35,607 bases of DNA from Lachnospiraceae bacterium (lineage in GTDB: Bacteria; Bacillota; Clostridia; Lachnospirales; Lachnospiraceae): positions 1 to 35,607 of the forward strand of contig JAFUFL010000048.1 in the NCBI GenBank assembly GCA_017469935.1. Direction: 5' to 3'. Within the stretch, counting starts at the first letter, position 1. Each line of letters starts with the position of its first letter. This document shows positions 1 to 35,607 of this stretch, one piece after another. The notes beneath the pieces are model-generated. The model ran no database searches. It had not been told where the DNA came from and saw only the letters and a program-made list of their open reading frames with translations. Made by a program: the position numbers and the translations under genes.

Positions 1-22
1 CCTTGTATTGCGCGTCCAATGA

Positions 23-169
23 GACAACACGAATGACTTCATCTATCCCACCGAGGATTCCCGGCAGAAGTATTTCATCTTGGGGATCCTCGGTCGAGAA
101 TTAAGAACTGATGACAGCAACTTGATCAACTTAGTGACACCGAAAGAGATTGAGGTAGCGTCATCTTAG
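23..169 (+). pseudogene. Possible 3' end of an unrecognised gene
   Basis: An open frame without a start codon runs from just after an in-frame TGA (20-22) to a TAG at 167-169, about 48 codons. The peptide has a plausible protein composition (it contains YPTEDSRQKYFILG and ends TPKEIEVASS) and no stop until 167. Immediately upstream another frame is open (codons reading LYCASNE), so a frameshift or a gene broken near position 20 is possible. I do not recognise the family. It may simply be a chance open frame at the window edge; confidence is low. Confidence 0.22.
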
Positions 170-188
170 GGAATCGGCAACAGTATTT

Positions 189-209
189 CTTGTACTATGA
201 TAGCACAAG
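189..209 (+). terminator. Weak stem-loop after the left-edge remnant
   Basis: CTTGT-a-CTAT-g-ATAG-c-ACAAG forms a 9-bp stem with one mismatch, 20 bases after the stop at 167-169. It is followed by a mixed T/C tract rather than a clean T run, so it is at best a weak rho-independent terminator for the rightward remnant. Confidence 0.3.
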
Positions 210-326
210 ATTTCCCCCTTAGCGGATTTTTCTATTCTTAAAATTTGCTAAATTTTACCCCCAAATTTCCCTGTTTTTCTATTCCGTTTTTGATTGACAA
301 AGCACAAGGTATGGTGTCCGCCGCTC

Positions 327-519
327 GGCCCCGCCAAAATATTGCCTTTTCGGCCTGTTTTGACCGGCCGGGCGGATAAATCCGACAATTCCTCAGGATT
401 TCCGACGCTTTTCCGTCGCCACCCCTTTCACCTGACCTCTGGGGTGTGTTGTTCGTTCTGCCTGTGTGCTCACGCGACCTCTGGGGTAGTTTGTCGTAGG
501 GCCCTGTCAAAATATCGCC
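327..519. repeat. Noncoding stretch with short direct repeats
   Basis: From about 170 to 565 I see no gene; the open frames there lack ribosome binding sites and recognisable protein content. Two direct-repeat pairs are visible. A 20-mer GGCCCYGYCAAAATATYGCC occurs at 327-346 and 500-519 with three differences. GACCTCTGGGGT occurs at 434-445 and 476-487. The extended motif at 477-493 (acctctggggtagtttg) recurs with one change at 30475-30491. The function of these repeats is unknown; they could be remnants of an insertion. Confidence 0.45.
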
Positions 520-565
520 GGGTGGGAGCACCTACGAACAGGTTGCTTTCTCCTTTTCGCAGGGA

Positions 566-614
566 TAAAAAAAGATGTGAAGTCCGGAATCAACAATTCC
601 TGACTTCACATCTT
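566..614 (-). terminator. Rho-independent terminator of ychF
   Basis: AAGATGTGAAGTC (572-584) pairs perfectly with GACTTCACATCTT (602-614), and GGAAT/ATTCC extends the stem inside after one mismatch, with a 5-nt loop. Reading leftward, the stem is followed by a run of T (complement of 566-573). It lies 50 bp after the ychF stop and fits a canonical intrinsic terminator. Confidence 0.88.
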
Positions 615-634
615 CTGATCTTTTCTACTAATTC

Positions 635-656
635 TTCAAAGCCTGCAGCGCAGGCC
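635..656. repeat. Short copy of structured intergenic repeat (hairpin I only)
   Basis: TTCAAAGCCTGCAGCGCAGGCC aligns with the first hairpin of the repeats at 17438, 20117 and 30321. The stem GCCTGC/GCAGGC is intact. Relative to the 17438 copy (GCTTGC/GCAAGC) it carries a compensatory T-A to C-G change. The second half of the repeat is absent here. It lies between the ychF stop and its terminator. Confidence 0.55.
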
Positions 657-663
657 ACCTCAC

Positions 664-1761
664 TTATACATTGAACCTGAACAGAATCACATCCCCATCC
701 TTGACAACATAATCCTTGCCCTCAATTCCCACAAGTCCTTTCTCGCGAGCCGCGGACAGAGATCCGAGCTCCAGAAGCACCTTGTAGTTCACAACCTCTG
801 CCTTAATAAATCCGCGTTCGAAATCACTGTGGATCTTTCCGGCCGCCTGAGGGGCCTTTGTTCCGATCTTAATGGTCCAGGCTCTGGTCTCATCCTCTCC
901 CGCTGTCAGGAAGCTCATGAGTCCCAGTGTACGGTAGCTGGCGCTGATCAGCTTATTCAAGCCGGCTTCTGTCACGCCCAGGTCCTCCAGGAACATGGCG
1001 CGTTCATCATCATCGAGCTCGGCGATCTCCGCCTCAATACTAGCGCAGATCACAAACACTTCACTTCCTGTCTGCGCCGCATATTCGCGAACCTTCTGCA
1101 CACCCGGATTATTTGCGCCGTCATCGGCAAGATCATCTTCCGATACGTTTGCAGCATAGATCACCGGCTTATCGGTCAGAAGATTGTAGGTCTGCATCCA
1201 CTTCTCTTCGTCCTCCGTCAGGTCCTCAAGTAGAGAGGCAGGCCCCCCGCTCTCAAGATGCTCCTTCAGGCGCTTGAGGAATGCCATCTCCTTTCCGGCT
1301 TCCTTGTCCATCTTGGCTGTACGAGCCACTTTAGAAATGCGGCGTTCCAGAACTTCCAGATCTGCGAAGATCAGTTCCAGATTGATTGTCTCGATGTCGC
1401 GCATGGGATCCACACTGCCATCTACATGAATCACATTGCCGTCCTCGAAGCAACGCACTACATGAACGATCGCGTCTACTTCACGAATATTAGCGAGGAA
1501 CTGGTTCCCCAGGCCTTCACCTTTAGAAGCACCCTTGACCAGACCAGCGATATCAACGAACTCAATGACAGCCGGTGTGACTTTCTTGGAATGATACATT
1601 TCACCCAGAAGGCGAATTCTCTCATCCGGGACAGGTACAATGCCGACGTTAGGGTCGATCGTACAGAACGGATAGTTGGCAGATTCTGCTCCTGCCTTTG
1701 TCAGCGCATTAAAAAGTGTGCTCTTTCCCACATTGGGAAGACCTACGATGCCTAATTTCAT
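664..1761 (-). CDS. ychF: Redox-regulated ATPase/GTPase YchF (Ola1 family)
   Basis: 365 aa, the normal full length for YchF, a conserved Obg-related P-loop NTPase that binds ribosomes and prefers ATP in characterised homologues. The sequence shows the Walker A/G1 motif GLPNVGKST (residues 7-15), the G3 motif DIAGL, the degenerate G4 region AANVSEDD typical of this family, a central coiled-coil stretch rich in Lys/Glu, and a C-terminal TGS domain ending FRFNV. The start ATG at 1761 has AAGGAG 8-10 bases upstream. It is a single-gene unit, with a near-consensus promoter (1870-1898) and an intrinsic terminator (566-614). Nothing unusual is seen; identification is secure. Confidence 0.97.
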
Positions 1762-1869
1762 TTTCTTTTATATCTCCTTAAAATTCCTTCTATTTAACTG
1801 TTCTTCGGCGTTACGACCTTAATACCAGATTATCCTTATCCTCAAAGAGTCTCCTGTAGAACGCTCTTT

Positions 1870-1898
1870 ATTATAGCGTACCAGTCGTCTTTTCTCAA
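1870..1898 (-). promoter_or_regulatory. Sigma-A type promoter of ychF
   Basis: Leftward: -35 TTGAGA (1898-1893), a 17-bp spacer, and a perfect -10 TATAAT (1875-1870). The predicted start of transcription near 1863 gives a leader of about 100 nt before ychF. From 1900 to 2012 nothing else is clear except a GC-rich patch followed by T6 (about 1926-1950, leftward), which could be a poor terminator for the AbiE operon. Confidence 0.75.
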
Positions 1899-2012
1899 TC
1901 TTTCCTTTTTACGCAGAGCTTTCATTGAAAAAATTGGCTGCGCCGCTTGGCATAATCACTTTGTAGCTGCTTCATTAGAGTCTCTGCCGTCGATATATTA
2001 TACGGCTTATCC

Positions 2013-2924
2013 CTATTGTTGCGATAATTGCATCCACATTAACTGTTCGCAGCTCCATTCCATTTCAAACGTAACTCGCTCTTGAATGCCCTGCGAAATC
2101 GGGCCCAAGAATACTTTTAATAGTTGTAATGTATCTGCCAACGACACCTGTACAAGCGGCTTTTTCTTTTTCACGAACGCTTTCCACCGAGATTGTCTTA
2201 CTGCATCATCTGAATAGTCTTCCTCAAATGCCGCAATATCATTCAATGCTGTATGTCTGTGCTCAAAAGTCTCCTCCACTGCCTTTTGCAGTTCTCTGCC
2301 TGAAAAATCATACGAATGAGCCAATACATAAATATCATAAAAGTCTTTAAAACGGCTGTTATCATATGCCAATGAGACAATTGCTTCAAACTTTTCAGCG
2401 ATTGATGTGGACAATGAATAGGAATACAATTCAGGACTTTCTTCGCTCAATACAGTTGGAAAAGCAATTATAGTTCGTCCCGGATAAATAACATCTCCAA
2501 ACCCGATGTCGATGGAAACAGGGATTCTGGTTCGGTCCAAAAAAGCTGTAATAGAAATATTGACACCATGATATTCCTTGAATTCCGTAATTCGAACAGC
2601 TTTCAATGTATTTAAATCATAATATAGAGGATCTTCTGCATCTAGACGAAATATCTCAGAAAACACGTATTTTAACTCATTTTCATCGTTACTAATCCTC
2701 TCTGCAAGAAAATCAATATCTGTAGTTGTTCGCTCGTAGTTTCCTCCAAATAACGCATAAAGAAATATCCCACCCTTAAGCGTAAAGTTCTCTTTATACG
2801 GAGATATCGAAATCCTGTACAGAGTTCTCTCAAGGCCATACGCAATCAGTAAGTCCTGAAAAGTCCTTCCGTCTTTCACCGCCTTGTTTTTAAGTCGTGC
2901 TTTTACAGATTCCGCATTTTTCAA
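2013..2924 (-). CDS. AbiEii/AbiGii-type nucleotidyltransferase toxin
   Basis: 303 aa. AbiEii proteins are nucleotidyltransferase-fold toxins of type IV toxin-antitoxin/abortive-infection systems; characterised relatives transfer nucleotides to tRNA acceptor ends and stop growth. The diagnostic region is LKGGIFLYALFGGNYERTTT followed by DIDF (about residues 49-72), which carries the GG and the DxD-type metal-binding pair of the fold; a second conserved acidic strand is seen in SIDIGFGD. The gene overlaps the upstream antitoxin by ATGA (2921-2924), so translation is probably coupled. GC content is visibly lower than in the flanking ychF and rsgA, in keeping with horizontal acquisition. The toxin appears intact. 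Family call is firm; the target is not known from sequence. Confidence 0.9.
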   Translation of the reverse strand: MKNAESVKARLKNKAVKDGRTFQDLLIAYGLERTLYRISISPYKENFTLKGGIFLYALFGGNYERTTTDIDFLAERISNDENELKYVFSEIFRLDAEDPLYYDLNTLKAVRITEFKEYHGVNISITAFLDRTRIPVSIDIGFGDVIYPGRTIIAFPTVLSEESPELYSYSLSTSIAEKFEAIVSLAYDNSRFKDFYDIYVLAHSYDFSGRELQKAVEETFEHRHTALNDIAAFEEDYSDDAVRQSRWKAFVKKKKPLVQVSLADTLQLLKVFLGPISQGIQERVTFEMEWSCEQLMWMQLSQQ

Positions 2925-3514
2925 ACCAGCACCTCCAGGTACGTTGACAGAATTCTTTCACATCGAAGCAATCTTGCATAGCGGTGAAGTCTCTTCAAAT
3001 CCCTATCACTTTTTTTTAGATAATTTGTGAGTATTTCTTTTGTCTCTTCAATGCCAAGTTTATTGCGATAAAACAGAATATCGATCACAGTCTTTTCAAC
3101 ATCATAAATACGGAAAGAATTATTCCCGCTCTCTATTGTCACTACTCCTGTTTCAAGACGTGTCTTGGAGAAGTAAAGAACATTCAGCTGCGGCCAGTCC
3201 GGCATTGTCGATATCTTTGAATCACGGTCAATTGCTACGTCTATACTGTCCGGCCAGTAAGTCGTCAGTTCATAATAGCGCGCCGCACTCAGAAGACATA
3301 TCACGCCTTTGGGTGCATATGCCTTTACATAATAGAAATCCGATTCGTCGCCGTTATAAAGCAGGTTCTCATAACTGCTGTTATTCAGTTTCCTTAGCTT
3401 TCCCTCATCGACAAGTTTTCCTATTCGATAGTACGATAGTCCCAGGCTTTTCAGTTCCTGAAGGGAATATATAATCTGCCTGTTCGATATGTCTTTCTGC
3501 TCCTGCATAATCAT
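2921..3514 (-). CDS. AbiEi-type antitoxin (winged-helix transcriptional repressor)
   Basis: About 197 aa. It resembles AbiEi antitoxins: an N-terminal winged-helix segment (ISNRQIIYSLQELKSLGLSY, then GKLVDEGKLRKL) and the AbiEi-like C-terminal half with the typical phrase GVICLLSAARYYELTTYWP and VEKTVIDILFYR. A GTG at 3520 is also in frame, but GGAGG lies only 2 nt before it. The ATG at 3514 is 8 nt from GGAGG, so I prefer 3514. It is the first gene of the pair and overlaps the toxin start by 4 bases. In this family the protein neutralises the toxin indirectly and represses its own operon; the inverted repeat at 3568-3595 is a candidate operator. Confidence 0.85.
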   Translation of the reverse strand: MIMQEQKDISNRQIIYSLQELKSLGLSYYRIGKLVDEGKLRKLNNSSYENLLYNGDESDFYYVKAYAPKGVICLLSAARYYELTTYWPDSIDVAIDRDSKISTMPDWPQLNVLYFSKTRLETGVVTIESGNNSFRIYDVEKTVIDILFYRNKLGIEETKEILTNYLKKSDRDLKRLHRYARLLRCERILSTYLEVLV

Positions 3515-3567
3515 TTTCACTTCCTCCCAAGAAAATCTTAAAACAACCCGGTTAAAATTTCAATATT

Positions 3568-3595
3568 ATTCCGCGCTTAATATTATATGCGGAAT
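3568..3595 (-). promoter_or_regulatory. AbiE operon -10 region inside an inverted repeat (candidate operator)
   Basis: Leftward -10 TATAAT (3587-3582) lies in the loop of a perfect 7-bp inverted repeat ATTCCGC (3568-3574) / GCGGAAT (3589-3595). No good -35 is seen at the standard distance. The position over the -10 is where an autorepressing AbiEi would be expected to bind. The promoter call is moderate; the operator call is inference. Confidence 0.5.
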
Positions 3596-3612
3596 TTTAT
3601 CAAACGCCATGT

Positions 3613-3658
3613 AATAAAAAGTCGCACAACTCTCCCAAATCGAAGAGCCGTGCGGCTT
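3613..3658 (-). terminator. Rho-independent terminator at the end of the recJ-rsgA operon
   Basis: Reading leftward after the rsgA stop (3675), AAGCCGCAC..CTCT pairs with AGAG..GTGCGACTT (arms 644-658 and 619-633, with a G-T wobble and a 2-nt internal loop), followed by a T-rich tract (complement of 3613-3620). It separates the operon from the AbiE promoter. Confidence 0.8.
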
Positions 3659-3674
3659 AAAACCCATGATTAAA

Positions 3675-4592
3675 TTATGTTTTACTCCTCATTCCACTCT
3701 TCTTGGAAGAATAGTCCGGTTTCCTGTTCTTAAGCTCCTCAAAGAGTTCACTGTAATTCTTATAGCGGATCCGGCTGATCTTTCCCTCTTCCAGCGCCGC
3801 CCGCACGGCGCAGCCGGGCTCCCGCAGATGGACACAGCCGTCAAATCGGCATTTTCCCTCATACTCGTCAAATTCCGAATAGTAATGGCGAAGATCCTGC
3901 GCCTCCATATTCATCAGGTAAAGGGACGTAAATCCGGGGGTGTCCACCAGATAGGTGTCTTCTTCACCTGCCAGCAGCTCCACGTGCCTTGTGGTGTTCT
4001 TGCCGCGGCTGATCTTGCGGCTCAGCTCCCCGGTCTCCATCCGGGCTCCCGGACAGATCGTGTTGATCAGCGTCGATTTGCCGACGCCGCTGGGTCCCGT
4101 CAGAACGGTTGTCTTCCCCCTTAGGATCTCGCGAAGGCCGCCCAGTGTCTCCGGTGAGAGCACGCTCACAAAGAGCACTTTGCAGCCGCAGGATTCATAC
4201 GTCTCCCTCAGCTCCCTGATCTCCTCTTCCGTAGCCAGATCCTGTTTGTTAAAACATAGAACGGCCGGAAGCTCTTTCTGGTGCATGGTAATCAGAAACC
4301 TGTCCAGCATATTGTAACTGGGCGCCGGGTGTGTGATCGCAAAGATCAGGAGCGCCTGATCCACATTTGCCACATTCGGCCTTACCAGCTCATTTCTGCG
4401 CGGATAGAGACGAACGACATTTCCCTCCATGGGAACACTCACGGTGTCTGTGACTTCGATCTCCACGTCATCTCCGACGAGGGGTTTGACGCCGAGCGCG
4501 CGGAACACGCCCCTGGCCCGGCACCTGTAAATATCTTCTCCCGTGTGGACTTCGTAAAAGCCGGCAATACTTTTAATGATCTTGCCTCTCAT
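3675..4592 (-). CDS. rsgA: Ribosome small-subunit biogenesis GTPase RsgA
   Basis: 305 aa, full length. RsgA is a circularly permuted GTPase that checks late 30S maturation. The permuted motif order is visible: G4 NKQD (115-118), then G1 GPSGVGKS (166-173), then G3 DTPG (217-220), preceded by an N-terminal OB-fold and followed by the zinc site C248, C253, H255, C261. It starts 13 bp after the prkC stop and is the last gene of the long operon; the intrinsic terminator lies 17 bp beyond its stop. In many Firmicutes rpe and a thiamin pyrophosphokinase follow rsgA; they are missing here and the AbiE pair occupies the next position. That suggests the operon end has been reshaped. Confidence 0.97.
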   Translation of the reverse strand: MRGKIIKSIAGFYEVHTGEDIYRCRARGVFRALGVKPLVGDDVEIEVTDTVSVPMEGNVVRLYPRRNELVRPNVANVDQALLIFAITHPAPSYNMLDRFLITMHQKELPAVLCFNKQDLATEEEIRELRETYESCGCKVLFVSVLSPETLGGLREILRGKTTVLTGPSGVGKSTLINTICPGARMETGELSRKISRGKNTTRHVELLAGEEDTYLVDTPGFTSLYLMNMEAQDLRHYYSEFDEYEGKCRFDGCVHLREPGCAVRAALEEGKISRIRYKNYSELFEELKNRKPDYSSKKSGMRSKT

Positions 4593-4605
4593 AGCTGTCT
4601 CTTTT

Positions 4606-6855
4606 TCAATCCTCCGGCGTAAAGGTAAGTTCTCTTGTGATCGTCCTGTCCTCGGTCCGTTCGACCGTCCGGGTCACGGTCTTCGTTCCGGTTTCCTCAC
4701 CCGTGTTCGCGGTCTCCGTAGCGCCGTCCGCAGAACCTTCCGTCGCCGCACTGTCTGTGCTGCCGGTATCAGCATCTGCCGGCACTTCCGGCTCGACCGT
4801 ATCGTCTTCCACTTCTTCCTCGATCGTCTCGACGATCGTGACCTGATATTCCATGGTCAGAGTTCCGTATTCGGAAGTGATGCCCGTACATCCCATTCTG
4901 TAAGGGAAAGCGGATGTCGTCGTATCCAGAAGCTTTTGTCCGTCTTCCGTTATGATCGTGATGTGCACCGAAGTGCCCGCTTTATAATCGGGATCTTCGC
5001 CGCTTGTAGGCGCCGAAATGTCCGCCGAATAGCTGTAAGTCTGCTGCCCTGCGATGTCAAAATTGACCGCCGTCCCTTCATCGATCATCGCTCCGGCTTC
5101 AACATCCTGCGAGATGACCAGGCCGCGGTTGTCCGGATCGGAATCCGTGATCGTCCTGACATTGCCGGTCTTAAGGCCGAAGGCGCCCAGTGTATTGCGT
5201 GCTTCCTGCTCTGTCATGCCAAGGAGATTGGGCATCTCTACTTTGCCGGACATGTCGGGGCCCGTGCTCACTTCGATGGTCACATAAGTGCCGCCTTCCG
5301 CCTGCACATCCCCTTCGGGGTCCTGGCTGATGACCAGGCCGCTCTCTACTTCTTCGCTGGCGGCCTCTGTGATATTCACATTAAATCCTGCCTCTGTCAA
5401 AAGATCGACAGCCTCATCCTTAGGAAGCCCCACAACGGACGGAATCTTATTGCCGCTGTTGCCGCAGACCGTGAGGACCACCGTACTGCCTACCGCGATC
5501 TGTGTTCCCTCTTCCACGCTGCTGCGCATGACAACGCCCACCGTGTACTTGTCGGATTCCTCGTAAGTGAGTTCCGGGATCAGTCCCTGCTTGACGAGCG
5601 CAGTCCTGGCCGCCGAGGCATCCAGGCCCACTACATTGGGCATTACCACCATCTCTTCGCTCTTTGCGACGGTAGTGTCTTTATTGCTGCTGCCCGGCAG
5701 AATCCCGGTTCTGCTCCCGACGATCAGAAAGACGATCACGCAGATAATGGCAATGGCGAGTACCGCCAGGATCGACGCGATCCTGTCCATGGAGTGCTCC
5801 CGCTCCTCCTCATCGTCATCCTCTATGCCGTCATCATCGAAGTCCTCTTCTTCCGTTATGCGCTTGGCGACCTTGCGCGTCTTTCGGGTAAGATCTTCTT
5901 TTTCGTCCCTTACCGCTTCTGCGGCTGCTTCCTGCTTTTTCTTTGCGCCCTGCTTGATCTGCTTCTTCTCTTCATCCGTCAGCATACGGGTATTCCCCAT
6001 ATCATTGGGATCATAGCGCTTTACAAAATCGCCGTCGGGATCACTTATCGATTTTTTGAGATCAGATGCGAGCTCCTGCATGTTCTGATAGCGTCTGTCC
6101 GGGCTCTTCTCACAACATTTGAGGACGATCTGGTCCACACTGTAAGGAATATCGGAATTGAGCTTTCTCGGAGAAGGCATGGGCTCCTGAATGTGGCGAA
6201 TCGCGATGGCCACTGTAGTCTCGCCGTCAAAGGGCACTTCCCCCGTCAGCATCTCGTATAGTGTCACACCCAGAGAATAGACGTCGCTCTTTTCATCACT
6301 GAAACCGCCTCTCGCCTGTTCGGGAGAGGTGTAATGGACGGATCCCATAACATTGGAGGTGATCGTATCACTCGTGGCCGCCTTCGCAATGCCAAAATCA
6401 GTGACCTTCACCTTTCCGTCTCTGGAGATGATGATATTCTGCGGTTTAATATCCCTGTGTATGATGTGATTTCTGTGCGCGGCTTCAAGTCCCATGGAGA
6501 CCTGCAGCGCGATGGTGACGGCCTCCTTATAGCCGAGGCGCCCTCTCTTGGAAATGTAGTTCTTGAGAGTGATTCCGTCCACAAGTTCCATTACTATGTA
6601 ATAGATTCCCTTTTCTTCGCCGACGTCATACACGTTGACGATATTGGGGTGCATCAGGCCTGCCGCGGCCTGCGCTTCCACGCGGAATTTCGAGACGAAG
6701 TTGGCGTTCTCCGAAAATTCCTGCTTAAGAACCTTGACAGCTACAAAGCGGTTCAAGGTGTGATCTTTTGACTTATATACATCCGCCATGCCGCCTGTGC
6801 CGACCTTTTCAAGGATCTCATAGCGGTCTGCAATCAACATACCGATCTTAATCAT
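4606..6855 (-). CDS. prkC: PASTA-domain Ser/Thr protein kinase (PrkC/Stk1)
   Basis: 749 aa. A membrane-spanning Hanks-type kinase that senses cell-wall fragments and phosphorylates cell-division and wall-synthesis proteins. The cytoplasmic kinase domain (about 10-270) has the glycine loop VGTGGMADVY, the ATP lysine K41, HRD (133-135) and DFG (153-155). A charged juxtamembrane region with a very acidic patch (335-352) leads to one transmembrane helix (about 359-380). Three extracellular PASTA repeats follow (about 402-464, 469-532, 538-603). After these comes a non-PASTA segment of about 100 residues and a Thr/Glu/Ala-rich tail (about 685-749), longer than in PrkC of Bacillus. It sits 50 bp after prpC in the usual phosphatase-kinase order, with GGAGG before the ATG. 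Confidence 0.97.
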   Translation of the reverse strand: MIKIGMLIADRYEILEKVGTGGMADVYKSKDHTLNRFVAVKVLKQEFSENANFVSKFRVEAQAAAGLMHPNIVNVYDVGEEKGIYYIVMELVDGITLKNYISKRGRLGYKEAVTIALQVSMGLEAAHRNHIIHRDIKPQNIIISRDGKVKVTDFGIAKAATSDTITSNVMGSVHYTSPEQARGGFSDEKSDVYSLGVTLYEMLTGEVPFDGETTVAIAIRHIQEPMPSPRKLNSDIPYSVDQIVLKCCEKSPDRRYQNMQELASDLKKSISDPDGDFVKRYDPNDMGNTRMLTDEEKKQIKQGAKKKQEAAAEAVRDEKEDLTRKTRKVAKRITEEEDFDDDGIEDDDEEEREHSMDRIASILAVLAIAIICVIVFLIVGSRTGILPGSSNKDTTVAKSEEMVVMPNVVGLDASAARTALVKQGLIPELTYEESDKYTVGVVMRSSVEEGTQIAVGSTVVLTVCGNSGNKIPSVVGLPKDEAVDLLTEAGFNVNITEAASEEVESGLVISQDPEGDVQAEGGTYVTIEVSTGPDMSGKVEMPNLLGMTEQEARNTLGAFGLKTGNVRTITDSDPDNRGLVISQDVEAGAMIDEGTAVNFDIAGQQTYSYSADISAPTSGEDPDYKAGTSVHITIITEDGQKLLDTTTSAFPYRMGCTGITSEYGTLTMEYQVTIVETIEEEVEDDTVEPEVPADADTGSTDSAATEGSADGATETANTGEETGTKTVTRTVERTEDRTITRELTFTPED

Positions 6856-6905
6856 ATTGTTCCTCCACTTACCCGGAAAACTACCCTTTCAGACAGCACG
6901 GACTC

Positions 6906-7661
6906 TCAGTGAGCCGTTCCCGTACCGTCCGTATCCCGGGAAGTGTCAATCAGTATTACTGAGATATTGTCCTTTCCCCCTGCTTCATTGGCGCGCGCGA
7001 CGAGCGCTTTCGCCTTCTCTTCAAGAGATCCGCTCTGCGCCAGCACGTTCTCGATCTCGTCGTCCTCGATCATGGTAGTGAGGCCGTCCGAGCACATGAG
7101 GATCAGTCCGCATTCGGACAGAGGAAGCCTGAAGAAATCGACCTGCACGCCCTCCTCGGCGCCGATCGCTCTTGTGATCACATTCCTTTCCGGATGGATC
7201 CTTGCATATTTTCTGTCGAGTGTCCCGGCGCGCACCATCTCCTCCACCAGGGAATGATCCACGGTGATCTGCCTGAACCCGTCCTTATAATTGTAGAGAC
7301 GGCTGTCCCCCACATTGGCGATGAGAAGCGCGTCCCCGCAGATGGTGCAGCCCACAAGCGTGGTCCCCATCCCATAATATTCCCTGTGTCTGGCCGCCAT
7401 CTGGATGATCCCGCTGTTGGCCATCTCGAATGCTTCTCTGAGAAGATCCTCGGGCTCAGCGCCGACGGTCGACACCACCTGATTCACCACGGTTTCCACT
7501 GTGAGCTTCGATGCAAGATCTCCCGCCCTGTGGCCTCCCATGCCATCCGCCACCAGATAAAGGCACGACAAAGAGCCCAGCGGTATATCGCTGGCAAAAA
7601 TATAGTCCTGATTCATCTCTCTTCTGAGACCAATATCAGTTATGGAAAACGACTGCGGCAT
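6906..7661 (-). CDS. prpC: PP2C-type Ser/Thr protein phosphatase (PrpC/Stp)
   Basis: 251 aa from the ATG at 7661. A cytoplasmic metal-dependent phosphatase that reverses PrkC phosphorylation. PP2C motifs appear in order: GLRREMNQD with the first metal Asp, VADGMGGH (D39-G40 metal site), GTTL, NVGDSR, the HPERNVITRAIG stretch, CSDGL and a C-terminal KDNISVILI. A longer in-frame start at 7721 would overlap rlmN by 59 bases. The 7661 start is preferred because AGGAG lies 9 nt upstream, and it begins one base after the rlmN stop, indicating coupled translation. Its partner prkC follows 50 bp downstream. Confidence 0.96.
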   Translation of the reverse strand: MPQSFSITDIGLRREMNQDYIFASDIPLGSLSCLYLVADGMGGHRAGDLASKLTVETVVNQVVSTVGAEPEDLLREAFEMANSGIIQMAARHREYYGMGTTLVGCTICGDALLIANVGDSRLYNYKDGFRQITVDHSLVEEMVRAGTLDRKYARIHPERNVITRAIGAEEGVQVDFFRLPLSECGLILMCSDGLTTMIEDDEIENVLAQSGSLEEKAKALVARANEAGGKDNISVILIDTSRDTDGTGTAH

Positions 7662-7662
7662 A

Positions 7663-8721
7663 TCACTCTTCTCCTGGTTTCTGGTCGGAAAGATGCCTGT
7701 GACGCAGCTGACCGCAGGCACCGTCGATATCTCTTCCTAATACTCTTCTAATACTAACATTTATGCCCTTTTTTTCAAGTTTTTTCTGAAACGCGCGCAC
7801 TCCCGCCTCCTGCGTCTGCCGGTATCCGCGCTCCTTTACAGGGTTCACCGGAATGAGGTTTATATGCGCTTTCAGAGGCCTTGCCAGCTCCGCCAGCATC
7901 TGCGCGTCCTGCGCGCTGTCGTTGACATCCCGGATCAGGCTGTACTCGAACGTGACCTGCCTCCCCGTTTTGTCAAAATAGTACCTGCCCGCCTCCATCA
8001 GCTCCGCGATCGTGTACTGATTGGCGATGGGCATGATCTCCTTTCTCTTCTCGTCCGTGACAGCGTGGAGGGAAAGGGCGAGCGTTATGGACAATTGCTC
8101 TTTTGCCAGATCATAGATCCGCGGCACGATCCCACAGGTAGACACCGTCACATTTCTCTGGCTGATATTCAGCCCGTTCTCATCGGTCAGAAGATGAAGA
8201 AAGCGCACCAGATTGTCATAGTTGTCCAGGGGCTCCCCCGTTCCCATGACCACGACGTGCGACACCCGCTCGCCGGTCACCCTCTGAATCTCATAGATCT
8301 GCTCGAGCATCTCCGAAGGCGTCAGCGACCGATAAAGACCATCCAGCGTGGAGGCGCAGAACTTGCACCCCATGCGGCAGCCCACCTGGGAGGAGATGCA
8401 CACGCTGTTGCCGAACTTATAGCGCATGAAGACGCTCTCCACGAGAGAATCATCCCCCATGGCAAAGAGGTATTTCTGCGTTCCGTCGAGCTTCGACACC
8501 TGGCGGTCAATCATTCTGACCGCTGTGAGCGGATACTCCGCCGAGAGCTTCTCCGCCATGGCCTTGGGAATATTGGTCATCTCGCTGTAGTCCCTCGCGA
8601 GGCTGACGTGCATCCAGCGGTAGAGCTGCTTCGCCCGGAAGGCCGGAAAGCCCTCCTCCTTCATGACCTGCGTGAGCTCTTCGAGCGTCATCGATTTGAG
8701 ATCTGTGTTTGTTTCCTGCAT
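7663..8721 (-). CDS. rlmN: Dual-specificity 23S rRNA/tRNA adenine-C2 methyltransferase RlmN
   Basis: 352 aa, typical length. A radical-SAM enzyme that methylates C2 of A2503 in 23S rRNA and A37 in a subset of tRNAs. The Fe-S cluster motif C115-x3-C119-x2-C122 is present (VGCRMGCKFC), with the GTGEPLDNYDN SAM-contact stretch, the FEYSLI..VND segment, and the C-terminal resolving Cys336 in GACGQLR; the second catalytic Cys is also one of those conserved in the family. The start has AAGGA 9 nt upstream and lies 3 bp after the rsmB stop; the stop is followed one base later by prpC. Confidence 0.97.
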   Translation of the reverse strand: MQETNTDLKSMTLEELTQVMKEEGFPAFRAKQLYRWMHVSLARDYSEMTNIPKAMAEKLSAEYPLTAVRMIDRQVSKLDGTQKYLFAMGDDSLVESVFMRYKFGNSVCISSQVGCRMGCKFCASTLDGLYRSLTPSEMLEQIYEIQRVTGERVSHVVVMGTGEPLDNYDNLVRFLHLLTDENGLNISQRNVTVSTCGIVPRIYDLAKEQLSITLALSLHAVTDEKRKEIMPIANQYTIAELMEAGRYYFDKTGRQVTFEYSLIRDVNDSAQDAQMLAELARPLKAHINLIPVNPVKERGYRQTQEAGVRAFQKKLEKKGINVSIRRVLGRDIDGACGQLRHRHLSDQKPGEE

Positions 8722-8724
8722 GAA

Positions 8725-10164
8725 TTAATTCCTTATTCTGATGAATCTGGCCAGATAAAACCCGTCTGTGCCATGTACGCTGGGAAGCAGCTGAAGCTGA
8801 TTTCCCTTTATTCCCGGAATCTCTCCGGGAAGATAACCTGCAAGCGGATTCGGGCTCAGACCCAATTCCACTTCGATAAACTGCGCTATGGCGCCATTTT
8901 CTCCCTCGTTGATTGTGCAAGTGCTGTAGATCAGAACGCCGCCTTCTTTCAGATATGAGACAGCATTCCTGAGTATCTGCTTCTGCAGATCAGCCAGTTC
9001 CCCAAGCTGCTTTGGCGTCACATGATACTTGATGTCCCTCTTGCGGCCGATTACGCCCAGACCCGAGCAGGGCAGGTCGCACAGAAGGACGTCTGCCTTT
9101 CCGACTTCTTCTCCCGGAATCGCTTCCAATGCGTCTCGTTGCGCTACTATGACATTGGACAGGTGCATCCTTCTTACATTCTTCAGGATCTGCGTCGTCT
9201 TTCCTTTACTTAGGTCAAAGGAGTGAACTTCTCCTGCACTAGATTTTCCTGTTGTATCGGTTTCTGTGCTGCCTTCGTACGCGGGTTTTGTATTGGCTTC
9301 TGCCCCGTCTGCCAGGGCGAGCAGCTTTGAGGCGCAGTGCATGCTCTTGCCGCCCGGCGCCGCACAAATGTCATAGACGGTCTCGCCGCCTTTCAGGCCG
9401 GCCGCTTCCGCGACCATCATGGAACTCTCGTCCTGCACCGTCCACAGGCCTTCCCTGTAGCCGGGCAGTTCTGAAATGCTGTCCGTTCCCGTCAGATTGT
9501 AACAATAAGGCAGATAATGTCCTTTATGGACATCTACGCCCTTGTTCTTCATTTTTTCAAGAATTTCTTCTCTGCGCTCAGAGCTGCAGCGATCGTCAAA
9601 TCGGATCGTAACAGGCCTGATCTCAAGAAGAGCCGCAAGAAGCTTCTCTGTTTCTTCCGCTCCCAATTGCTTCTGCCACATGCGGACGATCCATTCCGGC
9701 ATGGAATAGGTTCGGGATAGGGTGGCGGGGTCGATCGGTGCATCCTGTGTCAGTTTTCCGGCCTCCTTCTCGCGCACGACCGTGCGCAGGATGCCGTTTA
9801 CAAACCCGCTCAATTCTTTTTTGCCATATGTCTTGGTGAGCTTGACAGACTCATTGCAGGCGGCAGAATCCGGTACGGAATCCATATATAGAATCTGGAA
9901 GATTCCCATGCGCAGGATGTCCCTGATTATTGGTCTGATTCTGACGCCCTTTTTAGTGTACCGGCGCACAATATCATCCAGCTCAATCCTGCGCTCAATA
10001 ACGCCTTCTGTCAGCCTTTTGACAAAGGCCCGCTGCCGGCGGTCCATTCCTTCTCGCTCACAGCGGTCCAGCATGTCTTTTACCGCAATGTGGCTGTATG
10101 TACCCTGCTCCCTGATCCCGGTCAAGATTTCCAGGACGGCTTCTCTCTCGCCTGTCTTGCTCAA
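8725..10164 (-). CDS. rsmB: 16S rRNA (cytosine-967-C5) methyltransferase RsmB
   Basis: About 479 aa from the TTG at 10164. An N-terminal NusB-like RNA-binding domain (residues about 5-140) is followed by a SAM-dependent m5C methyltransferase domain with motif I DICAAPGGKS, motif IV DLPCSGLGVIGRK (catalytic-site PC) and motif VI YSTCTINEGEN. Between the motif I helix and VHSFDLSKGKT there is a low-complexity Thr/Ser/Glu-rich insertion of about 25 residues not usual in the family. A start at ATG 10242 is possible (505 aa), but GGAGG is then 12 nt away and the extra residues translate a strong hairpin (10201-10234). TTG at 10164 has AAAGGAG 7 nt upstream and gives the family's usual N-terminus. 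Confidence 0.93.
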   Translation of the reverse strand: MSKTGEREAVLEILTGIREQGTYSHIAVKDMLDRCEREGMDRRQRAFVKRLTEGVIERRIELDDIVRRYTKKGVRIRPIIRDILRMGIFQILYMDSVPDSAACNESVKLTKTYGKKELSGFVNGILRTVVREKEAGKLTQDAPIDPATLSRTYSMPEWIVRMWQKQLGAEETEKLLAALLEIRPVTIRFDDRCSSERREEILEKMKNKGVDVHKGHYLPYCYNLTGTDSISELPGYREGLWTVQDESSMMVAEAAGLKGGETVYDICAAPGGKSMHCASKLLALADGAEANTKPAYEGSTETDTTGKSSAGEVHSFDLSKGKTTQILKNVRRMHLSNVIVAQRDALEAIPGEEVGKADVLLCDLPCSGLGVIGRKRDIKYHVTPKQLGELADLQKQILRNAVSYLKEGGVLIYSTCTINEGENGAIAQFIEVELGLSPNPLAGYLPGEIPGIKGNQLQLLPSVHGTDGFYLARFIRIRN

Positions 10165-10200
10165 TATATGGCTCCTTTTGATATTATTCCGAATGACATT

Positions 10201-10234
10201 TAAGTGCCGCCCATGATCTCCTGGCCGGCACTTA
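10201..10234 (-). other. Perfect 9-bp stem-loop in the fmt-rsmB gap
   Basis: TAAGTGCCG (10201-10209) pairs with CGGCACTTA (10226-10234) around a 16-nt loop that itself holds AGGAG-ATC-ATG when read leftward. There is no T tract, so it is not a standard terminator. It is either an RNA processing or regulatory hairpin between fmt and rsmB, or a scar of a lost gene: in many clostridia a zinc metallopeptidase gene sits at this spot. Confidence 0.55.
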
Positions 10235-10261
10235 ATCATCATTTTCTCTGAAATCCTCCAC

Positions 10262-11200
10262 TCACCTCTCCGAAGTAAGCTTCTGCCCCGGCCCGACTTT
10301 GGCGCCCAGCAGAAAAGCCTGCGTACTCATGCGCTTCTTGCCCTCATACTGCACTTCTGTCAGCGCAAGAACGCCCTCTCCGCAGCAGACATAAATTGCT
10401 TTCTTGTCGGTCCCGACAACAGTTCCGGGCTCACCCTCCGCCGCACAGTCCGCGACAGAAGATCCCCAGATCTTGAGCATCTTGCCGTTCATAAAGGTGT
10501 AGGCTCCCGGCCAGCTGTTGAGGCCGCGAACGAGCCGCTCGATCTTTTCTGCGGGCATCGACCAGTCTATGTTACCCATTTCCTTGCGGAGCATGGAGGC
10601 GTAGCTGGAGGCGCTGTCATCCTGCTTGATGGGCGTGAGTGTTCCCTGTTCGATCATGGGAAGTGCTTTGACAAGAAGTTCTCCGCCCAGTTTGGCCATC
10701 TTGTTGTACAGGCTCTCGCCTGTCTCGTCCGCTGCCAGCGGGATCTCTTCCTGCAGCAGGATGTCGCCTGTATCGAGGCCGACGTCCATCTGCATGATGG
10801 TCACGCCGCTCTTCTCTTCGCCGTCAATGACAGCCCATTGAATGGGCGCGGCGCCTCTGTATTTTGGCAGAAGGGAGGCGTGGACATTGACGCAGCCGTA
10901 TCGGGGCAGTTCCAGGATTTCTTTGCTAAGGATCTGACCGAAAGCAGCGACGACGATGAGATCGGGCGCCTCTTCGCGCAGTCTCTGTACGGCGTCAGGC
11001 GTTTTGACTTTGACGGGTGAGAAGACAGGGATTCCCCAGCGGTCCGCGCACTCGTGTACAGGAGTCTTGATAACGCCTCTGCCTCTGCCCTTGGGCCTGT
11101 CGGGCTGGGTCACGGCGAGCGTGACCTCGCATCCGCTCTTCATCATTGTGTCCAGTACTTCCGCCGCCAGGTCCGGCGTCCCCATAAATACGATTTTCAA
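10262..11200 (-). CDS. fmt: Methionyl-tRNA formyltransferase
   Basis: 312 aa. Transfers a formyl group from 10-formyltetrahydrofolate to initiator Met-tRNA. The N-terminal formyltransferase fold begins KIVFMGTPDLAA. The catalytic stretch NVHASLLPKYRGAAPIQWAV (N105, H107) and LDTGD (about 142-146) carry the conserved Asn-His-Asp set; a C-terminal OB-like domain follows. The start codon is TTG (11200), sharing bases with the def stop TGA (11199-11197), with GGAGG 4 nt upstream. This def-fmt overlap couples synthesis of the enzymes that add and remove the formyl group. Confidence 0.97.
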   Translation of the reverse strand: MKIVFMGTPDLAAEVLDTMMKSGCEVTLAVTQPDRPKGRGRGVIKTPVHECADRWGIPVFSPVKVKTPDAVQRLREEAPDLIVVAAFGQILSKEILELPRYGCVNVHASLLPKYRGAAPIQWAVIDGEEKSGVTIMQMDVGLDTGDILLQEEIPLAADETGESLYNKMAKLGGELLVKALPMIEQGTLTPIKQDDSASSYASMLRKEMGNIDWSMPAEKIERLVRGLNSWPGAYTFMNGKMLKIWGSSVADCAAEGEPGTVVGTDKKAIYVCCGEGVLALTEVQYEGKKRMSTQAFLLGAKVGPGQKLTSER

Positions 11201-11721
11201 GCTTCTTCCTCCGTCGCCGCAGCTTCTTCTTCCTTCGCCAACAACTCATCGAGCTCTTCATTGGTGTAAAGCTTGCCCTCGACAAGTTCCACGTACATGT
11301 GTCCCTCCAGGTGGTCCAGCTCATGGCAGATGGCTCTGGCCAGCAGGTCCTCGCCTTCGATGATGAATTCCTGCATGTTCTCATCCAGCGCCTTGGCTTT
11401 CACGTGGCGGGGCCTTGTGACCTGCCCGCTCTTTCCGGGAACGGAGAGACAGCCTTCCCAGCCGGTCTGCTCGCCGTCCTGCTCGAGGATCTCGGGATTG
11501 ATCATAACGATGGGCTGGTTCTGCTCCGCGCTCACGTCGATTACCACTATCCTTTTGAGCATTCCGACCTGGGGCGCCGCAAGTCCGACGCCGTCGGAGT
11601 CGTACATAGTCTCTTTCATATCTTCAATCAGTGCTTTGAGTTTGGGAGTCATTTCCTTTACTGTTTTGGCCTTCTTGCCAAGTACCGGATCTCCCAATTC
11701 TCTGATCAGTCTAAGTGCCAT
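11197..11721 (-). CDS. def: Peptide deformylase
   Basis: 174 aa. Removes the N-formyl group from nascent proteins. The three family motifs are visible: GVGLAAPQVG (44-53), EGCLS (89-93, metal ligand C91) and HELDH (133-137, two His ligands and the catalytic Glu). The C-terminal 15-20 residues are an Ala/Glu-rich extension beyond the usual core. AAGGTGG precedes the ATG. It follows priA by 36 bp and overlaps fmt. Confidence 0.97.
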   Translation of the reverse strand: MALRLIRELGDPVLGKKAKTVKEMTPKLKALIEDMKETMYDSDGVGLAAPQVGMLKRIVVIDVSAEQNQPIVMINPEILEQDGEQTGWEGCLSVPGKSGQVTRPRHVKAKALDENMQEFIIEGEDLLARAICHELDHLEGHMYVELVEGKLYTNEELDELLAKEEEAAATEEEA

Positions 11722-11757
11722 TTCTTTTCCACCTTTCTATAATTCTTTACCGCCGCT

Positions 11758-14010
11758 CTAATACGCCGACACGGGATCAAAATCAAACTGCACCTGAACC
11801 TGCGGGTCCCGGCCTATTTTCACCAAATAGGCCAGAAACGCCTCCGCGCGGTCCTTACATCTCACCAGTTTATCATAGTTTATATCTTTAATGTAAATTA
11901 CATATCTGTATTGGTCCCGGATCTTGGTGAGCGAGCCTTTGGCCGGTCCGATCACCAGCGCCTCGGAGTCATCCCTCACGAACAGTTCCCTGAGCTGTCC
12001 GGCTAGTTTTTCCGCCTTGTCCTCATCCTCGGACTGCATCTGCACGCACAGCATGTGCGCCGCCGGCGGATAGAGGAGCGTTGACCGATACCGGATCTCC
12101 TCCCTGTAGAAGCCCACATAGTCCTGGTCGGAGGCGTACTCGATCGCGTAATTCTCCGGCTGGTAGGTCTGGATGACCACATTTCCGGGCACTTCTCCCC
12201 TGCCTGCGCGCCCCGCCGCCTGAGTCAGCAGCTGGAAGGTCCGCTCCGCGGCGCGGTAATCGTTCGCGTACAGGGACATGTCTGCCAACAGGATTCCGAC
12301 CAGCGTCACGCCCGGGAAATCGTGTCCTTTGACGATCATCTGCGTTCCCACCAGTATATCCGCCTCCCGGTTGGCAAAAGAGGAAAGGATCTTATCGTAA
12401 CTCCCCTTCCGTGAGGTCGTGTCCGCATCCAGGCGAAGGACCCGCGCACCGGGATACCGAATCTTCAGATGCTCTTCGATCTGCTCCGTGCCTGCCCGGA
12501 AACCCGAGATATAGGGCGAGCCGCACTCGGGGCACTCCTTTACGCTCGGCCTCTCGAAACCGCAGTAGTGACATACGAGCCTCCCCCCTCTGTGCAGAGA
12601 GAGCGAGATGTCGCAGTGCGGGCACTTGATGACCGTCCCGCAGGACCGGCAGGAAACAAAGCCCGCCACGCCGCGCCTGTTGAGGAACAAAATGGACTGC
12701 TCTCCCTTGTCCAGCCTGTCCTGAAGGAGTTCCTGCAGGCGCTCCGACAGGATCGAACGGTTGCCGTTTTTCAGCTCCTGCCGCAGGTCCGCGATCTCGA
12801 CTGAGGGAAGCGTCCCCCCTGTCAGCCGCTCCGACAGCGTGTAGAGCCGGTATTCCCCGGTCAGCGCCTTGTAATAGGAGTCCAGCGAGGGCGTTGCGCT
12901 GCCCAGCACCACGCAGGCGTGCTTGAGCCTTGCCAGTTCCTGCGCGACTTCGCGCGTGTGATATTTTGGCATCGATTCGTTTTTGTAACTGCTCTCGTGC
13001 TCCTCGTCGATGACTATGACGCCCAGATCCGCAAAGGGCGTGAAAAGCGCGCTCCTGGGACCGATGATGACGTCGATCTCCCCGCGCCTTGCCCGCTCCC
13101 ACTGGTCCGCCTTCTCGCTCTCCGAAAGGGACGAGTTCATGACCGACACCCGCTCGCCAAAATATTGATAAAAGCGCAGCAGCGTCTGATACGTCAGGGC
13201 GATCTCCGGGATGAGCATGATCGCTTTCCCCCCGCGCTCGCAAATTCCTTTAATGATGGAGATGTAGACTTCCGTCTTTCCGCTGCCGGTGATCCCGTGG
13301 ATCAGGCTGACCGTGCTCTTTCCGGCATCATAGTCGGCCAGAACGCCTTGCACGATCGCTTTCTGCGCGCCGCTCAGCTCCTTTTGGTCCTTCTCTGTCT
13401 TGCTCAGGACGACGGGATTGCGGAAGGATTCCTCCTCCGTGACCCTGATCACGCCGGCCGAAGACATGGCGCGGATGACAGGTGTCGTAATGTGAAGCTT
13501 ACTCGTGACCAGGCTGTAAGGCTGCCTGGGGACTTCCAAGAGCTCCCGCAGAAGCCTCTCTCTGGCCACCTGGTGCTTACGGACGTAGATTTCCAACTGC
13601 TTTTCCGCCTCTTCGCGCGGCATCGCCAGTTCGATCTCCCGGGTCTTGACAGGCTTTCCGGGCTTTCTCGAAGTGAGCACCGTTTTGAGGGCGGCCGCCA
13701 TGGTGGAGCCATACCGGTTCTTCATCCAGGCCGCCAGGGCGATGGCCGTGGCGCCGTCGTCATCTTCGCTGTAGCCGCTGTCGTTGACGGGCAGCTCCGC
13801 GACCTCCTTGACTTTGGCGGGATCGTAGTCGAACTCATCCTTGAGGGCGATCACATACCCCTTGCGGATGGTGTCACCTTTGCCGAAAGGCACCATAACA
13901 AGGCTCCCGGGCTGCAGGACATCCTGCATCCTCCCGGGAACCTTGTACGTGAACGGTCTGTCCAGCTTGTTATAGGAAATATCGATGATGACCTCTGCGT
14001 ATTTGCTCAA
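11758..14010 (-). CDS. priA: Primosomal replication restart helicase PriA
   Basis: 750 aa, full length. A DNA helicase that reloads the replication machinery at stalled forks. It has an N-terminal DNA 3'-end binding domain (about 1-110), a winged-helix region, Walker A GITGSGKT (239-246), the DEEH box (335-338), a helicase insertion with paired zinc-binding cysteines (CRSCG, CPHC, CHYCG, CPECGS; roughly 450-495), motifs V/VI (GTQMIVKGHDF and QAAGRAGRG) and a C-terminal domain. The start is TTG at 14010 with only a weak ribosome binding site (AGGAAAGAGA), which may lower its expression relative to murE. The gap to murE is 29 bp. Confidence 0.96.
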   Translation of the reverse strand: MSKYAEVIIDISYNKLDRPFTYKVPGRMQDVLQPGSLVMVPFGKGDTIRKGYVIALKDEFDYDPAKVKEVAELPVNDSGYSEDDDGATAIALAAWMKNRYGSTMAAALKTVLTSRKPGKPVKTREIELAMPREEAEKQLEIYVRKHQVARERLLRELLEVPRQPYSLVTSKLHITTPVIRAMSSAGVIRVTEEESFRNPVVLSKTEKDQKELSGAQKAIVQGVLADYDAGKSTVSLIHGITGSGKTEVYISIIKGICERGGKAIMLIPEIALTYQTLLRFYQYFGERVSVMNSSLSESEKADQWERARRGEIDVIIGPRSALFTPFADLGVIVIDEEHESSYKNESMPKYHTREVAQELARLKHACVVLGSATPSLDSYYKALTGEYRLYTLSERLTGGTLPSVEIADLRQELKNGNRSILSERLQELLQDRLDKGEQSILFLNRRGVAGFVSCRSCGTVIKCPHCDISLSLHRGGRLVCHYCGFERPSVKECPECGSPYISGFRAGTEQIEEHLKIRYPGARVLRLDADTTSRKGSYDKILSSFANREADILVGTQMIVKGHDFPGVTLVGILLADMSLYANDYRAAERTFQLLTQAAGRAGRGEVPGNVVIQTYQPENYAIEYASDQDYVGFYREEIRYRSTLLYPPAAHMLCVQMQSEDEDKAEKLAGQLRELFVRDDSEALVIGPAKGSLTKIRDQYRYVIYIKDINYDKLVRCKDRAEAFLAYLVKIGRDPQVQVQFDFDPVSAY

Positions 14011-14039
14011 TCTCTGTTCTCTTTCCTGTATCCTTCTCC

Positions 14040-15560
14040 TCAGGCTTCCTCCAGGATTTCGCTGATCAGGACGCGCTCGTCCATAGGGTATTTCTTTCCC
14101 TTGATCTCCTGGTAGTCCTCGTGACCCTTTCCTGCCAGAACGATGATGTCCCCGGGCTCTCCGTGCTGAATCGCATAGCGGATGGCGTCTTTTCTGTCCG
14201 GGATCGTCACATATTTGCCGTCCGTGCGGGAAATTCCCGTCACAATATCCTCTATGATGGCCATCGGCTCCTCATCTCTGGGGTTGTCCGATGTGATAAT
14301 GCTCAGCTCTGCCAGCTTTCCGCTGACCTCCCCCATCTCGAAGCGGCGCAGGTTGGAGCGGTTGCCGCCGCATCCGAACAGGCAGATCAGCCTGTGGGGC
14401 TCATATTCGCGCAGTGTCGACAGGAGGCTCTCCAGTGCCATGGCATTGTGGGCGTAGTCGATCATCAGCGTGAAGTCGTCGCTGACCTTCACCATCTCGA
14501 TGCGGCCCCTGACATGGACCTTGAGAAGTGCTTTCTTCACCTCTTCCGCCGTGACGCCGAAATGCCTGCAGACCGCGATCGCGCACAGCGCGTTGTAGAC
14601 ACTGAAACGTCCGGGCGCGGGCACTTCCGCGTGGAAATCCATGAGGCCCTTCACATCGAAGGCGACGCCCAGCTCGCCGGGCTCTTTGATCAGCTGCAGG
14701 TTTTCCGCGTGCAGGTCGGCCTCGGGACTGAGTCCGTAAGTCTCTACGCTGCAGGTGTGGCCGTCCATGACCCGCTTGTAATACTTGTCGTCCGCGTTGA
14801 AGATTCCCACTCTGCACTGCCGGAACAGAAGGCTCTTGCACTGCAGATAGTCGTCGAAATCCTTGTGCTCGTTGGGCCCGATATGATCCGGGGAGAGATT
14901 TGTGAAGATTCCCAGATCGAACAAAAATCCCTGCGTCCTGTGCAGCATCAGAGCCTGGGAGGAGACTTCCATGACTACGGCCTGCATGCCGGCGTCCGCC
15001 ATATCCTTGAAGGTCTTCTGAAGGACCGTGGATTCGGGCGTCGTGTTGTTGGCCTTGATCCTCACATCGCCATAGAGGATCTCAATGGTGCCGATCAGGC
15101 CGACTTTGAGGCCGGCCGCCTCCAGGATGGACTTGACCATGTAGGTGGTGGTCGTCTTTCCCTTGGTTCCGGTCACGCCGATGATCTTCATGCGGGACGC
15201 GGGATTGCCGTAATAAGCGGCAGCGATGTACGCCATGGCGTATCTGGTGTCCTGCACCCTTATGATGACGGGATCCTTAACAGGTGTCTTTCCCTCCAGA
15301 TCGGACAGATCCAGGTCCTGCTGGACCACCAGCGCGGCCGCGCCGTCCAGAAGCACCTGCCTCGCGAACTCATGCCCGTCCCTGACGGCTCCCTCGATAC
15401 AGAAGAAGAGGCAGTTTTCCGTCACCTTTCTCGAGTCGTTGACGATCTCGCTGACCTCGGTGCCGCGCAGCGCGCGGACCTTTTCGTGGTCCATGATAGG
15501 CTCACCCGCCAAAGTATTGAAATGATAATCCAGTTTACTGATCAGTTCTGCGATTTTCAT
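14040..15560 (-). CDS. murE: UDP-MurNAc-tripeptide synthetase MurE (meso-DAP adding)
   Basis: 506 aa. Adds the third residue to the peptidoglycan stem peptide. It shows the Mur ligase ATP loop GVTGTKGKTTTTY (about 128-140), the central ligase region with HIGPNEHKDFDDY and NADD, the C-terminal DNPRDEEP motif (about residue 425) that in characterised MurE enzymes marks meso-diaminopimelate as substrate, and LAGKGHEDYQ near the end. The ATG at 15560 has AGGAG 7 nt upstream; that AGGAG overlaps the recJ stop codon TAG, so the two genes are tightly linked. The organism therefore probably has DAP-type peptidoglycan. Confidence 0.96.
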   Translation of the reverse strand: MKIAELISKLDYHFNTLAGEPIMDHEKVRALRGTEVSEIVNDSRKVTENCLFFCIEGAVRDGHEFARQVLLDGAAALVVQQDLDLSDLEGKTPVKDPVIIRVQDTRYAMAYIAAAYYGNPASRMKIIGVTGTKGKTTTTYMVKSILEAAGLKVGLIGTIEILYGDVRIKANNTTPESTVLQKTFKDMADAGMQAVVMEVSSQALMLHRTQGFLFDLGIFTNLSPDHIGPNEHKDFDDYLQCKSLLFRQCRVGIFNADDKYYKRVMDGHTCSVETYGLSPEADLHAENLQLIKEPGELGVAFDVKGLMDFHAEVPAPGRFSVYNALCAIAVCRHFGVTAEEVKKALLKVHVRGRIEMVKVSDDFTLMIDYAHNAMALESLLSTLREYEPHRLICLFGCGGNRSNLRRFEMGEVSGKLAELSIITSDNPRDEEPMAIIEDIVTGISRTDGKYVTIPDRKDAIRYAIQHGEPGDIIVLAGKGHEDYQEIKGKKYPMDERVLISEILEEA

Positions 15561-15570
15561 AGTCTGTCTC

Positions 15571-17379
15571 CTAGTTATGAATCCTGTAGTCTTTTATGAT
15601 ATACTGCAAACTCTCTCTGTCCCTCCAGACATTGATGTCGGGATAATATACCATATCTATTGTAACATTTCCGGCGCCTCTGAGAAGGTCCTCGAAGGCT
15701 CCTCTTCCCGCTGATTCCTCAATATTTTGCACAAAGATCTGTGCGTCCCCGAACAGGATCAGTTCCATCCCATACCCGGAATCGTCCTGCGCAGCGAATC
15801 GGATCACATTTCTGCTCTTTCCCATCACTCTGGCGCTGAGCAGCCTTATATTTCGCGTGACGAAAAGCGGTTTGGGGTTCTGCGTGCCGCAAGGCTCGAG
15901 AAGGTCCAGCTCTCTTGTCACGGGCAGGCTCAGGAACCTGGGCGGAAGCTCCATGTCCACGCGAACCACTTCCTGCAAGTCCTCCTCGGTGAGCGTGCAG
16001 TTCTCCTCGATCCGGCGCGAGAATTCCTCAAAATCTTCTTCCTTCATGGTCAGGCCGCCCGCCATCTTGTGTCCGCCGTATTTGACGAACAGGTCCTCGC
16101 AGGCGTTCATCTGCGCGTACATGTCATAGCTCTCGATGGAGCGCCCCGATCCCTTCAGAAGGCCGTTTCCCGTATCCGTCAGGACGAAGGTCGGTCTGTG
16201 CCGGCTCTCTTTGATCCTGCCGGCAATGATCCCTGCCAGAGATTCGTGGCAGTCCCGCAGGAGCAACACGAGCACGCGCCTGTCTCCCATCCCTTCGCTC
16301 TCGATCATGGCCTCGGCCGCCTCGGTCCCTTCGACCGTCATGCTCTTGCGGCTGTCGTTGAGCTCCTTGAGCTGCTGCGCGCTCTGCAATGCCGCCGAAG
16401 GGTTCTGCTCCATGAAGAGTTCAAGGCCCCGGTAGGCGCTGTCCAGCCTGCCTGTCGCGTTGAGGCAGGGGCCGATCACAAATCCCGCGTGATAGGTAGT
16501 CAGCGGTGTTCCCGACAGTCCATTGACTGTCAGCAGCGACTGCAGTCCCAGGTTGTTCGAGAAAGAGGCCTCGCCCAGCCCTTCCCTGACAAGAATCCTG
16601 TTCTCATCGGCCAAAGGCATGACGTCGCACACCGTCGCCAGGCCGGCAAAAGGCAGCAGGTAGCGGACCAGTTCCCTGTACTTGTCACTGTTTTGGCCCC
16701 AGAGACGCTCTGCATAGAGCTGGCAGATTTTAAAGGCCACAACCGCTCCGCAGATGTCGGGAAAAGGATAGGGCTTCTTCCCCGTCACGCTCTCCGGGAT
16801 CTTGGGGTCTATGACCGCGTCGGCCGGAGGCAGGATATACTCGACGCTTCCGTCCTCCTGCACCTTGTAGGGCACTTCGTGGTGGTCCGTCACTATGACC
16901 GTCAGGCCCATCTCCTTCGCGGTCTGAAGCGGTCCCGACGCCGCGATTCCGTTGTCGCAGGTCATGATCGTATCGATTCCGTCCTCCGCCGCGCAGCACA
17001 CGAGGCGCTCATTAATCCCGTAGCCGTCCGTCATGCGCTCCGGCAGCATGGCGTCCGCCTGCCCCCCGAAAGCCCGCAGAGAGTGCCACAGGATGAAGGA
17101 GGAACAGATTCCGTCCACGTCATAATCTCCGATGATCCGGATCTTATTCCCGTTCCGTATTTTCTCTGTCAAAATATCGACCGCCTTGTCCGCATCCGGA
17201 AGCAGCCGCGGATCGTGGAGATCCTCGATCTTTCCGCCCAGAAAGCGCCGCGTCTCTTCGACGCCGATCACATCCCTGTTCCGGATCAGTCGCGCCAGCA
17301 CCGGCGATATGCCGCAGGCTCTCGCTATTTCATTGAAATCCGCTCTCTTGGCGGTGATCATCCATTTCTTGTGCTTCAT
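15571..17379 (-). CDS. recJ: Single-strand-specific 5'-3' exonuclease RecJ
   Basis: 602 aa. Degrades single-stranded DNA in recombination and base-excision repair. DHH-family motifs are in order: GDYDVDG (84-90), DNGI, TDHHEVP (164-170), a DHHA1 domain with GSGRSIESYDM and GGHKMAGG (about 440-450), and a C-terminal OB-fold. A start ATG at 17379 has AGGAG 7 nt upstream. It is the first gene of the long leftward operon. It begins only about 15 bp after the T tract of the secDF terminator, so no ordinary promoter fits between them; expression probably relies on read-through or a promoter I cannot see. Confidence 0.95.
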   Translation of the reverse strand: MKHKKWMITAKRADFNEIARACGISPVLARLIRNRDVIGVEETRRFLGGKIEDLHDPRLLPDADKAVDILTEKIRNGNKIRIIGDYDVDGICSSFILWHSLRAFGGQADAMLPERMTDGYGINERLVCCAAEDGIDTIMTCDNGIAASGPLQTAKEMGLTVIVTDHHEVPYKVQEDGSVEYILPPADAVIDPKIPESVTGKKPYPFPDICGAVVAFKICQLYAERLWGQNSDKYRELVRYLLPFAGLATVCDVMPLADENRILVREGLGEASFSNNLGLQSLLTVNGLSGTPLTTYHAGFVIGPCLNATGRLDSAYRGLELFMEQNPSAALQSAQQLKELNDSRKSMTVEGTEAAEAMIESEGMGDRRVLVLLLRDCHESLAGIIAGRIKESRHRPTFVLTDTGNGLLKGSGRSIESYDMYAQMNACEDLFVKYGGHKMAGGLTMKEEDFEEFSRRIEENCTLTEEDLQEVVRVDMELPPRFLSLPVTRELDLLEPCGTQNPKPLFVTRNIRLLSARVMGKSRNVIRFAAQDDSGYGMELILFGDAQIFVQNIEESAGRGAFEDLLRGAGNVTIDMVYYPDINVWRDRESLQYIIKDYRIHN

Positions 17380-17395
17380 TTAGCAGCTCCTATAG

Positions 17396-17430
17396 GAAAA
17401 ACTAAGGGAACGGAAGACAATCCGTTCCCT
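17396..17430 (-). terminator. Rho-independent terminator between secDF and recJ
   Basis: AGGGAACGG (17405-17413) pairs with CCGTTCCCT (17422-17430), a perfect 9-bp stem with an 8-nt loop, followed leftward by TTAGTTTTT. It lies 94 bp after the secDF stop and ends about 17 bp before the recJ start codon. Confidence 0.82.
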
Positions 17431-17437
17431 CGTTGAA

Positions 17438-17520
17438 ATTCAAGGCTTGCGGCGCAAGCCGCCGCGCCGCGTGCGGGCTGCCTCCGGGCAGCTCCTTCCT
17501 CTCCGCACGCGTGTGCCTCA
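17438..17520. repeat. Structured intergenic repeat, full copy A
   Basis: About 83 bp aligning with the copy at 30321. Hairpin I is GGCTTGC/GCAAGCC (17444-17460). A long stem CGCGTGCGG (17468-17476)/CCGCACGCG (17503-17511) encloses hairpin III GCTGCC/GGCAGC (17477-17492). Against copy B, hairpins I and III differ at paired positions with compensatory changes, so the fold rather than the sequence appears conserved. It lies just after the secDF stop. The class is not one I can name; it is either a REP/MITE-like palindromic unit or a small RNA element. Confidence 0.75.
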
Positions 17521-17523
17521 TGA

Positions 17524-19938
17524 TCAGACGGTGATCTTAGCTTTATTTCTTTCTTCCGCCTCTTTCTGTCTCTGGAGCTTTCTCTCCTTCTTGGAAAGGC
17601 CGGACATATCGTTCTTCTTGGAACTGCCGCCATTGCCGCTATTGCCGCTGCCGCTGTTTCCGCCGTTGCCGGTGCTCTTTAAATCATCTGCGGAACCGGT
17701 CTTGACGCGGAGCAGATGCCACAGGGGACCTGCGATGCAGACGGAGGACCAGCATCCTGCGATGATACCGACCATCAGAGGAAGAGCAAATTCCTTGACG
17801 GAGGCAACGCCGAAGATATACAGGGCCAGAACCATGAAGAATGTCGTCAGGGAAGTAAAGATACTTCTGGAAAGTGTCTGGCTGACACTGGTGTTGACGA
17901 CCGTCTCAAGGCTCGTTCCGGACTTTCTGATCGCCAGGTTCTCACGCACACGGTCGAATACGACGATCGTCGCGTTGATGGAGTAACCTACGATGGTCAG
18001 CATGCAGGCGATGAAGGTGCTGCCCACGCTGATTCTGATGAGCGCGTAAGCCGCCAGAACTACCAGGCAGTCATGCGCCAGGCAGATAACGGAGGAAGCG
18101 CCGAAGCGGGCATCCTTGAACCGAAGCCAGATATAAATCAGCATCAGGACAAGTGCCACGATGACCGCATTGAAAGCAGCCGTCTTCATCTCGGAGCTGA
18201 TCGTGGAGCTGATCGTCTCGGAGGTGATGTTGTCCTTGTCTACGCCGAACTGATCCTGCAGAGCAACTGCAAGTGCCGTGCTCTTGGTCTCGTCGAGCTC
18301 CTGGGTCTTGAAGATTACTTCACTGCTGCCGGCGACCTTCTGTACCTGAGGGTTCGTGTCGCCAGTCACCTCTGTGATCACAGGAATGACTTTCTGGTTG
18401 ATCTCATCGAGGCTCATGTCCTCGTTGAATGTGACGTTGGTAGATGTACCGCCCACGAAATCAAGGCTGTAGTTCAGAGCGCCTTTTCCGCTGGACGCGT
18501 TGAACGCCATGCCTGCCAGACCCACGATGATCACAATTCCGGAGATCGCGAAGACGATCTTTCTCTTGCCTGTGAAATCGATGATCTTGGAATCTTTTGC
18601 CTTGCCGTACAGCTTCTCATCCTGCGCACCCAGCGCGTAGAAGATGTTCATGAGAAGTCTTGTGACAAACAGGGCCGTGAACATGGACACAACGATACCG
18701 ATGGCCAGTGTGTAAGCGAAGCCCTTGATCGTGCCGGATCCCAGGAACGCCAGAACCGCTGCCGCGATCAGTGTTGTCACGTTACCGTCAATAATAGCGG
18801 ACAGAGCCTTGTCAAAACCGCTCTTCATAGCCATTCTGACAGTCTTGCCGTCGCGGATCTCCTCGCGGATACGGGCGAAGATGATAACGTTGGCGTCAAC
18901 CGCCATACCGATGGAAAGCAGGATACCTGCGATACCGGGCAGAGTCAGCGTGACGTCAAATGCATTCAGAATGATCGCAACGATCAGGATATAAATGCAA
19001 AGTGCCAGTGTCGCGCACAGGCCGGGCAGCCAGTAGACCGCGCACATAAGGACTGCTACCAGTGCAAAGCCCAGAATACCTGCTGTCTTACTTGTTCTAA
19101 TCGCGTCCTGACCCAGCTGGGCGCCTACGATCTGGGAACGAAGTCTCTGCAGTTCAACTTTCAGACCACCGATACGAATGTTGGAAGCAAGGCTCTCCGC
19201 CTCTTCGATGGTGCTCTCGCCCGTGATGACAGCGCGGCCGTCTGTGATCGCCGCCTGTACTCTCGGAACGCTGATGAACTTGCCGTCATAGTAGATACCG
19301 ATGGTCTCGCCGGCCGCATAAGCCTTTGTGGTGGCGTCTGCAAACTTCTGCTTGCCTTCATCCGTAAAGGTAAGGGAGACAACGATTTCCTGGTTGTTCA
19401 TGTTGTCGGACTGATAGCCGGCTTTCGCCTCCAGCACGTCTGTACCCTGCAGCACTACGTCACCGTCCGCGATGATCTGGTCCAGATCCTTTGTCAGCAC
19501 ATAGCCGTAGTTGCCGTCCGCGTCCATGCCGAGCGTGTAGTTATCATTTCCACTGGCATCAGTCTGCCTGATAAAATACAGAGAGCCGGGACGTCCCAGT
19601 TCTTCCAGGATCTTGTTGGTCTCTTCTACGCCGGAAATGCCGGGAATCTCGATGTTGATTCGGTCATTTCCTTCCGTGTAGACCTGCGCCTCCGTGCTGT
19701 ACTGGTCAACACGCTGCTGCAGCTTGTAGACAGTGTCCGCCATATCCTCTGCGGAAGGTGCCTCGTCGCCTACTGCTTCATAAGTAATGCTGGCGCCGCC
19801 CGCGAGGTCAAGTCCCAGCTTGATGTTGTGGTAAGATCCTCTGTGCCCATCGCCGATACCGACCAGAGCGGTATAGGCCATGAGACCCGTGATGACCGCC
19901 GTTAAGATCAGCGCGATGACTGCTCTCGATTTTTTCAT
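17524..19938 (-). CDS. secDF: Fused protein translocase subunit SecDF
   Basis: 804 aa. The SecD and SecF halves of the proton-driven export accessory complex are joined in one chain, as in many Firmicutes. The SecD half has an N-terminal transmembrane helix, the LGLDLAGG..I motif, a large extracytoplasmic P1 region (QQRVDQ, IEIPG) and the membrane block with GMAVDANVIIFARIREE. The SecF half begins near residue 455 (KIVFAISGIVIIVGL), carries SLDFVGGT and the matching GYSINATIVVFDRVRE motif. The C-terminus is a Gly/Asn/Ser-rich linker plus a Lys/Glu-rich cytoplasmic tail. AAGGAG is 7 nt before the ATG. It is transcribed from a promoter at 20032-20060, and likely supports export of the pilus proteins among others. 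Confidence 0.96.
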   Translation of the reverse strand: MKKSRAVIALILTAVITGLMAYTALVGIGDGHRGSYHNIKLGLDLAGGASITYEAVGDEAPSAEDMADTVYKLQQRVDQYSTEAQVYTEGNDRINIEIPGISGVEETNKILEELGRPGSLYFIRQTDASGNDNYTLGMDADGNYGYVLTKDLDQIIADGDVVLQGTDVLEAKAGYQSDNMNNQEIVVSLTFTDEGKQKFADATTKAYAAGETIGIYYDGKFISVPRVQAAITDGRAVITGESTIEEAESLASNIRIGGLKVELQRLRSQIVGAQLGQDAIRTSKTAGILGFALVAVLMCAVYWLPGLCATLALCIYILIVAIILNAFDVTLTLPGIAGILLSIGMAVDANVIIFARIREEIRDGKTVRMAMKSGFDKALSAIIDGNVTTLIAAAVLAFLGSGTIKGFAYTLAIGIVVSMFTALFVTRLLMNIFYALGAQDEKLYGKAKDSKIIDFTGKRKIVFAISGIVIIVGLAGMAFNASSGKGALNYSLDFVGGTSTNVTFNEDMSLDEINQKVIPVITEVTGDTNPQVQKVAGSSEVIFKTQELDETKSTALAVALQDQFGVDKDNITSETISSTISSEMKTAAFNAVIVALVLMLIYIWLRFKDARFGASSVICLAHDCLVVLAAYALIRISVGSTFIACMLTIVGYSINATIVVFDRVRENLAIRKSGTSLETVVNTSVSQTLSRSIFTSLTTFFMVLALYIFGVASVKEFALPLMVGIIAGCWSSVCIAGPLWHLLRVKTGSADDLKSTGNGGNSGSGNSGNGGSSKKNDMSGLSKKERKLQRQKEAEERNKAKITV

Positions 19939-20031
19939 GTTGCATCTCCTTTTATCTTTCAGTGCCTACAGGTCTTTTCTGCAAAAAGCACGGATTTATC
20001 GGTGTTTTGCCAAAAGCCTATAACCTTTGAA

Positions 20032-20060
20032 ATTATAGCACTTGAAGACATTAATGTAAA
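20032..20060 (-). promoter_or_regulatory. secDF promoter
   Basis: Leftward -35 TTTACA (20060-20055), a 17-bp spacer and -10 TATAAT (20037-20032) preceded by TGC, an extended -10. Transcription should start near 20025, giving a leader of about 87 nt. That leader contains a hairpin-capable stretch (about 19981-20010: GCAAAACAC...GTGCTTTTTGC leftward) of unknown role. Confidence 0.75.
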
Positions 20061-20116
20061 ATGATAATTGGCAATTATTCCTGCTGTTGCCGGTTTTATC
20101 AACTTTTTAATGAATA

Positions 20117-20150
20117 TTCAGGGTTCGTGGCGCGAGCCGCTGCGCTGTAT
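20117..20150. repeat. Truncated copy C of structured intergenic repeat
   Basis: Begins ATTCAGGG like the other copies. Hairpin I is GGTTCGT/GCGAGCC (20122-20138), still fully paired using two G-T wobbles, followed by GCTGCGCTGTATG, which matches copy B (GCTGCGCCGCGTG) and then diverges. The second hairpin is lost. It lies between the divergent secDF and phosphopantetheinyl transferase promoters. Confidence 0.6.
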
Positions 20151-20157
20151 GACTTGT

Positions 20158-20186
20158 TTGACGGAATCTGCAAATTCGTATATAAA
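20158..20186 (+). promoter_or_regulatory. Promoter of the phosphopantetheinyl transferase gene
   Basis: -35 TTGACG (20158-20163), a 17-bp spacer, -10 TATAAA (20181-20186). The start of transcription near 20193 leaves a short leader with GGAG 7 nt before the ATG at 20219. Confidence 0.72.
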
Positions 20187-20218
20187 AGTTTTAGAACAAA
20201 ACATATTGGAGCAAATTC

Positions 20219-20965
20219 ATGAATAATGACTATAGATTTGAGGATTCAACCTATTATCTGAGACTGTTTTTTGCAGAAATTATGCCTGGGCACACCGGAG
20301 CGGCGTCCTCTCGCAGAAAGCGTGAATCGGAAGCGTCACTCGAGTTGACCGCCAAAGCGTTTGCGTTCTATCTCGGCAGCAAGCCTTCTCCGGAAGTGCT
20401 CGCCGGCCTTAAGCGCACGCCGGATGGAAAGCCCTATTTCCCGGATTATCCCGATTTCCACTATAATATCTCCCATTCCGGCAGATATGCAGTCTGCGGT
20501 ATGATCTGCGGCGGCACTAAGATGCAGCCGGTTGGCATTGATTCCCGGTCGGCTGACATTGATTCCCGGTCGGCTGGCGTCAAGGCGCAGCCGGTCGGCA
20601 TTGATCTGCAGGAAATTCCATCGGATCCCGGAAAGGCACTGAAGATTGCGGACAACTTCTTCTCGGAGTCGGAGAGAAAGTCTCTCCATTCACTTGTGGA
20701 CCAAGGCGACGTTTCAGCCGCTCTTCTTCTCTTCTGCCGCTATTGGACTGCCAGAGAGAGCTATATAAAACTGACCGGACGCGGGTTGGCAGTGCCATTC
20801 GACAGTTATGATCCGGATTTAGAACATGGAAGAATTGTTGTGCCGGGGTCAGACCGGCAGGTTTATCTGACTGAGTGCGAGGCGCCTGCCGGGTATTGTC
20901 TCAGTGTCTGCAGTTATGTCCCGCCGGCGGATAACTGTTATGTCGATACGGTGGAAAGAAGCTGA
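20219..20965 (+). CDS. 4'-phosphopantetheinyl transferase (Sfp/AcpT superfamily)
   Basis: 248 aa. Attaches the phosphopantetheine arm of CoA to a carrier-protein serine. Visible motifs are the substrate loop KRTPDGKPYF, the YNISHSGRYAVC stretch (82-93), the metal-site motif PVGID (125-129, in GIDLQEI) and the second metal/CoA motif WTARESYIKLTGRG (176-189, with Glu180). Between HSGRY and the functional GID there is an extra in-frame copy of PVGID (104-108) and two 7-residue repeats IDSRSAD/IDSRSAG, produced by a DNA duplication. No carrier protein or synthase gene is nearby, so its client is unknown. It has its own promoter and no clear terminator; a T-rich stretch follows at about 20974. Confidence 0.88.
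   Translation: MNNDYRFEDSTYYLRLFFAEIMPGHTGAASSRRKRESEASLELTAKAFAFYLGSKPSPEVLAGLKRTPDGKPYFPDYPDFHYNISHSGRYAVCGMICGGTKMQPVGIDSRSADIDSRSAGVKAQPVGIDLQEIPSDPGKALKIADNFFSESERKSLHSLVDQGDVSAALLLFCRYWTARESYIKLTGRGLAVPFDSYDPDLEHGRIVVPGSDRQVYLTECEAPAGYCLSVCSYVPPADNCYVDTVERS
20524..20605 (+). repeat. Internal tandem duplication in the transferase gene
   Basis: A 19-mer (gcagccggtYggcattgat) occurs at 20524-20542 and 20587-20605 with one change. Between them an 18-mer attgattcccggtcggct occurs at 20537-20554 and 20558-20575 (period 21 bp, 7 codons). All units are in frame, so the protein remains intact with a lengthened loop before the metal site. Confidence 0.85.
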
Positions 20966-20992
20966 CAATATACCTTTTTTCACTTACCTGTA

Positions 20993-21026
20993 TTGACCGC
21001 CCCGCTTGCGTACGTTATAATGTACG
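20993..21026 (+). promoter_or_regulatory. yefM-yoeB promoter with YefM-type operator palindrome
   Basis: -35 TTGACC (20993-20998), a 17-bp spacer, -10 TATAAT (21016-21021). An inverted repeat CGTAC (21009-21013)/GTACG (21022-21026) straddles the -10. YefM-type repressors are known to bind palindromes with a GTAC core at this position, so autorepression is likely. AAGGAGG precedes the antitoxin ATG. Confidence 0.78.
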
Positions 21027-21047
21027 TATAGAAAGGAGGTATCCTGT

Positions 21048-21296
21048 ATGACTACTACTACAATTACTAACTTCAGAAAAAATGTCTACTCCATGGTCGA
21101 AAATACCATACGCTTTAATGAGCCCGTTAACATTACTACAAAAGATGGAAACGCTGTGATGATCAGCGAGGAAGAATATCTTGGAATGATAGAAACCCTA
21201 TATCTCACCTCTGTTCCCGGTATGAAGGAAAAACTTGTCGAAGGATTAACCACTCCTTTGTCTGAGACAATCTCCGAAGAGGAGGTGGTCTGGTAA
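21048..21296 (+). CDS. yefM: Phd/YefM family antitoxin
   Basis: 82 aa, typical for YefM. The N-terminal part (TNFRKNVYSMVENTIRFNEPVNITTKDGNAVMISEEEYLGMIETLYL) is the Phd/YefM DNA-binding fold; the acidic C-terminus (LSETISEEEVVW) is the usual toxin-binding tail. It neutralises the downstream RNase and, with it, represses the operon. Its stop TAA is followed immediately by the toxin start; the toxin's GAGGAGGT ribosome binding site lies within the last antitoxin codons. Confidence 0.92.
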   Translation: MTTTTITNFRKNVYSMVENTIRFNEPVNITTKDGNAVMISEEEYLGMIETLYLTSVPGMKEKLVEGLTTPLSETISEEEVVW

Positions 21297-21560
21297 GTGT
21301 ATAAAATCGTCTACACTAAGACCGCCGTTAAGGATATTCCTAAATTGAAAGCCGCCCATCTGGATGCAAAAGCCAAAGCTCTCATCGATGTCATTCGCGT
21401 TAATCCTTATCAGACTCCACCGTCTTATGAGAAGCTGGTTGGTGATCTTCAAGGGCTTTATTCCAGAAGGATCAACATTCAGCATCGCCTGGTTTACCAG
21501 GTTCTTGAGGAAGAAAAAATCGTCAAAATCGTAAGTCTATGGACTCATTATGATCGCTAA
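21297..21560 (+). CDS. yoeB: YoeB/Txe-type mRNA interferase toxin
   Basis: 87 aa with GTG start directly after the antitoxin stop. YoeB toxins are RelE-fold endoribonucleases that cut mRNA at the ribosomal A site. Family-specific sequence PPSYEKLVGDLQGLYSRRIN followed by IQHRLVYQV and the C-terminal WTHYDR is present. The residues matching the YoeB active site (Glu45, Arg64, His84, Tyr85 here) are all kept, so the toxin looks functional. The antitoxin-toxin order and coupling fit a type II system. Confidence 0.93.
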   Translation: MYKIVYTKTAVKDIPKLKAAHLDAKAKALIDVIRVNPYQTPPSYEKLVGDLQGLYSRRINIQHRLVYQVLEEEKIVKIVSLWTHYDR

Positions 21561-21569
21561 GAGACAAAT

Positions 21570-21605
21570 GTGCCGCGGATCCCTCCGCGGCACTTCTCAT
21601 TTTTC
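21570..21605 (+). terminator. Terminator of yefM-yoeB (possibly shared with the pilus operon)
   Basis: GTGCCGCGGA (21570-21579) and TCCGCGGCAC form a 10-bp GC-rich hairpin with a tight loop, followed by TTCTCATTTTTC rightward. The convergent pilus operon ends at 21607, so the stem may also stop leftward transcripts, although the leftward T tract is poor. Confidence 0.78.
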
Positions 21606-21606
21606 T

Positions 21607-22347
21607 TTACTTGTTTCTGTTCTTCCGAACCATTCCGACGCAAAGCGCCAACACACCAACTCCTCCGAGTACCATCACAGGCCACCACAGCTGCCCTGTC
21701 TGAGGAAGCACCGGCGGCTTAGGCGGTGTCGGCGGCGGAACCTCTTCCTTTGCGACGCCGATCGGCTTCGCTTCCGCATCTACATCGTAGATGAGCGATC
21801 CGTCCGTACTCTTCTGCGGGATCGTGATCAGGAAAGGCGTAATGGCCAACTTATTATCTCCTGCCCCCTGCGCGTCCTGCTTTACCAGATACAGTCCCAC
21901 GCTCAGTCCGCCAAAAGATACCTTGCCCTGTGCATCCATCTCCGCCGGCGCCACGTCAAAAGCGTAACCCTCTGCGATCGCTGCCATCTGCTCCGCCAGC
22001 TCAAGATTCGCTGCGTCCAGCGCCGCATCCGTATCCGGGATCTCTCCCGCCCCGGCAAACCTCTCATCTGTCACGAATTTGAAACCGTTGTCCACGACTA
22101 CGTCCGCCACCTTGTAGAGGCCGACTGTATTTCCGCCGGTCACCGGCTTGGTCGTGCCCGAATTCTCATCATAATAAGTAAATGTGATCGAGATCGAACC
22201 GATATGGTCCGGATCAAGAATTTCCGCGTTCTCCGCCGCAGCTGCCGGGATAGATGTCAGAGGCATCACCAGGCTCATCGACAGAGCCAGGGCCGCTTTC
22301 GCGATCCCCTTGATTTTGTTTTTTAATCCTACTCTTTGCTTGTGCAT
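21607..22347 (-). CDS. Minor/basal LPXTG pilin
   Basis: 246 aa from the ATG at 22347. A signal peptide (MHKQRVGLKNKIKG then a hydrophobic core ending at AAAA-ENAE) is followed by a beta-rich pilin-like domain (GSISITFTYYDENSGTTKPV, GLYLVKQDAQG), a proline-rich linker (PPPTPPKPPV) and a sorting signal LPQTGQ (about 214-219) with a hydrophobic helix and KNRNK tail. The Pro-rich stalk before the sorting signal is typical of the basal pilin that anchors pili to the wall, as FctB does. An ATG at 22371 overlaps the sortase stop as ATGA, but AAGGGG lies 6-7 nt before the ATG at 22347, which also gives the better signal peptide. It is the last gene of the pilus operon. Confidence 0.88.
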   Translation of the reverse strand: MHKQRVGLKNKIKGIAKAALALSMSLVMPLTSIPAAAAENAEILDPDHIGSISITFTYYDENSGTTKPVTGGNTVGLYKVADVVVDNGFKFVTDERFAGAGEIPDTDAALDAANLELAEQMAAIAEGYAFDVAPAEMDAQGKVSFGGLSVGLYLVKQDAQGAGDNKLAITPFLITIPQKSTDGSLIYDVDAEAKPIGVAKEEVPPPTPPKPPVLPQTGQLWWPVMVLGGVGVLALCVGMVRKNRNK

Positions 22348-22367
22348 ATTTTGCCCCTTTCTGCGGC

Positions 22368-23393
22368 TCATTTCCTGCGTTTATCCATGAAGTTCTTAAC
22401 AGCTTCGATCACTACATCCGTATCTTCCGTCTCAAGTTCTGCTTCCTGAAGCCCGTTCTCTTCAAGGTACTCGTCTTTCAGATCCCTCTTTTTTTTTAAA
22501 TGACTCGCACTTGTGCTGATCAAAACATAGATCAGCAGCAGAAGAAGAATCGGTATCGCAACGAACGGTGCTATGAAGACCGGCCTGATCTGAATGGCGT
22601 CTGCCACCACCATCGCGTCTCCGTTCAGGTTGTCAATGCGGTGCGCCCGCACCAGCAGCCTGTGGGTATTGATGCCGTAAGGCGTGCAGGTGATCAGTGT
22701 GCAGTAATCTTTCCCGTCCTCAATGGTCAGGTGCGACAGATCCGAAGGCTCCACGATCCAGATGTGGTCCACCTCATAGGTCAGCGTCTCGTTCAGAATC
22801 GTCAATGTAAAAGTATCGCCTTCCCTGAGCTTGTCCAGATCCGTAAAGAGCCTTGCCGAAGGAAGCCCCCTGTGACCCGACAACATGCTGTGAGCACTTT
22901 CGCCTCCGACCGGCAGCGATGACTCTTCCAGATGTCCGATGGAAGTCTGCAGAACGTTCTCTTCCGTCCCATGATAAATAGGAAGCATTACATCAATTTT
23001 TTGAATCTTGATGTATCCCATGACGCCGTTTCCGCCGATGTCCAGCTCTGACATATATGCTTCTCTCTCTTCGTCGGTAAGCGTCCAGTTGATCCCTCTT
23101 TCAGCCAGCTCTGCGTTGTAGATTCTGGCTTCGTCGAGAATCCTCTCGTACTCCTCCGTGTTCATGTCGGCCACGTTCTCGGCGTAAGTCATGACTGCCC
23201 TTGACTGGTGGAAGGAGTTCCAGTAGTCCGCGATAGACGGATAGGCCAGAAGAAAAAGTCCTACAAACAACGCCACCAGAAGGATGATTGTAAACAACCG
23301 TTCCTTGATCCAGCGGACGACCGGGTTTCCGGATCTTGCGCTGCCATCACGGTTCGAGTATCCGCGGTCCGTATAGCTATTGTATGATTTCAT
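22368..23393 (-). CDS. srtC: Class C (pilin-polymerising) sortase
   Basis: 341 aa. Joins pilin subunits through isopeptide bonds at the outer membrane face. An N-terminal transmembrane segment (about 33-51) and a second one near the C-terminus (about 271-293) bracket the sortase domain, a class C hallmark. The catalytic set is present: His174 in SGHRG, Cys236 in TLITCTPYG and Arg245 in NTHRLLVR. The extended C-terminal tail (about 300-341) is unusually acidic and then basic. AAAGGA precedes the ATG. It lies between the major pilin and the minor pilin, the usual place for the polymerising enzyme. A class A housekeeping sortase is not in this window. Confidence 0.95.
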   Translation of the reverse strand: MKSYNSYTDRGYSNRDGSARSGNPVVRWIKERLFTIILLVALFVGLFLLAYPSIADYWNSFHQSRAVMTYAENVADMNTEEYERILDEARIYNAELAERGINWTLTDEEREAYMSELDIGGNGVMGYIKIQKIDVMLPIYHGTEENVLQTSIGHLEESSLPVGGESAHSMLSGHRGLPSARLFTDLDKLREGDTFTLTILNETLTYEVDHIWIVEPSDLSHLTIEDGKDYCTLITCTPYGINTHRLLVRAHRIDNLNGDAMVVADAIQIRPVFIAPFVAIPILLLLLIYVLISTSASHLKKKRDLKDEYLEENGLQEAELETEDTDVVIEAVKNFMDKRRK

Positions 23394-23552
23394 CTTGTTC
23401 CTTTATTCAATGTATATTTTGCTAAGCACGCAGATATCGCATTCTGTGTGTTTAGAAAAATATACATATACAAGTGTCAGATCTGAATCATTTACTCTTT
23501 TTCTGATAGATTCCTGGATTCTGAGCGATGTGAAATAGATGCCGGAATAGAA

Positions 23553-23581
23553 TTGACGCAGAACATTTGTTCTGATATCAT
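23553..23581 (+). promoter_or_regulatory. Promoter with LexA/SOS-box palindrome, opposite strand to the pilus genes
   Basis: -35 TTGACG (23553-23558), exactly 17 bp, -10 TATCAT (23576-23581). The spacer is almost filled by the perfect inverted repeat CAGAAC-ATTT-GTTCTG (23559-23574), whose core GAAC-N4-GTTC (23561-23572) matches the LexA (DinR) box of Gram-positive bacteria. Predicted transcription start near 23588, just before the inverted repeat at 23600. LexA control is inference from the motif and its placement. Confidence 0.65.
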
Positions 23582-23658
23582 AGAAGTGCTCGCAAGAGCA
23601 GAGGAGCACTGCTATAGCGCAGGCGGTTGACTATCTCCTTCGAAAGGAGGTGATATGT

Positions 23659-23724
23659 ATGCCAATTACTCTGACATTCCATGTGTTAGGCTTTACCTTC
23701 ACATTAAGAATTACGAGAAAATAG
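23659..23724 (+). CDS. 21-residue hydrophobic/basic peptide (candidate SOS-controlled type I toxin)
   Basis: The ATG at 23659 is 8 nt after AAAGGAGG (23643-23650), the strongest ribosome binding site in the window. The peptide begins MPITLTFHVLGF, alternates hydrophobic and Thr residues, and ends RITRK before TAG (23722-23724). CTCCTT (23635-23640) pairs with AAGGAG (23644-23649) around a 3-nt loop, so the ribosome binding site is locked in a hairpin. That is a frequent feature of type I toxin mRNAs. Another ATG at 23655 opens a 39-codon frame, but only 4 nt from the ribosome binding site. I do not recognise the peptide with certainty. It might be a membrane-acting toxin or a leader peptide. 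Confidence 0.6.
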   Translation: MPITLTFHVLGFTFTLRITRK

Positions 23725-23725
23725 C

Positions 23726-23757
23726 AACAACCGCCACTCGGCCAAGTGACGGTTGTT
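23726..23757. terminator. Bidirectional terminator-like hairpin after the micro-ORF
   Basis: AACAACCG-c-CACT (23726-23738) pairs with AGTG-a-CGGTTGTT (23745-23757), loop of 6 nt, one C-A mismatch. Rightward it is followed by TAGTAATT, leftward by GCTATTTTC; both tails are weak but U-containing. Its place two bases after the micro-ORF stop, and between two convergent promoters, suggests that it ends both RNAs. Confidence 0.6.
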
Positions 23758-23816
23758 TAGTAATTAAATAACCTAACGAAGTCAACCGCTTGTCGCAGTG
23801 CTCCTCTTTTACCGTC

Positions 23817-23845
23817 ATTTTAGCGTCAATATGTATTCTTGTCAA
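23817..23845 (-). promoter_or_regulatory. Convergent promoter facing the micro-ORF
   Basis: Leftward -35 TTGACA (23845-23840, consensus), a 17-bp spacer, -10 TAAAAT (23822-23817). Start near 23810, giving an RNA that begins AAAAGAGGAGCACTGC and reaches the hairpin at 23726-23757 after about 55-85 nt. It could make an antisense RNA to the 3' end of the micro-ORF transcript, or (on read-through) supply sortase and minor pilin mRNA. Confidence 0.62.
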
Positions 23846-23912
23846 TGTTCACATCCATGCTCTCCGGGTAGAATCCGGATCATATTCAAGTTTTTTTGTA
23901 ACTGCCCACCCC

Positions 23913-23936
23913 GGGCTCCGGCGAATGCCGGAGCCC
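23913..23936 (-). other. Strong stem-loop downstream of the major pilin gene
   Basis: GGGCTCCGGC (23913-23922) and GCCGGAGCCC (23927-23936) form a perfect 10-bp GC-rich hairpin with a GAAT/ATTC tetraloop. No T tract follows on either strand, so it is more likely an RNA-stabilising or partial-termination structure between the major pilin (ends 24024) and sortase genes than a standard terminator. Confidence 0.65.
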
Positions 23937-24023
23937 CTTCGAGTGTTCAGTTATGAAGGTATCCAGGAATAAAACCTGTCAATGAATACCTTTGTTTGTT
24001 TTATTTACATATTTGCTCTCAGA

Positions 24024-25397
24024 TTAGCGAGCCATTCTTCTCTTGGAGATCAGAACAACTGCTGCACCGATCACGAGGACGGAGCCAACGATGTAGAACA
24101 TTGTTGTGCCGATGCCGCCGGTGGAAGGAAGAACGGAACCAGACTGGTTTTCAACGCTGATTTCTGCGGCTGCAGTTGCGTCTTTTGTTACCGTAACAGC
24201 AACTCTTGTAGCAAGCTTGTTGTAGCCGGCAGGAACAGTTGTCTCTTCCAGATAGTAGGTGCCGGGAGCAAGACCTCTGATATTTGCACCATCAGCACTT
24301 TCGATCATGATCTCTGCATCAGCGGTTGTATCTACATAGTAGCCGGTATCATCTTTGGCAACCTTGATCTGATTTCCGCCTGTAGCTGCATCATACAGTT
24401 TGAAGCCTGCGCCTGCGAGGAATTTCTGAGTTGTAGCATCTACTTTCTTTACCTGAACATCGTATGTCTTAACATCTGTGTGGTCTTCTTCGTGCTGCTT
24501 GGAGTAATCGATTGTCCATGTATTAGGTGTCAGCTGACGGATCGGAATGTCTTTAGTGATTACTGCGCTATACTCGATCATGATTACATCGTTTTCCTTA
24601 AGAGTTTTGATATAATCAGCCTTAAATACGATCGTAAAGCCTGTGTCTGTTGCATTCAGAGTGTAGTTTGCAGCGTCAACATCTGTTCCACCTACTTTTA
24701 CGGTGATATTTCCATCAGCATGGTTCAGCTTAAGACCGGTAGAGAGAGTATCAGTACCTTTGATCTCGTAGTTAGCACCTTTGCCGATTTTGATTTCAGC
24801 ATCGTAGTAAACTGTATCGCCGATACCCTTATCGAGTTGATCATTAGCATATGTACCTGCTTCTGCTCCCTGCTTCTTGTCAGGAGTAGTGACTGTGTTC
24901 TTTTCAACTACAGTGGCAATTTCGGAATCCTCGTGCAGTGCGCACAGAGAACCTGCGGTAGAGGTTACGAAATAATATCCGGTTGCAAGGTCAGTAAAGT
25001 TTGCGGAGCCATTTGCGCCGGTAGCTGTCTTCTTTCCAAGGGCATCTCCCAAATCTTCAACATGGGCGCCAAGATATTCAGCGGCTGCGGCTGCATCCAA
25101 CGTGTCGCCATTATTAACAACATACTGTGTACCATCTGCAGAAGGTGTAAACTTAAAGCCAGCTGCCACAAGAACAGAACCAATTGCTGTATACTCATCA
25201 CTAGTCAGATAGTAAGAAACTGCACGCTCTTCTCCTGTCTTACCATTATCTGAATAGTTCAAGATCTTGTAAGCTGTGTAGGTTTCGCCGTCAATAACAT
25301 CCTTTACTTCGATGCTTGCTGCAAATACGTTGATGCTCATCGCCATAACCATAACGGTTGCAAGAAGCAGAGCAACAATCTTCTTCATGTTCTTCAT
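24024..25397 (-). CDS. Major fimbrial shaft pilin (SpaH/EbpB-like, isopeptide-forming, LPXTG)
   Basis: 457 aa. A signal peptide (MKNMKKIVALLLATVMVMAM, cleaved near FAA-SIEV) is followed by an N-terminal pilin domain, a fimbrial isopeptide-forming domain (residues about 185-310, with GDTVYYDAEIKIGKGANYEI and IMIEYSAVI) and a C-terminal Cna-B/SpaA domain (about 318-420) whose E-box-like stretch YYLEETTVPAGYN is conserved. A sorting signal LPSTGG begins near residue 423, with a hydrophobic helix and SKRRMAR tail. The Lys used for polymerisation is probably in VVEKNTVTTPDKK, though the classical YPKN pilin motif is not obvious. AAAGGAAG precedes the ATG. It forms the pilus shaft, polymerised by the adjacent sortase. 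Confidence 0.93.
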   Translation of the reverse strand: MKNMKKIVALLLATVMVMAMSINVFAASIEVKDVIDGETYTAYKILNYSDNGKTGEERAVSYYLTSDEYTAIGSVLVAAGFKFTPSADGTQYVVNNGDTLDAAAAAEYLGAHVEDLGDALGKKTATGANGSANFTDLATGYYFVTSTAGSLCALHEDSEIATVVEKNTVTTPDKKQGAEAGTYANDQLDKGIGDTVYYDAEIKIGKGANYEIKGTDTLSTGLKLNHADGNITVKVGGTDVDAANYTLNATDTGFTIVFKADYIKTLKENDVIMIEYSAVITKDIPIRQLTPNTWTIDYSKQHEEDHTDVKTYDVQVKKVDATTQKFLAGAGFKLYDAATGGNQIKVAKDDTGYYVDTTADAEIMIESADGANIRGLAPGTYYLEETTVPAGYNKLATRVAVTVTKDATAAAEISVENQSGSVLPSTGGIGTTMFYIVGSVLVIGAAVVLISKRRMAR

Positions 25398-25505
25398 TGT
25401 TTTTCTTCCTTTCTTTGAAGTTTTGCCTTTCTAATTTCTGACTTTTGAAAGGTCATTATTCTTTCGCTGTTTTGACTGAATTTGTCTGCCACAGCCGGCA
25501 ATTTT

Positions 25506-25550
25506 GCTGCCCGGTCTGAGCATCTCGACCGATCACCCTGAACGGGCAGC
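25506..25550 (-). other. Stem-loop between tip adhesin and major pilin
   Basis: GCTGCCCG (25506-25513) pairs with CGGGCAGC (25543-25550) around a 29-nt loop, 61 bp after the adhesin stop and about 110 bp before the pilin start. No T tract follows leftward (AAAATTGCC). It could mark mRNA processing that lets shaft pilin be made in excess over tip adhesin. No convincing extra promoter was found before the pilin gene. Confidence 0.5.
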
Positions 25551-25610
25551 TATTAACGTATATATTTCGGTTTCAGATTCGGCGTCAGTTATTCGTCGAG
25601 ATCAGAGGCA

Positions 25611-28600
25611 TTATCTAATCCTCCTTTCTCCACGCCTCATCCTGAAGCCGTACATCAAAGCGGATGCCAGAATAAGCATTAAACCGCTTAATGTATAGAG
25701 TAATGTGCCGGGCCCACCAGTGTGCGGCAGTTCTTTACCAGGCTCATTGCTGACTGTCACAGTGCCTAGTTCTGTTGTAGGAGGATTTGATACAGTAGCA
25801 TTTTCATATGTAACACCTTCTGTACCTCCTTCCTCATTGCTCAAAGCGACTGTTCCATCAGCGTTAACATTGAAGTAAATCTTATTGGTAAGAATAATAT
25901 ATCCATCCGGTGCAGCTGTTTCGGTCAGACAATATGTGCCTTTTCCAACATACATTGTCTCTCCTTCATCAGCTTTTGACGTAAATGTTGTTATTGTTTC
26001 TCGGCCTCTTGTTAATGTGAATGTCGCACCTGCCAGGTTGGAACCATTTTCATCGACCTTGACAATCTTTATTCCCTTAGAAAGCCACTTATTTGTATAG
26101 TCAACGTCAAACTCATTATTTGGCTTGTCGATTGTACCAGTTACTACATCACCATTTACAGTTCCAGGTGTTCCAAGATTTTCACCTGATTTGTTCGTTA
26201 CAGAAGTCGTGGCTTCTACAAACTCATAACCTTCACCAACACCTGTTTCCTCTATTGAGTAGGTCGTTCCATTCGGTAGGTTAATAAAACGTACTCTCCA
26301 ATCCGCCTTCATGGTGATGGTGAACTTTGCTCCGGAAGGGACATGATAGTATCCTGTCGGATTTCCATCAGTTCCCATCTCAGCTACAACATTACTTGAT
26401 GTTGTCGGAATGGCAACAGTAGCGCCATCTTTGTCCTGAGCCGAAAACCAAATGTCTGCTCCATCTGAACCAGTAATTGTTATGGTGTAAGTAAATAGTG
26501 TGTTGGGATCAGGATTATCAGATGCACCTTCTTCTTTAATTACTTCTTTACTCAAATCAAGCACTGAACGTCGATTGTTCGTAGCCTTCAGCAGATTTGT
26601 TTGACCATCGCTCACCTGATAGTTGTTGCCGCCAATTACGTAATAATCGGTTCCCTCTGTTCCAGTAGGATTACTTGTCTTAATCAGAACATGCAATGTA
26701 CCATCTATTACCATTGGCCGATAGATGTCAGCTGTCAGATCCCAATAATAACCATTATTACCACCCTCTGCGGGTTCTGATACAGTATACTCATGTCCTG
26801 CTTCTCGGATTGTATATCTCCCTGTCGTACCGGAAACATGCGTGATTAAGCCTGCAGAAATGTATTCCTTTCCTGAAGTCCAATCATTATTTTTACTTAA
26901 TGTAATCGGTGAAATGTATGTTACGTTATCCTTAGTCACTGCCAAATTTACAGTTGCAGCTTCACGTGTATCTCCTGGTATTACATTGATCCATTCTTTT
27001 GTAATGGTGACAAAAGAATCATCAAGCGCCATATTTTGGATCGTGCCTTCATGATAATCCGCCAGCACATCAGTAGTATCAGAAACAGAGACGGTGTCAC
27101 CTGACTTTGTTGTCCTGTTATATGTAGTTTCAACCTTATCAGTATTTGTCTTCAGTGCGTAGGTGCCTGTCGTCGTCTCTGTAGGTGCGGTGACCTCAAC
27201 AATCTGCGCCTTTTCCTCCGGAGTAAGGCTGTCATATGTCTTTATACCATTGTTCAGATCGGCGACAAGGTCATACGCAGCCTGACTTGGCCATACTGTG
27301 AATTCGACCACATAAGTAACACCATTCTCTAACTGGAAAGTCTCACCCATGTCCCAATGGACAGCACCATCAGATTCACTATAGGATGCTGCGGCGCATC
27401 CATCTGCCTCACGAGTCGTCCATTCTGTTTTGTTAGCATAGCCATTGCCATACTTATTATTTTCGCCACCATACCGGTAGTATTTGAAGCTGTTCGGGTC
27501 GACAGTCTGCATGACCTTCATCTCAGCGTTAGTCAAGGCTGTGATACCATCAGTCATCTCAACATTACCGAAACCAAGTGTAGCCTTAATAGCTTCAGTA
27601 ATAGATTTAAACGCATTCTCCATAGCGGTAGTATCTGAAGCTATGAATGCATGATCTGCTGCGACGCCGCCCTGAGTCGTCAGGTTCTGTACTTTAGTCA
27701 CGTCGTTCGAAATACCGATAGCATAAAAGTTCTTGTTCGCACCAGCAATGGTAGAAACTTGATCAACAGCAAAAGCAAAGTTACGTCCAGAGTTATCGCT
27801 AGAACCTGTACCAAACACCTGGTTATTCCGATAGTACTGATATGTTTGACTGGTATATAAATCCAATTCGGAATCAGATACATCACCACGACTAACACGG
27901 AATGTCGGATCACCATCTGTAACAAACACTACGAAAGTTGCTGCATCAGAACGCACTTGCATCTGGTTTGCCAACTGCAGCGCTTTTTCCCAGTTAGTTC
28001 CTCCATCAGCAGTAAGGCCATTTACCGCACTGGAAAAATTGGAATAATTCGAAGTAAAGCCATCAGTAGCCCCAGTAATGTTTACCTGCTGCGCTGTAGT
28101 AGCGAATGAAATCAACGCCATACGAACATTGCTGTTTTGGCCATTCAACAACGTATTCGCCATATTGTTAACGGCCGTTTTTGCTGCGGCAAGACGCTTA
28201 GTATTGCCACTAAGATTCTCATTCATGGAACCAGAGACGTCGAATACCACGATGACATCTGCCGGCGTGCTCTTCGAAACCGGCTTTTCGGGTGCAGTAA
28301 TAGTTAAAGAAATATTGTTTGTGTTATTCCCATTATTTGTGGAAGACTTTGTAAACTGAGGCTTTCTTGCAGGATCTTCCTGATCCGGCCAAGTCTCGTC
28401 TTCATCTACCTTAGGTGTTCCTCCTGGTGTTGCAGCCTCTTTAGGCTTGTAAACTACATAGATATCATTTCTCAGAGACTGCCAATTGTTGTTATTGTCG
28501 AGGTAGGCTCGATCATAGGAATAGGAATATCTATCGTAATAATATGCCAGTAGGGGCTTGATTGCCGTTCCGGTTCTTGAGCCATAATGCGTGGAATCGT

Positions 28601-30266
28601 ACTCATACCCCTCGACATCATAAATCAGGAATTCATAGTCGTTACTGAACTCCGGTGTTCTTGTTGGAGTCAGGCTATTACCGTTCGTATCAACATAATG
28701 AATTTTGTAACTTCTATTCCCCCAGCTGATTGTGTAGGTTGAAAAAGCTTCTGTCTCAAATGAAGCATCAATCTCACCTAAATCTTCTATTCCTCCAAGT
28801 TCTTTCGGCTTATAACTGCCAGGATCAACTGCTGTTCCTCCAGCAATTGCTTCCTCATTTGTAGCCACATTAAACTGGGCTTCCGTTGTTCCACCGTCAT
28901 ATACAGTATCAACTACGACTTTGTCGCCAGTCTCAACGTGATGCTGTATTTCGATAGAATCAGCTACATCATCCAAATTTTCAACATTGGGAAGGCTCTT
29001 GATTTTTATATCTACCTGAACAGGTGCTGCAGGCTCAATTTCCTCACCTGCAGGATTCAGAATAGAAATGTCAAGTGCAGCAAACCCGAACTCCGGAAGA
29101 AATACCTCTTCACCTTTTGCCTGTTTATCAGCCAATACTGCATTCCGGGCATACTCATATTCATCAGTACCCTCTTCAATATCGGTCACACTCAATGTAG
29201 ATCCTTCCGGAATCTTTGCCTCCGGTCCATATGTGACAGTGACTTCATATTTTGTGCCTTTGTGGTCGATGTGCTCAACTGTAATCGTCTCCGTTCCTAC
29301 AACTCCATAAACCGAAAACCGATCCGACTCAAACTGAACAGCCTCAACTTCTTTCTCAGTTCCCTCTGTATCAGAATCGATGACTTCCGCCTTCTCCTCG
29401 TCATTCTTATCGAAGTGGATTGTATCGACAGTTGTTGTCTTCTCAATTTCGACAGCCTGCTTGTACTCGATCCTCACATTGACGTTTCCGCTGGGCTCTA
29501 TTTCGACACCTTCGTAAACAAATGCGATATCATAGAACTTTGCAAAGGAAAGCGTTGTGTTCTCGTCATACTTGCCCTGCATCTCGCTGAGAGCTTTCTG
29601 GTAGTACATCTCATAAGCTTCCGGATCACTTTCCTTTGTGATCTCCTTAACCTGGAGCTGTACGCCTTCAGGGAGCTTCGCGCTCTCGCCAAAGTCCGCA
29701 TAGACAACGTAGTCGCTTCCATCGAAGGTGAGCTGCGTATCTTCTGTGATCAGCTTGACTTCTTCGGCGGTCTGACCCGTCACAGCCGCGATGGCTTCTT
29801 CCGTTGTGCCATAAGTCGCCGCTTCTTCTGTAGTCAGAACTTCCTTCTGTTCGCTCTCATCTTCAGGAGCCGCCTCAGAGGTATTCCCTTCAGGAGCCAC
29901 CTCAGAGGTATTCTCCTCTGCGACTGCTTCTGCCTGAGCAGCTTCCGCTTCCTGGCTGCCGCTCTCGGAGCCGCTGTCTTCCGCGACTGCTTCCTCCGGC
30001 TCTTCTGCCGTCTCTTCAGGCGCAGGTTCTTCTTCTGTGTTTTCGAAGACAGTCCCCGCCTCTCCGGCTTCATTTTCACTGGCCGCCACTTCGATGCCGG
30101 ACTCTGCCGTCGCTGTATCTTTGTCCAGCGTAATGGCCGGCAGGATCAATGCGTAGGTCGTTGCGAACACTACCACCGCAGCCATTACGGATACTACCCG
30201 CTGCCAGCGTTTCATTCTGCGATTTAGCTTTATGAACCGCTCTACCATTTTGTCGATGAAGTTCAT
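25611..30266 (-). CDS. Large VWA-domain tip adhesin with Cna-B repeats and LPXTG anchor
   Basis: 1551 aa from the ATG at 30266 (AGGAG 8 nt upstream); further upstream in-frame codons lie in the intergenic repeat and are unlikely to be translated. An N-terminal charged segment and signal/TM helix (VVSVMAAVVVFATTYALILP) precede an acidic Ala/Glu/Pro-rich linker with short repeats. Two related extracellular domains follow (about 175-320 and 330-515, both ending in FSVY/FSTY-type strands). A von Willebrand A domain (about 640-840) has the MIDAS motif DVSGS, GGTNW and VTDGD. Cna-B-like domains follow (about 1085 onward; the last at about 1395-1505), then sorting signal LPHTGG at 1513, a hydrophobic helix and a basic tail. 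It is the likely host- or matrix-binding tip protein, equivalent in place to Cpa. GC is lower than in the core operon. Confidence 0.92.
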   Translation of the reverse strand: MNFIDKMVERFIKLNRRMKRWQRVVSVMAAVVVFATTYALILPAITLDKDTATAESGIEVAASENEAGEAGTVFENTEEEPAPEETAEEPEEAVAEDSGSESGSQEAEAAQAEAVAEENTSEVAPEGNTSEAAPEDESEQKEVLTTEEAATYGTTEEAIAAVTGQTAEEVKLITEDTQLTFDGSDYVVYADFGESAKLPEGVQLQVKEITKESDPEAYEMYYQKALSEMQGKYDENTTLSFAKFYDIAFVYEGVEIEPSGNVNVRIEYKQAVEIEKTTTVDTIHFDKNDEEKAEVIDSDTEGTEKEVEAVQFESDRFSVYGVVGTETITVEHIDHKGTKYEVTVTYGPEAKIPEGSTLSVTDIEEGTDEYEYARNAVLADKQAKGEEVFLPEFGFAALDISILNPAGEEIEPAAPVQVDIKIKSLPNVENLDDVADSIEIQHHVETGDKVVVDTVYDGGTTEAQFNVATNEEAIAGGTAVDPGSYKPKELGGIEDLGEIDASFETEAFSTYTISWGNRSYKIHYVDTNGNSLTPTRTPEFSNDYEFLIYDVEGYEYDSTHYGSRTGTAIKPLLAYYYDRYSYSYDRAYLDNNNNWQSLRNDIYVVYKPKEAATPGGTPKVDEDETWPDQEDPARKPQFTKSSTNNGNNTNNISLTITAPEKPVSKSTPADVIVVFDVSGSMNENLSGNTKRLAAAKTAVNNMANTLLNGQNSNVRMALISFATTAQQVNITGATDGFTSNYSNFSSAVNGLTADGGTNWEKALQLANQMQVRSDAATFVVFVTDGDPTFRVSRGDVSDSELDLYTSQTYQYYRNNQVFGTGSSDNSGRNFAFAVDQVSTIAGANKNFYAIGISNDVTKVQNLTTQGGVAADHAFIASDTTAMENAFKSITEAIKATLGFGNVEMTDGITALTNAEMKVMQTVDPNSFKYYRYGGENNKYGNGYANKTEWTTREADGCAAASYSESDGAVHWDMGETFQLENGVTYVVEFTVWPSQAAYDLVADLNNGIKTYDSLTPEEKAQIVEVTAPTETTTGTYALKTNTDKVETTYNRTTKSGDTVSVSDTTDVLADYHEGTIQNMALDDSFVTITKEWINVIPGDTREAATVNLAVTKDNVTYISPITLSKNNDWTSGKEYISAGLITHVSGTTGRYTIREAGHEYTVSEPAEGGNNGYYWDLTADIYRPMVIDGTLHVLIKTSNPTGTEGTDYYVIGGNNYQVSDGQTNLLKATNNRRSVLDLSKEVIKEEGASDNPDPNTLFTYTITITGSDGADIWFSAQDKDGATVAIPTTSSNVVAEMGTDGNPTGYYHVPSGAKFTITMKADWRVRFINLPNGTTYSIEETGVGEGYEFVEATTSVTNKSGENLGTPGTVNGDVVTGTIDKPNNEFDVDYTNKWLSKGIKIVKVDENGSNLAGATFTLTRGRETITTFTSKADEGETMYVGKGTYCLTETAAPDGYIILTNKIYFNVNADGTVALSNEEGGTEGVTYENATVSNPPTTELGTVTVSNEPGKELPHTGGPGTLLYTLSGLMLILASALMYGFRMRRGERRIR

Positions 30267-30320
30267 CTTTGCTCTCCTAACTTTTCTGCTTCTTTCTGCT
30301 GTCGCTCTTCCGTCCGTATG

Positions 30321-30400
30321 TTCAAGGCTCGCGAAGCGAGCCGCTGCGCCGCGTGCGGGTTGCCTGAAAGGCAACATTCACCTTTCCGCACGCGTGTGCA
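30321..30400. repeat. Structured intergenic repeat, full copy B
   Basis: Hairpin I is GGCTCGC/GCGAGCC (30326-30342). The long stem CGCGTGCGG (30350-30358)/CCGCACGCG (30386-30394) encloses hairpin III GTTGCC/GGCAAC (30359-30375). It aligns with copy A at 17438 over its whole length, in the same orientation on the + strand. It lies in the 226-bp gap between the signal peptidase and adhesin genes. The rest of that gap holds the palindrome AGAACGTTCT (about 30438-30447) and no clear promoter. Confidence 0.75.
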
Positions 30401-30492
30401 TCATATAAATCAGTGGGGTCCCTCCCCTGAGTTATACAGAACGTTCTCTGTTTATTTCTGTTTTGTAGCAAGACACCTCTGAGGTAGTTTGC

Positions 30493-31074
30493 TCAGTGCA
30501 CCGGTCCCATCTGCGCCAGCGGCCAGATGCGGAACACTATTTTGCCGACGATCTGTTCCTCCGCGACGCATCCGATGGATGTGTTTCGTGAGTCGATCGA
30601 CACCGATCGGTTGTCTCCCATCACGAAGATCTTGCCCTCCGGCACCTGGTACGGAAACTCAATGTTGGTCTCGCCGTACGCCTTTTCGTCCAGGTACGGT
30701 TCCTCGATCAAAACATTGTTGACATAGACGTTTCCGTCCTGATCCATATCCACCCAGTCGCCCGGATTTGCGATCACTCGCTTGACCAGGATATTGTTGT
30801 TGTAATAAAAGGCGATGACATCGCCGGTCTGCATACTGGAGCTCTTCACCGACACCACTATGTCTCCGCTGTCCAGCGTTCCGTTCATTGACTTTCCGTA
30901 AATTCTCAGGATTGGCAGAAGAAGAACTGCCACCAGGATTGCCACCGCTGCCACTACTACAAGCGACAAAAAAGTGCTCCGAATCGTCATCCTGAATCGG
31001 TGCAGGTACCGTTCTCTTTTTACTGCTTCTGTCAGCTCTCCCGTCTGGGGAAGAGCACCTGCATTTCCGTTCAT
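30493..31074 (-). CDS. Type I signal peptidase of the pilus locus (SipA/LepA-like)
   Basis: 193 aa. One transmembrane helix (about 34-56) precedes the catalytic domain. The Ser box reads YGKSMNGTL (Ser62; family consensus SMxPT, so the Pro is replaced by Gly), the Lys box KRVIA holds Lys98, and MGDNRSVSIDSR is present. Both catalytic residues are kept, unlike the streptococcal pilus SipA proteins, which lost them. It probably matures the pilin precursors or acts as an assembly chaperone. Oddly, residues 8-12 before the helix spell LPQTG, a sortase-type motif at the wrong end. GGGGAGGTGA before its ATG overlaps the end of the AP2 gene, giving a gap of 4 bp. Confidence 0.92.
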   Translation of the reverse strand: MNGNAGALPQTGELTEAVKRERYLHRFRMTIRSTFLSLVVVAAVAILVAVLLLPILRIYGKSMNGTLDSGDIVVSVKSSSMQTGDVIAFYYNNNILVKRVIANPGDWVDMDQDGNVYVNNVLIEEPYLDEKAYGETNIEFPYQVPEGKIFVMGDNRSVSIDSRNTSIGCVAEEQIVGKIVFRIWPLAQMGPVH

Positions 31075-31078
31075 AGCT

Positions 31079-32230
31079 TCACCTCCCCGGTCCCGGTCCG
31101 GCCGGAATATTCATTAACGCCAGAGCTCTCTGATTTTCCGTTCCGGGATCGTCACCGCTCGCCGTTTCTCCGGCGGAGTTCTCCCGGGCAGCCCCGTCGC
31201 TGTAGGAATCCTGTCCGTTCAGATCTGACTCTGTCATAAACAGATCTGTGACCTGTTCTTTGGGTGCCTCCCGATCTGCCTCCATAAATTCCGCCATGGA
31301 ATTGTGGATGACAAGAACTCCGTTTTCCTTGGAAACATCGAATGAGAACGGATTCTTCTCCGCCCACTCCGGATCCTGCTCAGCTCTTTGCAGCCAGTAG
31401 TCATGGGCTTCCACAAATCCGTCGTGGATCATCTTTTCCGCCCTGAGTCTGGCGTCCACCGCATCGGAATACTCCTCGAAGGTACCGATGTAGTAGATCT
31501 TCTTCTTAAAGCCGATCGACACGCTGTATTTTCCGCTCTTTTTCCGAAACACGCCGCGGAAACCGCTGGTGTTGTCGGACCGGGATTTGCGGCCGTCAAG
31601 CCACTCGATACAGGTTCCATCGATCAGGTGAAGCCTGTCGTGAACCAGTTTCTGATACTCTTTCTTAAGGCATCCGCAACTCTTGTTGTTGCCTTTATTG
31701 AGGGAAGAAACCGATACATCCACTTCATTTCCGCAGTCGCATCGGCATCTCCACAACATCGAGCCGCTCTCCTCGGTTTTACCTGTCGGATAAAGCGCAA
31801 CAAGCTTTCCATATCGATTTCCGGTGATATCCAGCTTGCGGCTGCTCTCTTTTCTCAGACACCCGCAGCTCTTCTTGAGACCGATATTCAGATCATGAGA
31901 AGATGCCGTGGTGATCTGACCACATGAACATCTGCACTTCCACATCACAAGAGAGTTCTTATTAGGAGCTCTCTCAAGGACTGTCAGCCTGCCGTAAACA
32001 CGTCCGGTCAGATCCGCCGCTTTGCGCCCGGCGTGCCTGCAGCCTTTCTCTTCTTTGCTGCAGCCGCAGCTGGTTGTGGCGCCGCTCCGAAGATGTCTGC
32101 TGTCAACGCGGATTATGTTTCCGCAGTCACACCGACATTCCCATGTCTTATATTTGGAATTACCTTTTACCTGCCTCAAGACAGTAAGTTTTCCATATTT
32201 TTCACCTGTAAGATCTATTTTCTTTGGCAT
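31079..32230 (-). CDS. Triple zinc-ribbon + AP2 DNA-binding protein heading the pilus operon
   Basis: 383 aa. Three tandem modules of about 65 residues (1-65, 72-128, 133-190) share the pattern LTG..YGKLTVL...W.C.C.CG...L..G...SCGC. Their Cys sets (C32/34/36/55/57, C99/101/103/122/124, C162/164/166/185/187) suggest metal binding. An AP2/ERF-type domain follows (about 218-270: NTSGFRGVFRKKSGKYSVSI, then YYIGTFEEYSDAVDAR). The C-terminal third is acidic and low in complexity. Such modules are common in phage and mobile-element proteins related to homing endonucleases, but no HNH catalytic motif is present. As the first gene, 4 bp before the signal peptidase, it may regulate the operon; this is inference. 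The ribosome binding site before the ATG is weak (GGGGG). Confidence 0.8.
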   Translation of the reverse strand: MPKKIDLTGEKYGKLTVLRQVKGNSKYKTWECRCDCGNIIRVDSRHLRSGATTSCGCSKEEKGCRHAGRKAADLTGRVYGRLTVLERAPNKNSLVMWKCRCSCGQITTASSHDLNIGLKKSCGCLRKESSRKLDITGNRYGKLVALYPTGKTEESGSMLWRCRCDCGNEVDVSVSSLNKGNNKSCGCLKKEYQKLVHDRLHLIDGTCIEWLDGRKSRSDNTSGFRGVFRKKSGKYSVSIGFKKKIYYIGTFEEYSDAVDARLRAEKMIHDGFVEAHDYWLQRAEQDPEWAEKNPFSFDVSKENGVLVIHNSMAEFMEADREAPKEQVTDLFMTESDLNGQDSYSDGAARENSAGETASGDDPGTENQRALALMNIPAGPGPGR

Positions 32231-32287
32231 GGCGCCCCCGAATCACCGCAAACGCACAAAAACAAAGCCTGTTTCCAAGTGTTCCGA

Positions 32288-32301
32288 AATGTATACATTT
32301 G
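32288..32301. promoter_or_regulatory. 14-bp perfect palindrome in the AP2/pilus leader
   Basis: AAATGTATACATTT (about 32287-32300) is a perfect dyad located about 30-40 bp downstream of the predicted start site of the pilus operon promoter. It is a candidate operator, possibly for the AP2 protein; no direct evidence. A related smaller dyad AAGTATACTT lies near 32464-32473. Confidence 0.4.
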
Positions 32302-32334
32302 CGATTCATGAGTACTTATCAACTGCATAACATT

Positions 32335-32362
32335 ATTGTAATATATTGAAATAAAAAGTCAA
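32335..32362 (-). promoter_or_regulatory. Promoter of the AP2-pilus operon
   Basis: Leftward -35 TTGACT (32362-32357), a 16-bp spacer, -10 TACAAT (32340-32335). Start near 32328, leaving a leader of about 100 nt before the AP2 ATG. The region is AT-rich, consistent with a promoter. Confidence 0.6.
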
Positions 32363-32481
32363 TATACAGGCCTCAAAATTCTCTTTTTTGTTTAAAACAG
32401 CCCCAATAAAAACTGAATAATACAACAAATGACCTGACCGGCCTGTTTTTAAGTGTTTCAAGTTAAGTATACTTTTATGTT

Positions 32482-32515
32482 CAGAATTTTCAAGATGAAA
32501 ATTCTGGTTTTTTTT
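32482..32515 (+). terminator. Rightward-facing terminator with no upstream rightward gene
   Basis: CAGAATTTTC (about 32481-32490) and GAAAATTCTG form a perfect 10-bp stem with a 5-nt loop, followed on the + strand by GTTTTTTTTC. The T8 tract is on the rightward side, while the flanking genes (recombinase 1 and AP2) both read leftward. Leftward, the stem is preceded by A8 and followed by no T run, so it should not stop recombinase 1 transcripts efficiently. Confidence 0.75.
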
Positions 32516-33123
32516 CATTGATCAATTTTTTGTCCAATCTTCCGAACTACGTTATAAAACTTAGTCTTTGAAAAGCCACATTCCTCTGCTGCCTCAGCCG
32601 CCGTGATCTCCTTTTTCTTCCATCGCTCATAGATTTCCATGAAATTATCCGGTAATGGAACCGGTGGTCTGCCAAATTTTACGCCTTTGGCCTTGGCCGC
32701 TTCGATTCCCTCACGCTGCCTGCTGCGAATATTCTCGCGCTCATTCTCTGCGACAAAAGACAGGACCTGCAGTACCACATCGCTCAGAAAAGTTCCCATC
32801 AGATCCTTTCCTCGTCTCGTATCCAGAAGCGGCATTTCGATCACTACAATATCCACTTTTTTGACACGAGTAAGATACTGCCATTGCTCTACTACTTCAT
32901 TATAATTGCGCCCCAGCCGGTCGATGCTCTTTATGTAGACCACATCTTCATACTTCAGCTTCTTGACCATTTTCTTGTACATGGGCCTGTCGAAATCCTT
33001 ACCGGACTGCTTGTCCAGGTAAATGTTCTTCCTCGGAACCCTTGCTTTCTGCATAGCGACCATCTGTCGGTCTTCGTTTTGATCATATGAACTGACTCGG
33101 ATATACCCGTAAATATTATTCAT
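32515..33123 (-). CDS. Small serine recombinase/resolvase 1
   Basis: 202 aa. An N-terminal resolvase catalytic domain (about 1-140) begins YGYIRVSSYDQNEDRQ, with catalytic Ser11 and Arg8. The IDRLGRN stretch (67-73) and the TFLSDVVLQVLSFVAENER segment forming the E-helix are typical. A C-terminal Hin-type helix-turn-helix (about 160-200: EITAAEAAEECGFSKTKFYN) follows. The size matches resolvases and DNA invertases, not the large integrases. It is about 70% identical to the neighbouring recombinase 2. Leftward -10 TATAAT lies at 33182-33177, inside AT-rich DNA with a CAATATT/AATATTG inverted repeat (33174-33202); the -35 is poor. It may act on the inverted repeats that flank it. Confidence 0.9.
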   Translation of the reverse strand: MNNIYGYIRVSSYDQNEDRQMVAMQKARVPRKNIYLDKQSGKDFDRPMYKKMVKKLKYEDVVYIKSIDRLGRNYNEVVEQWQYLTRVKKVDIVVIEMPLLDTRRGKDLMGTFLSDVVLQVLSFVAENERENIRSRQREGIEAAKAKGVKFGRPPVPLPDNFMEIYERWKKKEITAAEAAEECGFSKTKFYNVVRKIGQKIDQ

Positions 33124-33209
33124 GCCCCCTATCCTTTCTGTTCAGAAAACAGGTGCCGGACAGGTCATTATTCAATATTATAATCAACCGATATCAATAT
33201 TGTGATAGC

Positions 33210-33238
33210 AAAAAAAGCCACAGATCATCTCTGCGGCT
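33210..33238 (-). terminator. Terminator of serine recombinase 2
   Basis: AGCC-a-CAGA (33216-33224) pairs with TCTG-c-GGCT (33230-33238) with a 5-nt loop and one mismatch; leftward it is followed by T7 (complement of 33210-33216). It is 22 bp after the recombinase 2 stop. Confidence 0.8.
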
Positions 33239-33260
33239 AAAAAATCCATAATCAGTTCAT

Positions 33261-33896
33261 TTACTGTTCCTCATTGTCAGTCTCCTCCTCCGTCTCTTCC
33301 TCAGATATTCTCAGATCGTGTGCTCGCTTGTAAAATGTCGTCCTTGAAAATCCGCACAATTTAGCTGCCTCATACGAAGTAATCTCTCCGAATTTCCACT
33401 TTCTGCATATTTCCTCGAAGTCCCCCGGAACCGGCAGTGGAGGGCGTCCGAATTGAACCCCTCTTTGTCTTGCCGCTTCAATCCCTTCTTTCTGTCTGCT
33501 CCTGATATTGGATCTCTCATTCTCCGCGACAAATGACAGCACCTGCAGTACAATGTCGCTCAGAAACGTTCCCATCAAATCCTTTCCTCTCCTCGTATCA
33601 AGCAGAGGCATCTCCAGCACTACAATATCAACATGCTTTACCCTTGTCAGATACTGCCACTGTTCCACAACATCCTTGTAATTGCGCCCCAGCCGGTCGA
33701 TGCTCTTAATATAGATGAGATCACAGCATTTCAGCCTTCTGATCATTTTCTTGTACATCGGCCTTTTGAAGTCTTTTCCGGACTGTTTATCAATATAAAT
33801 GTTACATTCAGGAACACTTACCTCATGCATAGCAAGAAGCTGTCTGTCTTCCTTCTGATCCTGTGAACTTACCCGTATGTAGCCATAGACTGCCAT
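33261..33896 (-). CDS. Small serine recombinase/resolvase 2
   Basis: 211 aa. Same architecture as recombinase 1: YGYIRVSSQDQKEDRQ with catalytic Ser10, IKSIDRLGRNYKDVVEQWQY, MGTFLSDIVLQVLSFVAENER, and a C-terminal helix-turn-helix (EITSYEAAKLCGFSRTTFYK). An acidic tail (EEETEEETDNEEQ) not found in recombinase 1 ends the protein. The ATG at 33896 follows GGTGGAG by 3-4 nt. It has a separate promoter (34060-34088) and terminator, so each recombinase is its own unit. It was probably produced by duplication, and may recognise a different or shared site. Confidence 0.9.
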   Translation of the reverse strand: MAVYGYIRVSSQDQKEDRQLLAMHEVSVPECNIYIDKQSGKDFKRPMYKKMIRRLKCCDLIYIKSIDRLGRNYKDVVEQWQYLTRVKHVDIVVLEMPLLDTRRGKDLMGTFLSDIVLQVLSFVAENERSNIRSRQKEGIEAARQRGVQFGRPPLPVPGDFEEICRKWKFGEITSYEAAKLCGFSRTTFYKRAHDLRISEEETEEETDNEEQ

Positions 33897-34059
33897 TTAC
33901 TCCACCTCGCCTTACGCCAAAACATGCTGCTGTATACGCCATGGTTTCAGATAACCCCCATCGGATTACACGCTGACTGTTTCGTCTCCGATAAAGCAAG
34001 CCGTCCGTTGTGCCGCTTACTTATAAAACACATTGAATTATCAGAACCAAGCCTCTCAT

Positions 34060-34092
34060 ATAATAGGTAGAGACTCCTGACAATTCAATTGT
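34060..34092 (-). promoter_or_regulatory. Promoter of recombinase 2 with palindrome over the -35
   Basis: Leftward -35 TTGAAT (34088-34083), a 17-bp spacer, -10 TATTAT (34065-34060). The palindrome ACAATT-c-AATTGT (34080-34092) covers the -35 and is a candidate operator. The leader would be about 155 nt. Confidence 0.5.
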
Positions 34093-34490
34093 TTTTCTCC
34101 CGGCGCAGGCATGCTGGCCAAAAAATAGGCCAACCGAAGTTTAAAATGGTTCATTTAATACTCGTCTTCGAATGAATATAAATAAGCCTATGGCATTTCG
34201 AAAATTTTTCGTAAATTTATTGTAAACTGGAAAATCCACTATAACAATGCACTAAACGATCCCAAACCTGTATCGTCATACTTTCGTCCCTGTCGAAGCG
34301 CCAGGCGCTGAAGCCCTTTCGGTATTACAAGCGACAGCATCCGTGGCAATCTTCCGCCGTTCCCTGTATAATCAATTTAACGCAACTTATTCAGCACCAT
34401 AGGTCCCAAATGCTTCGCATTCGGGACTGTGCGCGTCCAGAGGCGCTACGAGCCTTGTCCGCCCCGGAAAAAAGGAGGCACAGACCCATT
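34093..34490. other. Intergenic region without a recognised gene
   Basis: About 400 bp between the recombinase 2 promoter and the rightward fusion gene. I see no supported gene. Visible items are an inverted repeat TGGCC...GGCCA (about 34113-34130), the dyad CGAAAA-t-TTTTCG (34199-34211), a possible rightward -10 TATAAT (34367-34372) with no good -35, and a small hairpin GTCCC..GCATT..GGGAC (34403-34427) in the likely leader of the fusion gene. Confidence 0.4.
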
Positions 34491-35123
34491 ATGATGACTA
34501 CAAGAACTGAGATTCTCGAATACGGACTGTCCTTTCCGGACACCTATCAGGACGCCCCTTTTCATGACGAAAACTGGCAGCTGCTGCGATACAAAGGTAA
34601 TAAAAAGGCCTTCCTCTGGACGTACAAGAAAGACGGCTTCCTGAACCTCAATGTCAAAACAGACCCGGAGAAGGCATTCTTTTGGCGGGATATCTACAGT
34701 GCCGTCAGGCCCGCCTACCACCAGAACAAGCGCCACTGGATCACCATCATCCTTGACGGCAGCATTCCGGACAAGGACATCCGCCTGATGATCGCGGAGA
34801 GCTATGACCTGATCGCAGACAGCCCCGCGAAGCGCATCTACGAGGCCGTCAAGAAGATCCCCTATGGCCGTGTCGCGACCTATTCGCAGGTCGCGGAGCT
34901 CGCCGGCAACAAAAAAATGGCGCGCGCCGTCGGAAACGCGCTGCACAAGAATCCTGATCCGGACAACATCCCCTGCTTCCGCGTCGTCAACGCCAGGGGC
35001 GCGCTCGCCGGAGAGTTTGCCTTCGGCGGTCCCGGGCAGCAGGCCAAACTCCTTGAGGCGGAAGGTGTGGAGGTCAACGATGGCGTTGTAGATTTGTCCA
35101 AATTTCAATGGGACGGGCGCTGA
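34491..35123 (+). CDS. MmcQ/YjbR-like domain fused to MGMT-like (alkyltransferase-fold) domain
   Basis: 210 aa from ATG 34491; AGGAGG lies 12 nt upstream. Upstream in-frame codons to 34410 run through a hairpin and look untranslated. Residues about 5-108 resemble the MmcQ/YjbR fold (SFPDTYQDAPFHDENWQLLRY, KGFLNLNVKTDPE-like stretch, YHQNKRHWITI). Residues 112-210 are the DNA-binding domain of O6-methylguanine-DNA methyltransferases (IPYGRVATYSQVAELAG, the arginine finger in ARAVGNAL, then IPCFRVVN). The acceptor Cys162 is kept, but the next residue, His in active PCHR enzymes, is Phe. It may therefore be a lesion-binding ATL-like protein or a weak alkyltransferase. It is a single-gene unit with a terminator over its stop. 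Confidence 0.85.
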   Translation: MMTTRTEILEYGLSFPDTYQDAPFHDENWQLLRYKGNKKAFLWTYKKDGFLNLNVKTDPEKAFFWRDIYSAVRPAYHQNKRHWITIILDGSIPDKDIRLMIAESYDLIADSPAKRIYEAVKKIPYGRVATYSQVAELAGNKKMARAVGNALHKNPDPDNIPCFRVVNARGALAGEFAFGGPGQQAKLLEAEGVEVNDGVVDLSKFQWDGR

Positions 35124-35137
35124 TGGCGCCCGTCCCA
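35109..35137 (+). terminator. Hairpin terminator overlapping the fusion-gene stop codon
   Basis: TGGGACGGGCGC (35109-35120) and GCGCCCGTCCCA (35126-35137) form a perfect 12-bp stem; the stop codon TGA (35121-35123) sits in the 5-nt loop. The tail TTTGTATTACG is only moderately T-rich. Confidence 0.75.
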
Positions 35138-35248
35138 TTTGTATTACGTTCGATGTTCTCTTTCTGATATCAGTTTATTCGTCAACACACTTTGCCTTCG
35201 TTAAATCGTATTCAATAGCGCCGCCTTATGGCACTCTCTATTTTCCGG

Positions 35249-35257
35249 TGCTATAAT
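35249..35257 (+). promoter_or_regulatory. Extended -10 promoter of the right-edge Rpn gene
   Basis: TG-C-TATAAT (35249-35257) is an extended -10; no convincing -35 lies upstream. The leader of about 145 nt to the ATG at 35408 contains a GGCAGGGA/TTCCTGCC stem (about 35353-35388, one G-T pair) ending just before the ribosome binding site. Confidence 0.5.
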
Positions 35258-35407
35258 AATCTTAAGCAAGTCATATTTCTCTTCTTTTGCGGCCACCGCC
35301 GTATCAACGTGGAATTCTCCACAGAAATTCCTTGCTCGCATCATAATACCGGGCAGGGATCAAAGTGTCATACCATTCCTGCCTGCAACTAAAAAGGAGG
35401 AATGCCT

Positions 35408-35607
35408 ATGGCAAAAAAGTACGAAGAACTGACATTTGCAGATGATTTTATGTTCTGTAAAATCCTGGAGAACAATCCGGACTTGTGTAGGGAGCTGCTC
35501 TCCCTGATTCTTGATCGTCCGGTAGGCCCGCTGGCGCCAATCACCAGTCAGAAACCGATCGAGATCACCGCCGACGGCAAAGGTGTTCGGTTTGACGTCT
35601 ACGCGAA
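35408..35607 (+). CDS. Rpn-family PD-(D/E)XK nuclease/transposase, 5' part
   Basis: The ATG at 35408 has AGGAGG 7 nt upstream and the frame stays open to the window end (66 complete codons). The N-terminus reads AKKYEELTFADDFMFCKILE, then NPDLCRELLSLIL, followed by KPIEITADGKGVRFDVY. This is the typical start of the Rpn/PD-(D/E)XK nuclease transposase family found in many copies in Lachnospiraceae. These proteins promote RecA-independent recombination in characterised cases. The gene is cut by the window edge, so completeness is unknown. Confidence 0.85.
   Translation, partial: MAKKYEELTFADDFMFCKILENNPDLCRELLSLILDRPVGPLAPITSQKPIEITADGKGVRFDVYA

Follow-up and report, generated by a model that had tools for sequence, protein, structure and literature searches.

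A type I toxin-antitoxin-like cassette with predicted SOS control in a Lachnospiraceae pilus locus

Results

The cassette and its family

The window, meaning the whole stretch of 35,607 nucleotides analysed here, contains a pilus locus in which a small cassette is flanked by two minus-strand genes, one for an LPXTG pilin and one for a sortase. The features of the cassette are listed in Table 1. A first-pass annotation of the same DNA had proposed a TTGACG-N17-TATCAT promoter with a LexA-box palindrome in its spacer and a convergent TTGACA-N17-TAAAAT promoter, and both were found as described. It had also reported perfect inverted repeats of 13 and 9 bp. The first repeat (23600-23612 with 23795-23807) is indeed 13 nt long and perfect, and the second (23620-23632 with 23780-23792), which contains the 9 bp claimed, is itself 13 nt long with one mismatch.

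Table 1. Features of the cassette, with positions in the window, and related sites
Feature	Position	Strand	Remarks
Segment present here, missing from a same-genus pilus locus	23468..23869		402 bp; flanks match G063:C13
Toxin (sense) promoter TTGACG-N17-TATCAT	23553..23581	+	-35 at 23553-23558, -10 at 23576-23581; 10 of 12 consensus bases
LexA (SOS) box GAACATTTGTTC	23561..23572		Within the promoter spacer; predicted
5' hairpin GCTC-gcaa-GAGC near the mRNA start	23588..23599	+	In many other copies the 5' hairpin differs in sequence
Clamp, leader half (X): AGAGGAGCACTGC and CAGGCGGTTGACT	23600..23632	+	From repeats, folding and covariation
Shine-Dalgarno (SD) hairpin ATCTCCTT...AAGGAGGTGAT	23633..23654	+	Hides the SD AAAGGAGG (23643-23650); predicted
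Peptide ORF MPITLTFHVLGFTFTLRITRK	23659..23724	+	21 codons plus TAG; shortened form of the 25-29 aa ...SNNRHSAK family
Predicted antisense (antitoxin) RNA, about 94 nt	23717..23810	-	5' part nearly copies the toxin leader
Central hairpin, read as antisense terminator	23726..23757	-	GGTTGTTGCTATTTT on the minus strand
Clamp, 3' half (X*): AGTCAACCGCTTG and GCAGTGCTCCTCT	23780..23807	+	Complementary to the antisense RNA in its 5' part
Antisense promoter TTGACA-N17-TAAAAT	23817..23845	-	-35 at 23845-23840, -10 at 23822-23817; 11 of 12 consensus bases
Other pilus-linked cassettes			L029, L049, L057, L059, L068 (= G010) and L071 (= G027), 6 of 65 named stretches; plus G076

The search for homologues that the annotation had proposed yielded a conserved family of 74 copies, including the window, with 53 distinct peptides. 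The record titles mostly name Lachnospiraceae or other Clostridia; one is a Gastranaerophilales MAG and one a plain 'bacterium'. A DNA search gave matches, some of them weak, in 15 of 61 genomes, the source genome included, and 65 stretches were obtained when named genome contigs were scanned with a pattern. The scan pattern fixed letters of the SD and of the hairpin read as the antisense terminator and left the reading frame, the promoters, the clamp, the LexA box and the peptide core free, so conservation of the fixed letters is no evidence. One genome (G019) carries a tandem array of four full copies and a fragment. With a covariance model of the antisense RNA, matches were obtained in 17 of the 62 genus genomes and in 12 of 392 genomes taken as a sample of the order; the source genome is counted in both sets. 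Among the 27 places matched in the genus, 13 have an intact leader plus ORF and 14 do not (judged by a regular expression; one masked), and many copies therefore decay. No Rfam match above the gathering score was obtained for seven loci covering both peptide classes described below, the window giving sub-threshold matches only. The cassette had no match among plasmid sequences, a phage search returned one unannotated metagenomic record of 4.5 kb, and two SNNRHSAK-type patterns had no match in viral contigs. At one locus (L144, at G303:C39) two copies of a diverged variant, MRITLHIFEFTITIIVKQRKNRHSI and MRITFHIFEFTITIIVKQRKNRHSAK, stand in tandem, with NRHS of the tail retained.

Promoters and the LexA box

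The best sense promoter matched at least 11 of 12 consensus bases in 36 of 69 copies, compared with 1 of 345 mononucleotide shuffles, and the best antisense promoter reached the same score in 69 of 73 copies, compared with 1 of 365 such shuffles. An exact GAAC-N4-GTTC box was found in 8 of 69 upstream regions, in each case within the spacer that separates -35 from -10 and at an unchanged register, and L087 has a box with two mismatches at the same place of the promoter. No exact box occurred in 20 dinucleotide shuffles of each upstream region or in the 68 antisense flanks. The other 61 copies, every full tandem copy of G019 among them, are without an exact box, and so are the 33 cassettes from the antisense-model and leader-pattern matches described below.

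GAACN4GTTC is the LexA operator of Bacillus subtilis according to the passages cited (PMC4234289, PMC8270828). In the source genome, recA has an exact box, GAACAAACGTTC, and lexA has two boxes with one mismatch each: GAACATTTATTC, which differs from the cassette box at one base of twelve, and GAACATTCATTC. The cassette thus has at its promoter a GAAC-N4-GTTC operator of the type common to recA and lexA, and the toxin promoter of the window copy is predicted to be under SOS (LexA) control, in agreement with the earlier annotation.

The predicted mRNA fold and antisense RNA

The mRNA predicted for the window folds at -87.8 kcal/mol, against a shuffle mean of -53.8 kcal/mol (z -7.7), and none of 200 dinucleotide shuffles of the window segment folded as well. 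Clamp pairing at no fewer than 10 of 13 positions was present in 65 of 68 complete cassettes and failed in three. One end pair of the clamp uses C-G, U-A and G-C in 35, 16 and 7 copies, respectively. An alignment (A1) was made of 58 of the 68 complete cassettes, the ten omitted including some with degenerate or truncated leaders. In its consensus structure 97.4% of the cells are paired, compared with 93.4% when shuffled, a value already high because most alignment columns hardly vary, and 30-48% when slid. In the same 58 cassettes, 56 cells are changed on both sides, compared with 14.4 in shuffles. A further alignment (A2) comprises 44 of the 68. Clamp deviations read on the mRNA strand are G.U in 43 and A.C in 20 cases with a fixed G.U column excluded, and a cruder wobble count gave 248 G.U against 65 A.C, these cells not being independent of each other. 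The excess of G.U over A.C therefore favours pairing within the mRNA strand. Whether or not the 3' arm is included, 65 of 68 folds give the SD a predicted unpaired probability of 0.34 or lower. The mRNA is thus predicted to fold back through a covarying clamp between its 5' and 3' ends.

A terminator-like hairpin at most about 40 nt from the antisense -35 and beyond X* was seen in 12 of 73 copies, a count that has no shuffled control; it supports an mRNA that reaches X*. In the window copy no terminator-like site was found beyond X*. The hairpin directly after the stop codon, which had been annotated as terminator-like, is present and looks built to end the antisense RNA instead of the peptide mRNA, since the U-run and a G.U pair lie on the minus strand and a C.A mismatch on the plus strand.

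The antisense RNA would have its own promoter and terminator, as type I systems do, a statement made at the level of sequence only. Because X* is the complement of its 5' end, the antisense RNA opens with a near copy of the mRNA leader. By its geometry it overlaps the ORF tail in those copies that have a tail, and full overlap with the mRNA requires that the mRNA reads through the central hairpin. At L101, L102, L104, L111 and L113 the antisense RNA sequence is kept and the leader or the peptide start is lost; these places, found with a model of the antisense RNA alone, are possible orphan antitoxin RNAs or recycled terminators.

The peptide

The annotated 21-codon ORF with a hidden SD is present, the SD lying in a predicted hairpin, but its length is peculiar to the window copy. 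The other peptides are 25-29 aa long and run through a tail in which SNNRHS is followed by A, G or D and then by K or Q. Between the ATG and the tail, each of the 62 other distinct ORFs has a number of bases divisible by three, and the window alone has 64. Close to the tail junction the window copy contains an additional T, which changes AAA AGC into AAA TAG, so that the tail is lost; this T also interrupts the antisense U-run. Lacking the SNNRHSAK tail, the window copy may be less effective or differ in its effect.

For 61 distinct ORFs in three length groups, the window ORF being excluded for its odd length, pN/pS in the annotated frame was 0.35, 0.45 and 0.13, compared with 0.93-3.22 in the other two frames, both of which also contain stops. 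None of 100 column shuffles in each length group gave a pN/pS as low as observed. Silent changes are thus in excess, as the annotation had asked of a genuine system, and judged from these codons the peptide frame is protein-coding and under purifying selection. An alternative frame from ATG 23654, 38 codons long in the window, was rejected on account of the stops and the high pN/pS of the other frames across relatives.

Hydrophobic and polar residues alternate in the peptide core, and there is no long hydrophobic stretch. The beta-strand moment exceeded that of shuffles in three of four members (p = 0.003, 0.003 and 0.025; 0.055 in the fourth). The maximal 15-residue Kyte-Doolittle value was 0.9-1.4 in four members, compared with 2.6-3.1 in three holin-type peptides. 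A further alignment (A3) comprises 54 of 64 distinct ORFs. YrzI (PF09501) was matched by 14 of 54 members at E of 1 or less, the best at 0.0079; the one member with a score shown reached 15.1 bits against the Pfam gathering cut-off of 23. None of the 54 SNNRHSAK-type peptides matched Hol_Tox, and no Fst match was obtained in NCBIfam (four peptides) or Pfam. The earlier view that the peptide fits no named family therefore stands, the YrzI matches being below threshold. Because it has no recognised relative and no long hydrophobic stretch, the peptide need not be a toxin. The string SNNRHSA was not found in the literature searched. A sequence search of the Protein Data Bank gave three matches, the best with E 0.0053 over 11 residues of designed proteins, and these were read as chance.

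One RNA framework with different peptides

A second family (f19) was matched by the antisense model with E values of 3e-5 to 8e-4 per genome, with several matches per genome in two genomes. Its cassettes are alike in leader, hairpins, X* and antisense layout, and the peptide differs, an example being the holin-like MSISETFIVIFAAMTFVIALITLMIYIIDTFLKKK. By eye, 10 of the 11 antisense-model matches have the same leader; the eleventh is cut by a contig end. The f19 cassettes were found without use of the leader pattern, which fixes about half of the leader and does not match the window's own. Within the order, 15 of 392 genomes contain this pattern, at 32 places in all, and a reversed control gave no match. 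In 391 genomes sampled class-wide there was no match in the 372 outside the order, the sole match being a genome of the same order. Of 28 leader-pattern peptides, 19 matched Pfam Hol_Tox (best E 7.6e-6) and 10 NCBIfam PepG1 (best E 4.7e-4) at E of 1 or less, the two Hol_Tox scores shown being below the cut-off.

Between the two peptide classes, the leaders are identical at up to 40 of 43 positions (best of 74 partners, gaps aside), with a median of 88% over 25, values that are raised because the pattern fixes about half of the leader. The peptides of the two classes do not align. In 33 cassettes from the antisense-model and leader-pattern matches, two of them of the NRHS type, pairing between the leader and the 3' region averaged 13.4, compared with 8.0 when shuffled. 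An antisense promoter with at least 11 of 12 consensus bases was present in only 12 of these 33 (31 are without an NRHS peptide), compared with 1 of 165 shuffles. This framework held in common with holin-like peptides is the strongest argument from sequence for regarding the window cassette as type I toxin-antitoxin-like.

Setting in pilus loci and the empty site

At eight sites, the window and seven others (Table 1), a cassette has pilin or sortase homologues no more than 2.5 kb away, and at all eight the toxin ORF is antiparallel to the pilus genes. In L057, a Mogibacterium record, the order sortase-cassette-pilin is identical to that of the window. L223 is named as one of the seven others. 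Of the nearest left neighbours, 3 of 58 contain sortase domains, and of the nearest right neighbours, 4 of 59 contain SpaA or pilin-backbone domains; in each case these are among the commonest domains on that side, and the remainder is diverse. The neighbour sets (A5 and A6, with 59 and 58 distinct proteins) follow a crude nearest-long-ORF rule and leave out a right neighbour of 2301 aa (L027) and a few repeats from tandem copies.

Contig C13 of the same-genus genome G063 matches the flanks 21564-23467 and 23870-24131 and has about 3 nt between them. The DNA of the pilus locus is 95.6% and 96.2% identical between G063 and the window on the two sides of the segment, and the antisense covariance model gave no match in G063. 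In the pilus loci L188-L190, which are more distant than G063, the gap is shortened correspondingly, so that the 402-bp segment is missing from all four of the nearest pilus loci looked at. Neither a target duplication nor terminal repeats were seen at the G063 empty site, and the source genome holds one copy of the cassette. Since cassettes were found at other pilus loci too, the empty site may reflect a gain in the window lineage or a loss in G063; the four nearest loci favour a gain.

Two further structures were observed in the DNA around the cassette. An inverted repeat at 23410-23467, just upstream of the sortase gene, has 25-nt arms that are 88% complementary and a loop of 8 nt. It is also present at G063:C13, with a diverged form near a second sortase match at G063:C40, and the 402-bp segment starts at its outer end. 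A GC-rich hairpin at 23912-23936, between the pilin gene and the cassette, is kept in the genome with the empty site and resembles a terminator or processing site for the minus-strand pilus genes.

Discussion

Proposed mode of action

The cassette is best explained as a type I toxin-antitoxin-like cassette under SOS control, a reading to which we give a probability of about three in four on the sequence evidence. This agrees in kind with the first-pass annotation, and the mechanism is refined. The peptide of the window cassette is unusual and beta-strand-like, and its role as a toxin is putative. The box and its register predict that LexA, sitting in the spacer of the promoter, would repress transcription of the peptide mRNA and that DNA damage would lift this repression. 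With the SD in a hairpin and the 5' leader clamped to the 3' end, structures supported by covariation and folding, the mRNA would be poorly translated as made. The convergent promoter, conserved like the leader and the terminator, would give rise to an antisense RNA of about 94 nt, ending in the hairpin that overlaps the ORF end of other copies. By pairing with the 3' arm in place of the leader, the 5' end of this RNA could then draw the 3' half of the mRNA into a duplex, open to RNase III or blocking translation. The geometry of this displacement step comes from the sequence, and its mechanism is modelled on Gram-positive type I systems with a 3' overlap. Once the mRNA made under SOS exceeds the antisense RNA, translation would yield a short cationic peptide that is amphipathic as a beta strand and may slow growth at the membrane or by self-assembly.

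Alternative readings

In another reading the cassette is not a toxin system but an SOS gene under antisense control, with a peptide that serves, for example, as a regulator, a signal or a stress protein, so that it would resemble a type I pair in its working only. The low hydrophobicity of the peptide (0.9-1.4 against 2.6-3.1 on the Kyte-Doolittle scale) and the fact that its sole family echo, YrzI, is below the cut-off agree with such a role. The same RNA framework, however, carries holin-like peptides in relatives, and the tandem copies, the patchy spread over 17 of 62 genus genomes and the frequent decay fit a toxin-antitoxin module better than a housekeeping gene, which makes a non-toxin unlikely. 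Somewhat more weight is due to the possibility that the family is a type I system and the window locus a remnant of it with a tail spoiled by the extra base. The window ORF is out of frame with a tail kept by all 62 other distinct ORFs, and the antisense U-run is interrupted by the same base, but the promoters, the LexA box, the clamp, the SD hairpin and the whole peptide core of the window are intact, and decay is entertained here tentatively, as a minority view. That the LexA box is coincidental and the toxin promoter constitutive is improbable: 61 of 69 copies, including all full G019 tandem copies, do without an exact box, yet the eight boxes occupy the same promoter position, none arose in shuffles or antisense flanks, and the box resembles those of recA and lexA.

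Two readings concern the place of the cassette in the genome. A functional tie to pilus loci, for example by stabilising them or by transcription fed from the antisense promoter, which points toward the sortase gene, would suit the antiparallel orientation at eight of eight sites and the gene order of L057. Most copies are nevertheless elsewhere, with sortases in 3 of 58 left and pilins in 4 of 59 right neighbours, and the cassette is missing from the four nearest relatives of the window pilus locus; we consider such a tie quite unlikely, if a shade less so than a coincidental box. The earlier annotation had also considered a MITE-like origin, that is, a non-autonomous element whose inverted repeats are transposon ends and whose promoters and ORF are incidental. 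The absence of the 402-bp segment from four of four nearest pilus loci and the many different genes that adjoin copies, some of them in tandem, are what an element of this kind would produce. The inverted repeats are internal to the segment and not at its ends, though, the empty site has no target duplication or terminal repeat, and there is one genomic copy. As the repeats also covary as an RNA helix, the ORF is under selection at the codon level and both promoters are conserved, this origin is hardly credible, and the suggestion is given up.

Comparison with known systems

The fst/par systems, pAD1 par and its chromosomal homologues, share with the cassette the convergent promoters and a hairpin between them, an SD-sequestering stem-loop, a 5' helix in the toxin mRNA and a small peptide, and in par the repeats are direct and RNA II pairs through them with the toxin mRNA leader, as far as described in the part of the source cited (PMC7472228). 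The parallel that the annotation drew to par therefore holds for the convergent promoters and the sequestering stem-loop but not for the repeats, the peptide or the pairing scheme. Whereas the par repeats are direct and its two RNAs complementary, the repeats of the cassette are inverted, its RNAs have nearly the same 5' sequence and its mRNA folds back; because of this inversion, the antisense RNA cannot pair with the leader as par RNA II does. In addition, the cassette peptide has no Fst match, and the antisense RNA overlaps the ORF tail in other cassette copies. The toxin mRNA of hok/sok contains 5'-3' fold-back elements. It likewise first folds into an inactive, untranslated form in the account cited (PMC7472228), but its peptide is unrelated and its antisense RNA differently placed.

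Among LexA-controlled systems, tisB/istR-1 of E. coli, as well as dinQ/agrB and symE/symR, combine a LexA-controlled toxin and a short peptide with an antitoxin RNA in the sections cited (PMC4147584, PMC8309996, PMC11264685). The LexA box on the toxin promoter and the short peptide bear out the annotated parallel to tisB/istR; the placement of the antitoxin does not, since the divergent istR-1 blocks a standby site upstream, whereas the cassette antisense RNA is convergent, at the 3' side. In yonT/SR6, bsrG/SR4 and txpA/RatA of B. subtilis the antitoxin RNA is at the 3' end of the toxin mRNA, as it is here, and SR4 has a long-distance effect that alters the SD region of bsrG; the parts of the sources cited describe no inverted-repeat leader mimicry for these systems (PMC4147584, PMC8270828). 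Their toxins are unrelated, and a predicted SOS box of yonT, with one mismatch, lies 320 bases upstream according to the section cited (PMC8270828), far from the promoter and not in it as in the cassette. While tisB, dinQ and symE of E. coli are LexA-controlled, this predicted yonT box is the only Gram-positive counterpart in the literature searched, as far as the part cited goes (PMC8270828).

With YrzI the cassette peptide shares a short strand motif rich in T, I and F, but the matches are weak and below the cut-off where a score was shown. The Hol_Tox/PepG1-type toxins of Firmicutes are related through the RNA, as relatives carry such peptides on the leader, clamp and antisense layout of the cassette; the cassette peptide itself is unrelated to them and amphipathic as a beta strand, not a membrane helix. 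Because the defining features of fst/par, tisB and YrzI were looked for and not found, the cassette is filed as type I toxin-antitoxin-like and not under any of these. If the reading is correct, it would add a class of toxin peptides that are not membrane helices, an antitoxin RNA whose action depends on its likeness to the target's leader, and a clear LexA-controlled type I system outside E. coli-like bacteria. It would also allow SOS-linked growth control to be tested in commensals of the gut and rumen.

Possible exchange of peptide cargo on one RNA

The framework common to the two peptide classes suggests that peptide cargo has been exchanged on one RNA; alternatively, the two classes may have a common ancestor and peptides that have since diverged to an extreme degree. 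By a narrow balance we favour a broader proposal, in which the RNA framework (leader, SD hairpin, clamp and leader-mimicking antisense RNA) would be an interchangeable type I toxin chassis in the order, its cargo swapped between holin-like peptides and a beta-strand-like class, M[P/R]IT...T.T...KSNNRHSAK. One branch would be under LexA, with an antitoxin that copies the 5' end of the toxin mRNA, and some copies would lie between pilin and sortase genes. If this is true, it would be evidence that type I systems evolve by swaps of peptide cargo on a conserved RNA chassis.

The leader pattern also precedes further unlike peptides at L148, L152 and L168, for example MLLFCDLLYLIAVCVMAYVALANRIDSKAKSKRRPPGKGKRR, and there are perhaps more cargo classes. 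In viral contigs it matched 16 stretches, some of them with holin-type peptides. A product recurring at the viral places L172-L175, L183 and the truncated L178, MGYVEILRGGPYLER..., was read as an unrelated coincidence. At L170 and L184, both in viral contigs, leader-like sequence stands before basic-hydrophobic peptides such as MGNGRWVKALRLLLHIIATLAVVFCMIPKVC.
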